Positions 1-64,000 of a stretch of DNA of 64,000 nucleotides are shown one piece after another (positions within the stretch are counted from its first letter, which is position 1; every line of letters starts with the position of its first letter). Origin of the DNA: Planctomycetota bacterium. GTDB taxonomy: Bacteria > Planctomycetota > UBA1135 > UBA2386. Location of the stretch: assembly GCA_016793265.1 (NCBI GenBank), contig JAEUHT010000114.1, positions 1 to 64,000 on the forward strand, read 5' to 3'. A model generated the notes under the pieces. That model saw only the letters and a program-made list of their open reading frames with translations, ran no database searches and was not told where the DNA came from. The translations under genes and the position numbers were made by a program.

Positions 1-692
1 TGATGACCCGCCACCTGTGCGACGCGAGCGAGGTCGTGCAGTACTGCGACACGCACAGCGGCACGCTCGCGACCCGGCCGGGCCAGATCAACCCGTACAA
101 GATGGGCGTCGAGCTGTTCCGCGACATCGAGGACCGCTGGAACAAGGGCCGCTTCGGCGCCGACTACCAGAACTGTGACGACCCGGAGACGCGGCGGCGC
201 TGGAACCGGCCGACCGGGCTGGGGCGACAGAAGGTGTTCGAGGTGCGGCGCATCTACAACGACGTCACCTTCATCGACGAGTTCGTGACGCCGGAGTTCG
301 CCGAGGACCAGAAGATGTTCGTCTACGGCCAGGATCCGCAGACCGGCCAGCTCGTCATCGTCGACCGCGACTACACCAAGGTGAAGCAGCAGCTGCTGGC
401 GGCCCTGACCAACTTCGGCAACCCGATCATCAAGGTCGTCGACGGCAACCACCAGAACCGCGGCGAGCTGTACCTCGCGCACGAGTGGGTCGGTGGCGAC
501 CTGCAGCTCGAGCAGGCGCAGATGACGCTGCAGGGGCTGTTCAAGCTGTGGCAGCGGCCCGTGCACATCGAGACCATCGAAGGTGGCAAGGGACGACTGC
601 TGAGCTTCGACGGCACCGCGTCGACCTCGCGTGAGGTGACGGCGAGTCATCCCGCGGTCGGGCGCGTCGCCGTCGGCAAGGCAGGTTCGTGA
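1..692 (+). CDS. SpoVR/YcgB-family protein, C-terminal part
   Basis: This is the last 229 or so residues of a SpoVR-family protein. The gene begins before the window, so the in-frame ATG at position 3 is probably internal; family members are usually about 500 residues. The conserved block NPYKMGVELFRDIEDRWNKG, followed by repeated charged and aromatic segments, is characteristic of the family. The family is named for spore cortex formation in Bacillus, but it occurs widely in non-spore-formers, often near PrkA and YeaH-like genes, and its biochemical role is unclear. The tail (STSREVTASHPAVG) looks poorly conserved. The stop overlaps the GTG start of the PAP2 gene by 4 nt, so the two are probably cotranscribed. 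Confidence 0.88.
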   Translation, partial: MTRHLCDASEVVQYCDTHSGTLATRPGQINPYKMGVELFRDIEDRWNKGRFGADYQNCDDPETRRRWNRPTGLGRQKVFEVRRIYNDVTFIDEFVTPEFAEDQKMFVYGQDPQTGQLVIVDRDYTKVKQQLLAALTNFGNPIIKVVDGNHQNRGELYLAHEWVGGDLQLEQAQMTLQGLFKLWQRPVHIETIEGGKGRLLSFDGTASTSREVTASHPAVGRVAVGKAGS

Positions 693-1582
693 CGCCGCGG
701 CCGACGATCGAACGGGTCTGGCTGACCTACCTCGGCTGCGTGCTGCTGATCGCCGGCCTGACGCCGGGTGGTGGCGGGCCCATGCACTCGGCCGGCAAGG
801 CCGCGCTGCTGCACGGCGGGCTCGCCGGGGTCATGCTCGCGGTCGGCTGGCTGGCGCGGCGAAGCGGCGCCGATGCGGTGCGGGCGCTGCGGGCGCTGCT
901 GGCGCTCGCCGCGCTGCCGGCGGTGTTCTCGGCCTTGTGCTGGTTGCTGCCCGGGGTGCATCCGGAGCCGTTCGAATACCGCTGGCTCGCGCTCGACCGG
1001 GCCGTGTTCGGCGACGACGTGGCGCGGCTGGTCGACGGCTGGCTGTCGCCGTGGCTGGTGGAAGGGCTGCAGCTCATCTACGCGTCGTTCTACGGCCTCG
1101 CCATCGCCGCGGTGCTCGGCGCCGGCCTCGGCGCCGGTCGGGCGGCGTTCGATCGCGCCATGCTGCAGGTCGTCGGCGGCTTCCTCGTCAGCTACCTCGG
1201 CTACCTGCTGGTGCCGACGCTGGCGCCGAAGCTCGTGCTGGCGCACGCGTCGCCACCGGTCGGCCTGTGGCTGACGCCGTTGCTGCAACAGACCATCGAC
1301 GCCGGCGAACTCAACCCGTGGGACTGCTTCCCGAGCGGCCACACCATGCTGACGATCGTCGCGCTGGTTTGCCTGTGGCGCTGGAACCGGCGCTGGTTCC
1401 GCTGGCTCGTGGTGCCCGGGGGGCTGCTGATCCTGAGCACCGTGCTGCTGCGTTACCACTGGGTGATCGACGTCGTCGCCGGCGCCGTGCTGGCGGCGGC
1501 CTCGATCCGGTGGTGCGACCGACTCGCCGATCGTGACGGCTGGCCGCGCGCCGAGCGCGGCGGCGTGCTCACGCCAGGGTGA
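689..1582 (+). CDS. PAP2-family membrane phosphatase
   Basis: This is a 297-residue integral membrane protein of the PAP2 (phosphatidic acid phosphatase type 2) superfamily, which removes phosphate from or exchanges head groups on lipid phosphates. Visible are about six hydrophobic segments, the central motif CFPSGHTM (PSGH) and the downstream motif LRYHWVIDVVAG, whose His and Asp complete the active site. The layout resembles the inositol-phosphorylceramide-synthase-like branch rather than small soluble acid phosphatases; the lipid substrate cannot be told. It starts at GTG 689, overlapping the SpoVR-family stop in a GTGA arrangement. Its last 14 nt overlap the 3' end of the convergent gene on the other strand, leaving no room for a separate terminator. 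Confidence 0.85.
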   Translation: MTPRPTIERVWLTYLGCVLLIAGLTPGGGGPMHSAGKAALLHGGLAGVMLAVGWLARRSGADAVRALRALLALAALPAVFSALCWLLPGVHPEPFEYRWLALDRAVFGDDVARLVDGWLSPWLVEGLQLIYASFYGLAIAAVLGAGLGAGRAAFDRAMLQVVGGFLVSYLGYLLVPTLAPKLVLAHASPPVGLWLTPLLQQTIDAGELNPWDCFPSGHTMLTIVALVCLWRWNRRWFRWLVVPGGLLILSTVLLRYHWVIDVVAGAVLAAASIRWCDRLADRDGWPRAERGGVLTPG

Positions 1583-3410
1583 ACCAGGTGCCGTCCGGTG
1601 TCTGCACCAGCGGGTCGCGGCCCAGCAGCTCGCCGAGGCAGTCGGCGAACTCGGCCAGCTCGGGGCGGGCGCGCAGCACGTCGTCGACCGTCACCGGCCC
1701 GCCGGCGTCGCGCATCGCCTGGCGCGCCTGCCGCACCACGTTCTGCGCCAGCGCCAGATCCTGGTGGGCGACCAGCAGCCCCGGCAGCACCTCGAACGGG
1801 CCGTTGCGGCGCAGCACGTCGGCCAGCAACTCGGGCGTCAACCAGTCGCCGCCGAGGTCGCTGCGATCGACCGCGGCCTTGAGCGCGCTCGCCGGCGCGT
1901 AGCCGGCGCGGTCCTGCAGCTCCTGGGTGACGAGCTGCAGCAGCCGGCGCATGCGCTCGGCGTTGAACGGGTAGTTCGACAGCGTGTCGATGCGATCGGG
2001 CGCGGGCTGCACGAACAGGCGGTTGTGCCGCAGCAGGCGTTCGACGAGCCGGCGGTTGGCGGCGGGTTGGTTCTCCAGGAAGCGGCCGAGCACGACGTCG
2101 CCGGCGGCGCGGCGGAAGTCCTGCAGCAGCTGCTCCATGACGCGGGAGCGGTTGTGGGTCGCGGCGCAGGCGTCGCCGCGGCCGAGCAGGCGCACGCGCG
2201 GGTCGGCGCCGAGGCGGTCGAGCACGAGGTGCTCGGTGCGGTCGTCGTCGCGTTCACGCAGCAGGTCCGCCACGTGCTGCCGGCCGCCGGTGGTGGCGAT
2301 CTGGCGGGCGATACGATCGACGATCGGCATCACCGCCGCCAGTTCGTGCTGGTGCCAGCAACGCAGCGACCAGAGGTCGGCACCGAGATGCACGAAGGCA
2401 TCGCTCCGCTGCAGGTGGCGGCGCAGCGTCGCCTCCCCGGCGAAGCGGAACCGCTCGCGGTAGGCGAAGCGCAGGTCGGCGAGCGGCATCGGGCCGCCGT
2501 GTTCGCGCAGGATCTCGACCAGGCGCGCCGCCGGCCGCAGCGGGTCGGCAGCGGCGACCTCGCCGAGCCCGGCGTCGAGCTCGATGGCGACGTGCAGCTC
2601 GCGGCGCAGCACGTGCTGCAGCAGCCCGCGCGGCGTGTCGACGCCGTGTTGGTGCAGTTCGGCCAGGAGCACGTCGAGCGGCAGCGGCAGGCGGTGCTGG
2701 GGCACCAGCGCCGGCAAGGTGCGCAACAGCTGACGGAAGCGGCGCGGCGGCAGGCCGCACAACACGCCGTCGTGCAGGTGTACGTCGCCGGGCAGGCAGA
2801 AGGCGGCCACCCGCAGGCCGAGTTCCTGGTCGTTGCCGCCGGCGGTCAGCACCTGCAGCAGCGTGCCCTTGGCGGCCTGGAACGGGTGCAGCACGCCGTC
2901 GAACGCCGCCAGTTCGCGCGTGACCTCCTCGCGCAGGCGCGACAGCAGGGCGCCGGCCCGTTCGCGCAGCCGGTCGCGTTGGCGGTCGAGGCGGTTGTCG
3001 AGTTCGCGCAGCTCGACGCCGTGGTGGCGGGCCAGCTCGGGGCGCGTCGGCGGCGGCGCGTCGAAGCCGAGCGCTTCGCCCAGCAGGGCGCGGCCGTCGT
3101 CGTCGAGCGGGCCGAGCAGGTGGGCGCGCACGGTGGCGAAGTCGAGCGTCGCGGGCTCGGCGAACTGACGCAGGCCGTCCTGCAGCACCCGGTCGAGCGC
3201 GTCGCGGATCGCCGTCGCGGTGGCGTCGTCGAGCTGCTGCTGGCGCGTGTGCAGCAGGTCGCCGACGGTCAGCAGCGAAGCGGCGGTCAACCTGGCGGTG
3301 AGGTCCGCCGCCAGCACCTTGGCCAGCGGCAACGCCAGCAGCGCGGCCGGCAGCAGGCGGTCGGCGGCGGGTGTCGGCAGGGCCTTCGTGGCGCGGCGGG
3401 TGCGGGTCAT
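1569..3410 (-). CDS. Multi-winged-helix protein with alpha-CTD-like and sigma-4-like N-terminus
   Basis: This is a soluble 613-residue protein not matched to a named family. Residues 20-65 look like the helix-hairpin-helix of the RNA polymerase alpha C-terminal domain (LTAASLLTVGDLLHTR). Residues about 120-170 look like a sigma region 4 helix-turn-helix followed by a long helix (PELARHHGVELRELDNRLDR). The C-terminal half contains about four winged-helix-like modules. Each has a helical part with small hydrophobic spacing and ends in a beta-wing of the type LGADLWSL, VRLLGRGDAC or VQTPDGTWFTLA, somewhat like HARE-HTH domains. No catalytic motif is seen, so a DNA-binding or transcription-related role is inferred. 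The ATG overlaps the preceding stop (ATGA); it is third in an operon behind two exported proteins, an odd setting for a regulator. Confidence 0.6.
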   Translation of the reverse strand: MTRTRRATKALPTPAADRLLPAALLALPLAKVLAADLTARLTAASLLTVGDLLHTRQQQLDDATATAIRDALDRVLQDGLRQFAEPATLDFATVRAHLLGPLDDDGRALLGEALGFDAPPPTRPELARHHGVELRELDNRLDRQRDRLRERAGALLSRLREEVTRELAAFDGVLHPFQAAKGTLLQVLTAGGNDQELGLRVAAFCLPGDVHLHDGVLCGLPPRRFRQLLRTLPALVPQHRLPLPLDVLLAELHQHGVDTPRGLLQHVLRRELHVAIELDAGLGEVAAADPLRPAARLVEILREHGGPMPLADLRFAYRERFRFAGEATLRRHLQRSDAFVHLGADLWSLRCWHQHELAAVMPIVDRIARQIATTGGRQHVADLLRERDDDRTEHLVLDRLGADPRVRLLGRGDACAATHNRSRVMEQLLQDFRRAAGDVVLGRFLENQPAANRRLVERLLRHNRLFVQPAPDRIDTLSNYPFNAERMRRLLQLVTQELQDRAGYAPASALKAAVDRSDLGGDWLTPELLADVLRRNGPFEVLPGLLVAHQDLALAQNVVRQARQAMRDAGGPVTVDDVLRARPELAEFADCLGELLGRDPLVQTPDGTWFTLA

Positions 3411-4405
3411 TTGCGATCGGGTCGGACCACGCGCAAGGGGCGCGGTCGGTCGTGGCGGTTCTGGGCCAGTTCGAGCACCGGCGCCGGCACCAGCGGCGCC
3501 AGCTCGGCGGGGCGCAGGCCGGCGGCGAGCAGGCCCGCGGTCAACGTCAACTGCACCCGCGGGTGCGGCGCCGCCAGCAGCAGGCGCTGCAGCGCCGGGC
3601 GGGCGTGTTCGGGCGGCAGTTCGGCCAACAGCTCGGCGGCGCGTTGCACCCGCTGGTCGTCGCGGTCGACGTGCAGCGGCAGCCGCGTCGCCACGGCCAG
3701 GGTGCCGCCGCGCGCGAGGCCGCGCCGCAGCAGCGCCGCCTGGTCGTCGCGCGGGGTGTCGAGGTAGATGGGCAGGCAGGCGTCGAGGCTGGCGTCGTCG
3801 CCGAGCCTCGCCAGCACCTCGACCAGCGGCGCGGTGCGCGTGCTGCCGCGGCGCACGGCGTCGCCGAGGGCGGTGGTGATGGCGGCGCGCTGCGGCGAAC
3901 CGAGGCTCAGCTGCGGCAGCGTGCTGAGCGCCTGGGCGGCGTCGTCGGCGACGCGCGGGGCGTCGGCGGCGAGGCCGGCGGTGAGCACGGCCGCGCGTGC
4001 GGCGGCGTCGGGCGCGGCCAGCAGCGCCGACACATGGGCCACGACCGCCGCTGCCGCCGGCAGCACGCCGCGGGCGCCGCCGAGCGGGTGCAGCGTCTGG
4101 CCGGTGCGGCGCAGGAACAAGAGCCGTTCGTCGCCGATCTGCAGCGCGAACAGGCTGCGGCCGCAGCAGGCGCCGGCCGGCTCGAGCAGCTCGAAGGTCG
4201 CCGCGGCGGTGCCCTTCAGCACCTGCACGCTGGCGAACTGCATGCGGTGCCACTGCGGCGACGGGTCGGTGGCGGCGACGACGGTCGCGCGCACGACGAG
4301 GTCGGCGCGTTCGGCCAGGGCCGCGAGCGTGCTGCCGGCGTCCTGGGCCGCGGCGCGGCCGAGGGTCGACAGGGTCAGGAGAACGGTGCCGAGATGACGC
4401 TTCAC
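3407..4405 (-). CDS. Secreted HEAT-like protein with TIMP/NTR-like N-terminus
   Basis: This is a 332-residue exported protein of unknown function. The GTG start at 4405 is followed by a basic n-region and a hydrophobic core ending AAAQ, a typical signal peptide. Residues 30-110 (ADLVVRATVVAA ... VQVLKGT ... ACCGRSLF ... DERLLFLRR) resemble secreted domains of the tissue-inhibitor/netrin type, which start 'ADLVV.G.V' and contain 'VLKG'. This is a pattern match, not a firm assignment. The rest is alpha-helical, Ala/Leu-rich and repeat-like, consistent with HEAT-type repeats. GTGA and ATGA overlaps tie it to the metallopeptidase upstream and the winged-helix protein downstream. Confidence 0.6.
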   Translation of the reverse strand: MKRHLGTVLLTLSTLGRAAAQDAGSTLAALAERADLVVRATVVAATDPSPQWHRMQFASVQVLKGTAAATFELLEPAGACCGRSLFALQIGDERLLFLRRTGQTLHPLGGARGVLPAAAAVVAHVSALLAAPDAAARAAVLTAGLAADAPRVADDAAQALSTLPQLSLGSPQRAAITTALGDAVRRGSTRTAPLVEVLARLGDDASLDACLPIYLDTPRDDQAALLRRGLARGGTLAVATRLPLHVDRDDQRVQRAAELLAELPPEHARPALQRLLLAAPHPRVQLTLTAGLLAAGLRPAELAPLVPAPVLELAQNRHDRPRPLRVVRPDRK

Positions 4406-7392
4406 TTGAGGATCACCCTCTGTCGCAGGTAGGCCAGGTCGAGGTCGCGGAAGCCGTAGTCGAGCGTCGTCATCGCCTCGTAACCGACCGACGGCGCCAT
4501 CACCTCGGCGGCGTCGGCATAACTGTCGTGCAGCGACGAATCGCCGAACAGGCCGCTCGGCATGGCGCCCGGGGCGACGAGGCCGATCGAATGGCCGGTC
4601 TCGTGCGCGAGGATGATGCCGATGACCGCCGCCCAGTCGTCGCAGGCGCTCATCACCGTCTGCCAGCGCGCGCGCTGCGTGCTGTTGGCGGCGGCGTAGT
4701 CGAAATCGGCGCGCAGCACCTGGGCGTCGCCGGCGGCGCTGCCGGCCGGCGTGCCGCCCATGGCGGCGCAGAGCGGCTTGAAGCGCTGCGCGAACTGCGT
4801 CAGGTACGACGGATAGACCTGCTGATGGATGCGGGTCTGGTAGAGCCACATCTCGCCGGGGAACACGCCGAGCCCGGGGGAGGTGGCGGTATTGCGTTCG
4901 GCGGGGTTGCCGTTGCGATAGTCGTAGTAGGCGCGGCCGAGCACGCCCGTGCTCTCGTCGCCGTAGACGCGCGTGCGGCTGCCTTCGGGGTCGTAGCCGC
5001 CGAGCGCCATCTGGGTGTGGGCGAGCGCGATCGGCTGCCGCGTCGAGAAGCGCACCATCACCGAGTCGGCGTCGAGCGGTTCGCCGCGGTCGCCGCGCCG
5101 ATACATGCGGTTGGCCTGGGCGAGCATGGCGTCGAGCAGCACCTTGCGCAGCCAGGTGTTGGTGCCGGCCGGATCGCCTTCGCTGGCGAGGCCCAGCCGC
5201 AGCAGGTCGTCGTCGAAGTCGGTGCGGCCGTTGCCGTCGCGGTCGAGGTCGGTGCGCACCCAGACGATCTGCGTGCGTGGGAACGGCAGCGCCGCCCCGG
5301 CGAGGTCGCTGACGGTGAAGGTCAACGTCGCCGCGCTGCCGAGGTTGCCGGCGATGTCGCGACCGCGCACGAGCAGGGTCCAGGAGCCGGCCGTCAGCGG
5401 TTGGTTGCCCGGCACCCGCACCTGCAGGCCGTCGTAGGCGATCGTCGCCGCGGCGAGCAGCGCTTCGGCCCCGGGCGCGCTGCCGTTGCCCTGCAGCAGG
5501 ACCTCGATCGAGCCCATGTCGCAGAGCTGGTTGCCGTAGTCGTAGGCGCTGACGTCGATCGTGAAGCCGCTCGGCGGCACGTTGAGGCCGCTGGCGCGCG
5601 ACGCGCTGATGCCGTTGATCGTCGCCGTCAGCGTCGGCGGCACCACGTCGGCGCTGTTGCCGGTGCGGAAGCGCGAGGTCTGGTCGCTGCTCAGCCAGTT
5701 GCCGCTGACGCGGCGGGCCCCTTGGTCGCCGCCGCGCACCCGCAGCCGGTAGTAGGCCAGCGGCGCGGTCGGCGTCGTCGGCTGGAAGGTGGCGACCCGG
5801 TTGTCGGCGCGCAGCGTCCAAGCGCCCGGCAGCGGGTTCCACAGGTCGTCACACAGCTGCAGCGTGTCGCCGCCCAGCGTGCTGGCGTCCATCGCGGCGT
5901 CGAACACGACGCTGACGTGACCGCCCGGCGCGACGCCGACGGCGCCGTCGGGCGGGAACAGCAGCGCGCGCGGTTGCCCGGCGTCCCCCGAGGTGGTGAA
6001 GGTGATCGTGCGGTCGGCCGCGAGCACGTTGCCGGCGACGTCGTGCAGGCCGTCCTGGCCGGAGCGCAGCGTCAGCACGCACAGCGACGACACCGGCAGG
6101 CTCAACACCGGCGTCACGCGCACGGTGTTGCCGCCGGTGAGCTCGACCACCGCGGCCCACGGTTCGCCGGCGGCGGTCAGGGTCACGCTGTCGGTGTCGA
6201 CGAAGGCCGCGTCGAGCGCCTCGTCGAAGGTCGCCGTCAGCGTGGCGGTGCCCGGCACGCGGCTCTCGCCGTCGCCCGGCGAGCTCGCCGCCAGCGTCGG
6301 CGCCACCACGTCGCTGCCGGTGGTGAAGTTGAGCGTCTGGGTCGCGGTCAGGGAGTTGCCGCTGACGTCGGTGGCGGCGGCGTCGCCGAGCAGGAAGCTC
6401 AGCGAGTAGGCGCGGTTCGCCGCCAGCGTGGTGGTGGGCACCAGGCGCAGCGAACGCTGGTCCAGCGTGGCGTCGATGCCGAAGGCCACCACGCCGCCGT
6501 ACTGGTCGACGAACGACAGCGACGACGCCTCGACCGTGGCGGGGTCCATCGACTCGTCGAAGGTGATGGTCGGCTGCAGCAGCGGCGAGCGGCCGGTGCT
6601 GCCGTTCGCCGGCCAGACCGCGGTGACACTCGGCTGCGCCACGTCGGCCTGGGTCGTGAACGACGTCAGCGAGGCCTGCGCCAGCGTATTGCCGGCGCGG
6701 TCGGCGACCTGCGTGCCCAGCACCAGCGTGAAGTAGCGGTTGCCGGGCAGGTCGGCGTGCGGGTCGAGCGTGACGGTGTTGCCGTCGACGCGCAGCTCGG
6801 CCGGGTAGCGCCCGTTGAAGACGTCGCGCAGGTAACACGACGTCGCCGTCACCGAGGCGGCGTTGATGCGCTCGTCGAAGGTCCAGGTGAACGTGCGCGT
6901 GCGGCTCTGGCCGCTGCTGCCGGCGACGACGTCGACGGCGGTCAGCGACGGCGGCGTGGCGTCGAAGGTGCGGAAGGTGAAGGTGACCGTGCGGTCGAGG
7001 ATGCGGCCGTTCTGGTCGCTGGTCAGCGGCGACAGCTGGAACGTGTAGTCGGTCTCGGGCGCGAGCGGCGAGGTCGGGCGGAACGACACGCGGCCGCCGC
7101 TGCCGCGGGCGAAGCTGCCGGGCACGTCGGTGTCGCTGCCGTCGGCGCGCAGCCAGGTGTCCTCGTCGGCGAAGGTCTCCAGCGCCATGGTGGCGTCGAA
7201 TTCGAGCACCAGCACGGCGTCTACCGACACCTGCACGGCGTCGGCGGCAGGAGAATGGCCGAGCAGCGACACCACGCCGAAGTTGGACTCGGCGGTGCCG
7301 CCGCTGAAGCCGGCGCTGCCGCCGCCGCCGCCGCCACAGGCTGCGGCGAGGCCCATCAGGCCTGTGGCGGCCCACTTGCACTTGCTTGCCAT
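4402..7392 (-). CDS. Lipoprotein with SbsA-type Ig-like repeats and a zinc metallopeptidase domain
   Basis: This is a 996-residue surface or periplasmic lipoprotein. The signal peptide ends at lipobox LAAAC (Cys19), followed by a Gly-rich linker. About five tandem Ig-like domains of the SbsA/Big_5 type follow (repeats of 'P.L....P..G......TITFDE.MD ... TFTT'), then one more Ig-like module. A dockerin/EF-hand-like calcium loop (DLDRDGNGRTDFDDD) lies near residue 730. The C-terminal 250 residues carry the zinc protease motif HETGHSIG at 930-937, fitting HExxHxxG with further metal ligands downstream. Start ATG 7392 is supported by GGGGAGGA about 9 nt upstream. It probably degrades or binds extracellular polymer; the substrate is unknown. 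First gene of a three-gene operon. Confidence 0.8.
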   Translation of the reverse strand: MASKCKWAATGLMGLAAACGGGGGGSAGFSGGTAESNFGVVSLLGHSPAADAVQVSVDAVLVLEFDATMALETFADEDTWLRADGSDTDVPGSFARGSGGRVSFRPTSPLAPETDYTFQLSPLTSDQNGRILDRTVTFTFRTFDATPPSLTAVDVVAGSSGQSRTRTFTWTFDERINAASVTATSCYLRDVFNGRYPAELRVDGNTVTLDPHADLPGNRYFTLVLGTQVADRAGNTLAQASLTSFTTQADVAQPSVTAVWPANGSTGRSPLLQPTITFDESMDPATVEASSLSFVDQYGGVVAFGIDATLDQRSLRLVPTTTLAANRAYSLSFLLGDAAATDVSGNSLTATQTLNFTTGSDVVAPTLAASSPGDGESRVPGTATLTATFDEALDAAFVDTDSVTLTAAGEPWAAVVELTGGNTVRVTPVLSLPVSSLCVLTLRSGQDGLHDVAGNVLAADRTITFTTSGDAGQPRALLFPPDGAVGVAPGGHVSVVFDAAMDASTLGGDTLQLCDDLWNPLPGAWTLRADNRVATFQPTTPTAPLAYYRLRVRGGDQGARRVSGNWLSSDQTSRFRTGNSADVVPPTLTATINGISASRASGLNVPPSGFTIDVSAYDYGNQLCDMGSIEVLLQGNGSAPGAEALLAAATIAYDGLQVRVPGNQPLTAGSWTLLVRGRDIAGNLGSAATLTFTVSDLAGAALPFPRTQIVWVRTDLDRDGNGRTDFDDDLLRLGLASEGDPAGTNTWLRKVLLDAMLAQANRMYRRGDRGEPLDADSVMVRFSTRQPIALAHTQMALGGYDPEGSRTRVYGDESTGVLGRAYYDYRNGNPAERNTATSPGLGVFPGEMWLYQTRIHQQVYPSYLTQFAQRFKPLCAAMGGTPAGSAAGDAQVLRADFDYAAANSTQRARWQTVMSACDDWAAVIGIILAHETGHSIGLVAPGAMPSGLFGDSSLHDSYADAAEVMAPSVGYEAMTTLDYGFRDLDLAYLRQRVILK

Positions 7393-7580
7393 TCCCAGTT
7401 GTCCTCCCCGGTTGCGTGCCCAGCATCGTCTGGAGCCGCGGCCGCTGCTTAGTCTCGCGATGGGGCTTTGTGGGTAGCCCCGTGGCATCGGCGCCACGCG
7501 GAACGCTGCGTTCTCCGACGAACGCGTGCAGAACGGCGTCGTGGCTTTCGACAGTCGCGCGGTCGATGCCGCGCCGGCGC

Positions 7581-8861
<1,281 letters not shown>

Positions 8862-8864
8862 GGC

Positions 8865-9836
8865 TCAGAGCACCTCGGGGTTGACCGCGTGGTGTGGCCG
8901 TTCGCCGGTCAGCACGGCAACGCAGTCGCGCGCCGCCAGCGCGCACATCAGGCTGCGCACGCTGGTCACCGCGCTGCCGACGTGCGGCAGCAGCACGACG
9001 TTCGGCAGCGCCAGCAGCTCGGCGGGCACCTGCGGCTCGGCGGCGAAGACGTCGAGGCCGGCGCCGGCGATCAGGCCCTCTTCGAGCGCCGCGATCAGCG
9101 CCCGTTCGTCGACGACGGCGCCGCGGGCGGTGTTGATCAGGAACGCGCTGCGCTTCATCGCGCAGAGCTGCTCGACGCCGATCAGGTGGTGGGTGTCGGC
9201 CGTGCTCGGCACGTGCAGCGAGACGAAGTCGCTCTCGCGCAACAGCAGGTCGAGCGGCACCCGGAGGGCGCCGAGTCCGGTCTCGACGTCGGCCGGCGGC
9301 GCGCTGCGGTTGCAGTAGAGCACGCGCATGCCGAAGCCGCGGGCGCGGCGCGCCACCGCCTGGCCGATGCGGCCGAAGCCGACGATGCCGAGCGTGCGGC
9401 CGTGCACGTCGGCGCCGCACAGCAGGTCGACCTCCCAGCGCCGCCACAGCCCCGCGCGCAGGAAACGCTCCGCCTCAGGCAGCCGGCGCGCCACCGCCAG
9501 CAGCAGGGCGAAGGTGAGATCGGCGGTGGCTTCGGTCAGCACGCCCGGCGTATTGGTGACGACGATGCGGCGGGCGGTCGCGGCGGCGACGTCGATGTTG
9601 TCGACGCCGACGGCGATCTGGCTGATCACGCGCAGCTGCGGCGCCGCCGCCAGCGTCGCCGCGTGCAGCGGGTCGGTGAGCTGGCAGACGACGCCGTGGG
9701 CGTGCTGCAGGCGCTTCTGCAGCCGGGCCTCGTCGAGCACCTCGTGGCTGTCCTGGTAGTCGACGACACAGTGTTCCTGCAGGATCGGGATCGTCGCCGG
9801 ATAGACGTGGCGGGTCACCAGCACGCGCGGCTTCAT
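8865..9836 (-). CDS. D-2-hydroxyacid dehydrogenase (probable glyoxylate/hydroxypyruvate reductase)
   Basis: This is a 323-residue NAD(P)-dependent D-isomer 2-hydroxyacid dehydrogenase. The Rossmann motif is GIVGFGRIGQ. Catalytic residues are visible as Arg in NTARGAVVDE, Glu in FAAEPQVP and His in LLPHVGSA. The N-terminal substrate domain has ISQIAVGVDNID. Length and motifs fit glyoxylate/hydroxypyruvate reductases; the adjoining glycerate kinase supports D-glycerate as the product (inference). Start ATG 9836 has no Shine-Dalgarno, but a -10-like TACCGT lies 9 nt upstream, so the mRNA may be nearly leaderless. Confidence 0.88.
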   Translation of the reverse strand: MKPRVLVTRHVYPATIPILQEHCVVDYQDSHEVLDEARLQKRLQHAHGVVCQLTDPLHAATLAAAPQLRVISQIAVGVDNIDVAAATARRIVVTNTPGVLTEATADLTFALLLAVARRLPEAERFLRAGLWRRWEVDLLCGADVHGRTLGIVGFGRIGQAVARRARGFGMRVLYCNRSAPPADVETGLGALRVPLDLLLRESDFVSLHVPSTADTHHLIGVEQLCAMKRSAFLINTARGAVVDERALIAALEEGLIAGAGLDVFAAEPQVPAELLALPNVVLLPHVGSAVTSVRSLMCALAARDCVAVLTGERPHHAVNPEVL

Positions 9837-9845
9837 GGCCGGTGC

Positions 9846-9851
9846 ACGGTA
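9846..9851 (-). promoter_or_regulatory. Candidate -10 hexamer of the hydroxyacid dehydrogenase gene
   Basis: TACCGT on the minus strand, 9 nt before ATG 9836. No -35 element or Shine-Dalgarno is obvious. It belongs to the recurrent TAnnnT pattern described under findings. Confidence 0.4.
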
Positions 9852-9871
9852 GCGGGGCGGCGGCGTGGCGC

Positions 9872-10606
9872 CTACGCCGCGGTCTCGACCACGAAGACGT
9901 CGTAGAGCTGCGTGCGCACGAACGCGGCCGGCACCTCGGCGAAGCGGGCCAGCGCCGAGTCGAGGGTCAGGAAGACGCCGCCGCCGTCGGCGGTGGCATC
10001 GACGCGGTAGCCGACCAGCAGCCGGCTGTGGCCGGAGCCGGCGGCGACCGGCCAACCCCGGCGCAACGTCGCCAGCACCTCGTCGAACTCGGCGTCGCTG
10101 AGCCCCGGCCGTTCGGCGATCGGGCGGATCCAGCGCACGCGCACCGCGCGCTGCGCGGCATCGTGGCGGCCGGCGTCGACCAGCGCATCGGGCGGTGGCA
10201 GCTCGTCGCCGCGGAACTGCGCCGCGTACGGCCAAGCCGCTTCGCTGCAGATGCCGAAGCGAACGAAGCCCGACAGCGCGAAGTGGAAGAAGTCGCCGTC
10301 GTCGTGGCGCGCGTTCGCCGCGTTCGCCGCCCAGTTGCAGTAGTCGGCGCTGAGCCGCTCGCCGCGGCCGGTGGCCCGCGCGAAGGCGAACTCGATCGCC
10401 GCCACGGTGGTGAAGATCGAACACGTCGGCCGCGCCCCCTGCGGTCGCGGCGGCAGGTTGAACGCCGCGAACTGCGGGCGCAGGTCGACGTCGCCGGCCG
10501 GTCCGGCCACCGGCACCGGCCCCGGGCGTGCCGCCGCGGCGTTCGTCGGCAGGGTGCAGCAGACGGGCAACAGGCAGGCGGAGACGGCGAGCAGCGGGCG
10601 CAGCAT
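9872..10606 (-). CDS. Papain-like (C1 family) cysteine peptidase, exported
   Basis: This is a 244-residue exported protein with a C1/papain-type catalytic core. After a signal peptide (a Cys-containing LPVCC stretch may be a poor lipobox) comes the active-site block PQGARPTCSIF, in which Gln forms the oxyanion hole and Cys is the nucleophile. LSADYCNWAAN corresponds to the papain 'LSEQ.L..C' region, and GSGHSRLLVGYR holds the catalytic His. The third residue, normally Asn before Ser-Trp, appears as Asp in FLTLDSA. Length suits a compact bacterial C1 peptidase without a propeptide. It is divergent from the beta-lactamase-like gene across 55 bp. Confidence 0.75.
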   Translation of the reverse strand: MLRPLLAVSACLLPVCCTLPTNAAAARPGPVPVAGPAGDVDLRPQFAAFNLPPRPQGARPTCSIFTTVAAIEFAFARATGRGERLSADYCNWAANAANARHDDGDFFHFALSGFVRFGICSEAAWPYAAQFRGDELPPPDALVDAGRHDAAQRAVRVRWIRPIAERPGLSDAEFDEVLATLRRGWPVAAGSGHSRLLVGYRVDATADGGGVFLTLDSALARFAEVPAAFVRTQLYDVFVVETAA

Positions 10607-10613
10607 CGCGGCA

Positions 10614-10619
10614 AGCGTA
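10614..10619 (-). promoter_or_regulatory. Candidate -10 hexamer of the C1 peptidase gene
   Basis: TACGCT on the minus strand, 7 nt before ATG 10606. This predicts transcription starting at or within a base or two of the start codon. Confidence 0.4.
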
Positions 10620-10649
10620 GCGGGGGCGCCCGCGGCGGGCCGCAGCCGG

Positions 10650-10655
10650 TAGAGT
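10650..10655 (+). promoter_or_regulatory. Candidate -10 hexamer of the beta-lactamase-like gene
   Basis: TAGAGT ends 6 nt before the GTG start at 10662, the spacing expected for a leaderless mRNA. It lies back to back with the candidate -10 of the divergent peptidase gene. Confidence 0.45.
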
Positions 10656-10661
10656 CCGGCG

Positions 10662-11771
10662 GTGAAGTTCCTGTCGTCGTGGTGCAGTGTCTGGTTCGTG
10701 GCCGCGCTCTCGGCGCAGGCGCCGGCGCCCGTGGTCGAGGACCTCGGCGGGCTGCTGGCGAAGGTGCGCACCGAGCGCGGCGTACCGGCGCTCGGCGTCG
10801 TGGTGCTGGTCGACGGCGAGCTGCGCGCGCTCGGCGTCAGCGGCGTGCGGCGGCAGGGCCACCCGCAGCCGGTCACCGTCGACGATCGTTGGCACCTCGG
10901 TTCGTGCACCAAGGTGATGACGGCGACGCTGCTGGCGAAGTACGTCGAACGCGGCTCCCTGCAGTGGACGACGACGGTTGCCGAGGCCCTGCCCGATCTG
11001 GCCGCGACGCTGCACGCCGACGCCCGTGGCATCACCGTGCGCGATCTGCTCACGCACCGCGCCGGTCTGCCGGGCGGTCCGCCGGAGCCGCTGTGGGGGC
11101 AGCTGTTCCACTTCCCCGGCAGCGACGCCGAGGCGCGCACGAAGGTGGCCGCGACGATGCTCGCGGTGGCGCCCGAAGCGAAGCCCGGCGCGCGCTTCTT
11201 GTACTCGAACGCGGGCTACATGATCGCCGGCGCGATCGTGGAGCGGGTCGGCAAGGCGCCGTGGGCCGAGCTGATGCAGCGTGAGTTGTTCGGTGCGCTC
11301 GGCATCACCAGCGCCGGCTTCGGCATGCCCGGCGCGGTGGACGGCACCACCGAGCCGTGGGGGCACCAGGCCGGCAAGTCGGGCCCGGTGCCGGTGTTCG
11401 CCGACAACCCGCCGTCGCTCGGTCCGGCTGGCACCGCCCACATGACGCTGCGCGATTGGGCGAAGTTCGCGGCACTGCACCTCGGCGTGGTGGTCGACCG
11501 CGAGCACCCGCTGTTGACCACGGCGTCGTTGGCCGCGCTGCGCACGCCGCCCGCCGGGGCCGACTACGCGCTCGGTTGGGTGGTCACCAAGCGACCGTGG
11601 GCGCTTGGCCCGGTGCTCACGCACTCCGGCAGCAATACCATGTGGTACTGCGTGGCCTGGCTCGCGCCCGAAGCGAAGTTCGCCGTGCTGGTGACCTGCA
11701 ATCAGGGCGAAGCCGCCGCGGCCTGCGACGCGGTGGCCGCCGCCTGCGTGCAGCGGTTCCGGCCGCAGTGA
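10662..11771 (+). CDS. Serine beta-lactamase-like hydrolase (class C / esterase family)
   Basis: This is a 369-residue secreted serine hydrolase of the beta-lactamase/transpeptidase-like fold. The signal peptide ends near ALSAQA. The SxxK motif is SCTK (Ser81, Lys84), the YxN motif is YSNAG near 181, and HSGSN near 321 replaces the KTG box, as in many family VIII esterases and class C relatives. LTHRAGLPGG is a typical conserved block. Probable roles are D-aminopeptidase, esterase or cell-wall processing; true beta-lactamase activity should not be assumed. The start is GTG 10662, supported by the -10 hexamer 6 nt upstream and a good signal peptide. Confidence 0.85.
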   Translation: MKFLSSWCSVWFVAALSAQAPAPVVEDLGGLLAKVRTERGVPALGVVVLVDGELRALGVSGVRRQGHPQPVTVDDRWHLGSCTKVMTATLLAKYVERGSLQWTTTVAEALPDLAATLHADARGITVRDLLTHRAGLPGGPPEPLWGQLFHFPGSDAEARTKVAATMLAVAPEAKPGARFLYSNAGYMIAGAIVERVGKAPWAELMQRELFGALGITSAGFGMPGAVDGTTEPWGHQAGKSGPVPVFADNPPSLGPAGTAHMTLRDWAKFAALHLGVVVDREHPLLTTASLAALRTPPAGADYALGWVVTKRPWALGPVLTHSGSNTMWYCVAWLAPEAKFAVLVTCNQGEAAAACDAVAAACVQRFRPQ

Positions 11772-11878
11772 CGTGCGGCGCGGCAGAGCGTGCGCCGGGG
11801 TGACGCGCGTTCGCCGTTCGGGCCAGGGCGGGCCCTGTGGCGGTGGACAGTGCGCGCGCCGACCGGGAAGCTGCGGGC

Positions 11879-13480
<1,602 letters not shown>

Positions 13481-13556
13481 GCCGGCGCGCGGCGACGGCG
13501 ACGACGCGCGACCGGGGGCTGCTGGCGCGCGGCGGCGATTGCCTGTGGTGCGGTGG

Positions 13557-14849
13557 TCAGCGGGTCACGGTGGCGAGCCGGTCGCGCAGCCAGCTCAGGG
13601 TCGGTTCGTGGTAGTCGTGCTGCGCCTCGCGCTGCTTCAGGAACGCGTCGGCGCCGGGGTTGGCGCCGAGGCAGAGCAGCGCGAAGGCGGCGTTGACGCG
13701 CACGTCCATCGCCTGGCCAGGGTCGGCGAGCAGCTGCTCGAAGGTGGCGGCGCTGGCGGCGTCCTGCAGCACGCCGAGCGCCTGCACGCAGGCGGCGCGC
13801 ATCTCGGCGTCGGGGTCGGCGAGGCGCGCGCGCAGGTGTGGCACGGCGTCCTGGTAGCCGATCTCGCCGAGCGTGCGCACCGCGTAGGACGCGGTCAGCG
13901 GATCCTGCAGCAGCGGCAGCAGGGCTGGGCCGGCGCGGTGGGCGATCGGGCCGAGCTGCGTCAGCACGTCGAGCGCCATCGAACGCAGGTAGGGCTCGCT
14001 GGCCGAGAGGGTGTGCACGAGGCGCGGCACCACCAGGGCGCCGCCGCGCGCCAGCACCCACTTCGCCTCGTCGATCGGGCGCAGCGCGAAGCCCTCGGCG
14101 ATGGCGAGGTGGGCGGCCAGCGTGTGGTCGAGCTGGGCGGCGTCGATCGTGGCGCCCTGCCAGTCGGCCCGGGTGCCGCGGCGTCGCCAGGCATCGGTGA
14201 GCTGCTGCAGCTGCGTCTGCAGTTCGACGTAGGTCGGTCGTTCGCTGAGCTCGACGTTGCGGTCGCCGAGGATGCCGATACCGAGGCTGCCGGCGAGCTG
14301 CTGCACCTTCTCCGAGTTCATCGCCGACGCGAGCCAGGCGAGGCCGGTGTCGTTGCCGAGGCGCTGCAGCGAGTCGGCGGCCCAGACGATCGCCTCGCCG
14401 TCGGTCTCGTACTTGAGGCGCAGCAGCAGCGGGAACTGCAGCAGCGGTTGGTTGCTGCGACCACACAGCCAGGCGGCGCGGCGGCGCACCTCGACCTTGT
14501 CACTGGCCAGCGCCGGTTCGAGCACGCTGGTGAGCCCGGGGTCGCCGAGCAGGGAACGTTCGGCGAAGGCCGCGGTGCGTTCGTCGCTCTCGACGAGCTG
14601 CAGCACGATGTCGGCGAGCTCGCGCAGCTCCTTCTGCTTCGCCGCTGGCGGTGGTGCCGCGGCCTTGGCCAGCGCGTCGAGCTCCGCCTGTTGTGGAGCG
14701 AGCTGCAGCGGCGGCAGGGGCGGGTGCTGCGCAGCCGGTTGCCCGGTCGGACCGCCGCAGCCACCGATGCCGAGCAGGATCGGCGCCAGCAGCGAAGGCC
14801 AGCGCGGAGTCGGCCGCGACGGGCACGGAACGCTGGTAGGGGGCCTCAC
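13557..14849 (-). CDS. HEAT-repeat lipoprotein
   Basis: This is a 430-residue lipoprotein. The N-terminus has a hydrophobic stretch ending at a lipobox-like LGIGGC, followed by a Pro/Gln-rich linker. The body is built of helical repeats with HEAT spacing (VRRRAAWLCGRS, YLRSMALDVLTQLG, ASYAVRTLGEIG, MRAACVQALGVL, DVRVNAAFALLCLG), giving a scaffold of at least five repeats. No catalytic motif is seen. GTG 14849 overlaps the stop of the pentaheme cytochrome gene (GTGA), so it is the last gene of the long minus-strand run. A role as a partner of the cytochrome is only a guess from position. Confidence 0.7.
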   Translation of the reverse strand: MRPPTSVPCPSRPTPRWPSLLAPILLGIGGCGGPTGQPAAQHPPLPPLQLAPQQAELDALAKAAAPPPAAKQKELRELADIVLQLVESDERTAAFAERSLLGDPGLTSVLEPALASDKVEVRRRAAWLCGRSNQPLLQFPLLLRLKYETDGEAIVWAADSLQRLGNDTGLAWLASAMNSEKVQQLAGSLGIGILGDRNVELSERPTYVELQTQLQQLTDAWRRRGTRADWQGATIDAAQLDHTLAAHLAIAEGFALRPIDEAKWVLARGGALVVPRLVHTLSASEPYLRSMALDVLTQLGPIAHRAGPALLPLLQDPLTASYAVRTLGEIGYQDAVPHLRARLADPDAEMRAACVQALGVLQDAASAATFEQLLADPGQAMDVRVNAAFALLCLGANPGADAFLKQREAQHDYHEPTLSWLRDRLATVTR

Positions 14850-15859
14850 CGTTCGATCCTCTTCTCGACGAGCATGGTGCTGCGCGGATCCTCGTCGCCG
14901 CAGAACGGGGTCAGACGGTACCACAGCCGCACCTCGATCGCAGCGGTGCCGGCGGGGATCGGCACGCGCACGGTCTTCTGCTCGCCGGCCGGCAGCTGGG
15001 TGTTCTCGCCGGTGGCGTTGCCGGGGTTCACCGGGGTGGCCTCGTCGCGGTAGGGCATGCGGAAGCGGTAGGCACGTTGCCATTCGCCGGGGCTGGCGGC
15101 CGTGGCGAAGCGGTACATCATGTCGACCGCGCGGTGGCGCTCTTCGGTGGGGAAGTTGTGGCCGGCGCCGACGTTCGCGAGCGTCAGCACGAGCTCGTCG
15201 CCGATCGCGGCGGCGTCGAAGGTGTAGGTCTTGTCGAGCCAAGCCTTGTCGTGGCAGCCCGGGAACACGTGCCCGCGGCCGAGCCGCTTGCTGCCGTCCT
15301 GGCGCGCGCGGTCGACGGCCGGCATGTGGCAGGAAGAGCAGTCGGTGCCCTGCTTGGCGAAGGTGCTGGCGCGCCACTGGTCGGTGGTGCCGTGTTGGTT
15401 GTGGCACGACTCGCAGGCGCTGACGGCGAGGAACTGCTCGTTGCGCACCGGCCTGCACGGCACCTCGGGGCGGTCGTTGCGACCGACGATGCCGCCGTCG
15501 GGGCCGAGGTGGCAGGTGATGCAGCTCACGCCTTCGTCGAAGTTGGTGCGCCGCGGCAGCGTGCGCTTGCCGAAGCCGGTCACCGCGAGCGGTCGCGGCA
15601 GGTGGCAGTCCTTGCACTCCTCGAGGCGGAAGTCCTCGCTGAGCGCGCGCACCTCGGGGTTGGTGAAGGAGATCTGGTGGTGGCTGCCTTGCCACTCGTC
15701 GTAGACGTCCCGATGGCAGTCGCGGCACTGCGTCGACGACTCCCAGCGGGTCTCTGCGGCGGCCGCGTGGGGTTTGCGGCCGGAGTCGAGGAACACCAGC
15801 GTGCCAGCGAACACGGCGAGCACGGCGCCGGCGATGGCGATGCGGGAGGAGAGTCGCAT
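14846..15859 (-). CDS. Membrane-anchored pentaheme c-type cytochrome
   Basis: This is a 337-residue multiheme cytochrome. Residues 7-24 form an N-terminal membrane anchor or uncleaved signal. Five CxxCH sites follow: CRDCH (45-49), CKDCH, CITCH, CESCH and CSSCH, all in the first 180 residues. A further FPGCHD lacks the first Cys. Spacing and extra His residues resemble the cytochrome c554-like multiheme class. The C-terminal third is beta-rich (YTFDAAAIGDELVLTLANV, then GHNFPTEERH) and has no heme sites. Periplasmic electron transfer is likely; the partner is unknown. It ends 4 nt into the HEAT lipoprotein gene and follows the ABC ATPase gene by 13 nt. Confidence 0.85.
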   Translation of the reverse strand: MRLSSRIAIAGAVLAVFAGTLVFLDSGRKPHAAAAETRWESSTQCRDCHRDVYDEWQGSHHQISFTNPEVRALSEDFRLEECKDCHLPRPLAVTGFGKRTLPRRTNFDEGVSCITCHLGPDGGIVGRNDRPEVPCRPVRNEQFLAVSACESCHNQHGTTDQWRASTFAKQGTDCSSCHMPAVDRARQDGSKRLGRGHVFPGCHDKAWLDKTYTFDAAAIGDELVLTLANVGAGHNFPTEERHRAVDMMYRFATAASPGEWQRAYRFRMPYRDEATPVNPGNATGENTQLPAGEQKTVRVPIPAGTAAIEVRLWYRLTPFCGDEDPRSTMLVEKRIER

Positions 15860-15872
15860 GCGGGGGATCGGT

Positions 15873-16904
15873 TCAGGTGAGGGCGGCGGGAGCCTGCCAC
15901 GGCAGCAGGCGGGCGGGGCCATTCAGCACGAGGCGTACCATCGTGTCGGCGGGCAGGGCGCGATCGTGGCGGCAGTGCACGACCTGATCACCGAGCGCGA
16001 GCCGCAGGTGGAAGCCGGTGGCGTCGGGGGTCGCGGCGATCAGCCGGGCCGTGGTGGTGGCGTTCGCCGTGCTGTCGGCGGCGACCGCGACGTCGCCGGG
16101 CAACAGCACGTGGCGCAGATCACCCGGCTCGGCCGGGGCCGGGAAGCTGCCGAACGGCGTCACCACCGCGGCGCCGTCGCGCCGCGCCGGCAGGCAGGCG
16201 GCGCCGAGCAGGAACGCGGCGGTGAAGGCCGTGCGCGGCCGCTGCACGAGTGCGGCGGCGGTGCCGTGTTCGACCAGCTTGCCGGCGCACAACACGACCA
16301 ACTCGTCGGCGAGCGCCAGCGCTTCGTCGCGGTCGTGGGTGACCAGGATCGTCGTCGTGCGGCGTTCGCCGGTCAGCTCGCGCAGCAGCGTGACGAGGCT
16401 GTCGCGCTGGTGCACGTCGACCGAACGCAGCGGTTCGTCGAGCAGCAGCACACCAGGGCCCGGCGCCAGCGCCCGCAGCAGACCGAGCCGCTGCGCCTCG
16501 CCGCCCGACATACGCGGCGGCTTCTTGTGGGCCTGGGCGCCGAGGCCGGCGCGTTCGAGCAGCGCCAGCGCCGCCGCCTTGCCGAGCCCCGGCGCCGCGA
16601 ACGTCAGGTGCTGCAGCGCGGTCATGTGGGTCCACAAGGCGCCGTCCTGGAACACCATGCCGACGCCGCGCAAGGCCGGGTCGAGGTGGACGCGGTCGGC
16701 GGCGACGAGCTGCTCGCCGATGCGGATGCTGCCGCCGTCGACGCGCTCGAAGCCGGCGACGCAGCGCAGCAGCGTGGTCTTGCCGGAGCCCGACGGGCCG
16801 ACGATGGCGAGCCGGGTGCTGGCGGCGACCTCGATGTCGAGCGGACCGAGGGTGAAGCCGGCACGGCGGAGGTGCAAAGCCTGGATGCGGACTTGGAGGC
16901 TCAC
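15873..16904 (-). CDS. ABC transporter ATP-binding protein, ferric-type (FbpC-like)
   Basis: This is the 343-residue ATPase subunit of an importer. Walker A is GPSGSGKTT, the signature loop is MSGGEAQRLGL (a variant of LSGGQ), Walker B is VLLLDEPLRSVD and the H-loop is ILVTHDRDEA. A C-terminal domain of about 110 residues is where FbpC/PotA-type ATPases carry a TOBE/regulatory domain. It starts at GTG 16904, 7 nt after the permease stop. Together with the neighbouring fused permease and the binding protein, it makes a complete iron(III)/sulfate-class importer. The substrate is inferred from the binding protein's family. Confidence 0.88.
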   Translation of the reverse strand: MSLQVRIQALHLRRAGFTLGPLDIEVAASTRLAIVGPSGSGKTTLLRCVAGFERVDGGSIRIGEQLVAADRVHLDPALRGVGMVFQDGALWTHMTALQHLTFAAPGLGKAAALALLERAGLGAQAHKKPPRMSGGEAQRLGLLRALAPGPGVLLLDEPLRSVDVHQRDSLVTLLRELTGERRTTTILVTHDRDEALALADELVVLCAGKLVEHGTAAALVQRPRTAFTAAFLLGAACLPARRDGAAVVTPFGSFPAPAEPGDLRHVLLPGDVAVAADSTANATTTARLIAATPDATGFHLRLALGDQVVHCRHDRALPADTMVRLVLNGPARLLPWQAPAALT

Positions 16905-16911
16905 GCGGGGC

Positions 16912-18522
16912 TCAATCGAGGGAGGACAGCTTGCGGCCGGCGAGGATCGCCGGCAACAACGGGACCAGGACGGCGATGCTGAGGATCATCAGGGCGATGA
17001 CGCCGCTCCAGTCCTCGTGCTGGAAGTGCACGGCGTTGGCGAGGCGGCGCACGGCGGTGGCGTTGGCGGCCGGCAGCAGCACGGCGAGGTCGAGTTCGCG
17101 CAGGGCCAGCACGAACACCAGGACGCCCGCGGCCCAGCTCGACGCCGCCAGCGGCCGCACGTGCAAGCGCAGCGCGCGCACCGTCGCCGACCGCGGCACC
17201 AGGGCACCGGCCTCTTCGGCGGCTATCGGCAGGCGGCGTACGTGCGCCGCCAGCGTCAGCGCCGCGAACGGCACGAAGCGCGCGGCGTAGCCGCAGGCGG
17301 CGAAGCCCCAGGTGTCGTAGAAGTCGCCGCACCAGCGCAGCAGGAAGTGGTCGCTGTAGGTGCGCACGAGGCCGATGCCGAGCAGGATCGCCGGCAGGGC
17401 CAGGGGGATCGCGACCAGCAGTTCGAGCCACGGCCAGCGCCGCGCCGACGCGCGCGCCAACGGCAACGCCAGCAACAGCACGAGCACGGCGACGCCGGCG
17501 GCGAGCACGATCGAGTGCAGCAGGTCGGGCACGCCTTCGCTGACCGCCTTCTGGTAGCTCTGCTGGGCGAACTGCAGCGACATCGGTTCGAGCTTCTGCG
17601 CCGAGCCGAGCACCCAGCGCGCCAGCACGACGACCGGCAGTGCGAGGCCGAAGCCGAGGTAGCCGAGCGGCAGCAGCAAGGCGGGCCAACGCAGCTTGCC
17701 GAGCGGGCGCACCGGCAGCGGCCGCAGCACGCCGCGGTCCGGCGCCGCCGCGCGCAGCCGCAAGGCAGCGTAGAGCAGACAGCCGAGGCCGGCGACGTAC
17801 GGCAACGCCGCCACCAGCGGGCTCTGCAGCTCGGCGAACGTGGTGCCGACGGCGCGCCGCGTCCAGCGCGAGAAGATGCCCTCGGCGTAGGTATGCCAGG
17901 TCTTGCCCTTCACGGTCAGGAACTCGGGCACGCCGTGGTCGGCGACCGTGAACAGGAAGGCGAGCAGGCAGCCGGCCAGCAGCTCGGGCAGGATCGCCCG
18001 CAGGAGCCACAGCTCGGCGCGGGCGCCGCCGCGCAGCAGCAGCGCCGACTCGAAGGCGCGGCCGTCGATCGCGCGCAGGCCGCGCGCCGCCAGCACGGCG
18101 ACGAACGGCGCGTGGGCGACGCCGAGCAGCCACGCACACGGCCAGAAGCCGGTGGTGTCGCTGACGTCGGCGAGCCCCATGGCGATGAAGATCGGCGGCA
18201 CCGCCAGCGGCGCCACGCCGAGCGGCGCCAGCCAGACGGCACCCGGCACGCCGCGGTGCAAGGTCAGCCAGGCGTGGCCACCGCCGCACAGCAGCGAGAT
18301 CGTGGTCGCGGCGAGGCCGAGTGCGAGCGAGGCGCGCAGTTGCTGCAGCGCGTTCTCGTCGTGCGCCAGCTCGCGCCAGGCGTCCAGCGTGAAGCCGTCA
18401 GGGCCTTGCACGGTGCCGACCGCGAGCAAAGCGAGCGGCGCCAGCACGAACGCGAACAGGAAGGCGAGTGCCAGCCAGAGCGGCCACCGGGACCAGCACA
18501 GGCGGTGGCCGCTGCGGATCAC
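16912..18522 (-). CDS. ABC transporter permease, fused two-domain (FbpB-like)
   Basis: This is a 536-residue inner-membrane permease with about 12 hydrophobic segments in two halves, each a BPD_transp_1-type domain, as in ferric iron FbpB and related permeases. EAA-loop-like sequences face the ATPase: AFESALLLRGGARAE in the first half and EEAGALVPRSATVRAL in the second. GTG 18522 overlaps the binding-protein stop (GTGA). It forms the channel for the substrate delivered by the lipoprotein encoded just upstream. Confidence 0.87.
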   Translation of the reverse strand: MIRSGHRLCWSRWPLWLALAFLFAFVLAPLALLAVGTVQGPDGFTLDAWRELAHDENALQQLRASLALGLAATTISLLCGGGHAWLTLHRGVPGAVWLAPLGVAPLAVPPIFIAMGLADVSDTTGFWPCAWLLGVAHAPFVAVLAARGLRAIDGRAFESALLLRGGARAELWLLRAILPELLAGCLLAFLFTVADHGVPEFLTVKGKTWHTYAEGIFSRWTRRAVGTTFAELQSPLVAALPYVAGLGCLLYAALRLRAAAPDRGVLRPLPVRPLGKLRWPALLLPLGYLGFGLALPVVVLARWVLGSAQKLEPMSLQFAQQSYQKAVSEGVPDLLHSIVLAAGVAVLVLLLALPLARASARRWPWLELLVAIPLALPAILLGIGLVRTYSDHFLLRWCGDFYDTWGFAACGYAARFVPFAALTLAAHVRRLPIAAEEAGALVPRSATVRALRLHVRPLAASSWAAGVLVFVLALRELDLAVLLPAANATAVRRLANAVHFQHEDWSGVIALMILSIAVLVPLLPAILAGRKLSSLD

Positions 18523-19538
18523 AAGCCGAACCGCTTGCCGTAGTCGCGGCTCATCGCGGCGAGGTTCGCCGCCGTCCAGTCGATGTCCCACTGCATGGCG
18601 CGGAACGCGCCCGGCGCCTTGATGCCGGGGTCCTTCGGCCCCGGGATGCCCGCCCGCAGCGGGATCTGCGCACCGTCAGCTGCTGCCAGCAGCGCCTCGG
18701 TCTCGCGGGCGAGGATCCTGTCGATCAGCTGCTTGGCCGCTGCCTGGTTGGGCCCGCCCTTGATCAGTGCCACCGAGTTCGGGATCAGCATGGTGCCGAT
18801 GCCCCCGTCCTGCTGGTCGGGGAACACGCAGGCGACCTTGAAGCCCTTCTTGGCCGCCTCGTGGTAGTCGTCGGTGTCGGTGAAGGCGAACGCGAGCTTG
18901 CCCTCGCGCACCGCGCGCAGCGTGGCACCGTTGCTGGCGAGGAACTGCACGTCGTTCGCGAACATGCCGTCGATCCAGGCCGTGAACGCCGGTTCCCCGA
19001 GCAGCTTGCGCATCGCCGTGAAGTGCGTCATCGTCGTGCCGGTCAGCGGCTTCGCCACCGCGCAGCGGCCCTTCCACTTGGGGTCGACGAGATCCCGGTA
19101 GCTGGTCGGCCACGACGCCGGATCCGGCAGCAGCTCGGTGTTGACGACCAGGATGCGGGCGCGCGCCGCGAACGCGGTCCAACGGCGCTGTGGATCGCGC
19201 CACATCGCCGGGACGTCCTGCGCCGACGGCGAGTCGTACGGCTCCAGCAGGCCCTGGTTGGCGAGGTGCACGGTGTTGGCGAGCTCGTTGTTCCAGAACA
19301 CCGAACCGCGCGGGTTGGCGCGCTCCTCGACGATGGCGCTGACGTGGCCGACGGTCTTGGCGGCCTCGGTGTCGTGCTGCTGGTCGAGGGTGATGCCGAG
19401 CTCCTTGGCGAAGCTGTCGAGCAGCGGGGCGCTGAACTGCTGGTCGAGCGAGACGTAGATGCGGACCGCGCTGCCGGTGGGCTTGGCGCCGCAGCCGGCG
19501 AGCACGACCGCGAACAGCACGGTGGAGAGGGCGCGCAT
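18519..19538 (-). CDS. ABC transporter substrate-binding lipoprotein, ferric-type (FbpA-like)
   Basis: This is a 339-residue periplasmic binding protein anchored as a lipoprotein (VVLAGC lipobox). It belongs to the extracellular solute-binding family 1 group that binds ferric iron: RIYVSLDQQFSAPLLDSF near the N-terminus, FWNNELANT, and LVDPKWKGRCAVAKP in the hinge region. Several Tyr residues that could bind iron are present, but exact ligands cannot be assigned by eye. An upstream AGGAACC could serve as ribosome binding site for ATG 19538. It is followed directly by permease and ATPase genes. Confidence 0.85.
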   Translation of the reverse strand: MRALSTVLFAVVLAGCGAKPTGSAVRIYVSLDQQFSAPLLDSFAKELGITLDQQHDTEAAKTVGHVSAIVEERANPRGSVFWNNELANTVHLANQGLLEPYDSPSAQDVPAMWRDPQRRWTAFAARARILVVNTELLPDPASWPTSYRDLVDPKWKGRCAVAKPLTGTTMTHFTAMRKLLGEPAFTAWIDGMFANDVQFLASNGATLRAVREGKLAFAFTDTDDYHEAAKKGFKVACVFPDQQDGGIGTMLIPNSVALIKGGPNQAAAKQLIDRILARETEALLAAADGAQIPLRAGIPGPKDPGIKAPGAFRAMQWDIDWTAANLAAMSRDYGKRFGL

Positions 19539-19587
19539 GGTGGGTTCCTGGTGCGGGGAGAGTGGGGTGGGGCCGGGCCAGCCGCGA

Positions 19588-20547
19588 TCAGCGATCGCGG
19601 TAGGTCTTGTGGCATTCCTTGCAGCTCTTGCCGAGCGAGTTGACGAGCTGGTCGGCGGTGGCGGCATCGTTGGCGCGCACGGCGGCGTCGAGCTGTTTGC
19701 TGGCGAGGATCGAGGCGTCGAGCGCCTTCAGGAAGTCGTCCTCCTTGACACACTCCTGGTCGGCGGCGACGCGGGCGAAGGCGGCGGCGAGGCGCTCGGT
19801 CTCGTGCGAGGCGACGAGGTCAGGGTGGTCGGCGGGCGCCTTCCAGCCGGCCTTCTGCGCGCGCTTCACGAAATCGAAGACCTGGTCGATCTCGTTCATC
19901 AGCGACACCATGCCGCTGGCCTGCGTCAGCTTCGGCAGCGTGTCCGGGTCGATGCGCAGCTGGTCTTTGGGCAGCGGGGCGGCGTTGCGCACCGACTGCC
20001 AGAGGCCCTGGTAGTCCTTGGCGGTGCCCGACACGCTCATGCGCGCCATGGCGGCCTCCGGCGTCAGCTTGCCGCACAATACGACGGCCGACGCCAGCGC
20101 CGCGGCGCTGCGGTGCTTGCCGTGGTGGCAGTGCATGTAGATCGGGCCGCCGCAGCTCGTGATCGCCTGGGCGAGTTCCTTCTGCCGCTCGACCGGCACC
20201 TTGTCGTAGCTGATCGGCAGGTGCACGTAGCGCATGCCGTACTTCTCGGCCAGCTCGACGTCGGGCAGCATGCCATCGACGGAGATGATGGTCTTGATGC
20301 CGAGCCCGGCCAGCGAACGCATGCCGGCCTCGTCCTCGGGGGCGCCGCCGCTCAGGAGATTGTCGTCATAGGTGACGATGTTGTGCACGCCGGGCAGTTC
20401 GGCGACCGTGGTGGCGGACTTGGCCGGCGGTGTGTAATGCTCGGTCGGCAGCACCCTCTGCTTCTGGCCCGAGGCGCACGCGGGGAGGAGGGCGAGCGCC
20501 GCGAGTGGCAGCAGGGAGAGGGGGAGCAGGATGCGTGAGGGGACCAT
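19588..20547 (-). CDS. Tyrosine-phosphatase / cytochrome c' fusion lipoprotein
   Basis: This is a 319-residue exported protein joining two unrelated domains. The N-terminus is a signal peptide with a lipobox-like LLPAC (Cys24). Residues 50-200 match a dual-specificity/tyrosine phosphatase fold: LSGGAPEDEAGMRSLAGLGI, then the P-loop MHCHHGKHRS with nucleophile Cys140 and Arg146 in a CX5R arrangement. Residues about 205-319 are a four-helix-type domain ending CKECHKTYR (309-317), the heme-attachment signature at the extreme C-terminus of cytochrome c'. It could be a heme- or gas-responsive periplasmic phosphatase; that is inference. It lies 49 bp upstream of the ferric-type ABC genes and may head that operon. 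Confidence 0.75.
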   Translation of the reverse strand: MVPSRILLPLSLLPLAALALLPACASGQKQRVLPTEHYTPPAKSATTVAELPGVHNIVTYDDNLLSGGAPEDEAGMRSLAGLGIKTIISVDGMLPDVELAEKYGMRYVHLPISYDKVPVERQKELAQAITSCGGPIYMHCHHGKHRSAAALASAVVLCGKLTPEAAMARMSVSGTAKDYQGLWQSVRNAAPLPKDQLRIDPDTLPKLTQASGMVSLMNEIDQVFDFVKRAQKAGWKAPADHPDLVASHETERLAAAFARVAADQECVKEDDFLKALDASILASKQLDAAVRANDAATADQLVNSLGKSCKECHKTYRDR

Positions 20548-20690
20548 TGGGCGCGCGCCTTGGCAACGGCCATGCCAGAGGCGCGGCGCTGCGCAGCGGG
20601 TGGCGGCGCGGGCCCGGCCCGGGCGCACCAGCTCGCGACTGGGCAGGGTAGGGCTGGCGGGTGTCACAAGAAAGTGAAGCACGTTCCATC

Positions 20691-20723
20691 TGCGTAACGA
20701 CGCAGGGCTTGGGCCTACGCCCA
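20691..20723. promoter_or_regulatory. Two adjacent inverted repeats in a divergent intergenic region
   Basis: TGCGT-aacg-ACGCA (20691-20704) is followed at once by TGGGC-ctac-GCCCA (20710-20714 / 20719-20723). They sit in the 223 bp between the divergent phosphatase/cytochrome fusion and the 420-residue heme-protein genes. They could be operators for a shared regulator. The evidence is symmetry and position only. Confidence 0.3.
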
Positions 20724-20754
20724 GGTGCGAACCCCGAGCCCTGCAGCGCGCCGC

Positions 20755-20760
20755 TAGGCT
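20755..20760 (+). promoter_or_regulatory. Candidate -10 hexamer of the 420-residue heme protein gene
   Basis: TAGGCT, 10 nt before ATG 20771, with no Shine-Dalgarno between them. Confidence 0.4.
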
Positions 20761-20770
20761 CTGCGCCACC

Positions 20771-22033
20771 ATGGCCCGCGCCGCCAGCCTCCACTTTCTG
20801 CTGCTCGGCTTCTTGGCGGCTCCGGCCGCTGCGCAGGGTTTCCACCAGCGCCTGGCCGTCGACTATGCGCGCACCGCGGCCGACAACGCCGCGACCGCGC
20901 TCGACCGGCGCCTCGCCGCCGGCGAACTCGACCTGCCGGCCGCCGGGCCGAGCGGCCGCCTGCGCGCCGTGCTGCGGGCCCTGACGGTGCCCGAGTCGAG
21001 CCAGATGCTGGTGTTCAGCAAGACCAGCCTGCAGCGGCACAGGATCTCGCCGGCCAGTCCGCGCGCGTTGTTCTTCTCTGCGGATGCCTACGTCGGTTGG
21101 GTGCCCGGAGCCGCGCAACTCGAGGTCGCCGTCGGCGACGCCCGCCTCGGCCTCGTCTTCTACACCGTAGCCCAGGATGCCGCGCAGCCGGCGCGCTTTG
21201 TGCGCGACGACTCCTGTCTGAGCTGCCACGCCAGCGAACGCACCGACGACGAACCGGGGTTGGTGCTGCGTTCGGTGTTCCCCGACGCCGACGGCCACCC
21301 GATCACCGCGGCCGGCGAAGTCGACGTCACGCTGCGCACGGCGTTGCGTGACCGCTGGGGCGGTTGGCTCGTCACCGGGTCCGCCGGTCCGCACCGCGGC
21401 AACGGCGTCGCTCGTCGCGACGAACGTGGCCGCTACGTGGTGGTGGCGCGCGAGGCCGCGGACCTGACCACGTTCGCCGACTGGTTCGATGCCGCCGCCT
21501 ACCCGGCGCCGCACAGCGACATCGCCACCCTGCTCGCGTTCGAGCAGCAGGCGACGCTGCACAACCTGCTGATCCGGTCGTCGCTGCAGATGCGCTGCCT
21601 GCTCGACAACGACCGCGCCGTGAACGGTCTGCTCGGCGAGTCCGGCCTGCGCGAGCAGACGGCGCGGGTGGCCGATCGGCTGGCGGAGGCGATCGTGGGC
21701 GCCCTGTTGTTCGCCGACGAAGCGGCCCTCGGCGGCCAGGTCAGGGCGGCTGAACCGGCCTTCGCACGCGACTTCGTGGCGGCCCTGCCGGTCGACGCCG
21801 ACGGCGGGCGGCTCGGCACCTTCGATCTCCGCCAGCGCCTTTTCACCCTGCCGCTGTCGCCGATGGTGCACGCGCCGGCTTTCGGCAACCTGCCCGCACC
21901 CCTGCGGGATCGGGTGCTGGCCCGGCTGCGCAGCGCGCTGCAGGACGGCAAGCTGCCGGCGGGGTGTTTCCTGACCGCGGCCCAGCGCCGCGCGCTCGAC
22001 CGGCACCTTCAGCAGACCTTGGCCGGGTACTGA
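20771..22033 (+). CDS. Exported protein with a single CxxCH heme site, function unknown
   Basis: This is a 420-residue protein with a cleavable signal peptide (FLAAPAAAQG). One c-type heme site, CLSCH, lies near residue 148 and is followed by SERTDDEPG. The preceding region contains VFSKTSLQRHRISPASPRA and a 'YVGW' segment that looks highly conserved in character. I recall similar blocks in planctomycete cytochrome-like hypothetical proteins but cannot name the family. The rest is alpha-helical, without a second heme site or obvious enzyme motif. It is divergent from the phosphatase/cytochrome c' fusion gene and shares its upstream region, so co-regulation is plausible. Confidence 0.65.
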   Translation: MARAASLHFLLLGFLAAPAAAQGFHQRLAVDYARTAADNAATALDRRLAAGELDLPAAGPSGRLRAVLRALTVPESSQMLVFSKTSLQRHRISPASPRALFFSADAYVGWVPGAAQLEVAVGDARLGLVFYTVAQDAAQPARFVRDDSCLSCHASERTDDEPGLVLRSVFPDADGHPITAAGEVDVTLRTALRDRWGGWLVTGSAGPHRGNGVARRDERGRYVVVAREAADLTTFADWFDAAAYPAPHSDIATLLAFEQQATLHNLLIRSSLQMRCLLDNDRAVNGLLGESGLREQTARVADRLAEAIVGALLFADEAALGGQVRAAEPAFARDFVAALPVDADGGRLGTFDLRQRLFTLPLSPMVHAPAFGNLPAPLRDRVLARLRSALQDGKLPAGCFLTAAQRRALDRHLQQTLAGY

Positions 22034-22043
22034 TGCCGACGGG

Positions 22044-22071
22044 TTGACTGCGGCGCTGCGACGGTTAACTT
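22044..22071 (+). promoter_or_regulatory. Candidate sigma-70 promoter for ispH
   Basis: TTGACT (22044-22049) and TAACTT (22066-22071) are separated by 16 nt in a patch that is AT-rich for this DNA. The predicted start would give a leader of about 40 nt holding GAGGAG before ATG 22119. Confidence 0.35.
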
Positions 22072-22118
22072 TGCATTGCCAAGTAAACGCGATCGGCGGC
22101 CGGCCGAGGAGTCCTGAC

Positions 22119-22979
22119 ATGCAAGTGTTGCGAGCGGACGAGATGGGCATGTGCTTTGGCGTGCGGGATGCGCTCACCACCATCGGCCGCGTCGCCGATC
22201 CGACGGCGGTGACCATCCACGGCGAGCTGGTGCACAACCCCGAGGTGTTGGCGATGCTCGATCGCCGCGGCTTCCACCGCGCCGACGAGGCCCGCCGCGG
22301 CGTGCCGGGGACGCCGGTCGTGCTGGTCACCGCGCACGGCGTCAGCGATCGCGAGCGCGAACGGCTGACGGCCGCCGGCAAGCAGCTGCTCGACACCACC
22401 TGCCCGCTGGTGCAGAAGGCGCACGCCGCGGCCAAGGAGCTCGCCGCCGAAGGTCGCCGCGTGGTCGTCATCGGCCGCGCCGACCACGTCGAGGTGCGCG
22501 GGCTCGTCGAGGACCTGGCGGCGCCGATCGTGGTCGCCAGCGAGGCTGAGGTGCTGCCCTGGCCCGAGCGGCGCCTCGGCGTGGTCAGCCAGACGACGAC
22601 GCCGGTGGCCCTGGCGCGCCGGATCGTCGCCCGCATCCGCGCCGAGAACCCGCACGCCGACGTGCGCGAGATCGACACCATCTGCGGCCCGACCAAGGCG
22701 CGCATCGAGGCGCTGGCGGCGCTGCTGCCGCGCATCGACGCCCTGGTGGTGGTGGGTGGGCACGGCTCCAACAACACGCGGCAGCTCGTGCAGCGCGGCG
22801 AGGCCGCCGGATTACGCACGCTGCACGTCGAGCACGCGGGCGAACTGCAGCCGGCGTGGTTCGTCGGCTGTCGCGTGGTCGGTCTCACCGCCGGCACGTC
22901 GACGTTGCCGCGCACGATCGACGAGGTCGCTAGCTGGCTCGGCCGTCTCGAATCGGCTCCCGTGCGCGGCTCGGCTTGA
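22119..22979 (+). CDS. ispH: 4-hydroxy-3-methylbut-2-enyl diphosphate reductase
   Basis: This is the 286-residue IspH (LytB), the last enzyme of the MEP isoprenoid pathway, reducing HMBPP to IPP and DMAPP with a [4Fe-4S] cluster. The three conserved cluster cysteines are in MCFGVRDAL (Cys12), TTCPLVQKAH and TICGPTKAR. Other family blocks are IHGELVHNPEV, TAHGV, VVGGHGSNNTRQL and the final GTSTLP. The start at ATG 22119 is supported by GAGGAG 8 nt upstream and by family alignment; a longer in-frame extension upstream would run through the promoter-like region and is rejected. Confidence 0.95.
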   Translation: MQVLRADEMGMCFGVRDALTTIGRVADPTAVTIHGELVHNPEVLAMLDRRGFHRADEARRGVPGTPVVLVTAHGVSDRERERLTAAGKQLLDTTCPLVQKAHAAAKELAAEGRRVVVIGRADHVEVRGLVEDLAAPIVVASEAEVLPWPERRLGVVSQTTTPVALARRIVARIRAENPHADVREIDTICGPTKARIEALAALLPRIDALVVVGGHGSNNTRQLVQRGEAAGLRTLHVEHAGELQPAWFVGCRVVGLTAGTSTLPRTIDEVASWLGRLESAPVRGSA

Positions 22980-23037
22980 CTGCTCTGCGGGGCGGGCTAG
23001 CCTGCCTTGCCGCCGCCCGCCCGCGGCCCCAGTGCCC

Positions 23038-24042
23038 GTGAGCGAGAACGACCAGAAGCAGCCGGATCCGGCGTCCGCCGCCACGCCGCCCGGAGGCGGC
23101 GCCAGGCCGGAGCAACTGCTGGCCAAGGAGGCCGCGTTCTGGGACCTGCAGGAAGAGCGCATCGGCAGCCTCTACGCGCGCCCGCACGACTGGCGCTTCG
23201 TGCCGAAGCTCGCCGACATCATCATCCGGCCGCGCGTCAAGACGCTGCTGCGGCTCCTGGGCACGCACCGGCAGGAGATCAAGTCGCTGGTCGACATCGG
23301 CTGCGGCAACGGCTGGCTGTGCCACGCCACGGCCAAGCGCGGCATCTTCTCCTACGGCATCGACCTGTCGCCGAAGAAGATCGAGACCGCCAAGCGCATG
23401 GCGAAGGAGCAGGGCATCGCCCACCTCTGCGAGTTCGTCGCCGCCGACGTGATGGACTGGCGGCCGCAGCAGCCGGTCGACCTGCTGACCTCACACGGCA
23501 GCCTGCACCACTTCCCCGAGTTCGCGAAGACGCTGACGTTCCTCGTCGAGCACCACCTGCGGCCGGACGGCTACATGCTGTTCGTCGAACCCAACCACGA
23601 GGGCATGGCGCCGGCGGTCGCCCAGCGGCTCTTGTGGTGGGGTCAGCACCCGTTCTGGAAGCGCTTCTTCGACATCGACTTCTACCTCGAGGTCACCGGC
23701 AAGCAGACGCTCGACGGGCCGGCGGCCGGCGGCGACGAGATGAACATCCGCCACGAGAGCCCGGCCGGCGTCGAGTTCTTCGGCGAGCACATCCACCTCG
23801 ACGACTACTTCCGCGAGCACTACGAGGTGATCGAGCGGCACTTCTACCACTACTACGCGAGCCACGCGACGAACGCGTTCTACGTGTTCATGAAGTCGAA
23901 GCTGATCCGCTTCGCCTGGCGGCTCATGCTGCCGTGGATCGTGCGGCGCGAGACGCGGTTGCTGCGCGACCCGAAGTACCAGCAGTTCGCCGAGGACGGC
24001 CTGTGGTTCCTGCGGCGCAAGCGGGACGCGGCCGCGCGATGA
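23038..24042 (+). CDS. Class I SAM-dependent methyltransferase
   Basis: This is a 334-residue soluble methyltransferase. SAM motif I is LVDIGCGNGWLCH, followed by an acidic residue at the end of strand 2 (SYGIDLSPKKIETA), motif II-like FVAADVMDW and LLTSHGSLHHF. The fold and HHF motif are as in methyltransferase_11/25-type enzymes. The C-terminal 120 residues (HIHLDDYFREHYEVIERHFY and a basic, aromatic tail) are unusual and may bind substrate or membrane. The substrate is unknown. The start is probably GTG 23038; GTG 23032 is in frame two codons earlier. A TAGCCT at 22998-23003 could be its -10. Confidence 0.75.
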   Translation: MSENDQKQPDPASAATPPGGGARPEQLLAKEAAFWDLQEERIGSLYARPHDWRFVPKLADIIIRPRVKTLLRLLGTHRQEIKSLVDIGCGNGWLCHATAKRGIFSYGIDLSPKKIETAKRMAKEQGIAHLCEFVAADVMDWRPQQPVDLLTSHGSLHHFPEFAKTLTFLVEHHLRPDGYMLFVEPNHEGMAPAVAQRLLWWGQHPFWKRFFDIDFYLEVTGKQTLDGPAAGGDEMNIRHESPAGVEFFGEHIHLDDYFREHYEVIERHFYHYYASHATNAFYVFMKSKLIRFAWRLMLPWIVRRETRLLRDPKYQQFAEDGLWFLRRKRDAAAR

Positions 24043-24077
24043 GCCGGAGCGGGCGGGCCGCCCGCCGCACCGGCCGG

Positions 24078-24083
24078 TAGACT
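24078..24083 (+). promoter_or_regulatory. Candidate -10 hexamer of the DUF502 gene
   Basis: TAGACT, 10 nt before ATG 24094, in otherwise very GC-rich sequence without a Shine-Dalgarno. Confidence 0.4.
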
Positions 24084-24093
24084 CGCCCGCCGC

Positions 24094-24684
24094 ATGAAGT
24101 CGAAGACGAGCCACATCACCCGCTGTCTGGTCGCCGGCATCGTGGCGCTGCTGCCGATGGGGGGCGCGGTGTTCTCGGTGGTCTGGCTGGAGGGTGCCTT
24201 GACCGCCTCGTGGCGCGACAAGGTGTCGTGGTACTTCCCGGGCCTCGGTCTCGTGCTGGCGCTGCTGGTGATCTACGGCGTCGGCCTGTTCGTGACGACC
24301 TTCGCCGGTCGCTGGTTGTGGCGGCGCACCGACCGCGCGCTCGAGCGGTTGCCGTTCGTCGGCACGCTCTACCAGTCGCTCAAGGAGGTGCTCGGCTACG
24401 ACTCGACGCGCGAGCGCTTCTTCCGCGGCGTCGTCGCCCTGCGCGCCGACGACGGCTACGAGATCGGCTTCGTCACCGGCGACGCGCCGGGCCCGGACGG
24501 CACGCCGCACGCGCTGGTGTTCGTGCCGAGTTCGCCGAACCCGACCAACGGCCGGCTGGTGCTGATCCGCCGCGAGCAACTGCTGCCGCTCGATGTCAAG
24601 ACCGCCGATGCCCTGCGCGCCCTGGTCTCGATGGGGAAGACGCCGCTCGGCCAGCGTGCGCAGGTCGCAGCGGCAGCCGGCTGA
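24094..24684 (+). CDS. DUF502-family membrane protein
   Basis: This is a 196-residue protein with two transmembrane segments near the N-terminus (CLVAGIVALLPMGGAVFSVV and GLGLVLALLVIYGVGLFVTT). A soluble domain follows, containing LPFVGTLYQSLKEV and VFVPSSPNPTNGRL, the hallmark blocks of DUF502. The family is widespread in Gram-negative bacteria and plants (COV-like) and has no settled biochemical function; a membrane-trafficking or envelope role is suspected. It lies 66 bp before sdhC. Confidence 0.88.
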   Translation: MKSKTSHITRCLVAGIVALLPMGGAVFSVVWLEGALTASWRDKVSWYFPGLGLVLALLVIYGVGLFVTTFAGRWLWRRTDRALERLPFVGTLYQSLKEVLGYDSTRERFFRGVVALRADDGYEIGFVTGDAPGPDGTPHALVFVPSSPNPTNGRLVLIRREQLLPLDVKTADALRALVSMGKTPLGQRAQVAAAAG

Positions 24685-24720
24685 TCGCGGCCTCCCCGCA
24701 CTGCAGCTTGTTGCAATCGT

Positions 24721-24748
24721 GGGCGTCGCTGCCGATCCTTCGACGCCC
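24721..24748 (+). promoter_or_regulatory. Hairpin abutting the sdhC start codon
   Basis: GGGCGTCG (24721-24728) and CGACGCCC (24741-24748) form a perfect 8-bp stem with a 12-nt loop, two bases before ATG 24751. It occupies the place where a ribosome binding site would lie, so it could limit sdhC translation or be an operator. Confidence 0.35.
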
Positions 24749-24750
24749 TC

Positions 24751-25433
24751 ATGACCTGGCTCTGTGACTTCTGGCGGTCGTCGGTCGGCGGCAAGCTGAC
24801 CATGGCGGTCACCGGCGTGTTGCTGTTCCTGTTCGTGGTTGGGCACCTGTTGGGCAACCTGCAGCTGTTCTCCGAGCCCGAGCATCTCGCCGACTACGCA
24901 AAACTCCTGCACCGCGAACCGGCCCTGCTGTGGGCCGTGCGCTGCGTGCTCGGCGGCGCCCTGCTGCTGCACGTGGTCACCGGCATCCGACTGGCCCGAC
25001 AGAATCGCGCGGCGCGACCGGTGAAGTACCAGAAGGAGGAGATCCTGGTCGCCAGCTTCGCCTCCCGCTCGATGCTGCTGACCGGCCTGACCACGCTCGG
25101 CTTCGTGGTCTACCACCTGCTGCACTTCACCGCCGGGGTCGTGCACGGGGCTGGGGCGGCCAAGGCCGGCAAGTTCGACGGCTTCGACGTGCACACGATG
25201 GTCGTGCGGAGCTTCGAGAACCCGAGCATCGCGCTCGCCTACGTCGGCTTCATGGTCGTGTTGTTCTTCCACCTCGCGCACGGCATCCAGAGCTTCGTCC
25301 AGACGCTGGGCCTGAACCATGCGCGCTACACGCCGGTCATCCGCCGGCTCAGCGTCGTCGTCGCGGGGCTGCTCGCCGGCGGCAACATCCTGCTCCCCCT
25401 GTCCGTGCTGTCCGGCATCGTCAAGGTGGCCCC

Positions 25434-25437
<4 letters not shown>
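24751..25437 (+). CDS. sdhC: Succinate dehydrogenase cytochrome b subunit
   Basis: This is a 228-residue membrane anchor of complex II with five hydrophobic segments. It is of the single-anchor, b-type class (one polypeptide in place of SdhC plus SdhD). Potential heme b ligands are His residues in [34 protein letters not shown] and [10 protein letters not shown]. It carries electrons between SdhB and the quinone pool. The stop overlaps the sdhA ATG (ATGA), and gene order is C-A-B. No Shine-Dalgarno is seen; a hairpin lies directly upstream. Confidence 0.92.
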
Positions 25438-27347
<1,910 letters not shown>

Positions 27348-27363
27348 CGAAGGGCTACAAGCG

Positions 27364-28161
<798 letters not shown>

Positions 28162-28162
28162 C

Positions 28163-28347
28163 CGCGAGGTCGGGCCGAAGGTCGATGGGACGTCGCGGCC
28201 GTCGTTGCTCGACGGCATCACCATGCTGCCGCCGGGCGCCCAGGTCATGGTGGGCGCCGGCGTGCTGCTGTCGCGGCGGGCACGTTGCTCCCCGGCAGCC
28301 TGTGGGGCCTGCTCTTCCTCGCGCTCGCTGCTCGCGGTCGAGTGTGA
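28163..28347 (+). pseudogene. Possible frameshifted remnant of a small membrane protein
   Basis: The interval between sdhB and the DUF4139 gene reads open in one frame through TMLPPGAQVMVGAGVLL and then, after a shift near 28271, continues in another frame as GTLLPGSLWGLLFLALAA to a stop at 28345-28347. Joined, these make a plausible hydrophobic C-terminus. Neither half alone looks like a complete protein. It may be a decayed gene, a sequencing indel, or chance in GC-rich DNA. No family is recognised. Nothing else is seen up to the -10-like hexamer at 28432. Confidence 0.25.
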
Positions 28348-28431
28348 TGTCGTGTTGGCGCGCGGCGACGGACCTGCCGGCGCCGGCCACCGGGCTTACC
28401 AACTGCTTGCGCAGGCACCGGGCGGTGGCGG

Positions 28432-28437
28432 TACGGT
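28432..28437 (+). promoter_or_regulatory. Candidate -10 hexamer of the DUF4139 gene
   Basis: TACGGT ends 6 nt before ATG 28444, the spacing for leaderless transcription. A weak -35-like TTGCGC lies 19 nt upstream of it. Confidence 0.4.
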
Positions 28438-28443
28438 CCCGGC

Positions 28444-30084
28444 ATGACGATGCTCCGCCTGTTGGTTCCGTTCGCGGTCGCCGGGCTCGTGGCCCAGGCG
28501 CCGCCTCCCGCCACCTTGGCCAGCACCTCGATGCCGGTGCGCGAGGTCACCGTGTTCAAGGATGGCCACGCCTACGTGGTCCGCGACACCACGCTGCCGG
28601 CGGGTGCGACCGAGGTCGTGCTCGACGATCTGCCGGCGCCCGTGCTCGGCACCTTCTGGCCGTTCGCCAGCGACGGCGCGCGGCTCGTCGCCGCGGTGGC
28701 CGGGCGCGACACGGTGGCGGACGAGCAGGTGGCCAGCGACCTCGGCCAGATCGCGCGCGCCAACCTCGGCAAGGACGTCGTCGTGATGACCGTCGACAAG
28801 GAACGGGTCGAAGGTCGGCTGCTCGACGCGCCGGCGAACAGCGGCATCGTGCAGGTGCTGCTGTTGCAGGGCGCCGAGGGCACGCGGGTGCTGCCGCTGG
28901 GCCAGGTGCGCGACCTGGCCGTGCACGGGGACTTCGTCGCCAAGGTGCGCGGCGAACGCCAGCGCGACCGGCTGACGCTGCGCGTCGAGGGTGGCGGCGC
29001 CACCAGCAAGGTGGGCCTCATGTACGTGCAGCACGGGTTGCGTTGGATCCCGGCCTACCGCGTCGAGATCGACGGCAAGGGCAAGGCGGAGGTGCGGCTC
29101 GAAGCGACGCTCGTCAACGACCTCGTCGACCTCGAACAGGCCGACGTCAACCTCGTCATCGGCGTGCCGAAGTTCGAGTTCGCCGGCCTCGTCGATCCGA
29201 TCTCGCTGCAGCGGGAGATGGCGCAGGTGGCGGCGAACTCGCGCGACATGCTGCAGTTCCAGAACCTCGCCAGCAACGCGATCATGACCCAGGTGGCCGG
29301 ATACGCGGAGGCGGCGCCGGCCGCGGGTGGGCCGGAGGTGGGCGGCGCCGACAGCAGCGAGGACCTGTTCGTGTTCCGTGTGCGCGGCGTGACGCTGCGG
29401 CGGGGTGAGCGCCTGGTGCTGCCGATCGGGGCCTGCACGCTGGGGTATCGCGACGTCTACCGCCTCGACGTGCCGTTTGCGCCGCCGATGGAGGTGCGGC
29501 AGAACCTGCAGAGTGAACGGCTGCTCGAACTGGCGCGCCAGCTCGCGGCGCCGAAGGTGCGCCACGCGCTGCGGCTGCGGAACGGCGACGACGCGCCGCT
29601 GACGACGGCGCCGGCGCTGGTGCTCGTGAACGGGCGTGTGCTGGCGCAGGGGCGCATGACCTACACGCCGAAGGGCGCCGAGACCGACCTCGAGATCAAC
29701 GTCGCCATCGACGTCGCGGTCGAGGTCGAGCAGCGCGAGACCAAGCGCGACCCGGGGCCGTTCCGGCTCGGCGACGACAACTATGCGCGCGTCGACCTCA
29801 CTGGCAGCATCGAGCTGCACAACCACAAGCCGATGCCGGTCGAGGTCGTCGTCACCAGGCGCACGCTCGGGCTCGGCGACGCCGCAGGCCAGGGTGGCGC
29901 GTGGTCTCAGCTCGACCTGGCGCAGCTCGGTGCCGATGGGGCGCGGCCGGCGTGGTGGGGCTGGTGGAACTGGCCCTACTGGTGGTTCGCCCGCAATGGC
30001 TTCGTCGAGTTCCGCTGGTCGGTGACGCTGCCGCCGGGCCAGCATGCGCGGCTCGAATCGGACTGGCACTACTTCTGGCGGTGA
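28444..30084 (+). CDS. DUF4139-domain exported protein (mucoidy-inhibitor-like)
   Basis: This is a 546-residue exported protein with a signal peptide ending near VAQAP. The N-terminal part (VREVTVFKDGHAYVVRDTTL ... EVVLDDLPA) and the later LMYVQHGLRWIPAYRVEI and ATLVNDLVDLEQADVNLVIG are diagnostic of the DUF4140/DUF4139 group, related to mucoidy inhibitor A. The function of that group is unresolved, with envelope or outer-surface association. An Ala-rich linker near 285-300 separates two beta-rich halves. The C-terminus has a strikingly Trp-rich stretch, AWWGWWNWPYWW, near residues 505-516, which may insert into a membrane or bind carbohydrate. Confidence 0.75.
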   Translation: MTMLRLLVPFAVAGLVAQAPPPATLASTSMPVREVTVFKDGHAYVVRDTTLPAGATEVVLDDLPAPVLGTFWPFASDGARLVAAVAGRDTVADEQVASDLGQIARANLGKDVVVMTVDKERVEGRLLDAPANSGIVQVLLLQGAEGTRVLPLGQVRDLAVHGDFVAKVRGERQRDRLTLRVEGGGATSKVGLMYVQHGLRWIPAYRVEIDGKGKAEVRLEATLVNDLVDLEQADVNLVIGVPKFEFAGLVDPISLQREMAQVAANSRDMLQFQNLASNAIMTQVAGYAEAAPAAGGPEVGGADSSEDLFVFRVRGVTLRRGERLVLPIGACTLGYRDVYRLDVPFAPPMEVRQNLQSERLLELARQLAAPKVRHALRLRNGDDAPLTTAPALVLVNGRVLAQGRMTYTPKGAETDLEINVAIDVAVEVEQRETKRDPGPFRLGDDNYARVDLTGSIELHNHKPMPVEVVVTRRTLGLGDAAGQGGAWSQLDLAQLGADGARPAWWGWWNWPYWWFARNGFVEFRWSVTLPPGQHARLESDWHYFWR

Positions 30085-30357
30085 TCCGACCGGCCGTGCC
30101 GCGAAGGGCACGCGTGGTGGACTGCGGTCCGGTCCGTCGCCTCGCCCGGGCGCGACCTCCTGGTGCTTCCGCTTGCCAGCGAACGCTGCTTTCGCGACGT
30201 GGAATCGGGACTCGATCCTGGATCAAGTGCGTAGCTGTATGCGCCCCAAATCCACCCTGGATGGGCCACGCGGAGTGGCGAAACCAACGGGGCCATGTAG
30301 CACGATCCCCCTCGTCATGCGGACGTCACTCCGCCGTTCGCCCAACGACTTCGACCC

Positions 30358-33105
30358 ATGGTGTTGCCCATTCCCGTATCGCCCTTCGCCGTTTCACGGT
30401 CGTCGCGACTCCTAGCCCTAGCGCTGTTGGCCGCGGCCTGCAGCAGCAACAACAACTCGTCGCCTGCCATCGGCGTCGCCGACGAACCTGTCGTGGGCAC
30501 CTACGATGCCCTGCCGGGTGTGGTGGTGACCATCGAGGATGTGCGCGGCACCACCTCGGGGAAGGCCAACGTCGGGGACCTGCTGGAGGTCGACTTCACC
30601 GTCGCCACCACCGGCGGCGATCCGCTCGAGCTGTCGACGATGGCGCGCGGCGCCATCATGGTCTCCGGGCCGACGTCCAACTACCAGCGGGTGATCGCCT
30701 CGCAGGGGGACGTGCTGACCGCCGCCACGAAGCGTGCGATCGGCGCCTACACCTACAAGTTCTCGGTGCCGATCCCGAGCACCTACCTGGCGCCGCTCAA
30801 CGACACCGAGGATCTGACCGAAGGTGAGTTGACCGGGGAAGCGCTGCTCAGCGGCACCTACACGGTCGGCATCGAGATCCGCAAGGACTACACGGTCGAT
30901 GGCACGACCTACCGGGACCCCGGCAACGCCAGCATGGACTTCCTGCTCGGCAGCGCGACGACATTGGAACCACGCGAGGTCGTGACGCTGGCGCACTGCA
31001 ACGTGTGCCACACCGAACTGCACGCGCACGGCGACAATCGCGACAAGATCGTCAATTGCCTGCTCTGCCACACGAGCGGCGCCGAGGACCGCAACACGTC
31101 GAGCGTCGCCGGCGGCACGCCGGGGGTGTCGATCGACTTCAAGGTGATGATCCACAAGATCCACGCCGGGGCGTTCCTGCCCTCGGTGCTGGGCGTCACC
31201 ACCAACCCCGACGGCTCGCGCAAGTACGACGCGACGCCGCAGCCGTACGAGATGATCGGCTATGGCGATTCGCTGATCGACTTCTCCGAGATCGAATTCC
31301 CTGCCTGGCCGAGCTTCTACACGGGAATGCCGCGCGACCAGGGCTACACGACGCTGACGTCCGGCCAGCAGTCGCTCGAGAACACCATGCGCAAGATGCC
31401 GGTCGGCTGTGACAAGTGCCACGGCGACCCGGACGGCGATGGCCCGATTGCAGCACCCGCGCAAGGTGACCTGATCTGGACGCAGCCGACCATCGCGGCG
31501 TGCTCCTCGTGCCACGACGACTGGAACCCGGAGTACCCCTATGTCGCCAACGGCCTGACGATGCCAGCCCAGCCGGACAACGAGACGTGCACCGTGTGCC
31601 ACGCCGACAGCGGCTCGGTCATCGCGGTCCAAGACGCGCATCGCCATCCGCTGGTCGACCCCGACGTCGCCCTCGGCCTGCACGTGAACGTCACCGCGGT
31701 CACCGACCAGGGCGGCAACGACAATGGCAAGTTCGACGCCGGCGAGCGCATCCAGATCACCTTCCAGGTGGTCGATGACAGCGAGACCCCGGTCACGGTC
31801 AGCGCGCTGAGCCGCCTCGAAGCAACCCTCACCGGCCCAACCGAGAATCCGCAAGCGGTGACCTACATCCGAGTGGCGCCAGCCTACTTCACGGGCACCG
31901 GCCCGTTCACCGTCAACCTGCCGGCGCTCGTGTTCTACGAGCCGATCGGCACCTCGAATGGCTCGCTAAACACGTTCTCGACCGCGCTCACGCCGGTGTG
32001 GAACGTCACGGGAGCTACCACCACGCTGCTGCGTCGCACCGGCGTCGGCAATAGCTCGACGCTGGCAGCGGGCGCCGAGATCGCGCAGAACTACATCGAT
32101 GTCGCCGATGGCACGCAGTTCGCCAACGGCGACTACATCGTCATCGACGACCTCGTCTCCGGCACGCGCGAGTACATGCGCATCCAGTGGGTCGAGGACA
32201 ACCGCCTGTGGTTCGGCAACCAGTTCCGCACCACCTACAAGCCAGCGTTGCTGCGCGCGCACGCGATCAATGCCACGGTCGACGTCGTGACGACGAGCAG
32301 CGTCTCGGCGAGCAACTACACAGTGGACCCGGAGACGGGCGTCATCACCGAGACCGTCGAGTTCGGCGCTGGCGAGATCCTCTGCAACTACACGAGCGAC
32401 TTCGTCGTGCCCTCGGTCTACCCCGGCGCGCTCGAGGACACGCCGACCAATGGTCAAGACTGGGGCGATTGGACCGGCCTCGCCATGGTCGATGGCACGT
32501 ACCTTCTCGACCTGCACGCGGCGCGAAGTCTGACGGTCACCCGCGCTGGCGAGAACACGAGCTACACCGAGGCCGCTGACGGGGCGATTACGCCGCTGCT
32601 GTTCGGCGCCGCCGACGAGGTGACGCTGGTGGAACGCACCCAGGGTGCCGTGACGTGCATCAAGTGTCACGACAACATCCAGTTCCATGGGGGATCGCGC
32701 CGGGGCGTCGAGACCTGCATTGCCTGCCACAGCACCGCAGGAGCCGAGCTGACGCCGCTCTACGAGAACCAGAGCACGGGCGCCTGGGGCACCCCGGTCG
32801 AGTTCCGCTACATCGCGCACGAGTTCCACGAGGGCGTGTTCCCAGCCATGCCGGGTGGCGTGCAGAACTGCGCGGTGTGCCACGGTGCCGACAACACGGC
32901 CTGGGTCCTGCCGGCCACGCGCCTGCACCCGGACCAGACCGTGCCGACGCGAGCCTGGAATGCGGCGTGCAGCAGCTGCCACAGCAGCACCGCCGCGGTC
33001 GCGCACATCGTCGCCAACACCAGCCCGAGCGGCTACGAGGCCTGCCTCGTCTGCCACGGTGAAGGCAAGGAGTTGAACGTCCGCACGGTGCACGCCCTCA
33101 AGTGA
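30358..33105 (+). CDS. OmcA/MtrC-family decaheme c-type cytochrome lipoprotein
   Basis: This is a 915-residue outer-surface-type cytochrome. The signal peptide ends at lipobox LAAAC (Cys28). Ten CxxCH heme sites fall in two pentaheme groups: CNVCH, CLLCH, CDKCH, CSSCH and CTVCH (about 214-415), then CIKCH, CIACH, CAVCH, CSSCH and CLVCH (about 767-900). Beta-rich segments flank and separate them, as in the split-barrel/pentaheme architecture of Shewanella MtrC and OmcA. Members pass electrons from the periplasm to extracellular metals or other acceptors. No MtrA or MtrB homologue is adjacent, so the conduit partner is elsewhere or different. The 273 bp upstream contain no gene; a strong terminator follows. 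Confidence 0.9.
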   Translation: MVLPIPVSPFAVSRSSRLLALALLAAACSSNNNSSPAIGVADEPVVGTYDALPGVVVTIEDVRGTTSGKANVGDLLEVDFTVATTGGDPLELSTMARGAIMVSGPTSNYQRVIASQGDVLTAATKRAIGAYTYKFSVPIPSTYLAPLNDTEDLTEGELTGEALLSGTYTVGIEIRKDYTVDGTTYRDPGNASMDFLLGSATTLEPREVVTLAHCNVCHTELHAHGDNRDKIVNCLLCHTSGAEDRNTSSVAGGTPGVSIDFKVMIHKIHAGAFLPSVLGVTTNPDGSRKYDATPQPYEMIGYGDSLIDFSEIEFPAWPSFYTGMPRDQGYTTLTSGQQSLENTMRKMPVGCDKCHGDPDGDGPIAAPAQGDLIWTQPTIAACSSCHDDWNPEYPYVANGLTMPAQPDNETCTVCHADSGSVIAVQDAHRHPLVDPDVALGLHVNVTAVTDQGGNDNGKFDAGERIQITFQVVDDSETPVTVSALSRLEATLTGPTENPQAVTYIRVAPAYFTGTGPFTVNLPALVFYEPIGTSNGSLNTFSTALTPVWNVTGATTTLLRRTGVGNSSTLAAGAEIAQNYIDVADGTQFANGDYIVIDDLVSGTREYMRIQWVEDNRLWFGNQFRTTYKPALLRAHAINATVDVVTTSSVSASNYTVDPETGVITETVEFGAGEILCNYTSDFVVPSVYPGALEDTPTNGQDWGDWTGLAMVDGTYLLDLHAARSLTVTRAGENTSYTEAADGAITPLLFGAADEVTLVERTQGAVTCIKCHDNIQFHGGSRRGVETCIACHSTAGAELTPLYENQSTGAWGTPVEFRYIAHEFHEGVFPAMPGGVQNCAVCHGADNTAWVLPATRLHPDQTVPTRAWNAACSSCHSSTAAVAHIVANTSPSGYEACLVCHGEGKELNVRTVHALK

Positions 33106-33153
33106 GGGTGGCGCGGCAGGGCTGCTCCCCGGAGCCGCACTGGTCCCCGAAGG

Positions 33154-33187
33154 ACGACGCCGCGATGAGGTCGCGGCGTCGTTTTTC
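33154..33187 (+). terminator. Rho-independent terminator of the decaheme cytochrome gene
   Basis: A perfect 12-bp stem, ACGACGCCGCGA / TCGCGGCGTCGT (33154-33165 and 33171-33182), closes a 5-nt TGAGG loop and runs into TTTTCTT. The T-run is only on the plus-strand side, so it terminates the cytochrome transcript and not mgtE. Confidence 0.9.
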
Positions 33188-33241
33188 TTGTCGGCACCTA
33201 CGCCGCGGCAGATGCGGAGTGCTGCGCCCGCAACCTGCCGG

Positions 33242-34612
33242 TCACAGCAGCAGCGTCACCATCAGCAGGTAGACCGCCGCGCCAGTCAGGTCGGTCAGTG
33301 CCGTCACTGCCGGCGTGCTGAACAGCGCCGGGTCGATGCGCAGCAGCTTGACGAGGCTCGGGATCGAGGCGCCGAGCGCCGCGGCGAAGACGACGTCGGC
33401 AGCCATCGCCGCGGCGATCACTAGCGCGATGCGCACGGTCGTCTGCAGCGTTTCCGGCGCATCCCCGCCGGTCTGCAGCAGCAGGGCATTGCCGAATGCC
33501 ACGGCGCTGAGCACGAGCGCCATCGTCAGGCTGACCTTCACTTCCTTCGTCAGCATGGCGCGGAAGGACAGCGGCGACCCGGTCGCGATCGAACGGATCA
33601 TCAGCGTGCTGGCCTGGCTGCCGACCATGCCGCCGATCGCCATCACCATCGGCATCGTCGCGATCAGCAGCACGTTGCCGTGCAGCAGCGATTCGAAGCC
33701 CTTGATCACCGAGGCCGTCAGCAGCCAGAACGCCGCCAACAGGCAGATCATCGGCGCGCGGCGGCGGAACTGCTTCAGCACCGGGGCAGTGAGGAAGTCG
33801 TCGCCTTCGCTGTCGCCGGTGACGCCGGCCATCTTCTCGAAGTCCTCCTGGGCCTCCTCCTCGACGATGTCGAGCGCGTCGTCGTGCGTGACGATGCCGA
33901 CGAGGCGGCCTTTGGCGTCGACTACCGGCAGCGCGATGAGGTCGTAGTCGCGGATCACGCGCGCGGCCTGCTCCTGGTCGGCGTCGGCCGAGATCGAGAC
34001 CACGTCGGTCTTCATGATCTCGCTGACCGGGCGGGCATCGTCGGCCAGGATCAGGTCGCGCAGCGAGATGAAGCCGATCAGCCGGCCGGAGCGGTCGACG
34101 ACGTAGCTGTAGTAGATGGTCTCCTTGCGCGGCGCCTGGCGGCGCAGTTCGGCGATCGCGCCGCGCGCCGTCAACTGGGCATTCAGCACGGCGTAGTCGG
34201 TGGTCAGGAACGCGCCGACCTGATCGTCGCGGAACGCACCGCGGCGCAGCAGGTCCTCGCGCGCCGCGCTGCTCAGCATCGGCACCAGGCGGTCGCGCAC
34301 GCTCGCGTCGAGGCGCTCGAGGAACTCGGCGCGGTCGTCGCTGAGCATCGAGTTCAGCACCTTCTGCACCCGTTCCTTGCCTGCGCCCTGCAGGTAGTTG
34401 CCCTGCACGTCCGGGTCGAGGTAGCCGAACACGTCGCGCTCGAAGTCCGGCGGCAACACCGACAGGATCGCCGCGATCTCCGGCACCTCGAGCGCGCTCA
34501 GCGCCGCCGCCGCGTCGGACGGGTGCATCTCCAGCAACACCGGCACGAGCTCCGCCTGCTTGCCTTCGGCGAGCAGTTCGCGCAGTTCGGGGATGAGGAG
34601 TTGGAAGCGCAT
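33242..34612 (-). CDS. mgtE: Magnesium transporter MgtE
   Basis: This is a 456-residue MgtE-type Mg2+ channel. Layout: an N-terminal MgtE_N helical domain with the repeated 'LPP..ERD/LL..L' pattern (residues 1-120), a pair of CBS domains (YYSYVVDRSGRLIGFISLRD; VISISADADQEQAARVIRDY-like; LPVVDAKGRLVGIVTHDD), a connecting helix, and five hydrophobic segments with the conserved GGMVGSQASTLMIRS and DPALFSTPAVTALTDLTG. In the known family the N and CBS domains sense cytosolic Mg2+ and gate the pore. A TAACGT at 34630-34635 may be its -10. No M-box riboswitch was recognised upstream. Confidence 0.95.
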   Translation of the reverse strand: MRFQLLIPELRELLAEGKQAELVPVLLEMHPSDAAAALSALEVPEIAAILSVLPPDFERDVFGYLDPDVQGNYLQGAGKERVQKVLNSMLSDDRAEFLERLDASVRDRLVPMLSSAAREDLLRRGAFRDDQVGAFLTTDYAVLNAQLTARGAIAELRRQAPRKETIYYSYVVDRSGRLIGFISLRDLILADDARPVSEIMKTDVVSISADADQEQAARVIRDYDLIALPVVDAKGRLVGIVTHDDALDIVEEEAQEDFEKMAGVTGDSEGDDFLTAPVLKQFRRRAPMICLLAAFWLLTASVIKGFESLLHGNVLLIATMPMVMAIGGMVGSQASTLMIRSIATGSPLSFRAMLTKEVKVSLTMALVLSAVAFGNALLLQTGGDAPETLQTTVRIALVIAAAMAADVVFAAALGASIPSLVKLLRIDPALFSTPAVTALTDLTGAAVYLLMVTLLL

Positions 34613-34629
34613 GGCCGATGCGGGGCGCG

Positions 34630-34635
34630 ACGTTA
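34630..34635 (-). promoter_or_regulatory. Candidate -10 hexamer of mgtE
   Basis: TAACGT on the minus strand, 17 nt before ATG 34612, predicting a leader of about 10 nt. Confidence 0.3.
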
Positions 34636-34845
34636 GCGAAGCGGGCGCTCCGGTGCATCCGACGATCGTGGGTGCGGCGGGAGCGGTCCGCTGCGTCTCG
34701 TTCCCGTGGAGCGGGCATCGGCCGATGCCACGGTCGCCCCGGAGGACCGGCCGCGAAACTGGATGCATCTCGCGCTTGACCTGGGTCTGTGAGCTGGCTA
34801 CCCTCCCTCGCTCGATCTGCGGCCATCTGGCCGTGGACGCCCGGT

Positions 34846-34922
<77 letters not shown>

Positions 34923-34998
34923 GTTTCTCGTGTTGGTTGCCGAGCGCCTCGCCCGGCTCCATCGGCGAATCCCCTCGCCTCGACCCCCAGCAGCGCCC

Positions 34999-36105
34999 TC
35001 AGCGCCGATTGCGGCGCTGCCCCGTACCTTCGGTCATCGGCTCCGGCAGGTCCGCCGTCATGACGAGGCGCAGGCCGGGCAACGCCTCGCGCAGCCGGAC
35101 CGCGGCCTGGGCGGAGACCTCGGTCTGCCATAGGTACACCGCCTCCAGGTTCGGCAGCTCGGCCAGGGCGGCGAGGGCGTAATCGCCGACGCGGGTGCCG
35201 AACAGGTTCAAGGAGCGCAGCTGCTTGCAGGCTGAGAGGGCTGCCGCACCCTGGTTGCCGACCTGCGTCTGGCGCAGGTCGAGCGCCGTCAGGCGGCTCA
35301 TCTGCGCGAGCACGCTGCAAGCGGCATCGCCGACGCTGGTGCGGCCGAGCTGCAGCTCGGTGATGTGGTCCGCGATCGTCGACAGGCTCGCCACGGCGCG
35401 GTCGTCGACCTTGTCGGTGTGACCGTGGCAACTGACGCGCAGCAGCGGGCTGTCGTCACCGATGCTGGCCACTTGGAAGGGGCCTTCGGCGAACGCGGCG
35501 AGCGTCGCGGCGGGCACCGGGTTGAGGCCCTTCTGCAGGCTGGTGCGTATCGCCGCCAGCGTGGCCTTCGGTTGCGGCTTGGAGCGGTCGCCGGTCGCTG
35601 GCTGCTTGTTCTTGTCGCCGCCGCCGTCGCCCGCCTTCGGGTCGGGCCTCTTGTCGTCGTCGCCCTTGCCCTTCCAGGGGCCGAAGTCGGCGCCCTGCTC
35701 GATCCACTTCTTGATCAGCTGCTGCTGCGCCTCGGGCAGTGGGTCGCCCTTCTTCTGCGGCGGCATGCGGTCCTCGTCGTCGGCGGGCAGCGAGATCGAG
35801 AGGTAGAGCAGCGAGTCCGCGGGCTTCCTGGCGACGACGACCTTGCCCTTCTTGCCGTTCAGGAGGCCGTCCTTGCTGTCGAACATCACGCCGCCCTTCG
35901 GCTTGACCAAGCGGCCGTCGCTGCTGGTGTGCGCGGCGGCGTGGCACTCGACGCAGTTCCGCTCGAGGATGGGCAGGATCTGCCGCTGGAAGTCGACCTT
36001 GTCCTGGGCGGCGATGGGAGCCATCAGGCACAGGGCGGCGGGGAACGCGACGAACGGCAGGCGCATGCGGAGGCGGGGCGGTTCTGGAGATGAGGGGATC
36101 GGCAT
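34999..36105 (-). CDS. PSCyt1 cytochrome domain fused to leucine-rich repeats, exported
   Basis: This is a 368-residue exported protein. The signal peptide (FPAALCLMAPIAAQ) precedes a planctomycete cytochrome PSCyt1 domain with heme site CVECH and the family's DSLLYLSISLPADDEDRMPP and KKWIEQGADFGPW blocks. A charged Gly/Lys/Asp-rich linker follows. Four leucine-rich repeats end the protein (HITELQLGRTSVGDAACSVL, LTALDLRQTQVGNQGAAAL, LRSLNLFGTRVGD, LEAVYLWQTEVS). ATG 36105 overlaps the DUF1501 stop (TGATG); ATG 36066, just before the signal peptide, is an equally possible start. It is third in the operon with DUF1549/1553 and DUF1501 genes. Confidence 0.8.
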   Translation of the reverse strand: MPIPSSPEPPRLRMRLPFVAFPAALCLMAPIAAQDKVDFQRQILPILERNCVECHAAAHTSSDGRLVKPKGGVMFDSKDGLLNGKKGKVVVARKPADSLLYLSISLPADDEDRMPPQKKGDPLPEAQQQLIKKWIEQGADFGPWKGKGDDDKRPDPKAGDGGGDKNKQPATGDRSKPQPKATLAAIRTSLQKGLNPVPAATLAAFAEGPFQVASIGDDSPLLRVSCHGHTDKVDDRAVASLSTIADHITELQLGRTSVGDAACSVLAQMSRLTALDLRQTQVGNQGAAALSACKQLRSLNLFGTRVGDYALAALAELPNLEAVYLWQTEVSAQAAVRLREALPGLRLVMTADLPEPMTEGTGQRRNRR

Positions 36106-37421
36106 CACGCGAGGATCTCGGCGATCGGCGTGCCCTTGTCGGCGACCTTGAAGGGCCGGCCCGACGGCGAGTGCACGACGTGGTCGAGCGGCAGCCCGAC
36201 GGCATGGGCGATGGTGGCGTTGAAGTCCTGGATCGACGTCGGCTCGGTGACGATCTCGCGGCCTTCGGCGTCGGTCTTGCCGTAGCGCTGGCCGCCGCGC
36301 ACGCCACCGCCGGCGAGCATGCAGCTGAACGCCTTCGGGTAATGGTTGCGCCCCTGGTCGTTGTCGATCTCGGGTGTGCGTCCGAACTCGGTGGCGAGCA
36401 CGACCATGGTCTCCTGCAAGAGGCCGCGCGCGTCGAGGTCGGCGAGCAGCGCGGCCAGACCCTGGTCGATCGCCGGCGTCAGGTCGCCGAGGCGGTCGAA
36501 GTTGTCGGCGTGCGTGTCCCAGCCATCGGCCATCACCTCGACGTAGCGCACACCGTGTTCGACGAGGCGCCGCGCCAACAGGCAGCCGGCGCCGAATGGC
36601 GTCTCGCCGTAGGTCTGGTGCATGGCCGTCGATTCGAGGCCGATGTCGAAGGCGACGAGGTCGTTGGCGCGCATCAGCCGCACGGCTTCGGCGTACGCCT
36701 TGTCGTAGGCCTCGACGTCGCGCTGCTTGTACTTCTCGATGAAGGCCGCATCGAGCTGCTTGAGCTTGGTCAGGCGGCGGTCGAAGCGCGCCTGGTCGAC
36801 GCCCTGCGGCAGCACCGAGTTGGGCAGGCCGTCTTCGCCGCTGCCGAGCGGCAGCGGCTGGTACTCGGGCGGGAAGTAGCCGGCGCCCGGCATGTCGGCG
36901 CCGCCGCCGATCAGCACGTGGCCGGGCAGCATCGGGTTCAGGCGGCCGCCGACGTAGTTGCACCAGGCGCCGAGGCACGGGTGCTGGATCGTGCCGCGCA
37001 GCTCGAAGCTCGTGCGCATCAGGTACTGGGCCTGCGCGTGCGCGCCCTGGCGGCTCGTCATCGAGCTGACGACACAGATCTTGTCCGCCTGTTCGGCGAG
37101 CTTCGGCAGATACTGGCCGAGCTGCAGGCCGTCGGCGCGCGTCGACAGCGCCTCGACCGGCCCCTGCGTCTTCTGGCCCGGCTTGGGATCGAAGGTGTCG
37201 ATGTGGCTCATACCGCCGCGCATGAACAGGTAGATGACCTGCTTGGCGGTGGCGGGGCCGAGCACGAGCTTGGCCTGCGGCTCCTGCAGCAGCGCCCGGG
37301 CCACGGCGGCAGGGCCGAAGGTGGCGGCGGCGCCGACGCCGAGCAGCGAACGCGCCATGCCGCCGAGGAAGCTGCGGCGCGTATCGAGGTCGCTGCCGCG
37401 GATCAGGTTGCGAAGGGTCAT
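36105..37421 (-). CDS. DUF1501 protein, Tat-exported
   Basis: This is a 438-residue DUF1501 protein, a family of the alkaline phosphatase/sulfatase-like superfamily expanded in planctomycetes. A Tat signal is clear: DTRRSFLGGMARSLLGVG (RRxFL), then Ala-rich hydrophobic residues. Family blocks are VIYLFMRGGMSHIDTFDPKP, SMTSRQGAHAQAQYLMRT, YVEVMADGWDTHADNF, VVLATEFGRTPEID and GRNHYPKAFSCMLAGGG. ATG 37421 has GAGGAG 7 nt upstream. Its partner gene upstream encodes DUF1549/DUF1553. The enzymatic activity is unproven; metal-dependent hydrolysis is inferred from the fold. Confidence 0.92.
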   Translation of the reverse strand: MTLRNLIRGSDLDTRRSFLGGMARSLLGVGAAATFGPAAVARALLQEPQAKLVLGPATAKQVIYLFMRGGMSHIDTFDPKPGQKTQGPVEALSTRADGLQLGQYLPKLAEQADKICVVSSMTSRQGAHAQAQYLMRTSFELRGTIQHPCLGAWCNYVGGRLNPMLPGHVLIGGGADMPGAGYFPPEYQPLPLGSGEDGLPNSVLPQGVDQARFDRRLTKLKQLDAAFIEKYKQRDVEAYDKAYAEAVRLMRANDLVAFDIGLESTAMHQTYGETPFGAGCLLARRLVEHGVRYVEVMADGWDTHADNFDRLGDLTPAIDQGLAALLADLDARGLLQETMVVLATEFGRTPEIDNDQGRNHYPKAFSCMLAGGGVRGGQRYGKTDAEGREIVTEPTSIQDFNATIAHAVGLPLDHVVHSPSGRPFKVADKGTPIAEILA

Positions 37422-37442
37422 GGGGATCTCCTCGGGGCCAGG

Positions 37443-39503
37443 TCAGCGTTGGAAGCGGAACTCGTTGCTGTTGCAGAGCACCCAGACGAGGTCCTTGATG
37501 GCGTTGGCGCCGTTGACGGCGATCGTGCGGCGCCAGTCCTTGAGCTCGTCGGCGGTCGGCTCGCGATTCAGCGTGGTCAGGAAGGCGATGCGCACGCGGC
37601 GTTCGCCGTCGGGGGCGATGCTGAGGTCGCGTGCCAGCGCCGAGGCCCCTTCGAGTACCCGCTGGTCGAGGAAGCCGTTGAGCAGGGTCAGCACCTGCGG
37701 CACGGTGGCCACCGACGCCGCCGAGTCGACGGTCTCGCGGTTGGATTGGCCGAACTGGCGCAGCAGGTGGTTGGGGTTCGCCGGCTGCGGCAGATCGCTG
37801 GCGCGCTGCAGGTCGCCTTCGCCGCCGCGGCTGGCTCGGCGGCCGATGCCGACCCCCATGTTCTCCAGCTGTTGCGCGAGCTCTTGCATCTTCTTCAGGT
37901 CGCCGTTGCGCCGCGCCTCGGCGAGTTCCTTGAGCAGCGGTCGCGCCCGCTTCTGCAGCTCCTGGTCGGCGGCGAGCTGCCGCCGCACTTCCTCGCGTTG
38001 CTTCTGCTGCGCCATCACCATCGGGTCGCGCCGCTGCTGCACCATCTCGATCAGGTCCTTGGCGTCGGCCTTGATGAGCTCGGCGAACTGCGTGTAGACC
38101 GGCCGCGCCCGCTCGTCCATCGGTCGCAGGCGTTCATCGAGGTCGTCGAACACGAGCGTCAGCAGCGAATCCCACATCTGCTCGGCGGTCAGTCGGCGCA
38201 GGCGCGGGCCGCGGAACGTGAACGTGCCCCCGGCGTCGTCGGTGAGCTGGCACTCACGCTGGAACAGCTGCGTGTGCACGAGCACGCGCTCGAACTGGCG
38301 CAGGTCGAAGTCGAGGTCGACGATCAGCTTCTCGAGCTGCTCGAACAGCTCCGGGTGCGTCGCGGCGGTGTCCTTCTTGAAGTCGTCGATCGGGTCGACG
38401 ACGCCGGCGCCGAAGGTGCGGGCCCACATGCGGTTGGCGATCACCTTGGCGAACAGCGGGTTCTTCGGGCTCGTCATCCAGTCGGCGAGGGCGGCGCGCG
38501 ACTCGATCGGCGGCGTCGCCGGAGCGCGGCGTTGTTCGCGGCGGTTCTGACGCGCGGGCTCGGGATAACGCAGCTTCACCGATGGCCCGAACGGCGTGCT
38601 CGCCAGCACCTGTGCGCCCGGTTTGGCGTCGTCGTACTTGTAGTCCTTGGGCAGGCGCTCGACGCCGGTGCCGGAGCCGTCGAGGCCCTGGTTGAGCCGG
38701 CGCAGCATGTTCTGCGCCTGCTGGCGCACCTGCACGTCGGCGTTGGCGAGCTCGGCGCGCAGGCCGACGAGGTTCGGCAGCGAGGCCTCGTCGCGGTAAC
38801 GCAGCCCGCCGAAGAAGGCCGCCATGCCGTAGAACTCCTTCTGCGTCCACGGTTCGAACGGGTGGTTGTGGCACTGCGCACACTCGATGCGCGTGCCGAG
38901 GAACAGCCGCACCGAGTTGGCGAGGCCATCGTGCGGCATGTTGACATCGCGCAGCAGCATGCCGGTGGCGCCGTTGCCTTCCTTGTGCGCGGGGCCCTCG
39001 GCGATCAGCATCTCGCGGGCGAAGTCGTCGTACGGCTTGTCGCCTTGGATCGACTCCCGGATGTAGGCCGCGAAGGGCTCGCCGCTGAGCGCTTGGTTGC
39101 GCGAGCGCAGCCGCAGCAGGTCGAACCAGAAGTTGGCGAAGTGGCTGGTGCGCCCTGGGCTGTCGAGCAGCAGGTCGACGAGGCGGTCGCGTTTGTCCGC
39201 GCGCTGGTCGGCCAGGAAGGCCTCGGTCTCCTTCAGGCTCGGGATGTGGCCGACGATCGACAGATAGGCGCGGCGCACGAAGGTGGCGTCATCGGCGAGC
39301 GGCAGCGGCGTCTCGCCGCGGCGCTGCAGGCTGCGCTGCAGCAGGTTGTCGAGCTTCGTGGCGTCGCTCTTGACGCGTTCGAGCGGGCGCACCGACTCGA
39401 CCGGGCGCGTGGGGCGCTGCGGATTGGCCGCTGCGGTCTGTGCGGCGACGAACGCGCTCAACAGGGCGAACGACAATGCGCTGGCAAGGACGGTTGGGCT
39501 CAT
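37443..39503 (-). CDS. DUF1549/DUF1553 (PSD1-type) protein with a CxxCH site
   Basis: This is a 686-residue exported protein of the planctomycete DUF1549-DUF1553 pair. The signal peptide is LSFALLSAFVAAQ. The DUF1549 region has DDATFVRRAYLSIVGHIPS, DRLVDLLLDSPGRTSHFANF and the heme-like CAQCHNHPFEPWTQKEFYG. The DUF1553 region has RAALADWMTSPKNPLFAKVI and NRMWARTFGAGVVDPIDDF and ends with VLCNSNEFRFQ. A long charged helix (EVRRQLAADQELQKRARPLL) is inserted near 470-530. These proteins are almost always encoded next to DUF1501 proteins, as here; function is unknown. Start ATG 39503 is chosen for its signal peptide. Confidence 0.9.
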   Translation of the reverse strand: MSPTVLASALSFALLSAFVAAQTAAANPQRPTRPVESVRPLERVKSDATKLDNLLQRSLQRRGETPLPLADDATFVRRAYLSIVGHIPSLKETEAFLADQRADKRDRLVDLLLDSPGRTSHFANFWFDLLRLRSRNQALSGEPFAAYIRESIQGDKPYDDFAREMLIAEGPAHKEGNGATGMLLRDVNMPHDGLANSVRLFLGTRIECAQCHNHPFEPWTQKEFYGMAAFFGGLRYRDEASLPNLVGLRAELANADVQVRQQAQNMLRRLNQGLDGSGTGVERLPKDYKYDDAKPGAQVLASTPFGPSVKLRYPEPARQNRREQRRAPATPPIESRAALADWMTSPKNPLFAKVIANRMWARTFGAGVVDPIDDFKKDTAATHPELFEQLEKLIVDLDFDLRQFERVLVHTQLFQRECQLTDDAGGTFTFRGPRLRRLTAEQMWDSLLTLVFDDLDERLRPMDERARPVYTQFAELIKADAKDLIEMVQQRRDPMVMAQQKQREEVRRQLAADQELQKRARPLLKELAEARRNGDLKKMQELAQQLENMGVGIGRRASRGGEGDLQRASDLPQPANPNHLLRQFGQSNRETVDSAASVATVPQVLTLLNGFLDQRVLEGASALARDLSIAPDGERRVRIAFLTTLNREPTADELKDWRRTIAVNGANAIKDLVWVLCNSNEFRFQR

Positions 39504-39612
39504 GTGCGGGGACGGGCGCGGGAGAAGGCGCCATTGAACGCGCATTTGCTCCGATCGGCCACGGGGGGGACCAGAACAAAGTCGCGCTCGCGTCGGCAGC
39601 CGTTCCGGCCGG

Positions 39613-42600
39613 TCAATGCGAGGCCGCGCGCACGACCGCGGCGACTCGCCCGCCGCCGTGCAAACCCGCGGTCACGGCGGCGCGCGGTCGCCGCAGCTCG
39701 ATGCGGGCGGGAGCCAGGCCCGGCACCCGCAGCAGCAACTCGTGGCGCACGGCCTGCAGCCGGCCGTTGGCGAGCTCGGTGGCGGCGGCGCGCGTGCGCC
39801 GGCGAGCGGCGCGAGGCGTGTCGCCGCCGAACACGTCGAGGGTGGCATCGAGCGTGTGTTCGAGCCGGCCGAGTTGGGCATCGGCAGCGCCGAGCGCCTC
39901 CTGGGCGCGCCAGGCCGCCTGCATCTGGCCGACCGCGTAGAGGGCCGCCGCCTGCTGGGCGAGGGCGCCGCGTTCCTGCTGCAGCCGCTGTCGCTCTCGC
40001 CGCAGGTCGTCGATGGCTGCCCGCACGCGGGTCGGCGTCGGTGTCGCCAGTTCGGCGGCGCGGTCCAGATCCAGGGCGCCGAGCTCGTGGCTCAAGGTGA
40101 CGCGCAGGGCCGGATCTGCGGCCAGCGCGTCGACGACCTGGTCCAGCCCGGAGGTGGTGGGCCGGGCCTCTCCGGCCGCGAAGTCGAGGGTCGCGGCGGG
40201 CAGTTCGCTGGTGCCGAGGCCGAGCAGGCCCGTCACGGCGCCGATGGCGCGGCCGCCGGCGCCGGTGATGGCGTTGCCGATGACGAGCGCGAGCGCCTCC
40301 ACGGCCTGGTCGGCGACGCCCTCGGCGTTGCCGGAGGCGGCGACGTGCATGCGCACCGGCAGGCGGTGTTCGTCGTTGTCGTTCTTGAGCAGGAACAGCA
40401 CGCTGTCGAGCGGCGCCGGCAGCTTCAGGTAGGTCGAGATCGGCCCGCCGGGCGGCTCGCTGAGGGAGAGGTGGTTGAAGACGCTGCTGCTGACGATGTC
40501 GATGCCGTCGGCGCCACGCAGCGTCGCCGACGCGGTCAGGTCGTAGAGGCCATCGCCGATGTCGACGCCGCCGGTGCGCGCCAGCCCGCGCAGGGCCGGC
40601 AGTTCGAGCCCGTTCATGGTCAGGCCGACCTGGCCGCGCGCGTACGGCCGCAACTGCAGTTCCCCGCTGACCTGCAGGTTCTCCAGCCACGCGCGTGGTT
40701 CGAGGTCGGCGCGGTCGGCTTGCATGGTCGCCGCCTGCACCGCAGAGCCGACCAGGCCGGCGAGCGCCGAGCTGGCGACGGTGCGTTGTTCGAGGTCGAT
40801 GTCGCCCCCTTGCACGCCGAGGTGGAAGCGGAACGGGCGCGGTTCCTGCAGCGAGCGCGTCGAGAACTGCTGCAGGTCGAGGTCGAGGGCGGCGATCGGC
40901 AGCCGGGTCACCGGCGTCGTCGTCGAATCGGTGAAGTCCAGGCGCAGGCCCTGGACTTCGAGCCGGTCGACCGCGAACTCGGGTGCTGGTGCAGTCGCCG
41001 GTGCGGCCACACGGCGGCTGCTGTCGGCGGCGATGTCGTTCGTGGTCGGGGTCCCGGCGGCTGGCGGTGCGGGCGTCGACAGCGTGATGCCGAGCAGTTC
41101 GAGGCCCGCCGAGGTGCGGTTCGCGGCGAGGTGCACGTCGTCGACATCGAGCGAGCGCAGCAGCAGATCGCCGGTGGTGGGATCGAAGGCGCGGGCCACG
41201 GCATCGATGGCGCCGATCGCCACGAGCTCGACGCCGGTGTCGGTGTCGGTCAGCCGCAGTTCGTCGAGGCTGAGTTCGCCTGCGAACGGTCGGCCAGGCG
41301 TGAACAGCAGCGGGTCGCGGCGCTTGAGGTCGATGCGCGCATGCAGCGCCGTGGTGAAGGTCGCGGCGCGCGTGCGACCGACGAGGTGGTCGCCGAGGCT
41401 CGGCAGCACGCGCGTCAGCGCCGTCGTGTCGAGGCCGCGCGCGGTGAGCGTGGCGTGCAAGGTCGGCGCCAGCTCATAGAGGCCGAGGCTCAGGTCGGCC
41501 GTCAGCTCGGCGCAGAGCGGCGCGGCACCAGCCGCCAGGGTCAGGCGCAACGGCGCCGGCGTGAGCTCGGTTGCGCGTGGTGCCCACGGCTCTCGCAGCG
41601 TGAGCTGGCCGCGCAGCACCAGCGGTTCGCCGTCGCGGTCGCCGCGGTCACGCACTTCGCAGCGTTCGAGCTCGATCGACAGGTCGTCGACCCGCAGCAG
41701 CGGCAGCGGCAGCGGCACTGCGGCGGTGGTGGCGACCGGGGCCACGGGGGGCTCGGCGGTTCCGGCGGTCGGTTCGGTCGCGACGGGTGGTGCCGCGTCT
41801 TGCAGCAGCAGGCCGGGCACCCGCAGGCCTTCGGCGGTGCGGGTGATGAGCGTGCGCACGCCGGCGAGGCGCAACTCGGCGATGTGCAGATGACCAGGTT
41901 CTGCCGCGGGCAGGCGCAGGCGCGCGGCATCTACGGCCATCAGCTCGGCGCCGCGATCGGAGAGGCGGATCTCGCGGGCCGAGACGGCGAGGTCGTGGCC
42001 GGCAGCGACGGTGAGCTGCGCGTGCAGTTCGCCCTGTTCGAGGTCGCAGGTGGTGGGCGCCGGCAGGAACCGGCTGATGCCGGGGCCGCGCAGCCCGCGC
42101 GCGGCGAGGGTCGCGGTCAGCTCGGGCGTGGCGCCGGGCTGCAGTGTGCCACGCAGTTGCAGCTCGTCGATCGCGCCCTCGACGCGCACGGTGGCATCGA
42201 CGGTGGTCGCTTGGGTCGGGCCGCCGAGCACCACCTCGCCGCCGAAGGCGAGCAGCAGCGCATCGGCGTGCCGCGCGTCGTGCAACTGCACGCCGCCGCT
42301 GCGGATGGTGAGGTGGCCGCCGGTCAGGGACGCGCCAGCGGCCGCGGTGGTGTTCGTGGGCGTCGGCGCTGCGGTGGGCGCGGCGGGTGACACCGCGCGG
42401 GTCGCAGTGGTGGGCAAGAAGTGCAGGCCGAGGGCGGACCAGCCGCCATCGGGCTCACGGCGGAGCGCGGCGAACGGGTCGTCGACCTCGATGCGGCCGA
42501 GGTCGAGCTGGTCGCCTCGGACCGCGATGCCCTGGCCGCGCACGCGGCGCAGCCGCAGGTGGGTGTCGTCGCCATCGCGGCAGCGCAGGTTGCTGAGGGT

Positions 42601-44385
42601 GAAGTCGGCGCGGAGGCCGCCAGCGGCGAAGGCCAGCTCGGCTTCGGCATCGGCTTCGAGCGTGCCGGAACGCCAGGTCGGGGTGATGCCGCGCGGCTGC
42701 AGCCACGGCGCCAGAGCGGCGGCGGTGATGCCGCGCAGTTGTGTGCGCAGGGTCAGCGCCAACCGGTCGACCGCCGGTGTCAGTTCGCCGTCGAGGCGCA
42801 CGCCGTCGACGACGCCGGGGGCGGCTGCGGCGAAGCTCCAGCGGGCCGGCGGCGCGGCGGCGCCGAGCACGAGGCCCTCGAGTTGCACCGCGACATCACG
42901 CAGCGTCAGCGACGCCTTCGGCTGCAGGGTCGTGTCGACGAAGGTGCCGGCGGCGCCGCGCCAGGTGAAGTGGTCGAGCCGCAGTCGGGGCAGCGCGGCC
43001 GGGGAGGTGGCCGCCGGCGCGGTCGCGTCGATGTCCACGTTCGCCGGCGGTGGCGGCGGCGCGAAGCGAATGCCCGCGACCCACCACGCATCGTCGGCGC
43101 GGCGCACGGTCAGTTCGGGGCCGACGACCTCGATGGCGGTGATGGCCAGGAGGCCGGCGTGCTGGCGCAGGTCGCGGACCTCGACGCGGGGCAGCAGCAG
43201 CGTGGCGTCGCCCCCGTGCAGCTCCAGGTCGTCGAGGCGCAGCGTGCTCCCCGCGCCGAGGTCCGCCGTCAGGCGCGCCGTGAGGTCGACACCGGCAGCG
43301 GGCAGGGTGACGCCGGCGTCGCGGAGCTGCGCAGCGAACCGCTCGGCACCGAGGCCGCGCACGGCGACGTTCGCCGAGACGCGGAGCTGCCCGGCCACGG
43401 TGATGCTGGCGTCGCTCAGCTGCAGGTGGTCGACGAGGTCCTTGCCGTGCAGCGACAGCGCCACTGGCTGGGTGAAGCCACCGGCGACGTCGCTGGCTTC
43501 GCCGGCCGACGCGGTCAGCGCCAGCTGCGGTTCGCCGTCGAGTTCGAGGCTCGCCTGCAACTCGCCGTGGAAGCGCGGGGCCGTGGCGGCATTCGGCACG
43601 TATCCCGCCAGGGTGCCGCGCAGCGCCGCGTCGAGCCGCTGGTTGGTACCGAACTGCTGCCGCAGCGCGGGCGGCAGGTGGGGGGCGGTGGCCGGCACCC
43701 CACGCACGGTGGCATGCCAGCGCGCGTCGAGGTGGGCCGCGGTCGTGCGCAGCTCGGCGAAGGCGAGCACCTCGTCGACGACGCCGGGCAGGCGCGCCCA
43801 GAGCCGCACCGTGCCGGCGCGGTCGCGGTGGCCGAGGTCGTCGGCATCGAGGTCGATACGCGCGTGGCGTCGCACCGGCGCGCCGTCGGCGGTGTCGTCG
43901 TATTCGACCTGCAGGTCGTGTATGCGAACCGACGCCAGCAGCAGCGGCAGCGCGAACGAGAACGGCGTGGCCGGCGTCGAGGTCACCGTGGCGGGCGCCG
44001 CCGCGGTGGTCGCGCTGGTCGGCGGCAGCCGCCAGGAACCGTCGGGCCGACGCAGAAGCCGCACGCGGGCGCTGTCGAGCGCGGCGTCGACGACGGCGAG
44101 TTCGCCGTGCAGCAGCTGCCAGCTCGAGAGGTCGAGCGTCAGGTCGGCGGCCTCGAACAGGGGGGGGCCGTCGTCCCCGGCGAGGCCGACGACGAGGTCC
44201 TCGACGCGGCAGGACAGGCCGCTGAGCGACAACGAGGCGCACCGCCAGGTCAGGGTCAGCCCCGAGCGGCCGGCCAGCCACGCCGCGATCGGCAGCAGCA
44301 GCACCGCCAGCAGCAGGCGCAGCAGCAGGGCGGCGAGCAAGAGGCGCCACAACCAGCGTCGCCAGCGGCGGGGGGAGGCCTTCAT
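39613..44385 (-). CDS. Large AsmA/DUF748-like envelope protein
   Basis: This is a 1590-residue protein with one N-terminal transmembrane helix after a basic start (WLWRLLLAALLLRLLLAVLL). A very long beta-rich repetitive body follows, of the AsmA/DUF748/TamB-like kind (recurring 'L.L..L.L.......LR.D.L.L..G.' and Ala/Pro/Thr-rich spacers). The late segment PLDSVLFLLKNDNDEHRLPV and VIGNAITGAGGRAIG matches the C-terminal signature of DUF748-type proteins. Known relatives span or bridge the periplasm and move lipid to, or stabilise, the outer membrane. A C-terminal helical stretch (ERQRLQQERGALAQQAAALY) may be a coiled coil. ATGA overlap with the lipoprotein gene upstream. Confidence 0.75.
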   Translation of the reverse strand: MKASPRRWRRWLWRLLLAALLLRLLLAVLLLPIAAWLAGRSGLTLTWRCASLSLSGLSCRVEDLVVGLAGDDGPPLFEAADLTLDLSSWQLLHGELAVVDAALDSARVRLLRRPDGSWRLPPTSATTAAAPATVTSTPATPFSFALPLLLASVRIHDLQVEYDDTADGAPVRRHARIDLDADDLGHRDRAGTVRLWARLPGVVDEVLAFAELRTTAAHLDARWHATVRGVPATAPHLPPALRQQFGTNQRLDAALRGTLAGYVPNAATAPRFHGELQASLELDGEPQLALTASAGEASDVAGGFTQPVALSLHGKDLVDHLQLSDASITVAGQLRVSANVAVRGLGAERFAAQLRDAGVTLPAAGVDLTARLTADLGAGSTLRLDDLELHGGDATLLLPRVEVRDLRQHAGLLAITAIEVVGPELTVRRADDAWWVAGIRFAPPPPPANVDIDATAPAATSPAALPRLRLDHFTWRGAAGTFVDTTLQPKASLTLRDVAVQLEGLVLGAAAPPARWSFAAAAPGVVDGVRLDGELTPAVDRLALTLRTQLRGITAAALAPWLQPRGITPTWRSGTLEADAEAELAFAAGGLRADFTLSNLRCRDGDDTHLRLRRVRGQGIAVRGDQLDLGRIEVDDPFAALRREPDGGWSALGLHFLPTTATRAVSPAAPTAAPTPTNTTAAAGASLTGGHLTIRSGGVQLHDARHADALLLAFGGEVVLGGPTQATTVDATVRVEGAIDELQLRGTLQPGATPELTATLAARGLRGPGISRFLPAPTTCDLEQGELHAQLTVAAGHDLAVSAREIRLSDRGAELMAVDAARLRLPAAEPGHLHIAELRLAGVRTLITRTAEGLRVPGLLLQDAAPPVATEPTAGTAEPPVAPVATTAAVPLPLPLLRVDDLSIELERCEVRDRGDRDGEPLVLRGQLTLREPWAPRATELTPAPLRLTLAAGAAPLCAELTADLSLGLYELAPTLHATLTARGLDTTALTRVLPSLGDHLVGRTRAATFTTALHARIDLKRRDPLLFTPGRPFAGELSLDELRLTDTDTGVELVAIGAIDAVARAFDPTTGDLLLRSLDVDDVHLAANRTSAGLELLGITLSTPAPPAAGTPTTNDIAADSSRRVAAPATAPAPEFAVDRLEVQGLRLDFTDSTTTPVTRLPIAALDLDLQQFSTRSLQEPRPFRFHLGVQGGDIDLEQRTVASSALAGLVGSAVQAATMQADRADLEPRAWLENLQVSGELQLRPYARGQVGLTMNGLELPALRGLARTGGVDIGDGLYDLTASATLRGADGIDIVSSSVFNHLSLSEPPGGPISTYLKLPAPLDSVLFLLKNDNDEHRLPVRMHVAASGNAEGVADQAVEALALVIGNAITGAGGRAIGAVTGLLGLGTSELPAATLDFAAGEARPTTSGLDQVVDALAADPALRVTLSHELGALDLDRAAELATPTPTRVRAAIDDLRRERQRLQQERGALAQQAAALYAVGQMQAAWRAQEALGAADAQLGRLEHTLDATLDVFGGDTPRAARRRTRAAATELANGRLQAVRHELLLRVPGLAPARIELRRPRAAVTAGLHGGGRVAAVVRAASH

Positions 44386-45650
44386 CGTGGCTCCGTCGTC
44401 GTCGCGAGTTGGAACCGGCGCAAGGCGGTTCGCCGCTGCTTCGCCGGCGCGAACGGCTCGTAGTCGGGCACGGTCACGCCATGCTGACCGAGCCAGTCGG
44501 ATGCGCGCACCCGAACCGCAGCCTCGCGGTCGTCGAGCGCTTCGAGGTTGGCGGCGAGAAGGCCCGTGGCGAAGGCGCCGCCGTCGGCGCATCCGGCGAG
44601 CAGTTCCTGCAGCAGGCTGGTGTCGATCGCGGCAGCGCCGAGGTGGCGCAGGAAGCAGGCGTAGAGCGCAGGGCTCAGCTCCTCGCGGGCGGCGCGCGGC
44701 AACAGGGCGCGCCACAAGGTGCCTTCGAACTGCCAGGCCGACGGCATCGTCGTGCAGCCGAGCTGCTGCAGCGCGCTGGTGATGGTGATCAGGGCCCGTT
44801 CGTCGGCGGCGAGCAGCAGATCCTCGGCCCGCGGCGAAGGGCCGGTGCGGGCCAGCGCCAGCAGGGCCGGGCGCCGGTTGTGTTCGCCGACCGCGGCCAG
44901 GGCCAGCTGCCAGACGTCGACGGCGGCCGCGTTCGGCGGCGGGCTCGCCGCCGCGGCCGCACGGGCGATCGCGAGGTCGGTCGTGGGCGCCGGCCCGGTG
45001 TCGGTCACGACGAGCATGTGGCCGGCGACCGGGGGGGTGTCGCCCGGCACGAACAGGGCCCCCGAGCCGCCTGCAGTCAGCGGCTTTCCGAGGTGAAGCC
45101 GTTCTTCGTGCTGGGTGTCCGGGGCCCGGTGTCGCACGGTCAGCTCGGTGCCGCCTGCGGCCACGGTGAACTCGAGCATCGGCAGGCCGGGCAGCTCGCA
45201 ACGCAGGCGGGTGGCGAGCCCGGGGGCGACCACGAGCGCCGCGCTGCCGCGGCGGAGCACGTTCTCGGCGCCTGTCGTTGCTTCTGAGCAGGCTGTGGCG
45301 CTGGCGTCGTCGAGCCAGAGTGTGCCGGGCGGCAGCGAGGAGGCGCCGCGGAACGGCTGGCCGGCTGCGGCGGCGATGACCACGGCGGCGCTCGCCACGT
45401 CGACGCCGACCGGCGCCGTGCGGGTCGCCAGCAGCTGCACGGTGAGTTGCCGCGGTCCCCCGGCAGCGTCCGGCGTCGCCGCGTGCGGCCGGTGGTCGAC
45501 CACGAGCGGCACCGGCGGGAGGTCGAGGGCTGGCGGTGCCCCGGCGCAGGCCGCCAGCAACAGCAGAGTGGTGGCGGCCGACGTTCTTGGCCGCGGTCGG
45601 CAGCGGCGACCGGGTTGGCTCGGGTGCTGGTGGGCGAGGAGAACCGACAC
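44382..45650 (-). CDS. Lipoprotein of unknown function
   Basis: This is a 422-residue probable lipoprotein: after about 30 basic N-terminal residues comes a short hydrophobic core ending LLLLAAC. The first half is beta-rich ([35 protein letters not shown]). The second half is helical with HEAT-like spacing ([20 protein letters not shown]). I do not recognise the family. The GTG start at 45650 is supported by a -10-like TACCGT 7 nt upstream and by the position of the lipobox; extending further would enter the promoter of divergent glnA. It is cotranscribed with the AsmA-like gene (ATGA overlap), so an envelope role is likely. Confidence 0.6.
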
Positions 45651-45657
45651 GGCCGGA

Positions 45658-45663
45658 ACGGTA
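45658..45663 (-). promoter_or_regulatory. Candidate -10 hexamer of the lipoprotein/AsmA-like operon
   Basis: TACCGT on the minus strand, 7 nt before the GTG at 45650, consistent with a leaderless mRNA and with that start choice. Confidence 0.4.
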
Positions 45664-45721
45664 CGCCCGCCGCCGTCGGCTGCAACGGCGCGCGCGACGT
45701 GCTTTCGTGGCCCCGGCCCCG

Positions 45722-45727
45722 TAGTGT
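45722..45727 (+). promoter_or_regulatory. Candidate -10 hexamer of the glutamine synthetase gene
   Basis: TAGTGT, about 50 nt before GTG 45778. It would give a leader of roughly 44 nt carrying the strong Shine-Dalgarno AGGGAGGT at 45766-45773. Confidence 0.35.
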
Positions 45728-45777
45728 GCGCGCCGCTAGCACCCGCCGAATCGAGTTTCTCTGCCAGGGAGGTCACT

Positions 45778-47958
<2,181 letters not shown>

Positions 47959-48012
47959 GCGGACGCTGCGGCGAGGCGGGGTCGAGCCGGTCGAGCCGGT
48001 CGGCCCTCCAGC

Positions 48013-49239
48013 TCACCGCGCCTTCTGCAGCTGCATCAGCGGCATCACGATCGCGATGACGATGCCGGCGACGATCGTGGCCAGCGCGACGATGATCATC
48101 GGTTCGATGACCGAGGTCAGCTTCTGCGTCGCCAGGTCGACCTCTTCGTCGTAGGTCGCGCCGATGCGTTCGAGCATCTCCTCGAGGTTGCCGGCCTGTT
48201 CGCCGACGCCGACCATGTAGGTGACCGTCGGCGGGAACACGCCCGCCATCTTCATCGGCGTCGCCAGATCGGTGCCCTCGACGACACGGTCGTGCACCTG
48301 CTGCAGGGCGTTCTGCAGGATCTTGTTGTCGAGCACGGCCTTGGTGACCTGGATCGCCTGCAGCGCCGGCACGCCCGAACGCAGCAGCGTCGACAGCGTC
48401 ACCGAGAAGCGCGCCATCGACTGCTTGCGCATCAGGTCGCCGAACACCGGCACCCGCAGCTTGAACGAGTCCCACAGCAGGCGGCCGCGTTCGCTGTTGA
48501 TGAACAGCTGGAAGCCGGCGACCAGCACCAGGGCCCCGACCAGCACCAGCAGCCAGTAATTGACCAGGAACTTGGAGATCGCGACCAGCACCCGGGTCGG
48601 GCCCGGCAGGGTCTGGCCGCGGCCTTCGATGAGCTGCGTCACCTTCGGCACGACGAAGGTCATCAGCACGGCGACGACGATGACGCCGACGATCGTCATC
48701 ACCATCGGGTAGATCAGCGCGGCGCCGACCTTGTTCTTGAGCCGGGTCTGCGCCTGCAGGAAGCCCGCCAGCCGCACCAGCACCTTGTCCAGCGAGCCCG
48801 ACGACTCGCCGGCCTTGACCATGTTGGCGTAGAGGTCGGTGAAGTAGGCCGGGTGCTGCAGCACGGCGTCGCCGAACGGCATGCCCTGCGTGACCTTCTC
48901 GCGGATGTCGCGGAAGGCGCTCTCGATCTTCTTGTCGGGCGCCTGCTCGATGATCATGCGCAGCGCTTCGGCCAGCGGGATACCGGCCTGCAGCAGGGAC
49001 GCCATCTGCCGGGTGACGTTGGCGACCTGCTCGTTGCGCTGCTTGTTGACCGTCTCGACGCCGGTGATGCCCTTGATGCGGATCGTCGCCTGCTTCTTGC
49101 CGCCCGACTCCTTGATGTCGGTGACGAACAGGCGATCACGCTTGAGCTTGAGGCGGGCGTCGCGCGGGGTGTCCGCGTCGATGATGCCCTTCTTGACCTT
49201 GTTCTCGGCGTCGATCGCCTTGTATTCGAAGATCGGCAT
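48013..49239 (-). CDS. gspF: Type II secretion / type IV pilus inner-membrane protein (GspF/PilC)
   Basis: This is the 408-residue GspF/PilC platform protein. Two cytoplasmic T2SSF domains are visible (RQMASLLQAGIPLAEALRMI and ARFSVTLSTLLRSGVPALQA). Three hydrophobic segments follow the typical order, with FLQAQTRLKNKVGAALIYPM before the first and IEPMIIVALATIVAGIVIA at the end. It connects the ATPase to the pseudopilus. It is encoded 19 nt after gspE in a D-E-F order. The symbol gspF is by family and context; pilC is the alternative if the system builds pili. Confidence 0.92.
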   Translation of the reverse strand: MPIFEYKAIDAENKVKKGIIDADTPRDARLKLKRDRLFVTDIKESGGKKQATIRIKGITGVETVNKQRNEQVANVTRQMASLLQAGIPLAEALRMIIEQAPDKKIESAFRDIREKVTQGMPFGDAVLQHPAYFTDLYANMVKAGESSGSLDKVLVRLAGFLQAQTRLKNKVGAALIYPMVMTIVGVIVVAVLMTFVVPKVTQLIEGRGQTLPGPTRVLVAISKFLVNYWLLVLVGALVLVAGFQLFINSERGRLLWDSFKLRVPVFGDLMRKQSMARFSVTLSTLLRSGVPALQAIQVTKAVLDNKILQNALQQVHDRVVEGTDLATPMKMAGVFPPTVTYMVGVGEQAGNLEEMLERIGATYDEEVDLATQKLTSVIEPMIIVALATIVAGIVIAIVMPLMQLQKAR

Positions 49240-49258
49240 GGCTCGCGGCGGGCTGGCG

Positions 49259-50998
49259 TCAGATCACGTCGAGCTGCGTGACGCGCAGCACTTCCTCGGG
49301 GGTGGTCATGCCGGCGAGCAGCTTCTGCACGCCCGACATGCGCAGCGTCTTCAGGCCGCGTTCGAGCGCGCCGCGCTTGATCTGGCTGGCGGTGGCCTTG
49401 TTGACGATCTGCTCCTGGATGTGGGTGTCGATCGGCATGACCTCGTAGATCGCGGTGCGGCCGGCGAAGCCCGAACGGAAGCACTCGTCGCAGCCCTTGC
49501 CGTGCATCAGCTTGCCGCCCGGGAACTGGTCGGGCGTCAGCTTCAGGTCCTCGAGGAAGTAGAGCATCTTCTGGTCGGGCTCGACCGGTTCGCGGCAGTT
49601 CGGGCAGATCGTGCGCAGCAGGCGCTGGGCGATGACCAGCAGCAGCGACGACGACACCAGGTAGGGTTCGACGCCGATGTCGATCAGGCGCGTGACGGTG
49701 GAGGCCGAGTCGTTGGTGTGCACGGTCGAGAACACCAGGTGGCCGGTCAGCGCGGCGCGGATGGCGATGTCGGCGGTCTCGTTGTCGCGCACCTCGCCGA
49801 CCATCATCACGTCGGGGTCCTGGCGCAGGAACGAGCGCAGGCCGGCGGCGAAGGTCAGCCCCTTCTTGACGTTGACCTGCACCTGGCTGATGCCGTCGAG
49901 GTTGTACTCGACCGGGTCCTCGATGGTCAGGATGTTGAGCTCGGGGGCGTTGATCGCGTCGAGGCAGGCGTAGAGCGTCGTCGTCTTGCCCGAGCCCGTC
50001 GGGCCGGTGACGAAGATCACGCCGTGGCTGTAGTTGATGTAGCGGCGGATCGTGCGCTCGGCGTCCTGTTCGAGGCCGATCTGGTCGAGCGAGTAGATCT
50101 TGGTGGTCTTGTCGAGGATGCGGAAGACCACCCGCTCGCCGCCGGCGACCGGCACCGTGCTGATGCGCACGTCGACGTCGCCGTCGCCGATGCGGATCGA
50201 GGCGCGGCCGTCCTGCGGCAGGCGGCGCTCGGCGATGTCCATCTTCCCCATGACCTTGACGCGGGAGATGATCGCCTCCTGCGCGCGGCGCGGCACCGAC
50301 TCCATGTCGTAGAGCACGCCGTCGATGCGCATGCGCACCTGCAGGCGGTCGCCGTAGGGCTGCAGGTGGATGTCCGAGGCGCGCAACTTCAGCGCCTGGA
50401 ACAGCAGCATGTTCACCAGCTTGATGACCGGCGCCTTGTTGGCGTCGAGCAGGTCCTCGGACTCCTGGATGTTCTCCGCGATGGAGACGATGTCGGTGTC
50501 CTTGACGTCCTGCAGCGCCTCGTCGACACCGTCGGCCTTGTGCCGGTAGGCGCGGTTGATGAGGTTGGCCACCTCGCCGCGCGTCGCCAGCACCGCCTCG
50601 ATCTCACGGTCGAGCAGCGTCGCCAGGTCGTCCATCGGCTGCACGTCGAGCGGCCGATGGGTGGCGACTCGCACCCGCGCGCCGGTGTCCTCGATGGCGA
50701 TCAGGCCGTGCGTGCGGGCGAACTGCACCGGGATCTGCTGGATGAACACGCCCGGCACGCCGACGCCGTCGAGGCTCGGGCGGAACTCGAGGCCGAGCAG
50801 GTCGGCGAAGAACTGCAGGCACTTCGTCTCCGACAGGATGTTCTTGCCGATCAGCACCTGGTCGAGCTGCTGCCCGGTCTCACGTTCGGTGCGCAGCGCG
50901 TCGTCGATCTGGGCCTGGCTCAGGCCGGCCTTGCGCAGCAGGGTCTCGCGCACCCGGTCGTGCGGCACCGCCGGCGTCGTGCTCTCGGGAGCGGCCAT
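49259..50998 (-). CDS. gspE: Type II secretion / type IV pilus assembly ATPase (GspE/PilB)
   Basis: This is a 579-residue hexameric traffic ATPase. The N-terminal MshEN-like domain (LLRKAGLSQAQIDDALRTER, LGLEFRP) is followed by the catalytic core: Walker A GPTGSGKTT, Asp box ILTIEDPVEYNL, Walker B DPDVMMVGEVRDNETA and His box GHLVFSTVHTND. A tetracysteine zinc site, CPNC ... CDEC, lies in the C-terminal part, as in GspE/PilB and unlike PilT. It powers pseudopilus or pilus extension. ATG 50998 overlaps the secretin stop by one base (TGATG), so translation is coupled. Confidence 0.94.
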   Translation of the reverse strand: MAAPESTTPAVPHDRVRETLLRKAGLSQAQIDDALRTERETGQQLDQVLIGKNILSETKCLQFFADLLGLEFRPSLDGVGVPGVFIQQIPVQFARTHGLIAIEDTGARVRVATHRPLDVQPMDDLATLLDREIEAVLATRGEVANLINRAYRHKADGVDEALQDVKDTDIVSIAENIQESEDLLDANKAPVIKLVNMLLFQALKLRASDIHLQPYGDRLQVRMRIDGVLYDMESVPRRAQEAIISRVKVMGKMDIAERRLPQDGRASIRIGDGDVDVRISTVPVAGGERVVFRILDKTTKIYSLDQIGLEQDAERTIRRYINYSHGVIFVTGPTGSGKTTTLYACLDAINAPELNILTIEDPVEYNLDGISQVQVNVKKGLTFAAGLRSFLRQDPDVMMVGEVRDNETADIAIRAALTGHLVFSTVHTNDSASTVTRLIDIGVEPYLVSSSLLLVIAQRLLRTICPNCREPVEPDQKMLYFLEDLKLTPDQFPGGKLMHGKGCDECFRSGFAGRTAIYEVMPIDTHIQEQIVNKATASQIKRGALERGLKTLRMSGVQKLLAGMTTPEEVLRVTQLDVI

Positions 50999-53367
50999 CA
51001 GCGCTGGTCTCCGTTCGGGTCGCTCGGCGGCGTCTTCGCCGGGGCCGCGTCGCGACGGCGGCGCCAGGTGCCCATCTCGAAGCCGCCCTGGGCGTCGACG
51101 TCGTCGACGGTGGCACCCGGGTCGTCGAGCTGCCGGGCCTGGTCGTTGGGGTTGCCCTGCCAGCGGCGGTCGATCATGCGCAGCCGGCGCTCGCCGATGT
51201 ACTGCGCGGCTTCGAGCTTCTTGTGCAGGCTGATGTCGTAGAGGTCCTGGAAGCTGTCTTCGTCGAGGATGGTCGGCGTGACGAAGAAGTAGAGGTTGGT
51301 CTTGTTCGACGTGCTCTCGCTCTTGCGGAAGAAGAAGCCGAGCAGCGGGATGTCCTTCAGCAGCGGGATGCCGCCGTCGTTGTAGGACTCGGAGTCTTCG
51401 ATGACGCCGCCGATGACCATGGTGGAGTCGTGCGGCATCGTCACCTGGGTCTTGATCGACCGGCGCAGCGTGACGCCGCCGCCGGTGGCCGAGTTCGGGT
51501 CGAAGGCGCCGACGAAGCGGCTGACCTCGAGGCTGATGTTCAGGCGCAGGTAGTTGTTGGGCGAGATCGTCGGCGAGATCTCGAGCGTGATACCGGCGTT
51601 GCGCGGCGCGCCCGACGAGGTCGTGGTCGTCGTGGTGCTGGCGTTGCTCTGCAGCGTCGGCCGTTCTTCCTCGGTCTTGACCACCGCGGTCTCGTTGTTG
51701 TTCACCAGCACGCTCGGCAGCGACAGGATGTTGGCGCGGTCGTCGGTCGCCAGCGCGTTCAGCACCAATGGCACCGCGAAGTCGGTGCCGCTGATGATGC
51801 CGCCGGTCAGGCCCTGCAGCGGGTTGTCGAAGTCGGGCAGGCGGGTGTCGGGGATGCCGTCGCCGTCGTCGTCCTGGTAGGTCGACTGGCCGAAGCTGGT
51901 CAGGCCGAAGCCGCGCGTGAAGTTGCCGTTCTGCTTGAGGTCGATCAGGCCGAGCTCGACGCCGAAGCGGTCGAGGTCGCCCGTGCTCAGTTCGACCAGC
52001 GCACACTCGATCAGCACCTGCGGTTGCCGGCGGTCGAGCTTGTCGATCAGCGCCTGGATCTGCTGCCACTTGGTGCCGGCGGCCGAGACCAGCAGGCTGT
52101 TGCTCTCCTCGTGGGCGCGGATGACGGTCTTGCGCGTGCGCTTGATGGCGGCGGCGCCGGCCGTCGAGCCACCGGCCGAGGCCGCGGTCGTCTCGGCGTT
52201 GTTGTCCTCGTTGAGGAACGCGGACAGCGTCGTCTCGAGCTCCTTGGCGAGCACGTTCTTCAGGTAGATGACGCTCGCCGAACCGTCGACCGGCTGGCCG
52301 GGCACGTCGAGCCGCGCGATCAGTTCCTCGGCCTCGCGCACCTGCTCCTTGGTGCCGCTCAGCACCAGCGCCTTCTGCGAGCTGTGCACGACGACCTTGA
52401 GCTGGGGCTGGCTCGACACGGCGGCGCCGCCGCCGGCCGGCGCGCCGCTCTCGGACAACACCGCGGCGCGGATCTTCTGCCGGCTCTCCAGCACCTCGGT
52501 CAGGATCGGTTCGAGCTCCTCGGGCGCCTGCTCTTCGAGCGGCACGACCTTGACGACGAGGTCCGGTTGCTCGGTCGGCACGTCGACGAGCTTCAGCAGC
52601 TCGACGGCGTTGTAGACCTGCGGGCCGTAACCCTGCAGCAGCATCGCCGTGTTGTTGCCGACGTTGCCGAGCGTGAGCTGCGAGCCGCCGGCGGCGCCGC
52701 CCGTGCTGGCGTAGAACGGCCGCAGCGCGTTGGTGGCGATGGTGGCGTTGATGTTCTTCAACGGCACCGTGGTCAGGATCGGCACGCCGGTCTGGTTGCG
52801 GTAGGCCTTGAGCTCGTCGGGCGTGACGTAGCGGGCCCCGTTGGTGATCTCGCGCGCCCGCGCGCCGCTCATCGACACGATCTCGAGCAGTTCGAGGTTG
52901 CCCTCGTTGCGCGCGACCACGGCGAAGCCCTTGATGTAGAGCATCGTCTGGAAGAACGCGTAGAACTCCTCCTTGAAGGTGTCGCGCTTGAGCCGGAACG
53001 AGTTCAGGAAGGTGATGGTCGAGCCGCCCTGCACGGCGCTCTGCACCTCCTGCGAGCTGAAGGTGATGCGCTTGCCGGTCACCTCGGCGGCCCACTTGAT
53101 GAACTCGCCGAGCTCCATGCCGTTCGCCTCGTTCAGCGAGAAGGTGATGTGCTCGCCGTCGACCTTCATGCGCGAAGGCAGGCCCGGTTCCTGGGTGCCG
53201 GCGGTCTCGGTGGTCGTCGGCGTCGGCGTGGTCGGCGTCGGCGGGTTCTGCGCGGCCAGCGGCAGCGCGCCGAACACGGCGGTCGCGGCGCCCTTCAGGA
53301 GGCGAAAAGCAAGCAGGCGATCCGCGAGGAACCGAAAGCACGTCGGCAGACGTCGGGACGTTGGCAT
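50998..53367 (-). CDS. gspD: Type II secretion secretin (GspD/PilQ family)
   Basis: This is a 789-residue outer-membrane secretin with a signal peptide (FGALPLAAQ), then a Pro/Thr-rich linker. An N0-like region (GMELGEFIKWAAEVTGKRIT) and several N-domains follow (VPLKNINATIATNALRPFYA; LIARLDVPGQPVDGSASVIY; VIRAHEESNSLLVSA). The secretin core has VLIECALVELSTGDLDRFGV, SLPSVLVNNNETAVVKT, GITLEISPTISPNNYLRLNI and MVIGGVIEDSESYNDGGIP. The tail beyond the core is long and charged. ATG 53367 is chosen; ATG 53424 or 53421 in frame would extend it by up to 19 residues. Neither has a clear Shine-Dalgarno. Confidence 0.92.
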   Translation of the reverse strand: MPTSRRLPTCFRFLADRLLAFRLLKGAATAVFGALPLAAQNPPTPTTPTPTTTETAGTQEPGLPSRMKVDGEHITFSLNEANGMELGEFIKWAAEVTGKRITFSSQEVQSAVQGGSTITFLNSFRLKRDTFKEEFYAFFQTMLYIKGFAVVARNEGNLELLEIVSMSGARAREITNGARYVTPDELKAYRNQTGVPILTTVPLKNINATIATNALRPFYASTGGAAGGSQLTLGNVGNNTAMLLQGYGPQVYNAVELLKLVDVPTEQPDLVVKVVPLEEQAPEELEPILTEVLESRQKIRAAVLSESGAPAGGGAAVSSQPQLKVVVHSSQKALVLSGTKEQVREAEELIARLDVPGQPVDGSASVIYLKNVLAKELETTLSAFLNEDNNAETTAASAGGSTAGAAAIKRTRKTVIRAHEESNSLLVSAAGTKWQQIQALIDKLDRRQPQVLIECALVELSTGDLDRFGVELGLIDLKQNGNFTRGFGLTSFGQSTYQDDDGDGIPDTRLPDFDNPLQGLTGGIISGTDFAVPLVLNALATDDRANILSLPSVLVNNNETAVVKTEEERPTLQSNASTTTTTTSSGAPRNAGITLEISPTISPNNYLRLNISLEVSRFVGAFDPNSATGGGVTLRRSIKTQVTMPHDSTMVIGGVIEDSESYNDGGIPLLKDIPLLGFFFRKSESTSNKTNLYFFVTPTILDEDSFQDLYDISLHKKLEAAQYIGERRLRMIDRRWQGNPNDQARQLDDPGATVDDVDAQGGFEMGTWRRRRDAAPAKTPPSDPNGDQR

Positions 53368-53618
53368 GGGGACGGCGAGGGGTTGTTCCGTTGCTCGAAC
53401 AGCAGCTTGGTCGGCCTTCATCATGGCTCGTGGGTGCGACGCCCGATCCGTGGTGGGTGCGGGCCGCTCGGACTGGCGGCGCGGCGTTTTTATTTCCGGT
53501 CGTGTGCGCAAGGAAGCCGCAAGTCCTTGTTTCCCAGTTTCCGTTTGCGCCCGTGGCATGGCGTCGGTTCATTGCCTTCGCACGCCGACGAGGTGACTCG
53601 TGCGGCGCCAACCGGGCC
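53368..53618. promoter_or_regulatory. Divergent intergenic region between gspD and the EIIA gene
   Basis: These 251 bp separate two outward-facing genes and include an AT-rich patch, GTTTTTATTTCC (53486-53497), unusual for this DNA. It is the likeliest place for promoters, but no -35/-10 pair could be fixed on either strand. Confidence 0.3.
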
Positions 53619-54089
53619 ATGAAGCTCTCCGATCTGATCACCAAGGAACTGGTCGAGGTGCCGCTGCAGGCGGCAGACAAGTGGCAGGCGATCGCCGCGA
53701 TCGCCCGGTTGCCGGCGCGTGCTGGCCGCTACCCGGAGAGCCTGGTGCCGACCGTCGAGCAGGCGCTGGTGGTGCGCGAGCGCAGCATGACGACCGGTAT
53801 GGAGCACGGCATCGCCATCCCGCACGCGGCGATCGACGGCATCGACGACCTCGTCGCCGTGCTCGGCCTCAATCCGGCGGGCATCCCGTTCGAGACCCTC
53901 GACGGCGAGCCGGCGCGCATCGTGATCGGCTTGATCATCCCGCGCAGCAAGAAGCTGGCCCACATCAAGACGCTCGCGGAGATCGCCAAGTTGTTGTCGC
54001 GCGCCGACGTGCGCGATCGCCTGCTGCAGTGTCGCGACGCCGATGCCGCGGTGCAGGCACTTTGCGAAGTGCAGGGCGCGCCGCGGTAA
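53619..54089 (+). CDS. PTS EIIA-type (PtsN-like) regulatory protein
   Basis: This is a 156-residue soluble protein of the fructose/nitrogen PTS EIIA family. The phosphorylated His is His69 in MEHGIAIPHAAIDG, a typical position and motif. Supporting blocks are ALVVRERSMTTG upstream and VIGLIIPRSKKLAHIKTLAEIAKLL downstream. No EIIB, EIIC, HPr or EI gene is near, so a regulatory role like PtsN (nitrogen or potassium control) is more likely than sugar transport. ATG 53619 aligns with family N-termini; no strong Shine-Dalgarno. Confidence 0.87.
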   Translation: MKLSDLITKELVEVPLQAADKWQAIAAIARLPARAGRYPESLVPTVEQALVVRERSMTTGMEHGIAIPHAAIDGIDDLVAVLGLNPAGIPFETLDGEPARIVIGLIIPRSKKLAHIKTLAEIAKLLSRADVRDRLLQCRDADAAVQALCEVQGAPR

Positions 54090-54191
54090 GCCGCCGATGC
54101 GACCGACGGTTCGTATGGAAGCCGCCACCGGCGGTCGGCGCGGCGTCGCCGTCGTCCTGCGCAGCGGCCAGAGCCTGCTCGAACAGCCGGG

Positions 54192-54197
54192 TATCCT
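54192..54197 (+). promoter_or_regulatory. Candidate -10 hexamer upstream of the spermidine-synthase-like gene
   Basis: TATCCT, 7 nt before ATG 54205. It is the main support for that start over the in-frame ATG at 54097. Confidence 0.4.
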
Positions 54198-54204
54198 GGC
54201 GAGC

Positions 54205-56766
54205 ATGATCCTGCCGGAGCCCGAGCCAGAGCACGCGTCGGCGACGCTGCTGCGGCGCGCTTCGCCCGGGTGGTCGATCGTGGCCGCGCTCGCGATCGGC
54301 GCCGCGGTGGCAGCCGGCGCCATCGACCTCGCTGCGCGTCTGCGCCAGCAGCATGGCCTCAGCACGTTCCCGATGTTGGCGTGGAGCGGGGGCGCGGTGC
54401 TCGTGGTGGTGCTGGCCTGGCTCGTGCGAACGCTCTCGACCAACGGTTGCCGCGACCGGGTCGCCCGCGATCTGGTCGCCGCGGCGGCGGCGCTCGCCGC
54501 CGCAGTCGGGTGCGCGGTTGCCGCGGGTGGGGCCGTGCCGGGCCTCGCCGGCGCGCTGCTGGTCCAGGTGCCGCTCGGCTGCGGGCTGGGGCTGTGGCGC
54601 AGCCAGCGGGTGCGCCGCGACGCGGTGCTGGCCGCAGCGGCGGCCGGCGGTTGTGTGGTCGCATTGGCCAGCCTCTCCGGAGGTGCCGGTGGTGAAGGTG
54701 GGCTCGACGGCTTCGTGCGCGCGGCCATCTTGTTGGCGGCGCTGGTGGTGGTCGGCGCCGCCGCGGCCGGGCCGCTGCCGCCGCAGACGAAGCGCAGCCG
54801 GCGCGCTGCGTTCGCCGCCACCGCGTTCACCCTGGCCGTGCTCGCCGTCACCTGGGCGACTCTGCCCGCCGGGCTCGGGCTCGGTGGTGAGATGACCGCG
54901 GCGACGGCCGGATTCGTGACGCAGGTGACGATCGTCGCTGCCGGCCTCGGTGGGCGGGCGCCAGGGCTGGCTGCTGGCGCTGCGCTGGCCGGCGCCTTCT
55001 TGGTGCCGCAGCTCGTGCCCGCGGCCGCGCCACCCGGCGCCGCGACCCACACCGTGCTGGCCGAACGCGGCGACTGCGCGGCTGTCTACCAGCGCCAGAA
55101 CCAGGAGCTGCAGCTCTACGAACGTGGCCGTTGGCTCGACGCCGCTGGACCCGATCGCGCCGAGGCGGCGCTCGCGGTCACCGTGCTGCAGGCGCTGCTG
55201 CAGCCAGGCGATCGGGTGCAGGTGCTCGACCCCGGCCTCGGCCGCGCCACGGACCTGCTCGTGCGCCTCGGCGCCTTCGTCGTCGACGTCAGCGACCCGC
55301 GCCCGCAACTGTCCGGGCTGCGGCCGGCGCTGCTGGGTGATGGGCCGGTGCCGCCGGCCGCCGACACGCCCGCGGCGCCGCTCGGTGGCCGCGTGTTCGC
55401 TGCCGGCGCGGCGGCGACGCTGCGGGCCCTGGCCCCGGCGTCGCGGCAGGCGGTGCTGTTCGCGGCCCCGCTCGGCGATCGTGACGAGGCCAGGCTCCGT
55501 GCCGAGCTGCAGCTCCTCGCGCGCCGCGCCGTCGGCGACGGGCTCGTGGTGCAGGTCGTCGCGCTCGATCATGTGCGGCCGTCGGTGTTGTCGGCCTGTT
55601 GCGCGGCCGCGCGCGCAGCGCACCCGTGGAACGGCGCCTTCGTGGTCGGCGATGCGCTGGTGCTGGTCGGCGCCGCCGCGGCGCCGGATTGGCAGCGGCT
55701 GGCGCCGTTCTCGACCTGGAGCGAGCCCTCGCGCTGGACGGCCTACGAAGCCCACCTCGGCGACCTCGACGATCTACGCCGGTCCCAGCTCGGTACGCTG
55801 GGCCCGCCGCAGCCCATGCAGGCCGCGGGTGGTGCCGATGGCCTTGGCCGGCACCTCGCGCTGCGCGCGCTGGCCGCCGGCTGCACGCCGGTCGAGCTGC
55901 CGCCGGTGCCCGCCGCCGGCTCGTTGCTGCAGTGGTGGCAATCGACCCAAGCGGCCCAGCGGGCGACCATCGACCACCTCGCGCTGTTGCCCGACGACCC
56001 CACGGGGCGGCAAGAGGCCCTGGCTGCGGCCGCGCGCTGGTTGCCGCGCGGGGCCCCGGCGGCGGCCCTGCAGGCGGCGCTCGGCCTCGTCGGCGCCGAC
56101 GGCATGCCGCTGACGGCGCCCGAGCGCGCGAGCCTCGCCGCGCACGCGCTCGATCCGACCTTCTTCAGCCACGCCCCGCCGGTGTTCCGTTCGCTGCCGC
56201 GGCCGAGCTCGATGTTGGCGAACGGCGAACTCGAGGACCTCGCCCGCCTGCCGGCGCCGGCGCGGCTGGTCGAGCTGTGTGTCGGCGCCTCGCCGCTGGC
56301 GGTCGCGTTGCGCGCGCGCTTCCCCGGGCGGTGTGCGCAGGCGCTGTTGGCGCAGCTCGCCACTGCGGCGCTGGGCTTCGAGCCCATGCAGGCGTTGCGG
56401 GAGCTCGCCGATCCGTTCGTGCTGGCCGAAGCCGGGCGGGTGCTGCAGGCCCGCGGCGCCGGTCGCGAGCTGCTGGGTTTGTGGCGTGCGGACCTGCCGA
56501 TGCCAGCGGTGGTTGCCGAGCTGCTGCAGGGCTCGTCGGAGGATCGCTTGGCGCTCGCCGCTGCCCTGCACGGCCGCCGCGACGTCAGCGTCTTCGCCGC
56601 CATCGCCACGCTGTTGGTCGCGCCGGAGCCGGAGCTGCGGCGGCAGGCGGCGGAGCTGCTGCGCTCTGCCGTCGGCGACCGCATCGCCTACGACCCGGAA
56701 TGGCCGGCAGCGGCCCGGAACGAAGCAGCGCGGCAACTGCGCGCGCTGCATAATCGCGCGCCATGA
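54205..56766 (+). CDS. Polytopic membrane protein with a degenerate spermidine-synthase-like domain
   Basis: This is an 853-residue protein. The first 290 or so residues hold about eight hydrophobic segments. The soluble part then begins [20 protein letters not shown], with [11 protein letters not shown] and [20 protein letters not shown], the order seen in spermidine synthases (product strand, then the nucleotide-type motif). The usual GGGDG motif is replaced by DPGLGRATD and later acidic active-site residues are not evident, so catalysis is doubtful. The C-terminal 350 residues are Ala/Leu-rich helical, HEAT-like ([20 protein letters not shown]). Function unknown. ATG 54205 is preferred because of TATCCT 7 nt upstream. 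ATG 54097 would add 36 residues. The stop overlaps the lpxD start. Confidence 0.6.
56749..56754 (+). promoter_or_regulatory. Candidate -10 hexamer of lpxD inside the preceding gene
   Basis: CATAAT, a five-of-six match to TATAAT, lies 8 nt before ATG 56763 within the last codons of the upstream gene. lpxD may therefore have its own leaderless promoter besides read-through. Confidence 0.4.
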
Positions 56767-57740
56767 CCGTTGTCTCGGTTGCAACTCTCGCGCACATGGT
56801 CGGCGGCCAATTGGTGGGCGACGGCTCCCGGATGATCTCCGGCCTCGGCGACATCAAGGCGGCGCGGCCGGACCAGATCGGCTTCGTGCGCGATGCCCGC
56901 TACCACGCCGCGGCGCGCACGACGCGGGCCGGAGCCCTGTTGCTCAACAAGGAACTCGAGACCGCCGCCAGCCAGATCCTCGTCGCCGACGTCGACCTCG
57001 CCTACGCCAAGGTGGCGTTGCACTTCCATCCGGTGCCGCGCGCCGCGGTGCACCGGGTGCACGAGACCGCGGTGGTGCACCCCGGGGCGGTGTTGCAGGC
57101 GCCGGTCGACATCGGCCCGCGCGCCGTGGTCGGCGAATGCCGCATCGGCGCTGGTTCGGTGGTCATGGCCGGGGCCGTGGTCGGCGACGGTTGTGAGCTC
57201 GGCCGCGACTGCGTGCTCTACCCGAACGCGACGCTGTATCCGCGCGTTCTGCTCGGCGCGCGCGTCGTCGTTCACGCCAACGCCGTGATCGGCAGCGACG
57301 GTTTCGGCTACGCCAAGGAGGCCGAGGTCTGGGTGAAGGTGCCGCAGCTCGGCAACGTCGTGCTCGGCGACGACGTCGAGATCGGTGCCGGCACCGCCAT
57401 CGATCGCGCCACGCTCGGATCGACCCGCATCGGCGCCCGCACCAAGATCGACAACCTCTGCCACGTCGCCCACAACGTCGTGCTCGGTGCCGATTGCGCG
57501 ATGGCGGCGGGCAGCATGATCGCCGGCTCCACGGTCATCGGCGACCGTTGCGTGTTCGGCGGGCAGACGGGCATCGGCGGCCACCTCGGCGTCGCCGCCG
57601 ACGTTCGCCTCGGCGGTGGTTCGACCGTGCTGAAGGACGTGCCCGAGGCCGGCGATTACATGGGCCACCCGCTGATGGACAAGCGCCGCTTCCTGCGCCT
57701 GCTGCGGGTGCTGCGCGGCATGGTGTCCGACGACGGTTGA
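56763..57740 (+). CDS. lpxD: UDP-3-O-(3-hydroxyacyl)glucosamine N-acyltransferase
   Basis: This is the 325-residue LpxD, which adds the N-linked hydroxyacyl chain in lipid A synthesis. The N-terminal uridine-binding domain ([20 protein letters not shown]) is followed by a left-handed beta-helix of hexapeptide repeats ([20 protein letters not shown] and onward). Conserved blocks include [44 protein letters not shown] containing the catalytic His, and [18 protein letters not shown]. Its presence implies a lipid A-type outer membrane. No other lpx or fab genes are beside it. ATG 56763 overlaps the preceding stop (ATGA). Confidence 0.95.
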
Positions 57741-57759
57741 CGCGAGCGCCGGGCGCGGC

Positions 57760-58830
57760 TCAGCCGGTGCCGAGCCAGTCCTGCCGCCGCGCGGCCACCG
57801 CGGCGCGGATCTCGCGCAGCACGCGGCGATAGGCCCCGAGTTCACCGCCGTACGGGTCGGCGATGTCGAGGCCGTCCGGCCGCAGCAGCTGCACCTTGTC
57901 GGCCACCTCGGGGGCCTCGGCGAGCAGCGCCTGGCGGTGGCCCTTGCCCAGGCAGTAAATGCGGTCGGCGCGCAACAAGAGGCGGCGGTCGACGGCGCGG
58001 CTCCGGTGGCCGCCGAGGTCGAGGCCGGCTTCGGCGCCGGCGGCGAGGCTGCCATCGCTCGCTGGCAGGTCGTCGAGCGTGCTGGTGCCGGCGCTCATGA
58101 AGTCGAAGCCGCGCGCCAACACTTGGGCCGGGGTGACGCCGAGCGCTGCGGCGGTGCCCTGCCGCGCCAGCGCCTCGGCCAGCGGCGAGCGGCAGGTGTT
58201 GCCGGTGCAGACGAACAGCACCAGGTCGGCGGCGGTGCGCAGCACCTCGGCCGCCGACAGGATGCCTTCGCGCAGCACTTCGAGGTCGGCGCCGACCTTG
58301 CGCACCACGGTCGAGGCGCTGCCGAGCGGCGACGGGCCGTCGTCGATCAGCAGCTCCAGCACGTCGCCGAACGCCGCCGCGATCGCCGCGGGTTCGCACA
58401 GCGGGGCTTCGCCGGTGCGGTTGATGCTCGTCATCCACAGCGGTTCGCCGCAGGCGGCGATGACCTCGCGGGTGAACGGGTGCGCGGGCAGCCGCACGCC
58501 GATGGTAGAGCCGCCGCGCGCCGGCACGACGACCGTGAGCGGCCCCGGCCAGTAGCGGTCGCACAACCGCGTGATCGCCTTCGGCACCGCCGCGGCCAGC
58601 CGCTGCAGGTCGCCGGCGCTGTGCACGTGGGCGGTGAAGGCGTGCGCCTCACCGCGGCCCTTGGCGCTGCGGGCGCGTTCGACGGCTGCGGCGTGGCTCG
58701 GCAGCACGGTGAGTCCGTAGACGGTCTCGGTCGGCAAGGCGACCAAGGCGCCCGCGCGGAGGCGTTCGGCGACCCGGGCCACGAGGCTCTCGCGGTCGGC
58801 GTTGGCGAGCGGCAGGCGGTCGACGGGCAT
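57760..58830 (-). CDS. Sua5/YciO (threonylcarbamoyl-AMP synthase-like) fused to protein-arginine-phosphatase-like LMW-PTP
   Basis: This is a 356-residue two-domain protein. Residues 1-195 are the Sua5/YrdC/YciO fold (ALPTETVYGLTV, KGRGEAH, DRYWPGPLTVVVPA, WMTSINRTGE), which makes threonylcarbamoyl-AMP for tRNA t6A or a related product. Residues 203-356 are a low-molecular-weight phosphatase: LVLFVCTGNTCRSP with Cys208 and Arg214, and the general-acid loop DIADPYGG. Thr212 within CTGNTCRS is the residue that in Bacillus YwlE favours phospho-arginine over phospho-tyrosine. In B. subtilis ywlC (Sua5) and ywlE are separate neighbouring genes. ATG 58830 has TATCCT 8 nt upstream. Convergent with lpxD, 19 nt apart. 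Confidence 0.85.
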   Translation of the reverse strand: MPVDRLPLANADRESLVARVAERLRAGALVALPTETVYGLTVLPSHAAAVERARSAKGRGEAHAFTAHVHSAGDLQRLAAAVPKAITRLCDRYWPGPLTVVVPARGGSTIGVRLPAHPFTREVIAACGEPLWMTSINRTGEAPLCEPAAIAAAFGDVLELLIDDGPSPLGSASTVVRKVGADLEVLREGILSAAEVLRTAADLVLFVCTGNTCRSPLAEALARQGTAAALGVTPAQVLARGFDFMSAGTSTLDDLPASDGSLAAGAEAGLDLGGHRSRAVDRRLLLRADRIYCLGKGHRQALLAEAPEVADKVQLLRPDGLDIADPYGGELGAYRRVLREIRAAVAARRQDWLGTG

Positions 58831-58838
58831 GGCGGCGC

Positions 58839-58844
58839 AGGATA
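58839..58844 (-). promoter_or_regulatory. Candidate -10 hexamer of the Sua5/phosphatase fusion gene
   Basis: TATCCT on the minus strand, 8 nt before ATG 58830, in an 85-bp divergent region shared with the histidine kinase gene. Confidence 0.4.
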
Positions 58845-58903
58845 ACGACCGCGGGCGGCGAAACCGCGGCATCGTCACCATTCCGTTGTCGCGCGGCATT
58901 GCC

Positions 58904-58909
58904 TACGCT
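58904..58909 (+). promoter_or_regulatory. Candidate -10 hexamer of the histidine kinase gene
   Basis: TACGCT ends 6 nt before ATG 58916, the leaderless spacing. It supports this ATG over longer in-frame starts that would overlap the divergent gene. Confidence 0.4.
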
Positions 58910-58915
58910 GCCGCG

Positions 58916-59655
58916 ATGGTGCCGCCGGCCCGCGAAGAACGCCAGACCCACATCCGCACGCAGCGCCTGGCGCGGCTCGGGGCGTTGCTGGCCGGCTTCG
59001 CGCACGAGGTGCGCAACCCGCTCAGCACGATCGGTCTCAACCTGCAGCTCGTGCTCGAGGACTTCCGCGATGCCGACACCACGCGCGACAAGCGCACGCA
59101 GAAGCGGCTGAACACGGTGCAGGGCGAGGTGAAGCGTCTGCAGAAGATCCTCGAGGAGTTCCTCGGCTTCGCACGCGCGCCGGAGCCCAAGCTGGTGCCG
59201 GTCGACCTCAACCAGAAGCTGCAGGCGTTGGTCGAGTTCCACGAGCCGGAGATGCGCGAGGCGAACGTGTCGCTGCGCTTCTACCCGGGCGCCGACCTCG
59301 GCCCGGTGCCGGCCGACTGGGACCTGCTGCAGGCGGCTATCGTCAACCTGCTGCGCAACGCCAAGGAGGCGACGCCGGCGGCGGGGGAGGTGATGGTGTC
59401 GACCGCGCGCGACGGCAACTTCGTGCTGGTGCGCGTCACCGACACCGGCGCCGGCATCGCCGCCGAGCTGCAGGCGCGCGTGATGGAGCCCTACTTCAGC
59501 ACCAAGAAGGCCGGCACCGGCCTCGGCCTGCCGACCGCTCGCCGCGTCGCCGAAGAGCACGGCGGCACCCTGACCTTGCAGTCCGAGGTGGGCAAGGGCA
59601 CGCAGTTCACGCTGCGGCTGCCGGCGACCGCCGCGGTCGATGGAGACACGCATTC

Positions 59656-59659
<4 letters not shown>
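58916..59659 (+). CDS. NtrB-like cytosolic sensor histidine kinase
   Basis: This is a 247-residue histidine kinase without transmembrane segments or a recognisable PAS domain. The H-box is LAGFAHEVRNPLSTI, the N-box LLRNAKEA, the G1 box VTDTGAGIAAEL and the G2 box GTGLGLPTARRVAEEHGG. It presumably autophosphorylates the H-box His and passes phosphate to the response regulator encoded next, whose ATG overlaps its stop (ATGA). The very short N-terminus suggests that an input signal comes from a partner protein or that regulation is by protein interaction. The signal is unknown. Confidence 0.88.
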
Positions 59660-61008
<1,349 letters not shown>

Positions 61009-61088
61009 CGCCGGGGCGCGCCCAGGCGGCGGCGGAGCCGGGGCCGGCCCGGGGCGACTCGGCCATGGATGCCGCCGCCCGCCGGCCC

Positions 61089-61094
61089 TAGAGT
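61089..61094 (+). promoter_or_regulatory. Candidate -10 hexamer of accA
   Basis: TAGAGT, 12 nt before ATG 61107, giving a leader of only about 5 nt; no Shine-Dalgarno is seen. Confidence 0.35.
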
Positions 61095-61106
61095 TGCGCC
61101 CCGCCA

Positions 61107-62105
61107 ATGACCGACGCCGCCGCCAAACCCGTGGTTCAGGACGGGCTCGCCTTCGAGCGCCCGCTGATCGACCTGCAGACCAAGATCGCCGAGTTGCAGA
61201 AGCTCAGCGCCGGTTCGCATCTCGAGCTCTCCGGCGAGATCGAACTGCTCGAGGAGCGCCTGCGCCGCCAGACCGCCGAGGTCTACGCACAGTTGTCGCC
61301 GTGGGAGCGGGTCAACGTCGCCCGCCACGCCGACCGGCCGATGACGTCGGACTACATCCAGCTCATGCTCGACGACTTCGTCGAGCTGCACGGCGACCGC
61401 GTCTTCGGTGATGACCGCGCCATCGTCACCGGGCTGGCGTCGATGGGGCCGCACCGCTTCCTGCTGGTCGGCCACCGCAAGGGCAAGACGGTGAAGGACC
61501 GGCTGGCCTGCAACTTCGGCTGCGCGCATCCCGAGGGTTACCGCAAGGCGCTGCAGAAGATGCGGCTCGCCGAGAAGATGCGGCTGCCGATCGTCAGCTT
61601 CATCAACACCCCGGGCGCCTATCCCGGCATCGGCGCCGAGGAGCGGGGCCAGGCCGGCGCGATCGCGCGCAACATCCTCGACATGTTCGAGATCAAGGTG
61701 CCGATCGTGGCGCTCGTCATCGGCGAAGGTGGCTCCGGCGGCGCGCTCGGCATCGGCGTCGGCGACCGCGTCGGCATGCTGGAGAACAGCTACTACTCGG
61801 TGATCTCGCCCGAGGGCTGCGCGGCGATCTTGTGGAAGAGCGGCGACAAGGCGCCCGAGGCCGCCGACGCGCTGAAGCTGACCAGCAAGGACCTGCAGCG
61901 GCTCGGCCTCGTCGACAAGGTGATCGAAGAGCCGCTCGGTGGCGCCCACCGCGACCCCAAGGGTGCGGTCGAACGCGTCAAGCTGCAGCTCGGCGCCTGG
62001 CTCGAGGAACTCACCAAGCTGTCGGTCGAGGAGCTGTTGGCCCAGCGCTACCGCAAGTTCCGCGGCATGGGCACTCCGCTCGGCAGCCCGCTGCCTGGGG
62101 CGTGA
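61107..62105 (+). CDS. accA: Acetyl-CoA carboxylase carboxyltransferase subunit alpha
   Basis: This is the 332-residue alpha subunit that, with AccD, transfers carboxyl from biotin to acetyl-CoA, giving malonyl-CoA for fatty acid synthesis. Family blocks are LQTKIAELQKL near the start, WERVNVARHADRPMTSDYI, ELHGDRVFGDDRAI, GHRKGKTVKDR, NFGCAHPEGYRKALQKMRLA, INTPGAYPGIGAEERGQA and IGEGGSGGALGIG. Length is close to E. coli AccA. It stands alone here, without accD. Two tandem hairpins follow the gene. Confidence 0.95.
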   Translation: MTDAAAKPVVQDGLAFERPLIDLQTKIAELQKLSAGSHLELSGEIELLEERLRRQTAEVYAQLSPWERVNVARHADRPMTSDYIQLMLDDFVELHGDRVFGDDRAIVTGLASMGPHRFLLVGHRKGKTVKDRLACNFGCAHPEGYRKALQKMRLAEKMRLPIVSFINTPGAYPGIGAEERGQAGAIARNILDMFEIKVPIVALVIGEGGSGGALGIGVGDRVGMLENSYYSVISPEGCAAILWKSGDKAPEAADALKLTSKDLQRLGLVDKVIEEPLGGAHRDPKGAVERVKLQLGAWLEELTKLSVEELLAQRYRKFRGMGTPLGSPLPGA

Positions 62106-62118
62106 CGCCCGGGTCGGG

Positions 62119-62161
62119 GGCGGCGATCTGGCGCCGCCGCGGGAGCTTTCTCGGCTCCCGC
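62119..62161 (+). terminator. Tandem hairpins after accA, possible weak terminator
   Basis: GGCGGCG-atctgg-CGCCGCC (62119-62138) is followed at once by GCGGGAGC-tttctcg-GCTCCCGC (62139-62161). Both stems are perfect, but no T-run follows, so intrinsic termination is uncertain. They could be a transcript 3'-end stabiliser or an attenuator ahead of the sigma factor gene. Confidence 0.35.
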
Positions 62162-62238
62162 CACGTCGAGCCAACACCCGGCGTGCGTGCTGCGTATCAG
62201 CGGCCGGTGCGCGCCTTCCAGAGCCTGGCCGGCGCCCA

Positions 62239-62244
62239 TAGTCT
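62239..62244 (+). promoter_or_regulatory. Candidate -10 hexamer of the ECF sigma gene
   Basis: TAGTCT, 16 nt before ATG 62261, predicting a leader of about 10 nt without a Shine-Dalgarno. Confidence 0.3.
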
Positions 62245-62260
62245 GTTCGCCATCCGCCGC

Positions 62261-62953
62261 ATGTCAGCCCCGCGCCCAGCCGCTCCATCACCCGGTGACC
62301 CGCGTCCCGCCGTGTCCTTCGACCTGCCGCCCGGGCTGCCGGCGGCGGTGTTGCGGCTGGCGACGGACGTCGGCGTTGGTGATGCCGAGCTCGTGCAGCG
62401 CACGCTCGATGGCCAGCAGGACGCCTTCTCGGCGCTCGTGGCCCGCTACCAGAAGCGCGCCTACTGGGTCGCCTTCCATGTGCTCGGCCGCAGCGAAGAC
62501 GCACGCGACGTGACGCAGGAGGCGTTCGTGCGGCTGTTCCGCTCGCTGCAGCGGTATGACTTCGGCCGCAGCTTCTACACCTGGTTCTATCGCATCGTGA
62601 TGAACCTCGCGATCGACTGCCTGCGCAAGGTGAAGAGCGCCCGGGCCAGCAGCATCGACGACCTGCTGGCCCGCCTGCCCGATGGCCGCGCCGCCGCCGG
62701 TGGGGAGCTGATGGAGCGCGACGAGCAGCAGGGCCAGGTCTGGCGCACGCTCGATCGCCTCGACGCGAAGTTCCGCGCCGTGCTGGTGCTGCGCGACATC
62801 CACGGCCTGAGCTGCCGCGAGATCGCGCCGATCCTGCGCATCACCCACGCCACCGCGCGCTGGCGGCTGCACCGCGGCCGCCAGGTGTTCCGCGAACAGT
62901 GGGAACGCCTCGAGGCGAACGGCGACACCACGGTCGCAGGCGGTGGCGCGTGA
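62261..62953 (+). CDS. ECF-type RNA polymerase sigma factor
   Basis: This is a 230-residue extracytoplasmic-function sigma factor. Region 2 spans AFSALVARYQKRAYWVAFHV and AEDARDVTQEAFVRLF-type residues, with YTWFYRIVMNLAIDCLRK. Region 4 has LDAKFRAVLVLRDIHGLS and the helix-turn-helix CREIAPILRITHATARWRLH. A Pro-rich 45-residue N-terminal extension precedes region 2. The next gene encodes a zinc-binding anti-sigma and overlaps its stop (GTGA), so activity is probably controlled by release from that protein. Start ATG 62261 is the best-placed one. Confidence 0.92.
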   Translation: MSAPRPAAPSPGDPRPAVSFDLPPGLPAAVLRLATDVGVGDAELVQRTLDGQQDAFSALVARYQKRAYWVAFHVLGRSEDARDVTQEAFVRLFRSLQRYDFGRSFYTWFYRIVMNLAIDCLRKVKSARASSIDDLLARLPDGRAAAGGELMERDEQQGQVWRTLDRLDAKFRAVLVLRDIHGLSCREIAPILRITHATARWRLHRGRQVFREQWERLEANGDTTVAGGGA

Positions 62954-63648
62954 GCACACGCTGCGACCAGGTGCGCCAGCTGCTGCCGTGGTTCGTCGGC
63001 GGCGACCTCGCCGAGGCGCGTCGGACCGAGGTGCGGGCGCATCTCGCGGCGTGTGCGTCTTGCCGGCGCGAGGCCTCGGCCTTGCTGCGGGCGACCAAGG
63101 CGCTGCGCTCGCTGCAACTCGCCACGCCGCGCCTCGACGAGGCCACGCTTGGGGCCATGCACGGCGACATCCTCGCGGCCGTGCAGCAGGAGGCCGCGCG
63201 ACAGGAGGTCGCGGTCGAACGGTTGGTGCGCGTGCGGTCGTGGTTCGTGGTGGCGGCGCTGCTGTTGGTCGGCCTCGGACTCTGGGTCGGCCTCGAACGC
63301 CGGCCGTCGTCGTTGCGCGATCGTCCGCCGATGGCCACACCGGTCTCGGTGTCGCGGCCGCCGTTGGCGGTGCCGTATGCGGGGCCACGCGGCGAGTGGC
63401 ACCTGCTCGGCGACGACTCGGCGACCGAGAGCGATCGGTTCGGGGCTTTGCGAGGTGAGGATCGGGAGTTCGGGGCGGAAGCGTCCAGGCCGGGGTTCGA
63501 AGAAGGCCTGCTCGACGACACCGTCGGTCAGGGGCTGCTCGGCCGCGATCGCCTGCGGCCGCTGATCGAGGACCAGTTCTCGCAGACGCTGCGCCTGCGC
63601 CGGGGCCAGACTGCGCAACCGGGTCGGCCCCAGGAACCGCGTCGCTGA
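62950..63648 (+). CDS. Zinc-finger anti-sigma factor, membrane-anchored
   Basis: This is a 232-residue anti-sigma factor. The N-terminal zinc-binding domain has HLAACASC (His31, Cys35, Cys38: HX3CX2C) with Cys5 as a likely fourth ligand. One transmembrane helix follows near residue 98-116 (FVVAALLLVGLGLWVGL), then a poorly conserved, charged periplasmic or linker tail with no recognisable sensor domain. It should bind and hold the ECF sigma factor encoded just upstream until an envelope signal releases it. GTG 62950 overlaps the sigma stop by 4 nt. Confidence 0.88.
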   Translation: MSTRCDQVRQLLPWFVGGDLAEARRTEVRAHLAACASCRREASALLRATKALRSLQLATPRLDEATLGAMHGDILAAVQQEAARQEVAVERLVRVRSWFVVAALLLVGLGLWVGLERRPSSLRDRPPMATPVSVSRPPLAVPYAGPRGEWHLLGDDSATESDRFGALRGEDREFGAEASRPGFEEGLLDDTVGQGLLGRDRLRPLIEDQFSQTLRLRRGQTAQPGRPQEPRR

Positions 63649-63721
63649 CGGTCGGAGTCTTTCTTCGGGGTTGACGTCGTCGGACCCGCCTGGTGCACCG
63701 CACCATCCCGGAGACAGAGAC

Positions 63722-64000
63722 ATGATCGACCTTCGTAGCCTCCTCCTCGTGCCGGCCCTCGGGCTCGGCGTGTCCACCGTGGCGCAACAGGGCACGGCGA
63801 CGCCACCCGCGACGCCGCCGCAGAGCGCCCCCGGCGCCAAGGCCGCAGTGAGCATCGAGACGCTGATCGGCGACCTCGGCAGCGACAGTTATCGCCAGCG
63901 GGTGCAGGCCGAACGCGAGCTGCGGGCCCGCGGCAAGCAGGCCGTGCCGGCGCTGGAGAAGGCGGCCGCCGACAGCCGCGACAGCGAGGTGCAGTGGCGG
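63722..64000 (+). CDS. Exported HEAT-like protein, N-terminal part
   Basis: The gene runs off the window after 93 codons. ATG 63722, preceded by GGAGA about 10 nt upstream, begins a signal peptide (LLLVPALGLGVSTVAQQ), a Pro/Thr/Ala linker, and a helical region IETLIGDLGSDSYRQRVQA followed by ELRARGKQAVPALEKAA, which has HEAT-repeat character. It lies 73 bp after the anti-sigma gene and may be in the same operon. No further assignment is possible from the visible part. Confidence 0.6.
   Translation, partial: MIDLRSLLLVPALGLGVSTVAQQGTATPPATPPQSAPGAKAAVSIETLIGDLGSDSYRQRVQAERELRARGKQAVPALEKAAADSRDSEVQWR

Follow-up and report, generated by a model that had tools for sequence, protein, structure and literature searches.

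An exported phosphatase of the dual-specificity type joined to a class II c-type cytochrome in Planctomycetota

Examination of the window, a stretch of 64,000 nucleotides from a genome of the Planctomycetota, revealed a gene coding for a protein in which a phosphatase domain is followed by a c-type cytochrome domain. This fusion gene heads a run of genes on the minus strand that continues with a solute-binding protein (SBP), a permease, an ATPase, a multiheme cytochrome and a HEAT-repeat protein. The features recognised at the locus are the following:

19588 to 20547, minus strand: phosphatase-cytochrome fusion gene, 319 amino acids plus stop (open reading frame, Pfam, full-length homologues)
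20476 to 20547, minus strand: signal peptide and lipobox Cys24 (LLPAC) (sequence; lipobox-like sites in homologues)
19987 to 20403, minus strand: phosphatase domain of the dual-specificity (DSP) type, residues 49-187 (AlphaFold2; Foldseek matches to TpbA, DUF442 and PFA-DSP1; PF22785)
20272 to 20280, minus strand: VDG motif, residues 90-92 (V90 in 72/72 homologues, D91 in 71/72, G92 in 71/72)
20203 to 20208, minus strand: invariant Tyr114, then Asp115, which pairs in the alignment with Asp105, the general acid of TpbA (alignment, conservation; PMC4409338)
20110 to 20133, minus strand: P-loop HCHHGKHR, residues 139-146, with the putative nucleophile Cys140, His145 and Arg146 (conservation in 72 homologues)
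19600 to 19914, minus strand: four-helix bundle of a class II cytochrome, residues 212-316 (AlphaFold2, pLDDT 91.6; Foldseek matches to class II cytochromes)
19897 to 19899, minus strand: Met217, predicted distal axial heme ligand (72/72; aligned with Met12 of c-556 and Met7 of b562)
19609 to 19623, minus strand: heme c attachment site CKECH, residues 309-313 (C309, C312 and H313 in 72/72)
18519 to 19538, minus strand: FbpA-like solute-binding lipoprotein, second gene of the run (PF13343; FbpA in the PDB, E 8e-21; synteny)
16912 to 18525, minus strand: ABC permease, start codon uncertain (weak PhnU/ModB-type matches; synteny)
15873 to 16904, minus strand: ABC ATPase (PF00005; synteny)
14846 to 15859, minus strand: multiheme c-type cytochrome, C554-like (PF13435; synteny)
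13557 to 14489, minus strand: HEAT-repeat protein closing the run, with an uncertain start (PF13646)

The fusion gene starts with an ATG at 20547 and stops at 19588-19590, its codons without the stop occupying window positions 19591-20547 on the minus strand. The original prediction, which omitted the strand, had described a 319-residue exported lipoprotein joining a tyrosine phosphatase to a cytochrome c' domain, and its length, motifs and residue numbers were all recovered as described. Cys24 directly follows a hydrophobic signal in the window protein, and a lipobox-like site is present in 50 of the 72 fusion homologues, the remaining ones seemingly being exported without a lipobox; the claim of an exported lipoprotein is thereby upheld. 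A search against Pfam placed two families above cut-off, PF22785 (Tc-R-P DSP-type phosphatase) at residues 75-159 (E 8e-8) and PF01322 (Cytochrom_C_2) at residues 268-317 (E 4e-6). These two matches, combined with the invariance of Cys140, Arg146 and CXXCH in 72 homologues, bear out the presence of a phosphatase and a heme domain in one protein. Structure prediction of both domains, proposed earlier as a check, gave a concordant picture: the AlphaFold2 model of the whole protein (mean pLDDT 89.5) consists of a confident DSP fold at residues 49-187 and a four-helix bundle at residues 212-316, and Foldseek backs both the DSP/PTP fold and the class II bundle.

The P-loop, HCHHGKHRS with Cys140 and Arg146, has exactly the form first claimed and carries the HCX5R signature of Cys-dependent DSP/PTP phosphatases. 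Conservation was scored over a set of 72 fusion homologues, two of them identical in sequence. Cys140, Arg146, Gly143, His109, Pro111, Tyr114 and Val90 of the phosphatase domain are invariant in this set, as are Met217, Cys309, Cys312 and His313 of the heme domain; Asp91, His139, His142, His145 and Arg317 have a single exception each, and Lys144 is kept in 59/72. Foldseek matched the whole model to TpbA (E 6e-6, prob 1.00), DUF442 and PFA-DSP phosphatases. TpbA, the periplasmic dual-specificity phosphatase of Pseudomonas aeruginosa (PDB 4R0S, 2M3V), is the top match by both fold and profile and, like the fusion, is exported. Its P-loop reads HCKHGNNR as against HCHHGKHR in the fusion, and its general acid is Asp105 (PMC4409338), with which Asp115 of the window protein aligns. 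TpbA is without a heme domain, whereas in the fusion family the general acid is not conserved (Asp115 is kept in 47/72 homologues and missing from a third) and VDG and His145 are found instead.

The GKHR P-loop with a putative catalytic His (here H145 in 71/72, K144 in 59/72) is a feature shared with the PFA-DSP1/Siw14 inositol pyrophosphate phosphatases, in which His155 of PFA-DSP1 corresponds to His145. These enzymes are eukaryotic and without heme and, despite the fold match, the fusion falls outside their family by sequence, its profile match being weak (E 0.02). His155 of PFA-DSP1 is the proposed base in a protein tyrosine phosphatase (PTP) without the Asp, and phosphate hydrolysis is known for such a PTP (PMC9038691). 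By analogy, His145 may substitute for the canonical general acid where Asp115 is missing, and Asp-independent chemistry is possible in the fusion phosphatase. One outlier fusion (L079, 9217-10005) has the P-loop TCETGRDR and VEA rather than VDG, and its phosphatase is possibly changed or inactive.

At the other end of the protein, the heme signature CKECHKTYR (309-317) was found just as predicted. The C-terminal CXXCH on a four-helix bundle that defines class II c-type cytochromes is supported by PF01322, by the AlphaFold2 model of the C-domain alone (pLDDT 91.6) and by Foldseek, which matched this domain almost only to class II cytochromes (E about 0.02-0.3, probability about 1, TM mostly 0.55-0.75), with NaxLS of Kuenenia first, followed by c' and cb562. 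NaxLS (Kusta0087/0088; TM 0.69-0.75) is also from Planctomycetota, but it is a heterodimer without a phosphatase and is described as an NO-binding partner of hydrazine synthase (PMC11897245).

Met217 is the sole column of the C-domain, besides C309, C312 and H313, that is conserved at 100% in the 72 homologues (column median 39%). In three MAFFT modes it shares its column with Met12 of c-556 and Met7 of b562, both established axial ligands, and with Leu16/Phe16 of two c' proteins; MAFFT may pull Met217 toward the Met of c-556 and b562, yet the c' residues fall in the same column. The reference sequences of Alcaligenes xylosoxidans c' and of c-556 matched PDB chains, and those of R. gelatinosus c' and b562 are presumed correct. 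Judged by this alignment, the fusion has a Met in the axial-ligand column as c-556-type cytochromes do. Cytochrome c-556 of Rhodopseudomonas palustris (1S05) shares the class II bundle of four helices, the CXXCH near the C-terminus and the axial-column Met, but is free-standing, whereas the heme domain of the fusion is joined to a phosphatase. Cytochrome c' of A. xylosoxidans has the fold and the CXXCH-xx-[YF]R end in common with the fusion, whose Arg317 (missing in one of 72 homologues) corresponds in position to the proximal Arg of c'; in the c' protein the sixth site is open and the distal residue is Leu16, in contrast to the invariant Met of the fusion. The distal residue of c' is usually a Leu or Phe that is not coordinated, although a non-coordinated distal Met is present, rarely, in some true c' proteins (PMC5390784). 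Because Met217 is invariant and aligned with the axial Met of c-556, the heme is more likely to be six-coordinate (His/Met) than to have the open pocket of c', and coordination by His313 and Met217 is probable; Met217 could instead act sterically at the distal site, a role that Met has on rare occasions in true c' proteins. NO may nevertheless bind here, given such c' proteins and the description of NaxLS, the closest structural match, as NO-binding. Of the gas-binding cytochrome c' domain first proposed, the class II four-helix bundle thus stands, while the gas-binding pocket is weakened by Met217, and the open pocket is disfavoured.

A search for the same architecture in other genomes, likewise proposed at the outset, returned the full-length fusion from 26 of 41 related genomes, the window's own counted, and from about 95 of 294 sampled Planctomycetota genomes (about a third), closed ones included. 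Full-length copies lie in 19 named GTDB loci, all of Planctomycetota where the phylum is named; the same holds for every match of named phylum in a pattern scan of genome contigs, which reaches close relatives only, and searching with a degenerate DNA pattern of the P-loop yielded no information. Two cultured strains carry the fusion on a plasmid, annotated as 'dual specificity protein phosphatase' in Aquisphaera giovannonii and as 'hypothetical protein' in Planctomyces sp. SH-PL62. PF01322 matches in the 41 related genomes are nearly all the fusion itself, with three others. The window genome is a draft (316 contigs, 81% complete), in which an assembly join or a misread fusion might be suspected; recurrence across many independent assemblies, closed genomes and the two named plasmids among them, makes the chance of this negligible and in effect rules out a join. 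The pairing of phosphatase and cytochrome is real, ancient and conserved.

In three genomes (loci L105, L106 and L109), phosphatase and cytochrome are separate adjacent genes on the same strand, each with its own lipobox-like signal. The L106 pair is translationally coupled by a stop/start overlap (GTGA), and the cytochromes of all three pairs keep the Met in the helix A region. Because they are unfused and each gene has its own lipobox, these adjacent pairs support a functional link between the phosphatase and the cytochrome. The divergences of the two domains are correlated (Mantel r 0.73, with 0/2000 permutations as high). A His precedes the P-loop Arg in 74/75 cytochrome-linked phosphatases (71/72 fused, 3/3 split), and 18 other, solitary homologues, for which a class II cytochrome is absent from the fetched stretch, have Asp (17) or Gly (1) at position 145. 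The latter mostly read HC..G.DRTG, as against HC..G.HR in the cytochrome-linked proteins, with an NLR-type motif (e.g. INLR) where the fusions have VDG. In the tree of phosphatase domains the fusions form one clade (97/89) and the solitary homologues another (100/99); the split pairs fall outside the fused clade, between both, on long, poorly placed branches, and an order of split before fusion hangs on the root and on these branches. The association of His145 with cytochrome linkage may reflect common descent only. At L109 (2482-3435, minus strand), the split-pair phosphatase is followed in the same open reading frame by an apparent second, degenerate DSP-like domain.

The original prediction placed the fusion at the head of a run coding for a ferric-type transporter and a cytochrome. 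The run is present, and the ferric-type label is borne out at the level of the family only: the solved structures nearest to its SBP (18519-19538) are of FbpA type, but a conserved TDTDD replaces NNYY, which contains the adjacent iron-binding Tyr pair of FbpA, and the notion of a ferric transporter as a clue to the substrate was set aside for lack of this pair. Models for 2-aminoethylphosphonate match the transporter genes below cut-off. In nine loci closely related to that of the window, the SBP, permease and ATPase genes come after the fusion, with the multiheme cytochrome next in 8/9, the ninth ending first. An NtrC-type response regulator (RR) ends 33-65 bp upstream of the fusion in seven loci and is preceded in most by a histidine kinase (HK), giving in close relatives an operon of the order HK-RR-fusion-SBP-permease-ATPase-multiheme cytochrome. 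One example is L023 (6330-9915, plus strand), where a histidine kinase and a sigma54-type response regulator lie directly upstream of the fusion, as in most close relatives. HK and RR genes are absent from the fusion locus of the window, and the best match of the kinase in the window genome (56% identity) is on another contig (C79). In the more distant L038, the multiheme cytochrome, SBP and ATPase adjoin the fusion in a changed order. Beyond the window's family, no neighbourhood conserved across the phylum was found; ABC ATPases occur beside some distant copies but are so common that they carry no weight as shared context, and chance may account for the two-component genes near L041 and L074.

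The best explanation, which we hold with middling confidence, is that the fusion is an exported phosphatase of TpbA/PFA-DSP type tied to a six-coordinate, c-556-like cytochrome, with an activity set by redox state. A mostly lipid-anchored, Cys-dependent phosphatase would be covalently joined to a one-heme class II cytochrome (His313/Met217), whose heme domain would exchange electrons with periplasmic carriers. The redox state of the heme would then govern phosphatase activity, either by moving the domains or by maintaining the catalytic Cys in its reduced form, and a periplasmic phospho-substrate would be attacked by the Cys140/Arg146 route, with His145 as the base where Asp115 is missing, in the manner suggested for PFA-DSP1 (His155). 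Within the family of the window protein, its partners would be the transporter and the multiheme cytochrome, and in most relatives a two-component system would stand above it. The analysis itself establishes the architecture, its conservation, the export signal, the folds as predicted, the single clade of fusions, the unfused adjacent pairs and the operon; catalysis, heme ligation, redox coupling and substrate are inferred. That it stands for a class of sensor-effectors, in which a covalently bound c-type heme, responding to redox or NO, directly switches a periplasmic phosphatase, is a more tentative proposition.

We consider it unlikely that the protein is a gas sensor, in which NO or CO would bind the heme, displacing Met217 if needed, and the resulting shift would switch the phosphatase. 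The class II bundle, the place of Arg317 and the structural match to NO-binding NaxLS (PMC11897245) are all consistent with such a sensor, but the distal Met is invariant where c' usually has a non-coordinated Leu or Phe (PMC5390784), and no gene family recurring nearby across the phylum points to NO metabolism. Somewhat less probable is a role other than that of a phosphatase, with Cys140 performing sulfur or thiol redox chemistry (sulfur transfer of BLH type) and the heme accepting electrons. Although a heme partner would fit a redox reaction best, Asp115 is not conserved and the NCBIfam models for Blh sulfur transferase/dioxygenase and TIGR01244 match weakly, these matches fall well short of the curated cut-offs, all 72 homologues retain Cys-X5-Arg, the closest folds are those of phosphatases, TpbA first, and a PTP without Asp can hydrolyse phosphates (PMC9038691). 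A lack of any regulatory coupling, with the heme domain acting as an electron carrier or as a docking module that takes the phosphatase to respiratory proteins, appears more improbable still: the cytochrome-linked phosphatases have a P-loop signature of their own, which a passive tether would leave unexplained. Six-coordinate c-556-type domains are electron carriers, and this, together with the multiheme cytochrome in the operon, is what speaks for such a passive module.

Heme-based sensors drive kinases, cyclases and chemoreceptors. Our literature searches found no description of an exported phosphatase that carries a c-type heme; both domains are of known kinds, and their stable combination is undescribed as far as these searches show. 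Our findings suggest that the fusion is an unstudied enzyme, the activity of which is possibly controlled by extracellular redox conditions. Extracytoplasmic phosphorylation in bacteria is little understood, and the fusion offers a directly testable case, being a single polypeptide with spectroscopic as well as kinetic readouts and with natural split versions as controls. If the sensor-effector reading is true, a heme-switched periplasmic phosphatase would be widespread in Planctomycetota, both in fused form and as pairs of genes.

Two other genes of the window, both on the plus strand, may be mentioned. A divergent gene of 420 amino acids (20771-22033) contains one CLSCH motif; neither Pfam nor NCBIfam gave a match for it, and tblastn found no counterpart in those neighbouring loci that were examined. 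At 30358-33105, 10 kb from the fusion, lies a gene for an OmcA/MtrC-type decaheme cytochrome (its score of 208.4 bits lies just under the cut-off, 209.3), a candidate for extracellular electron transfer.
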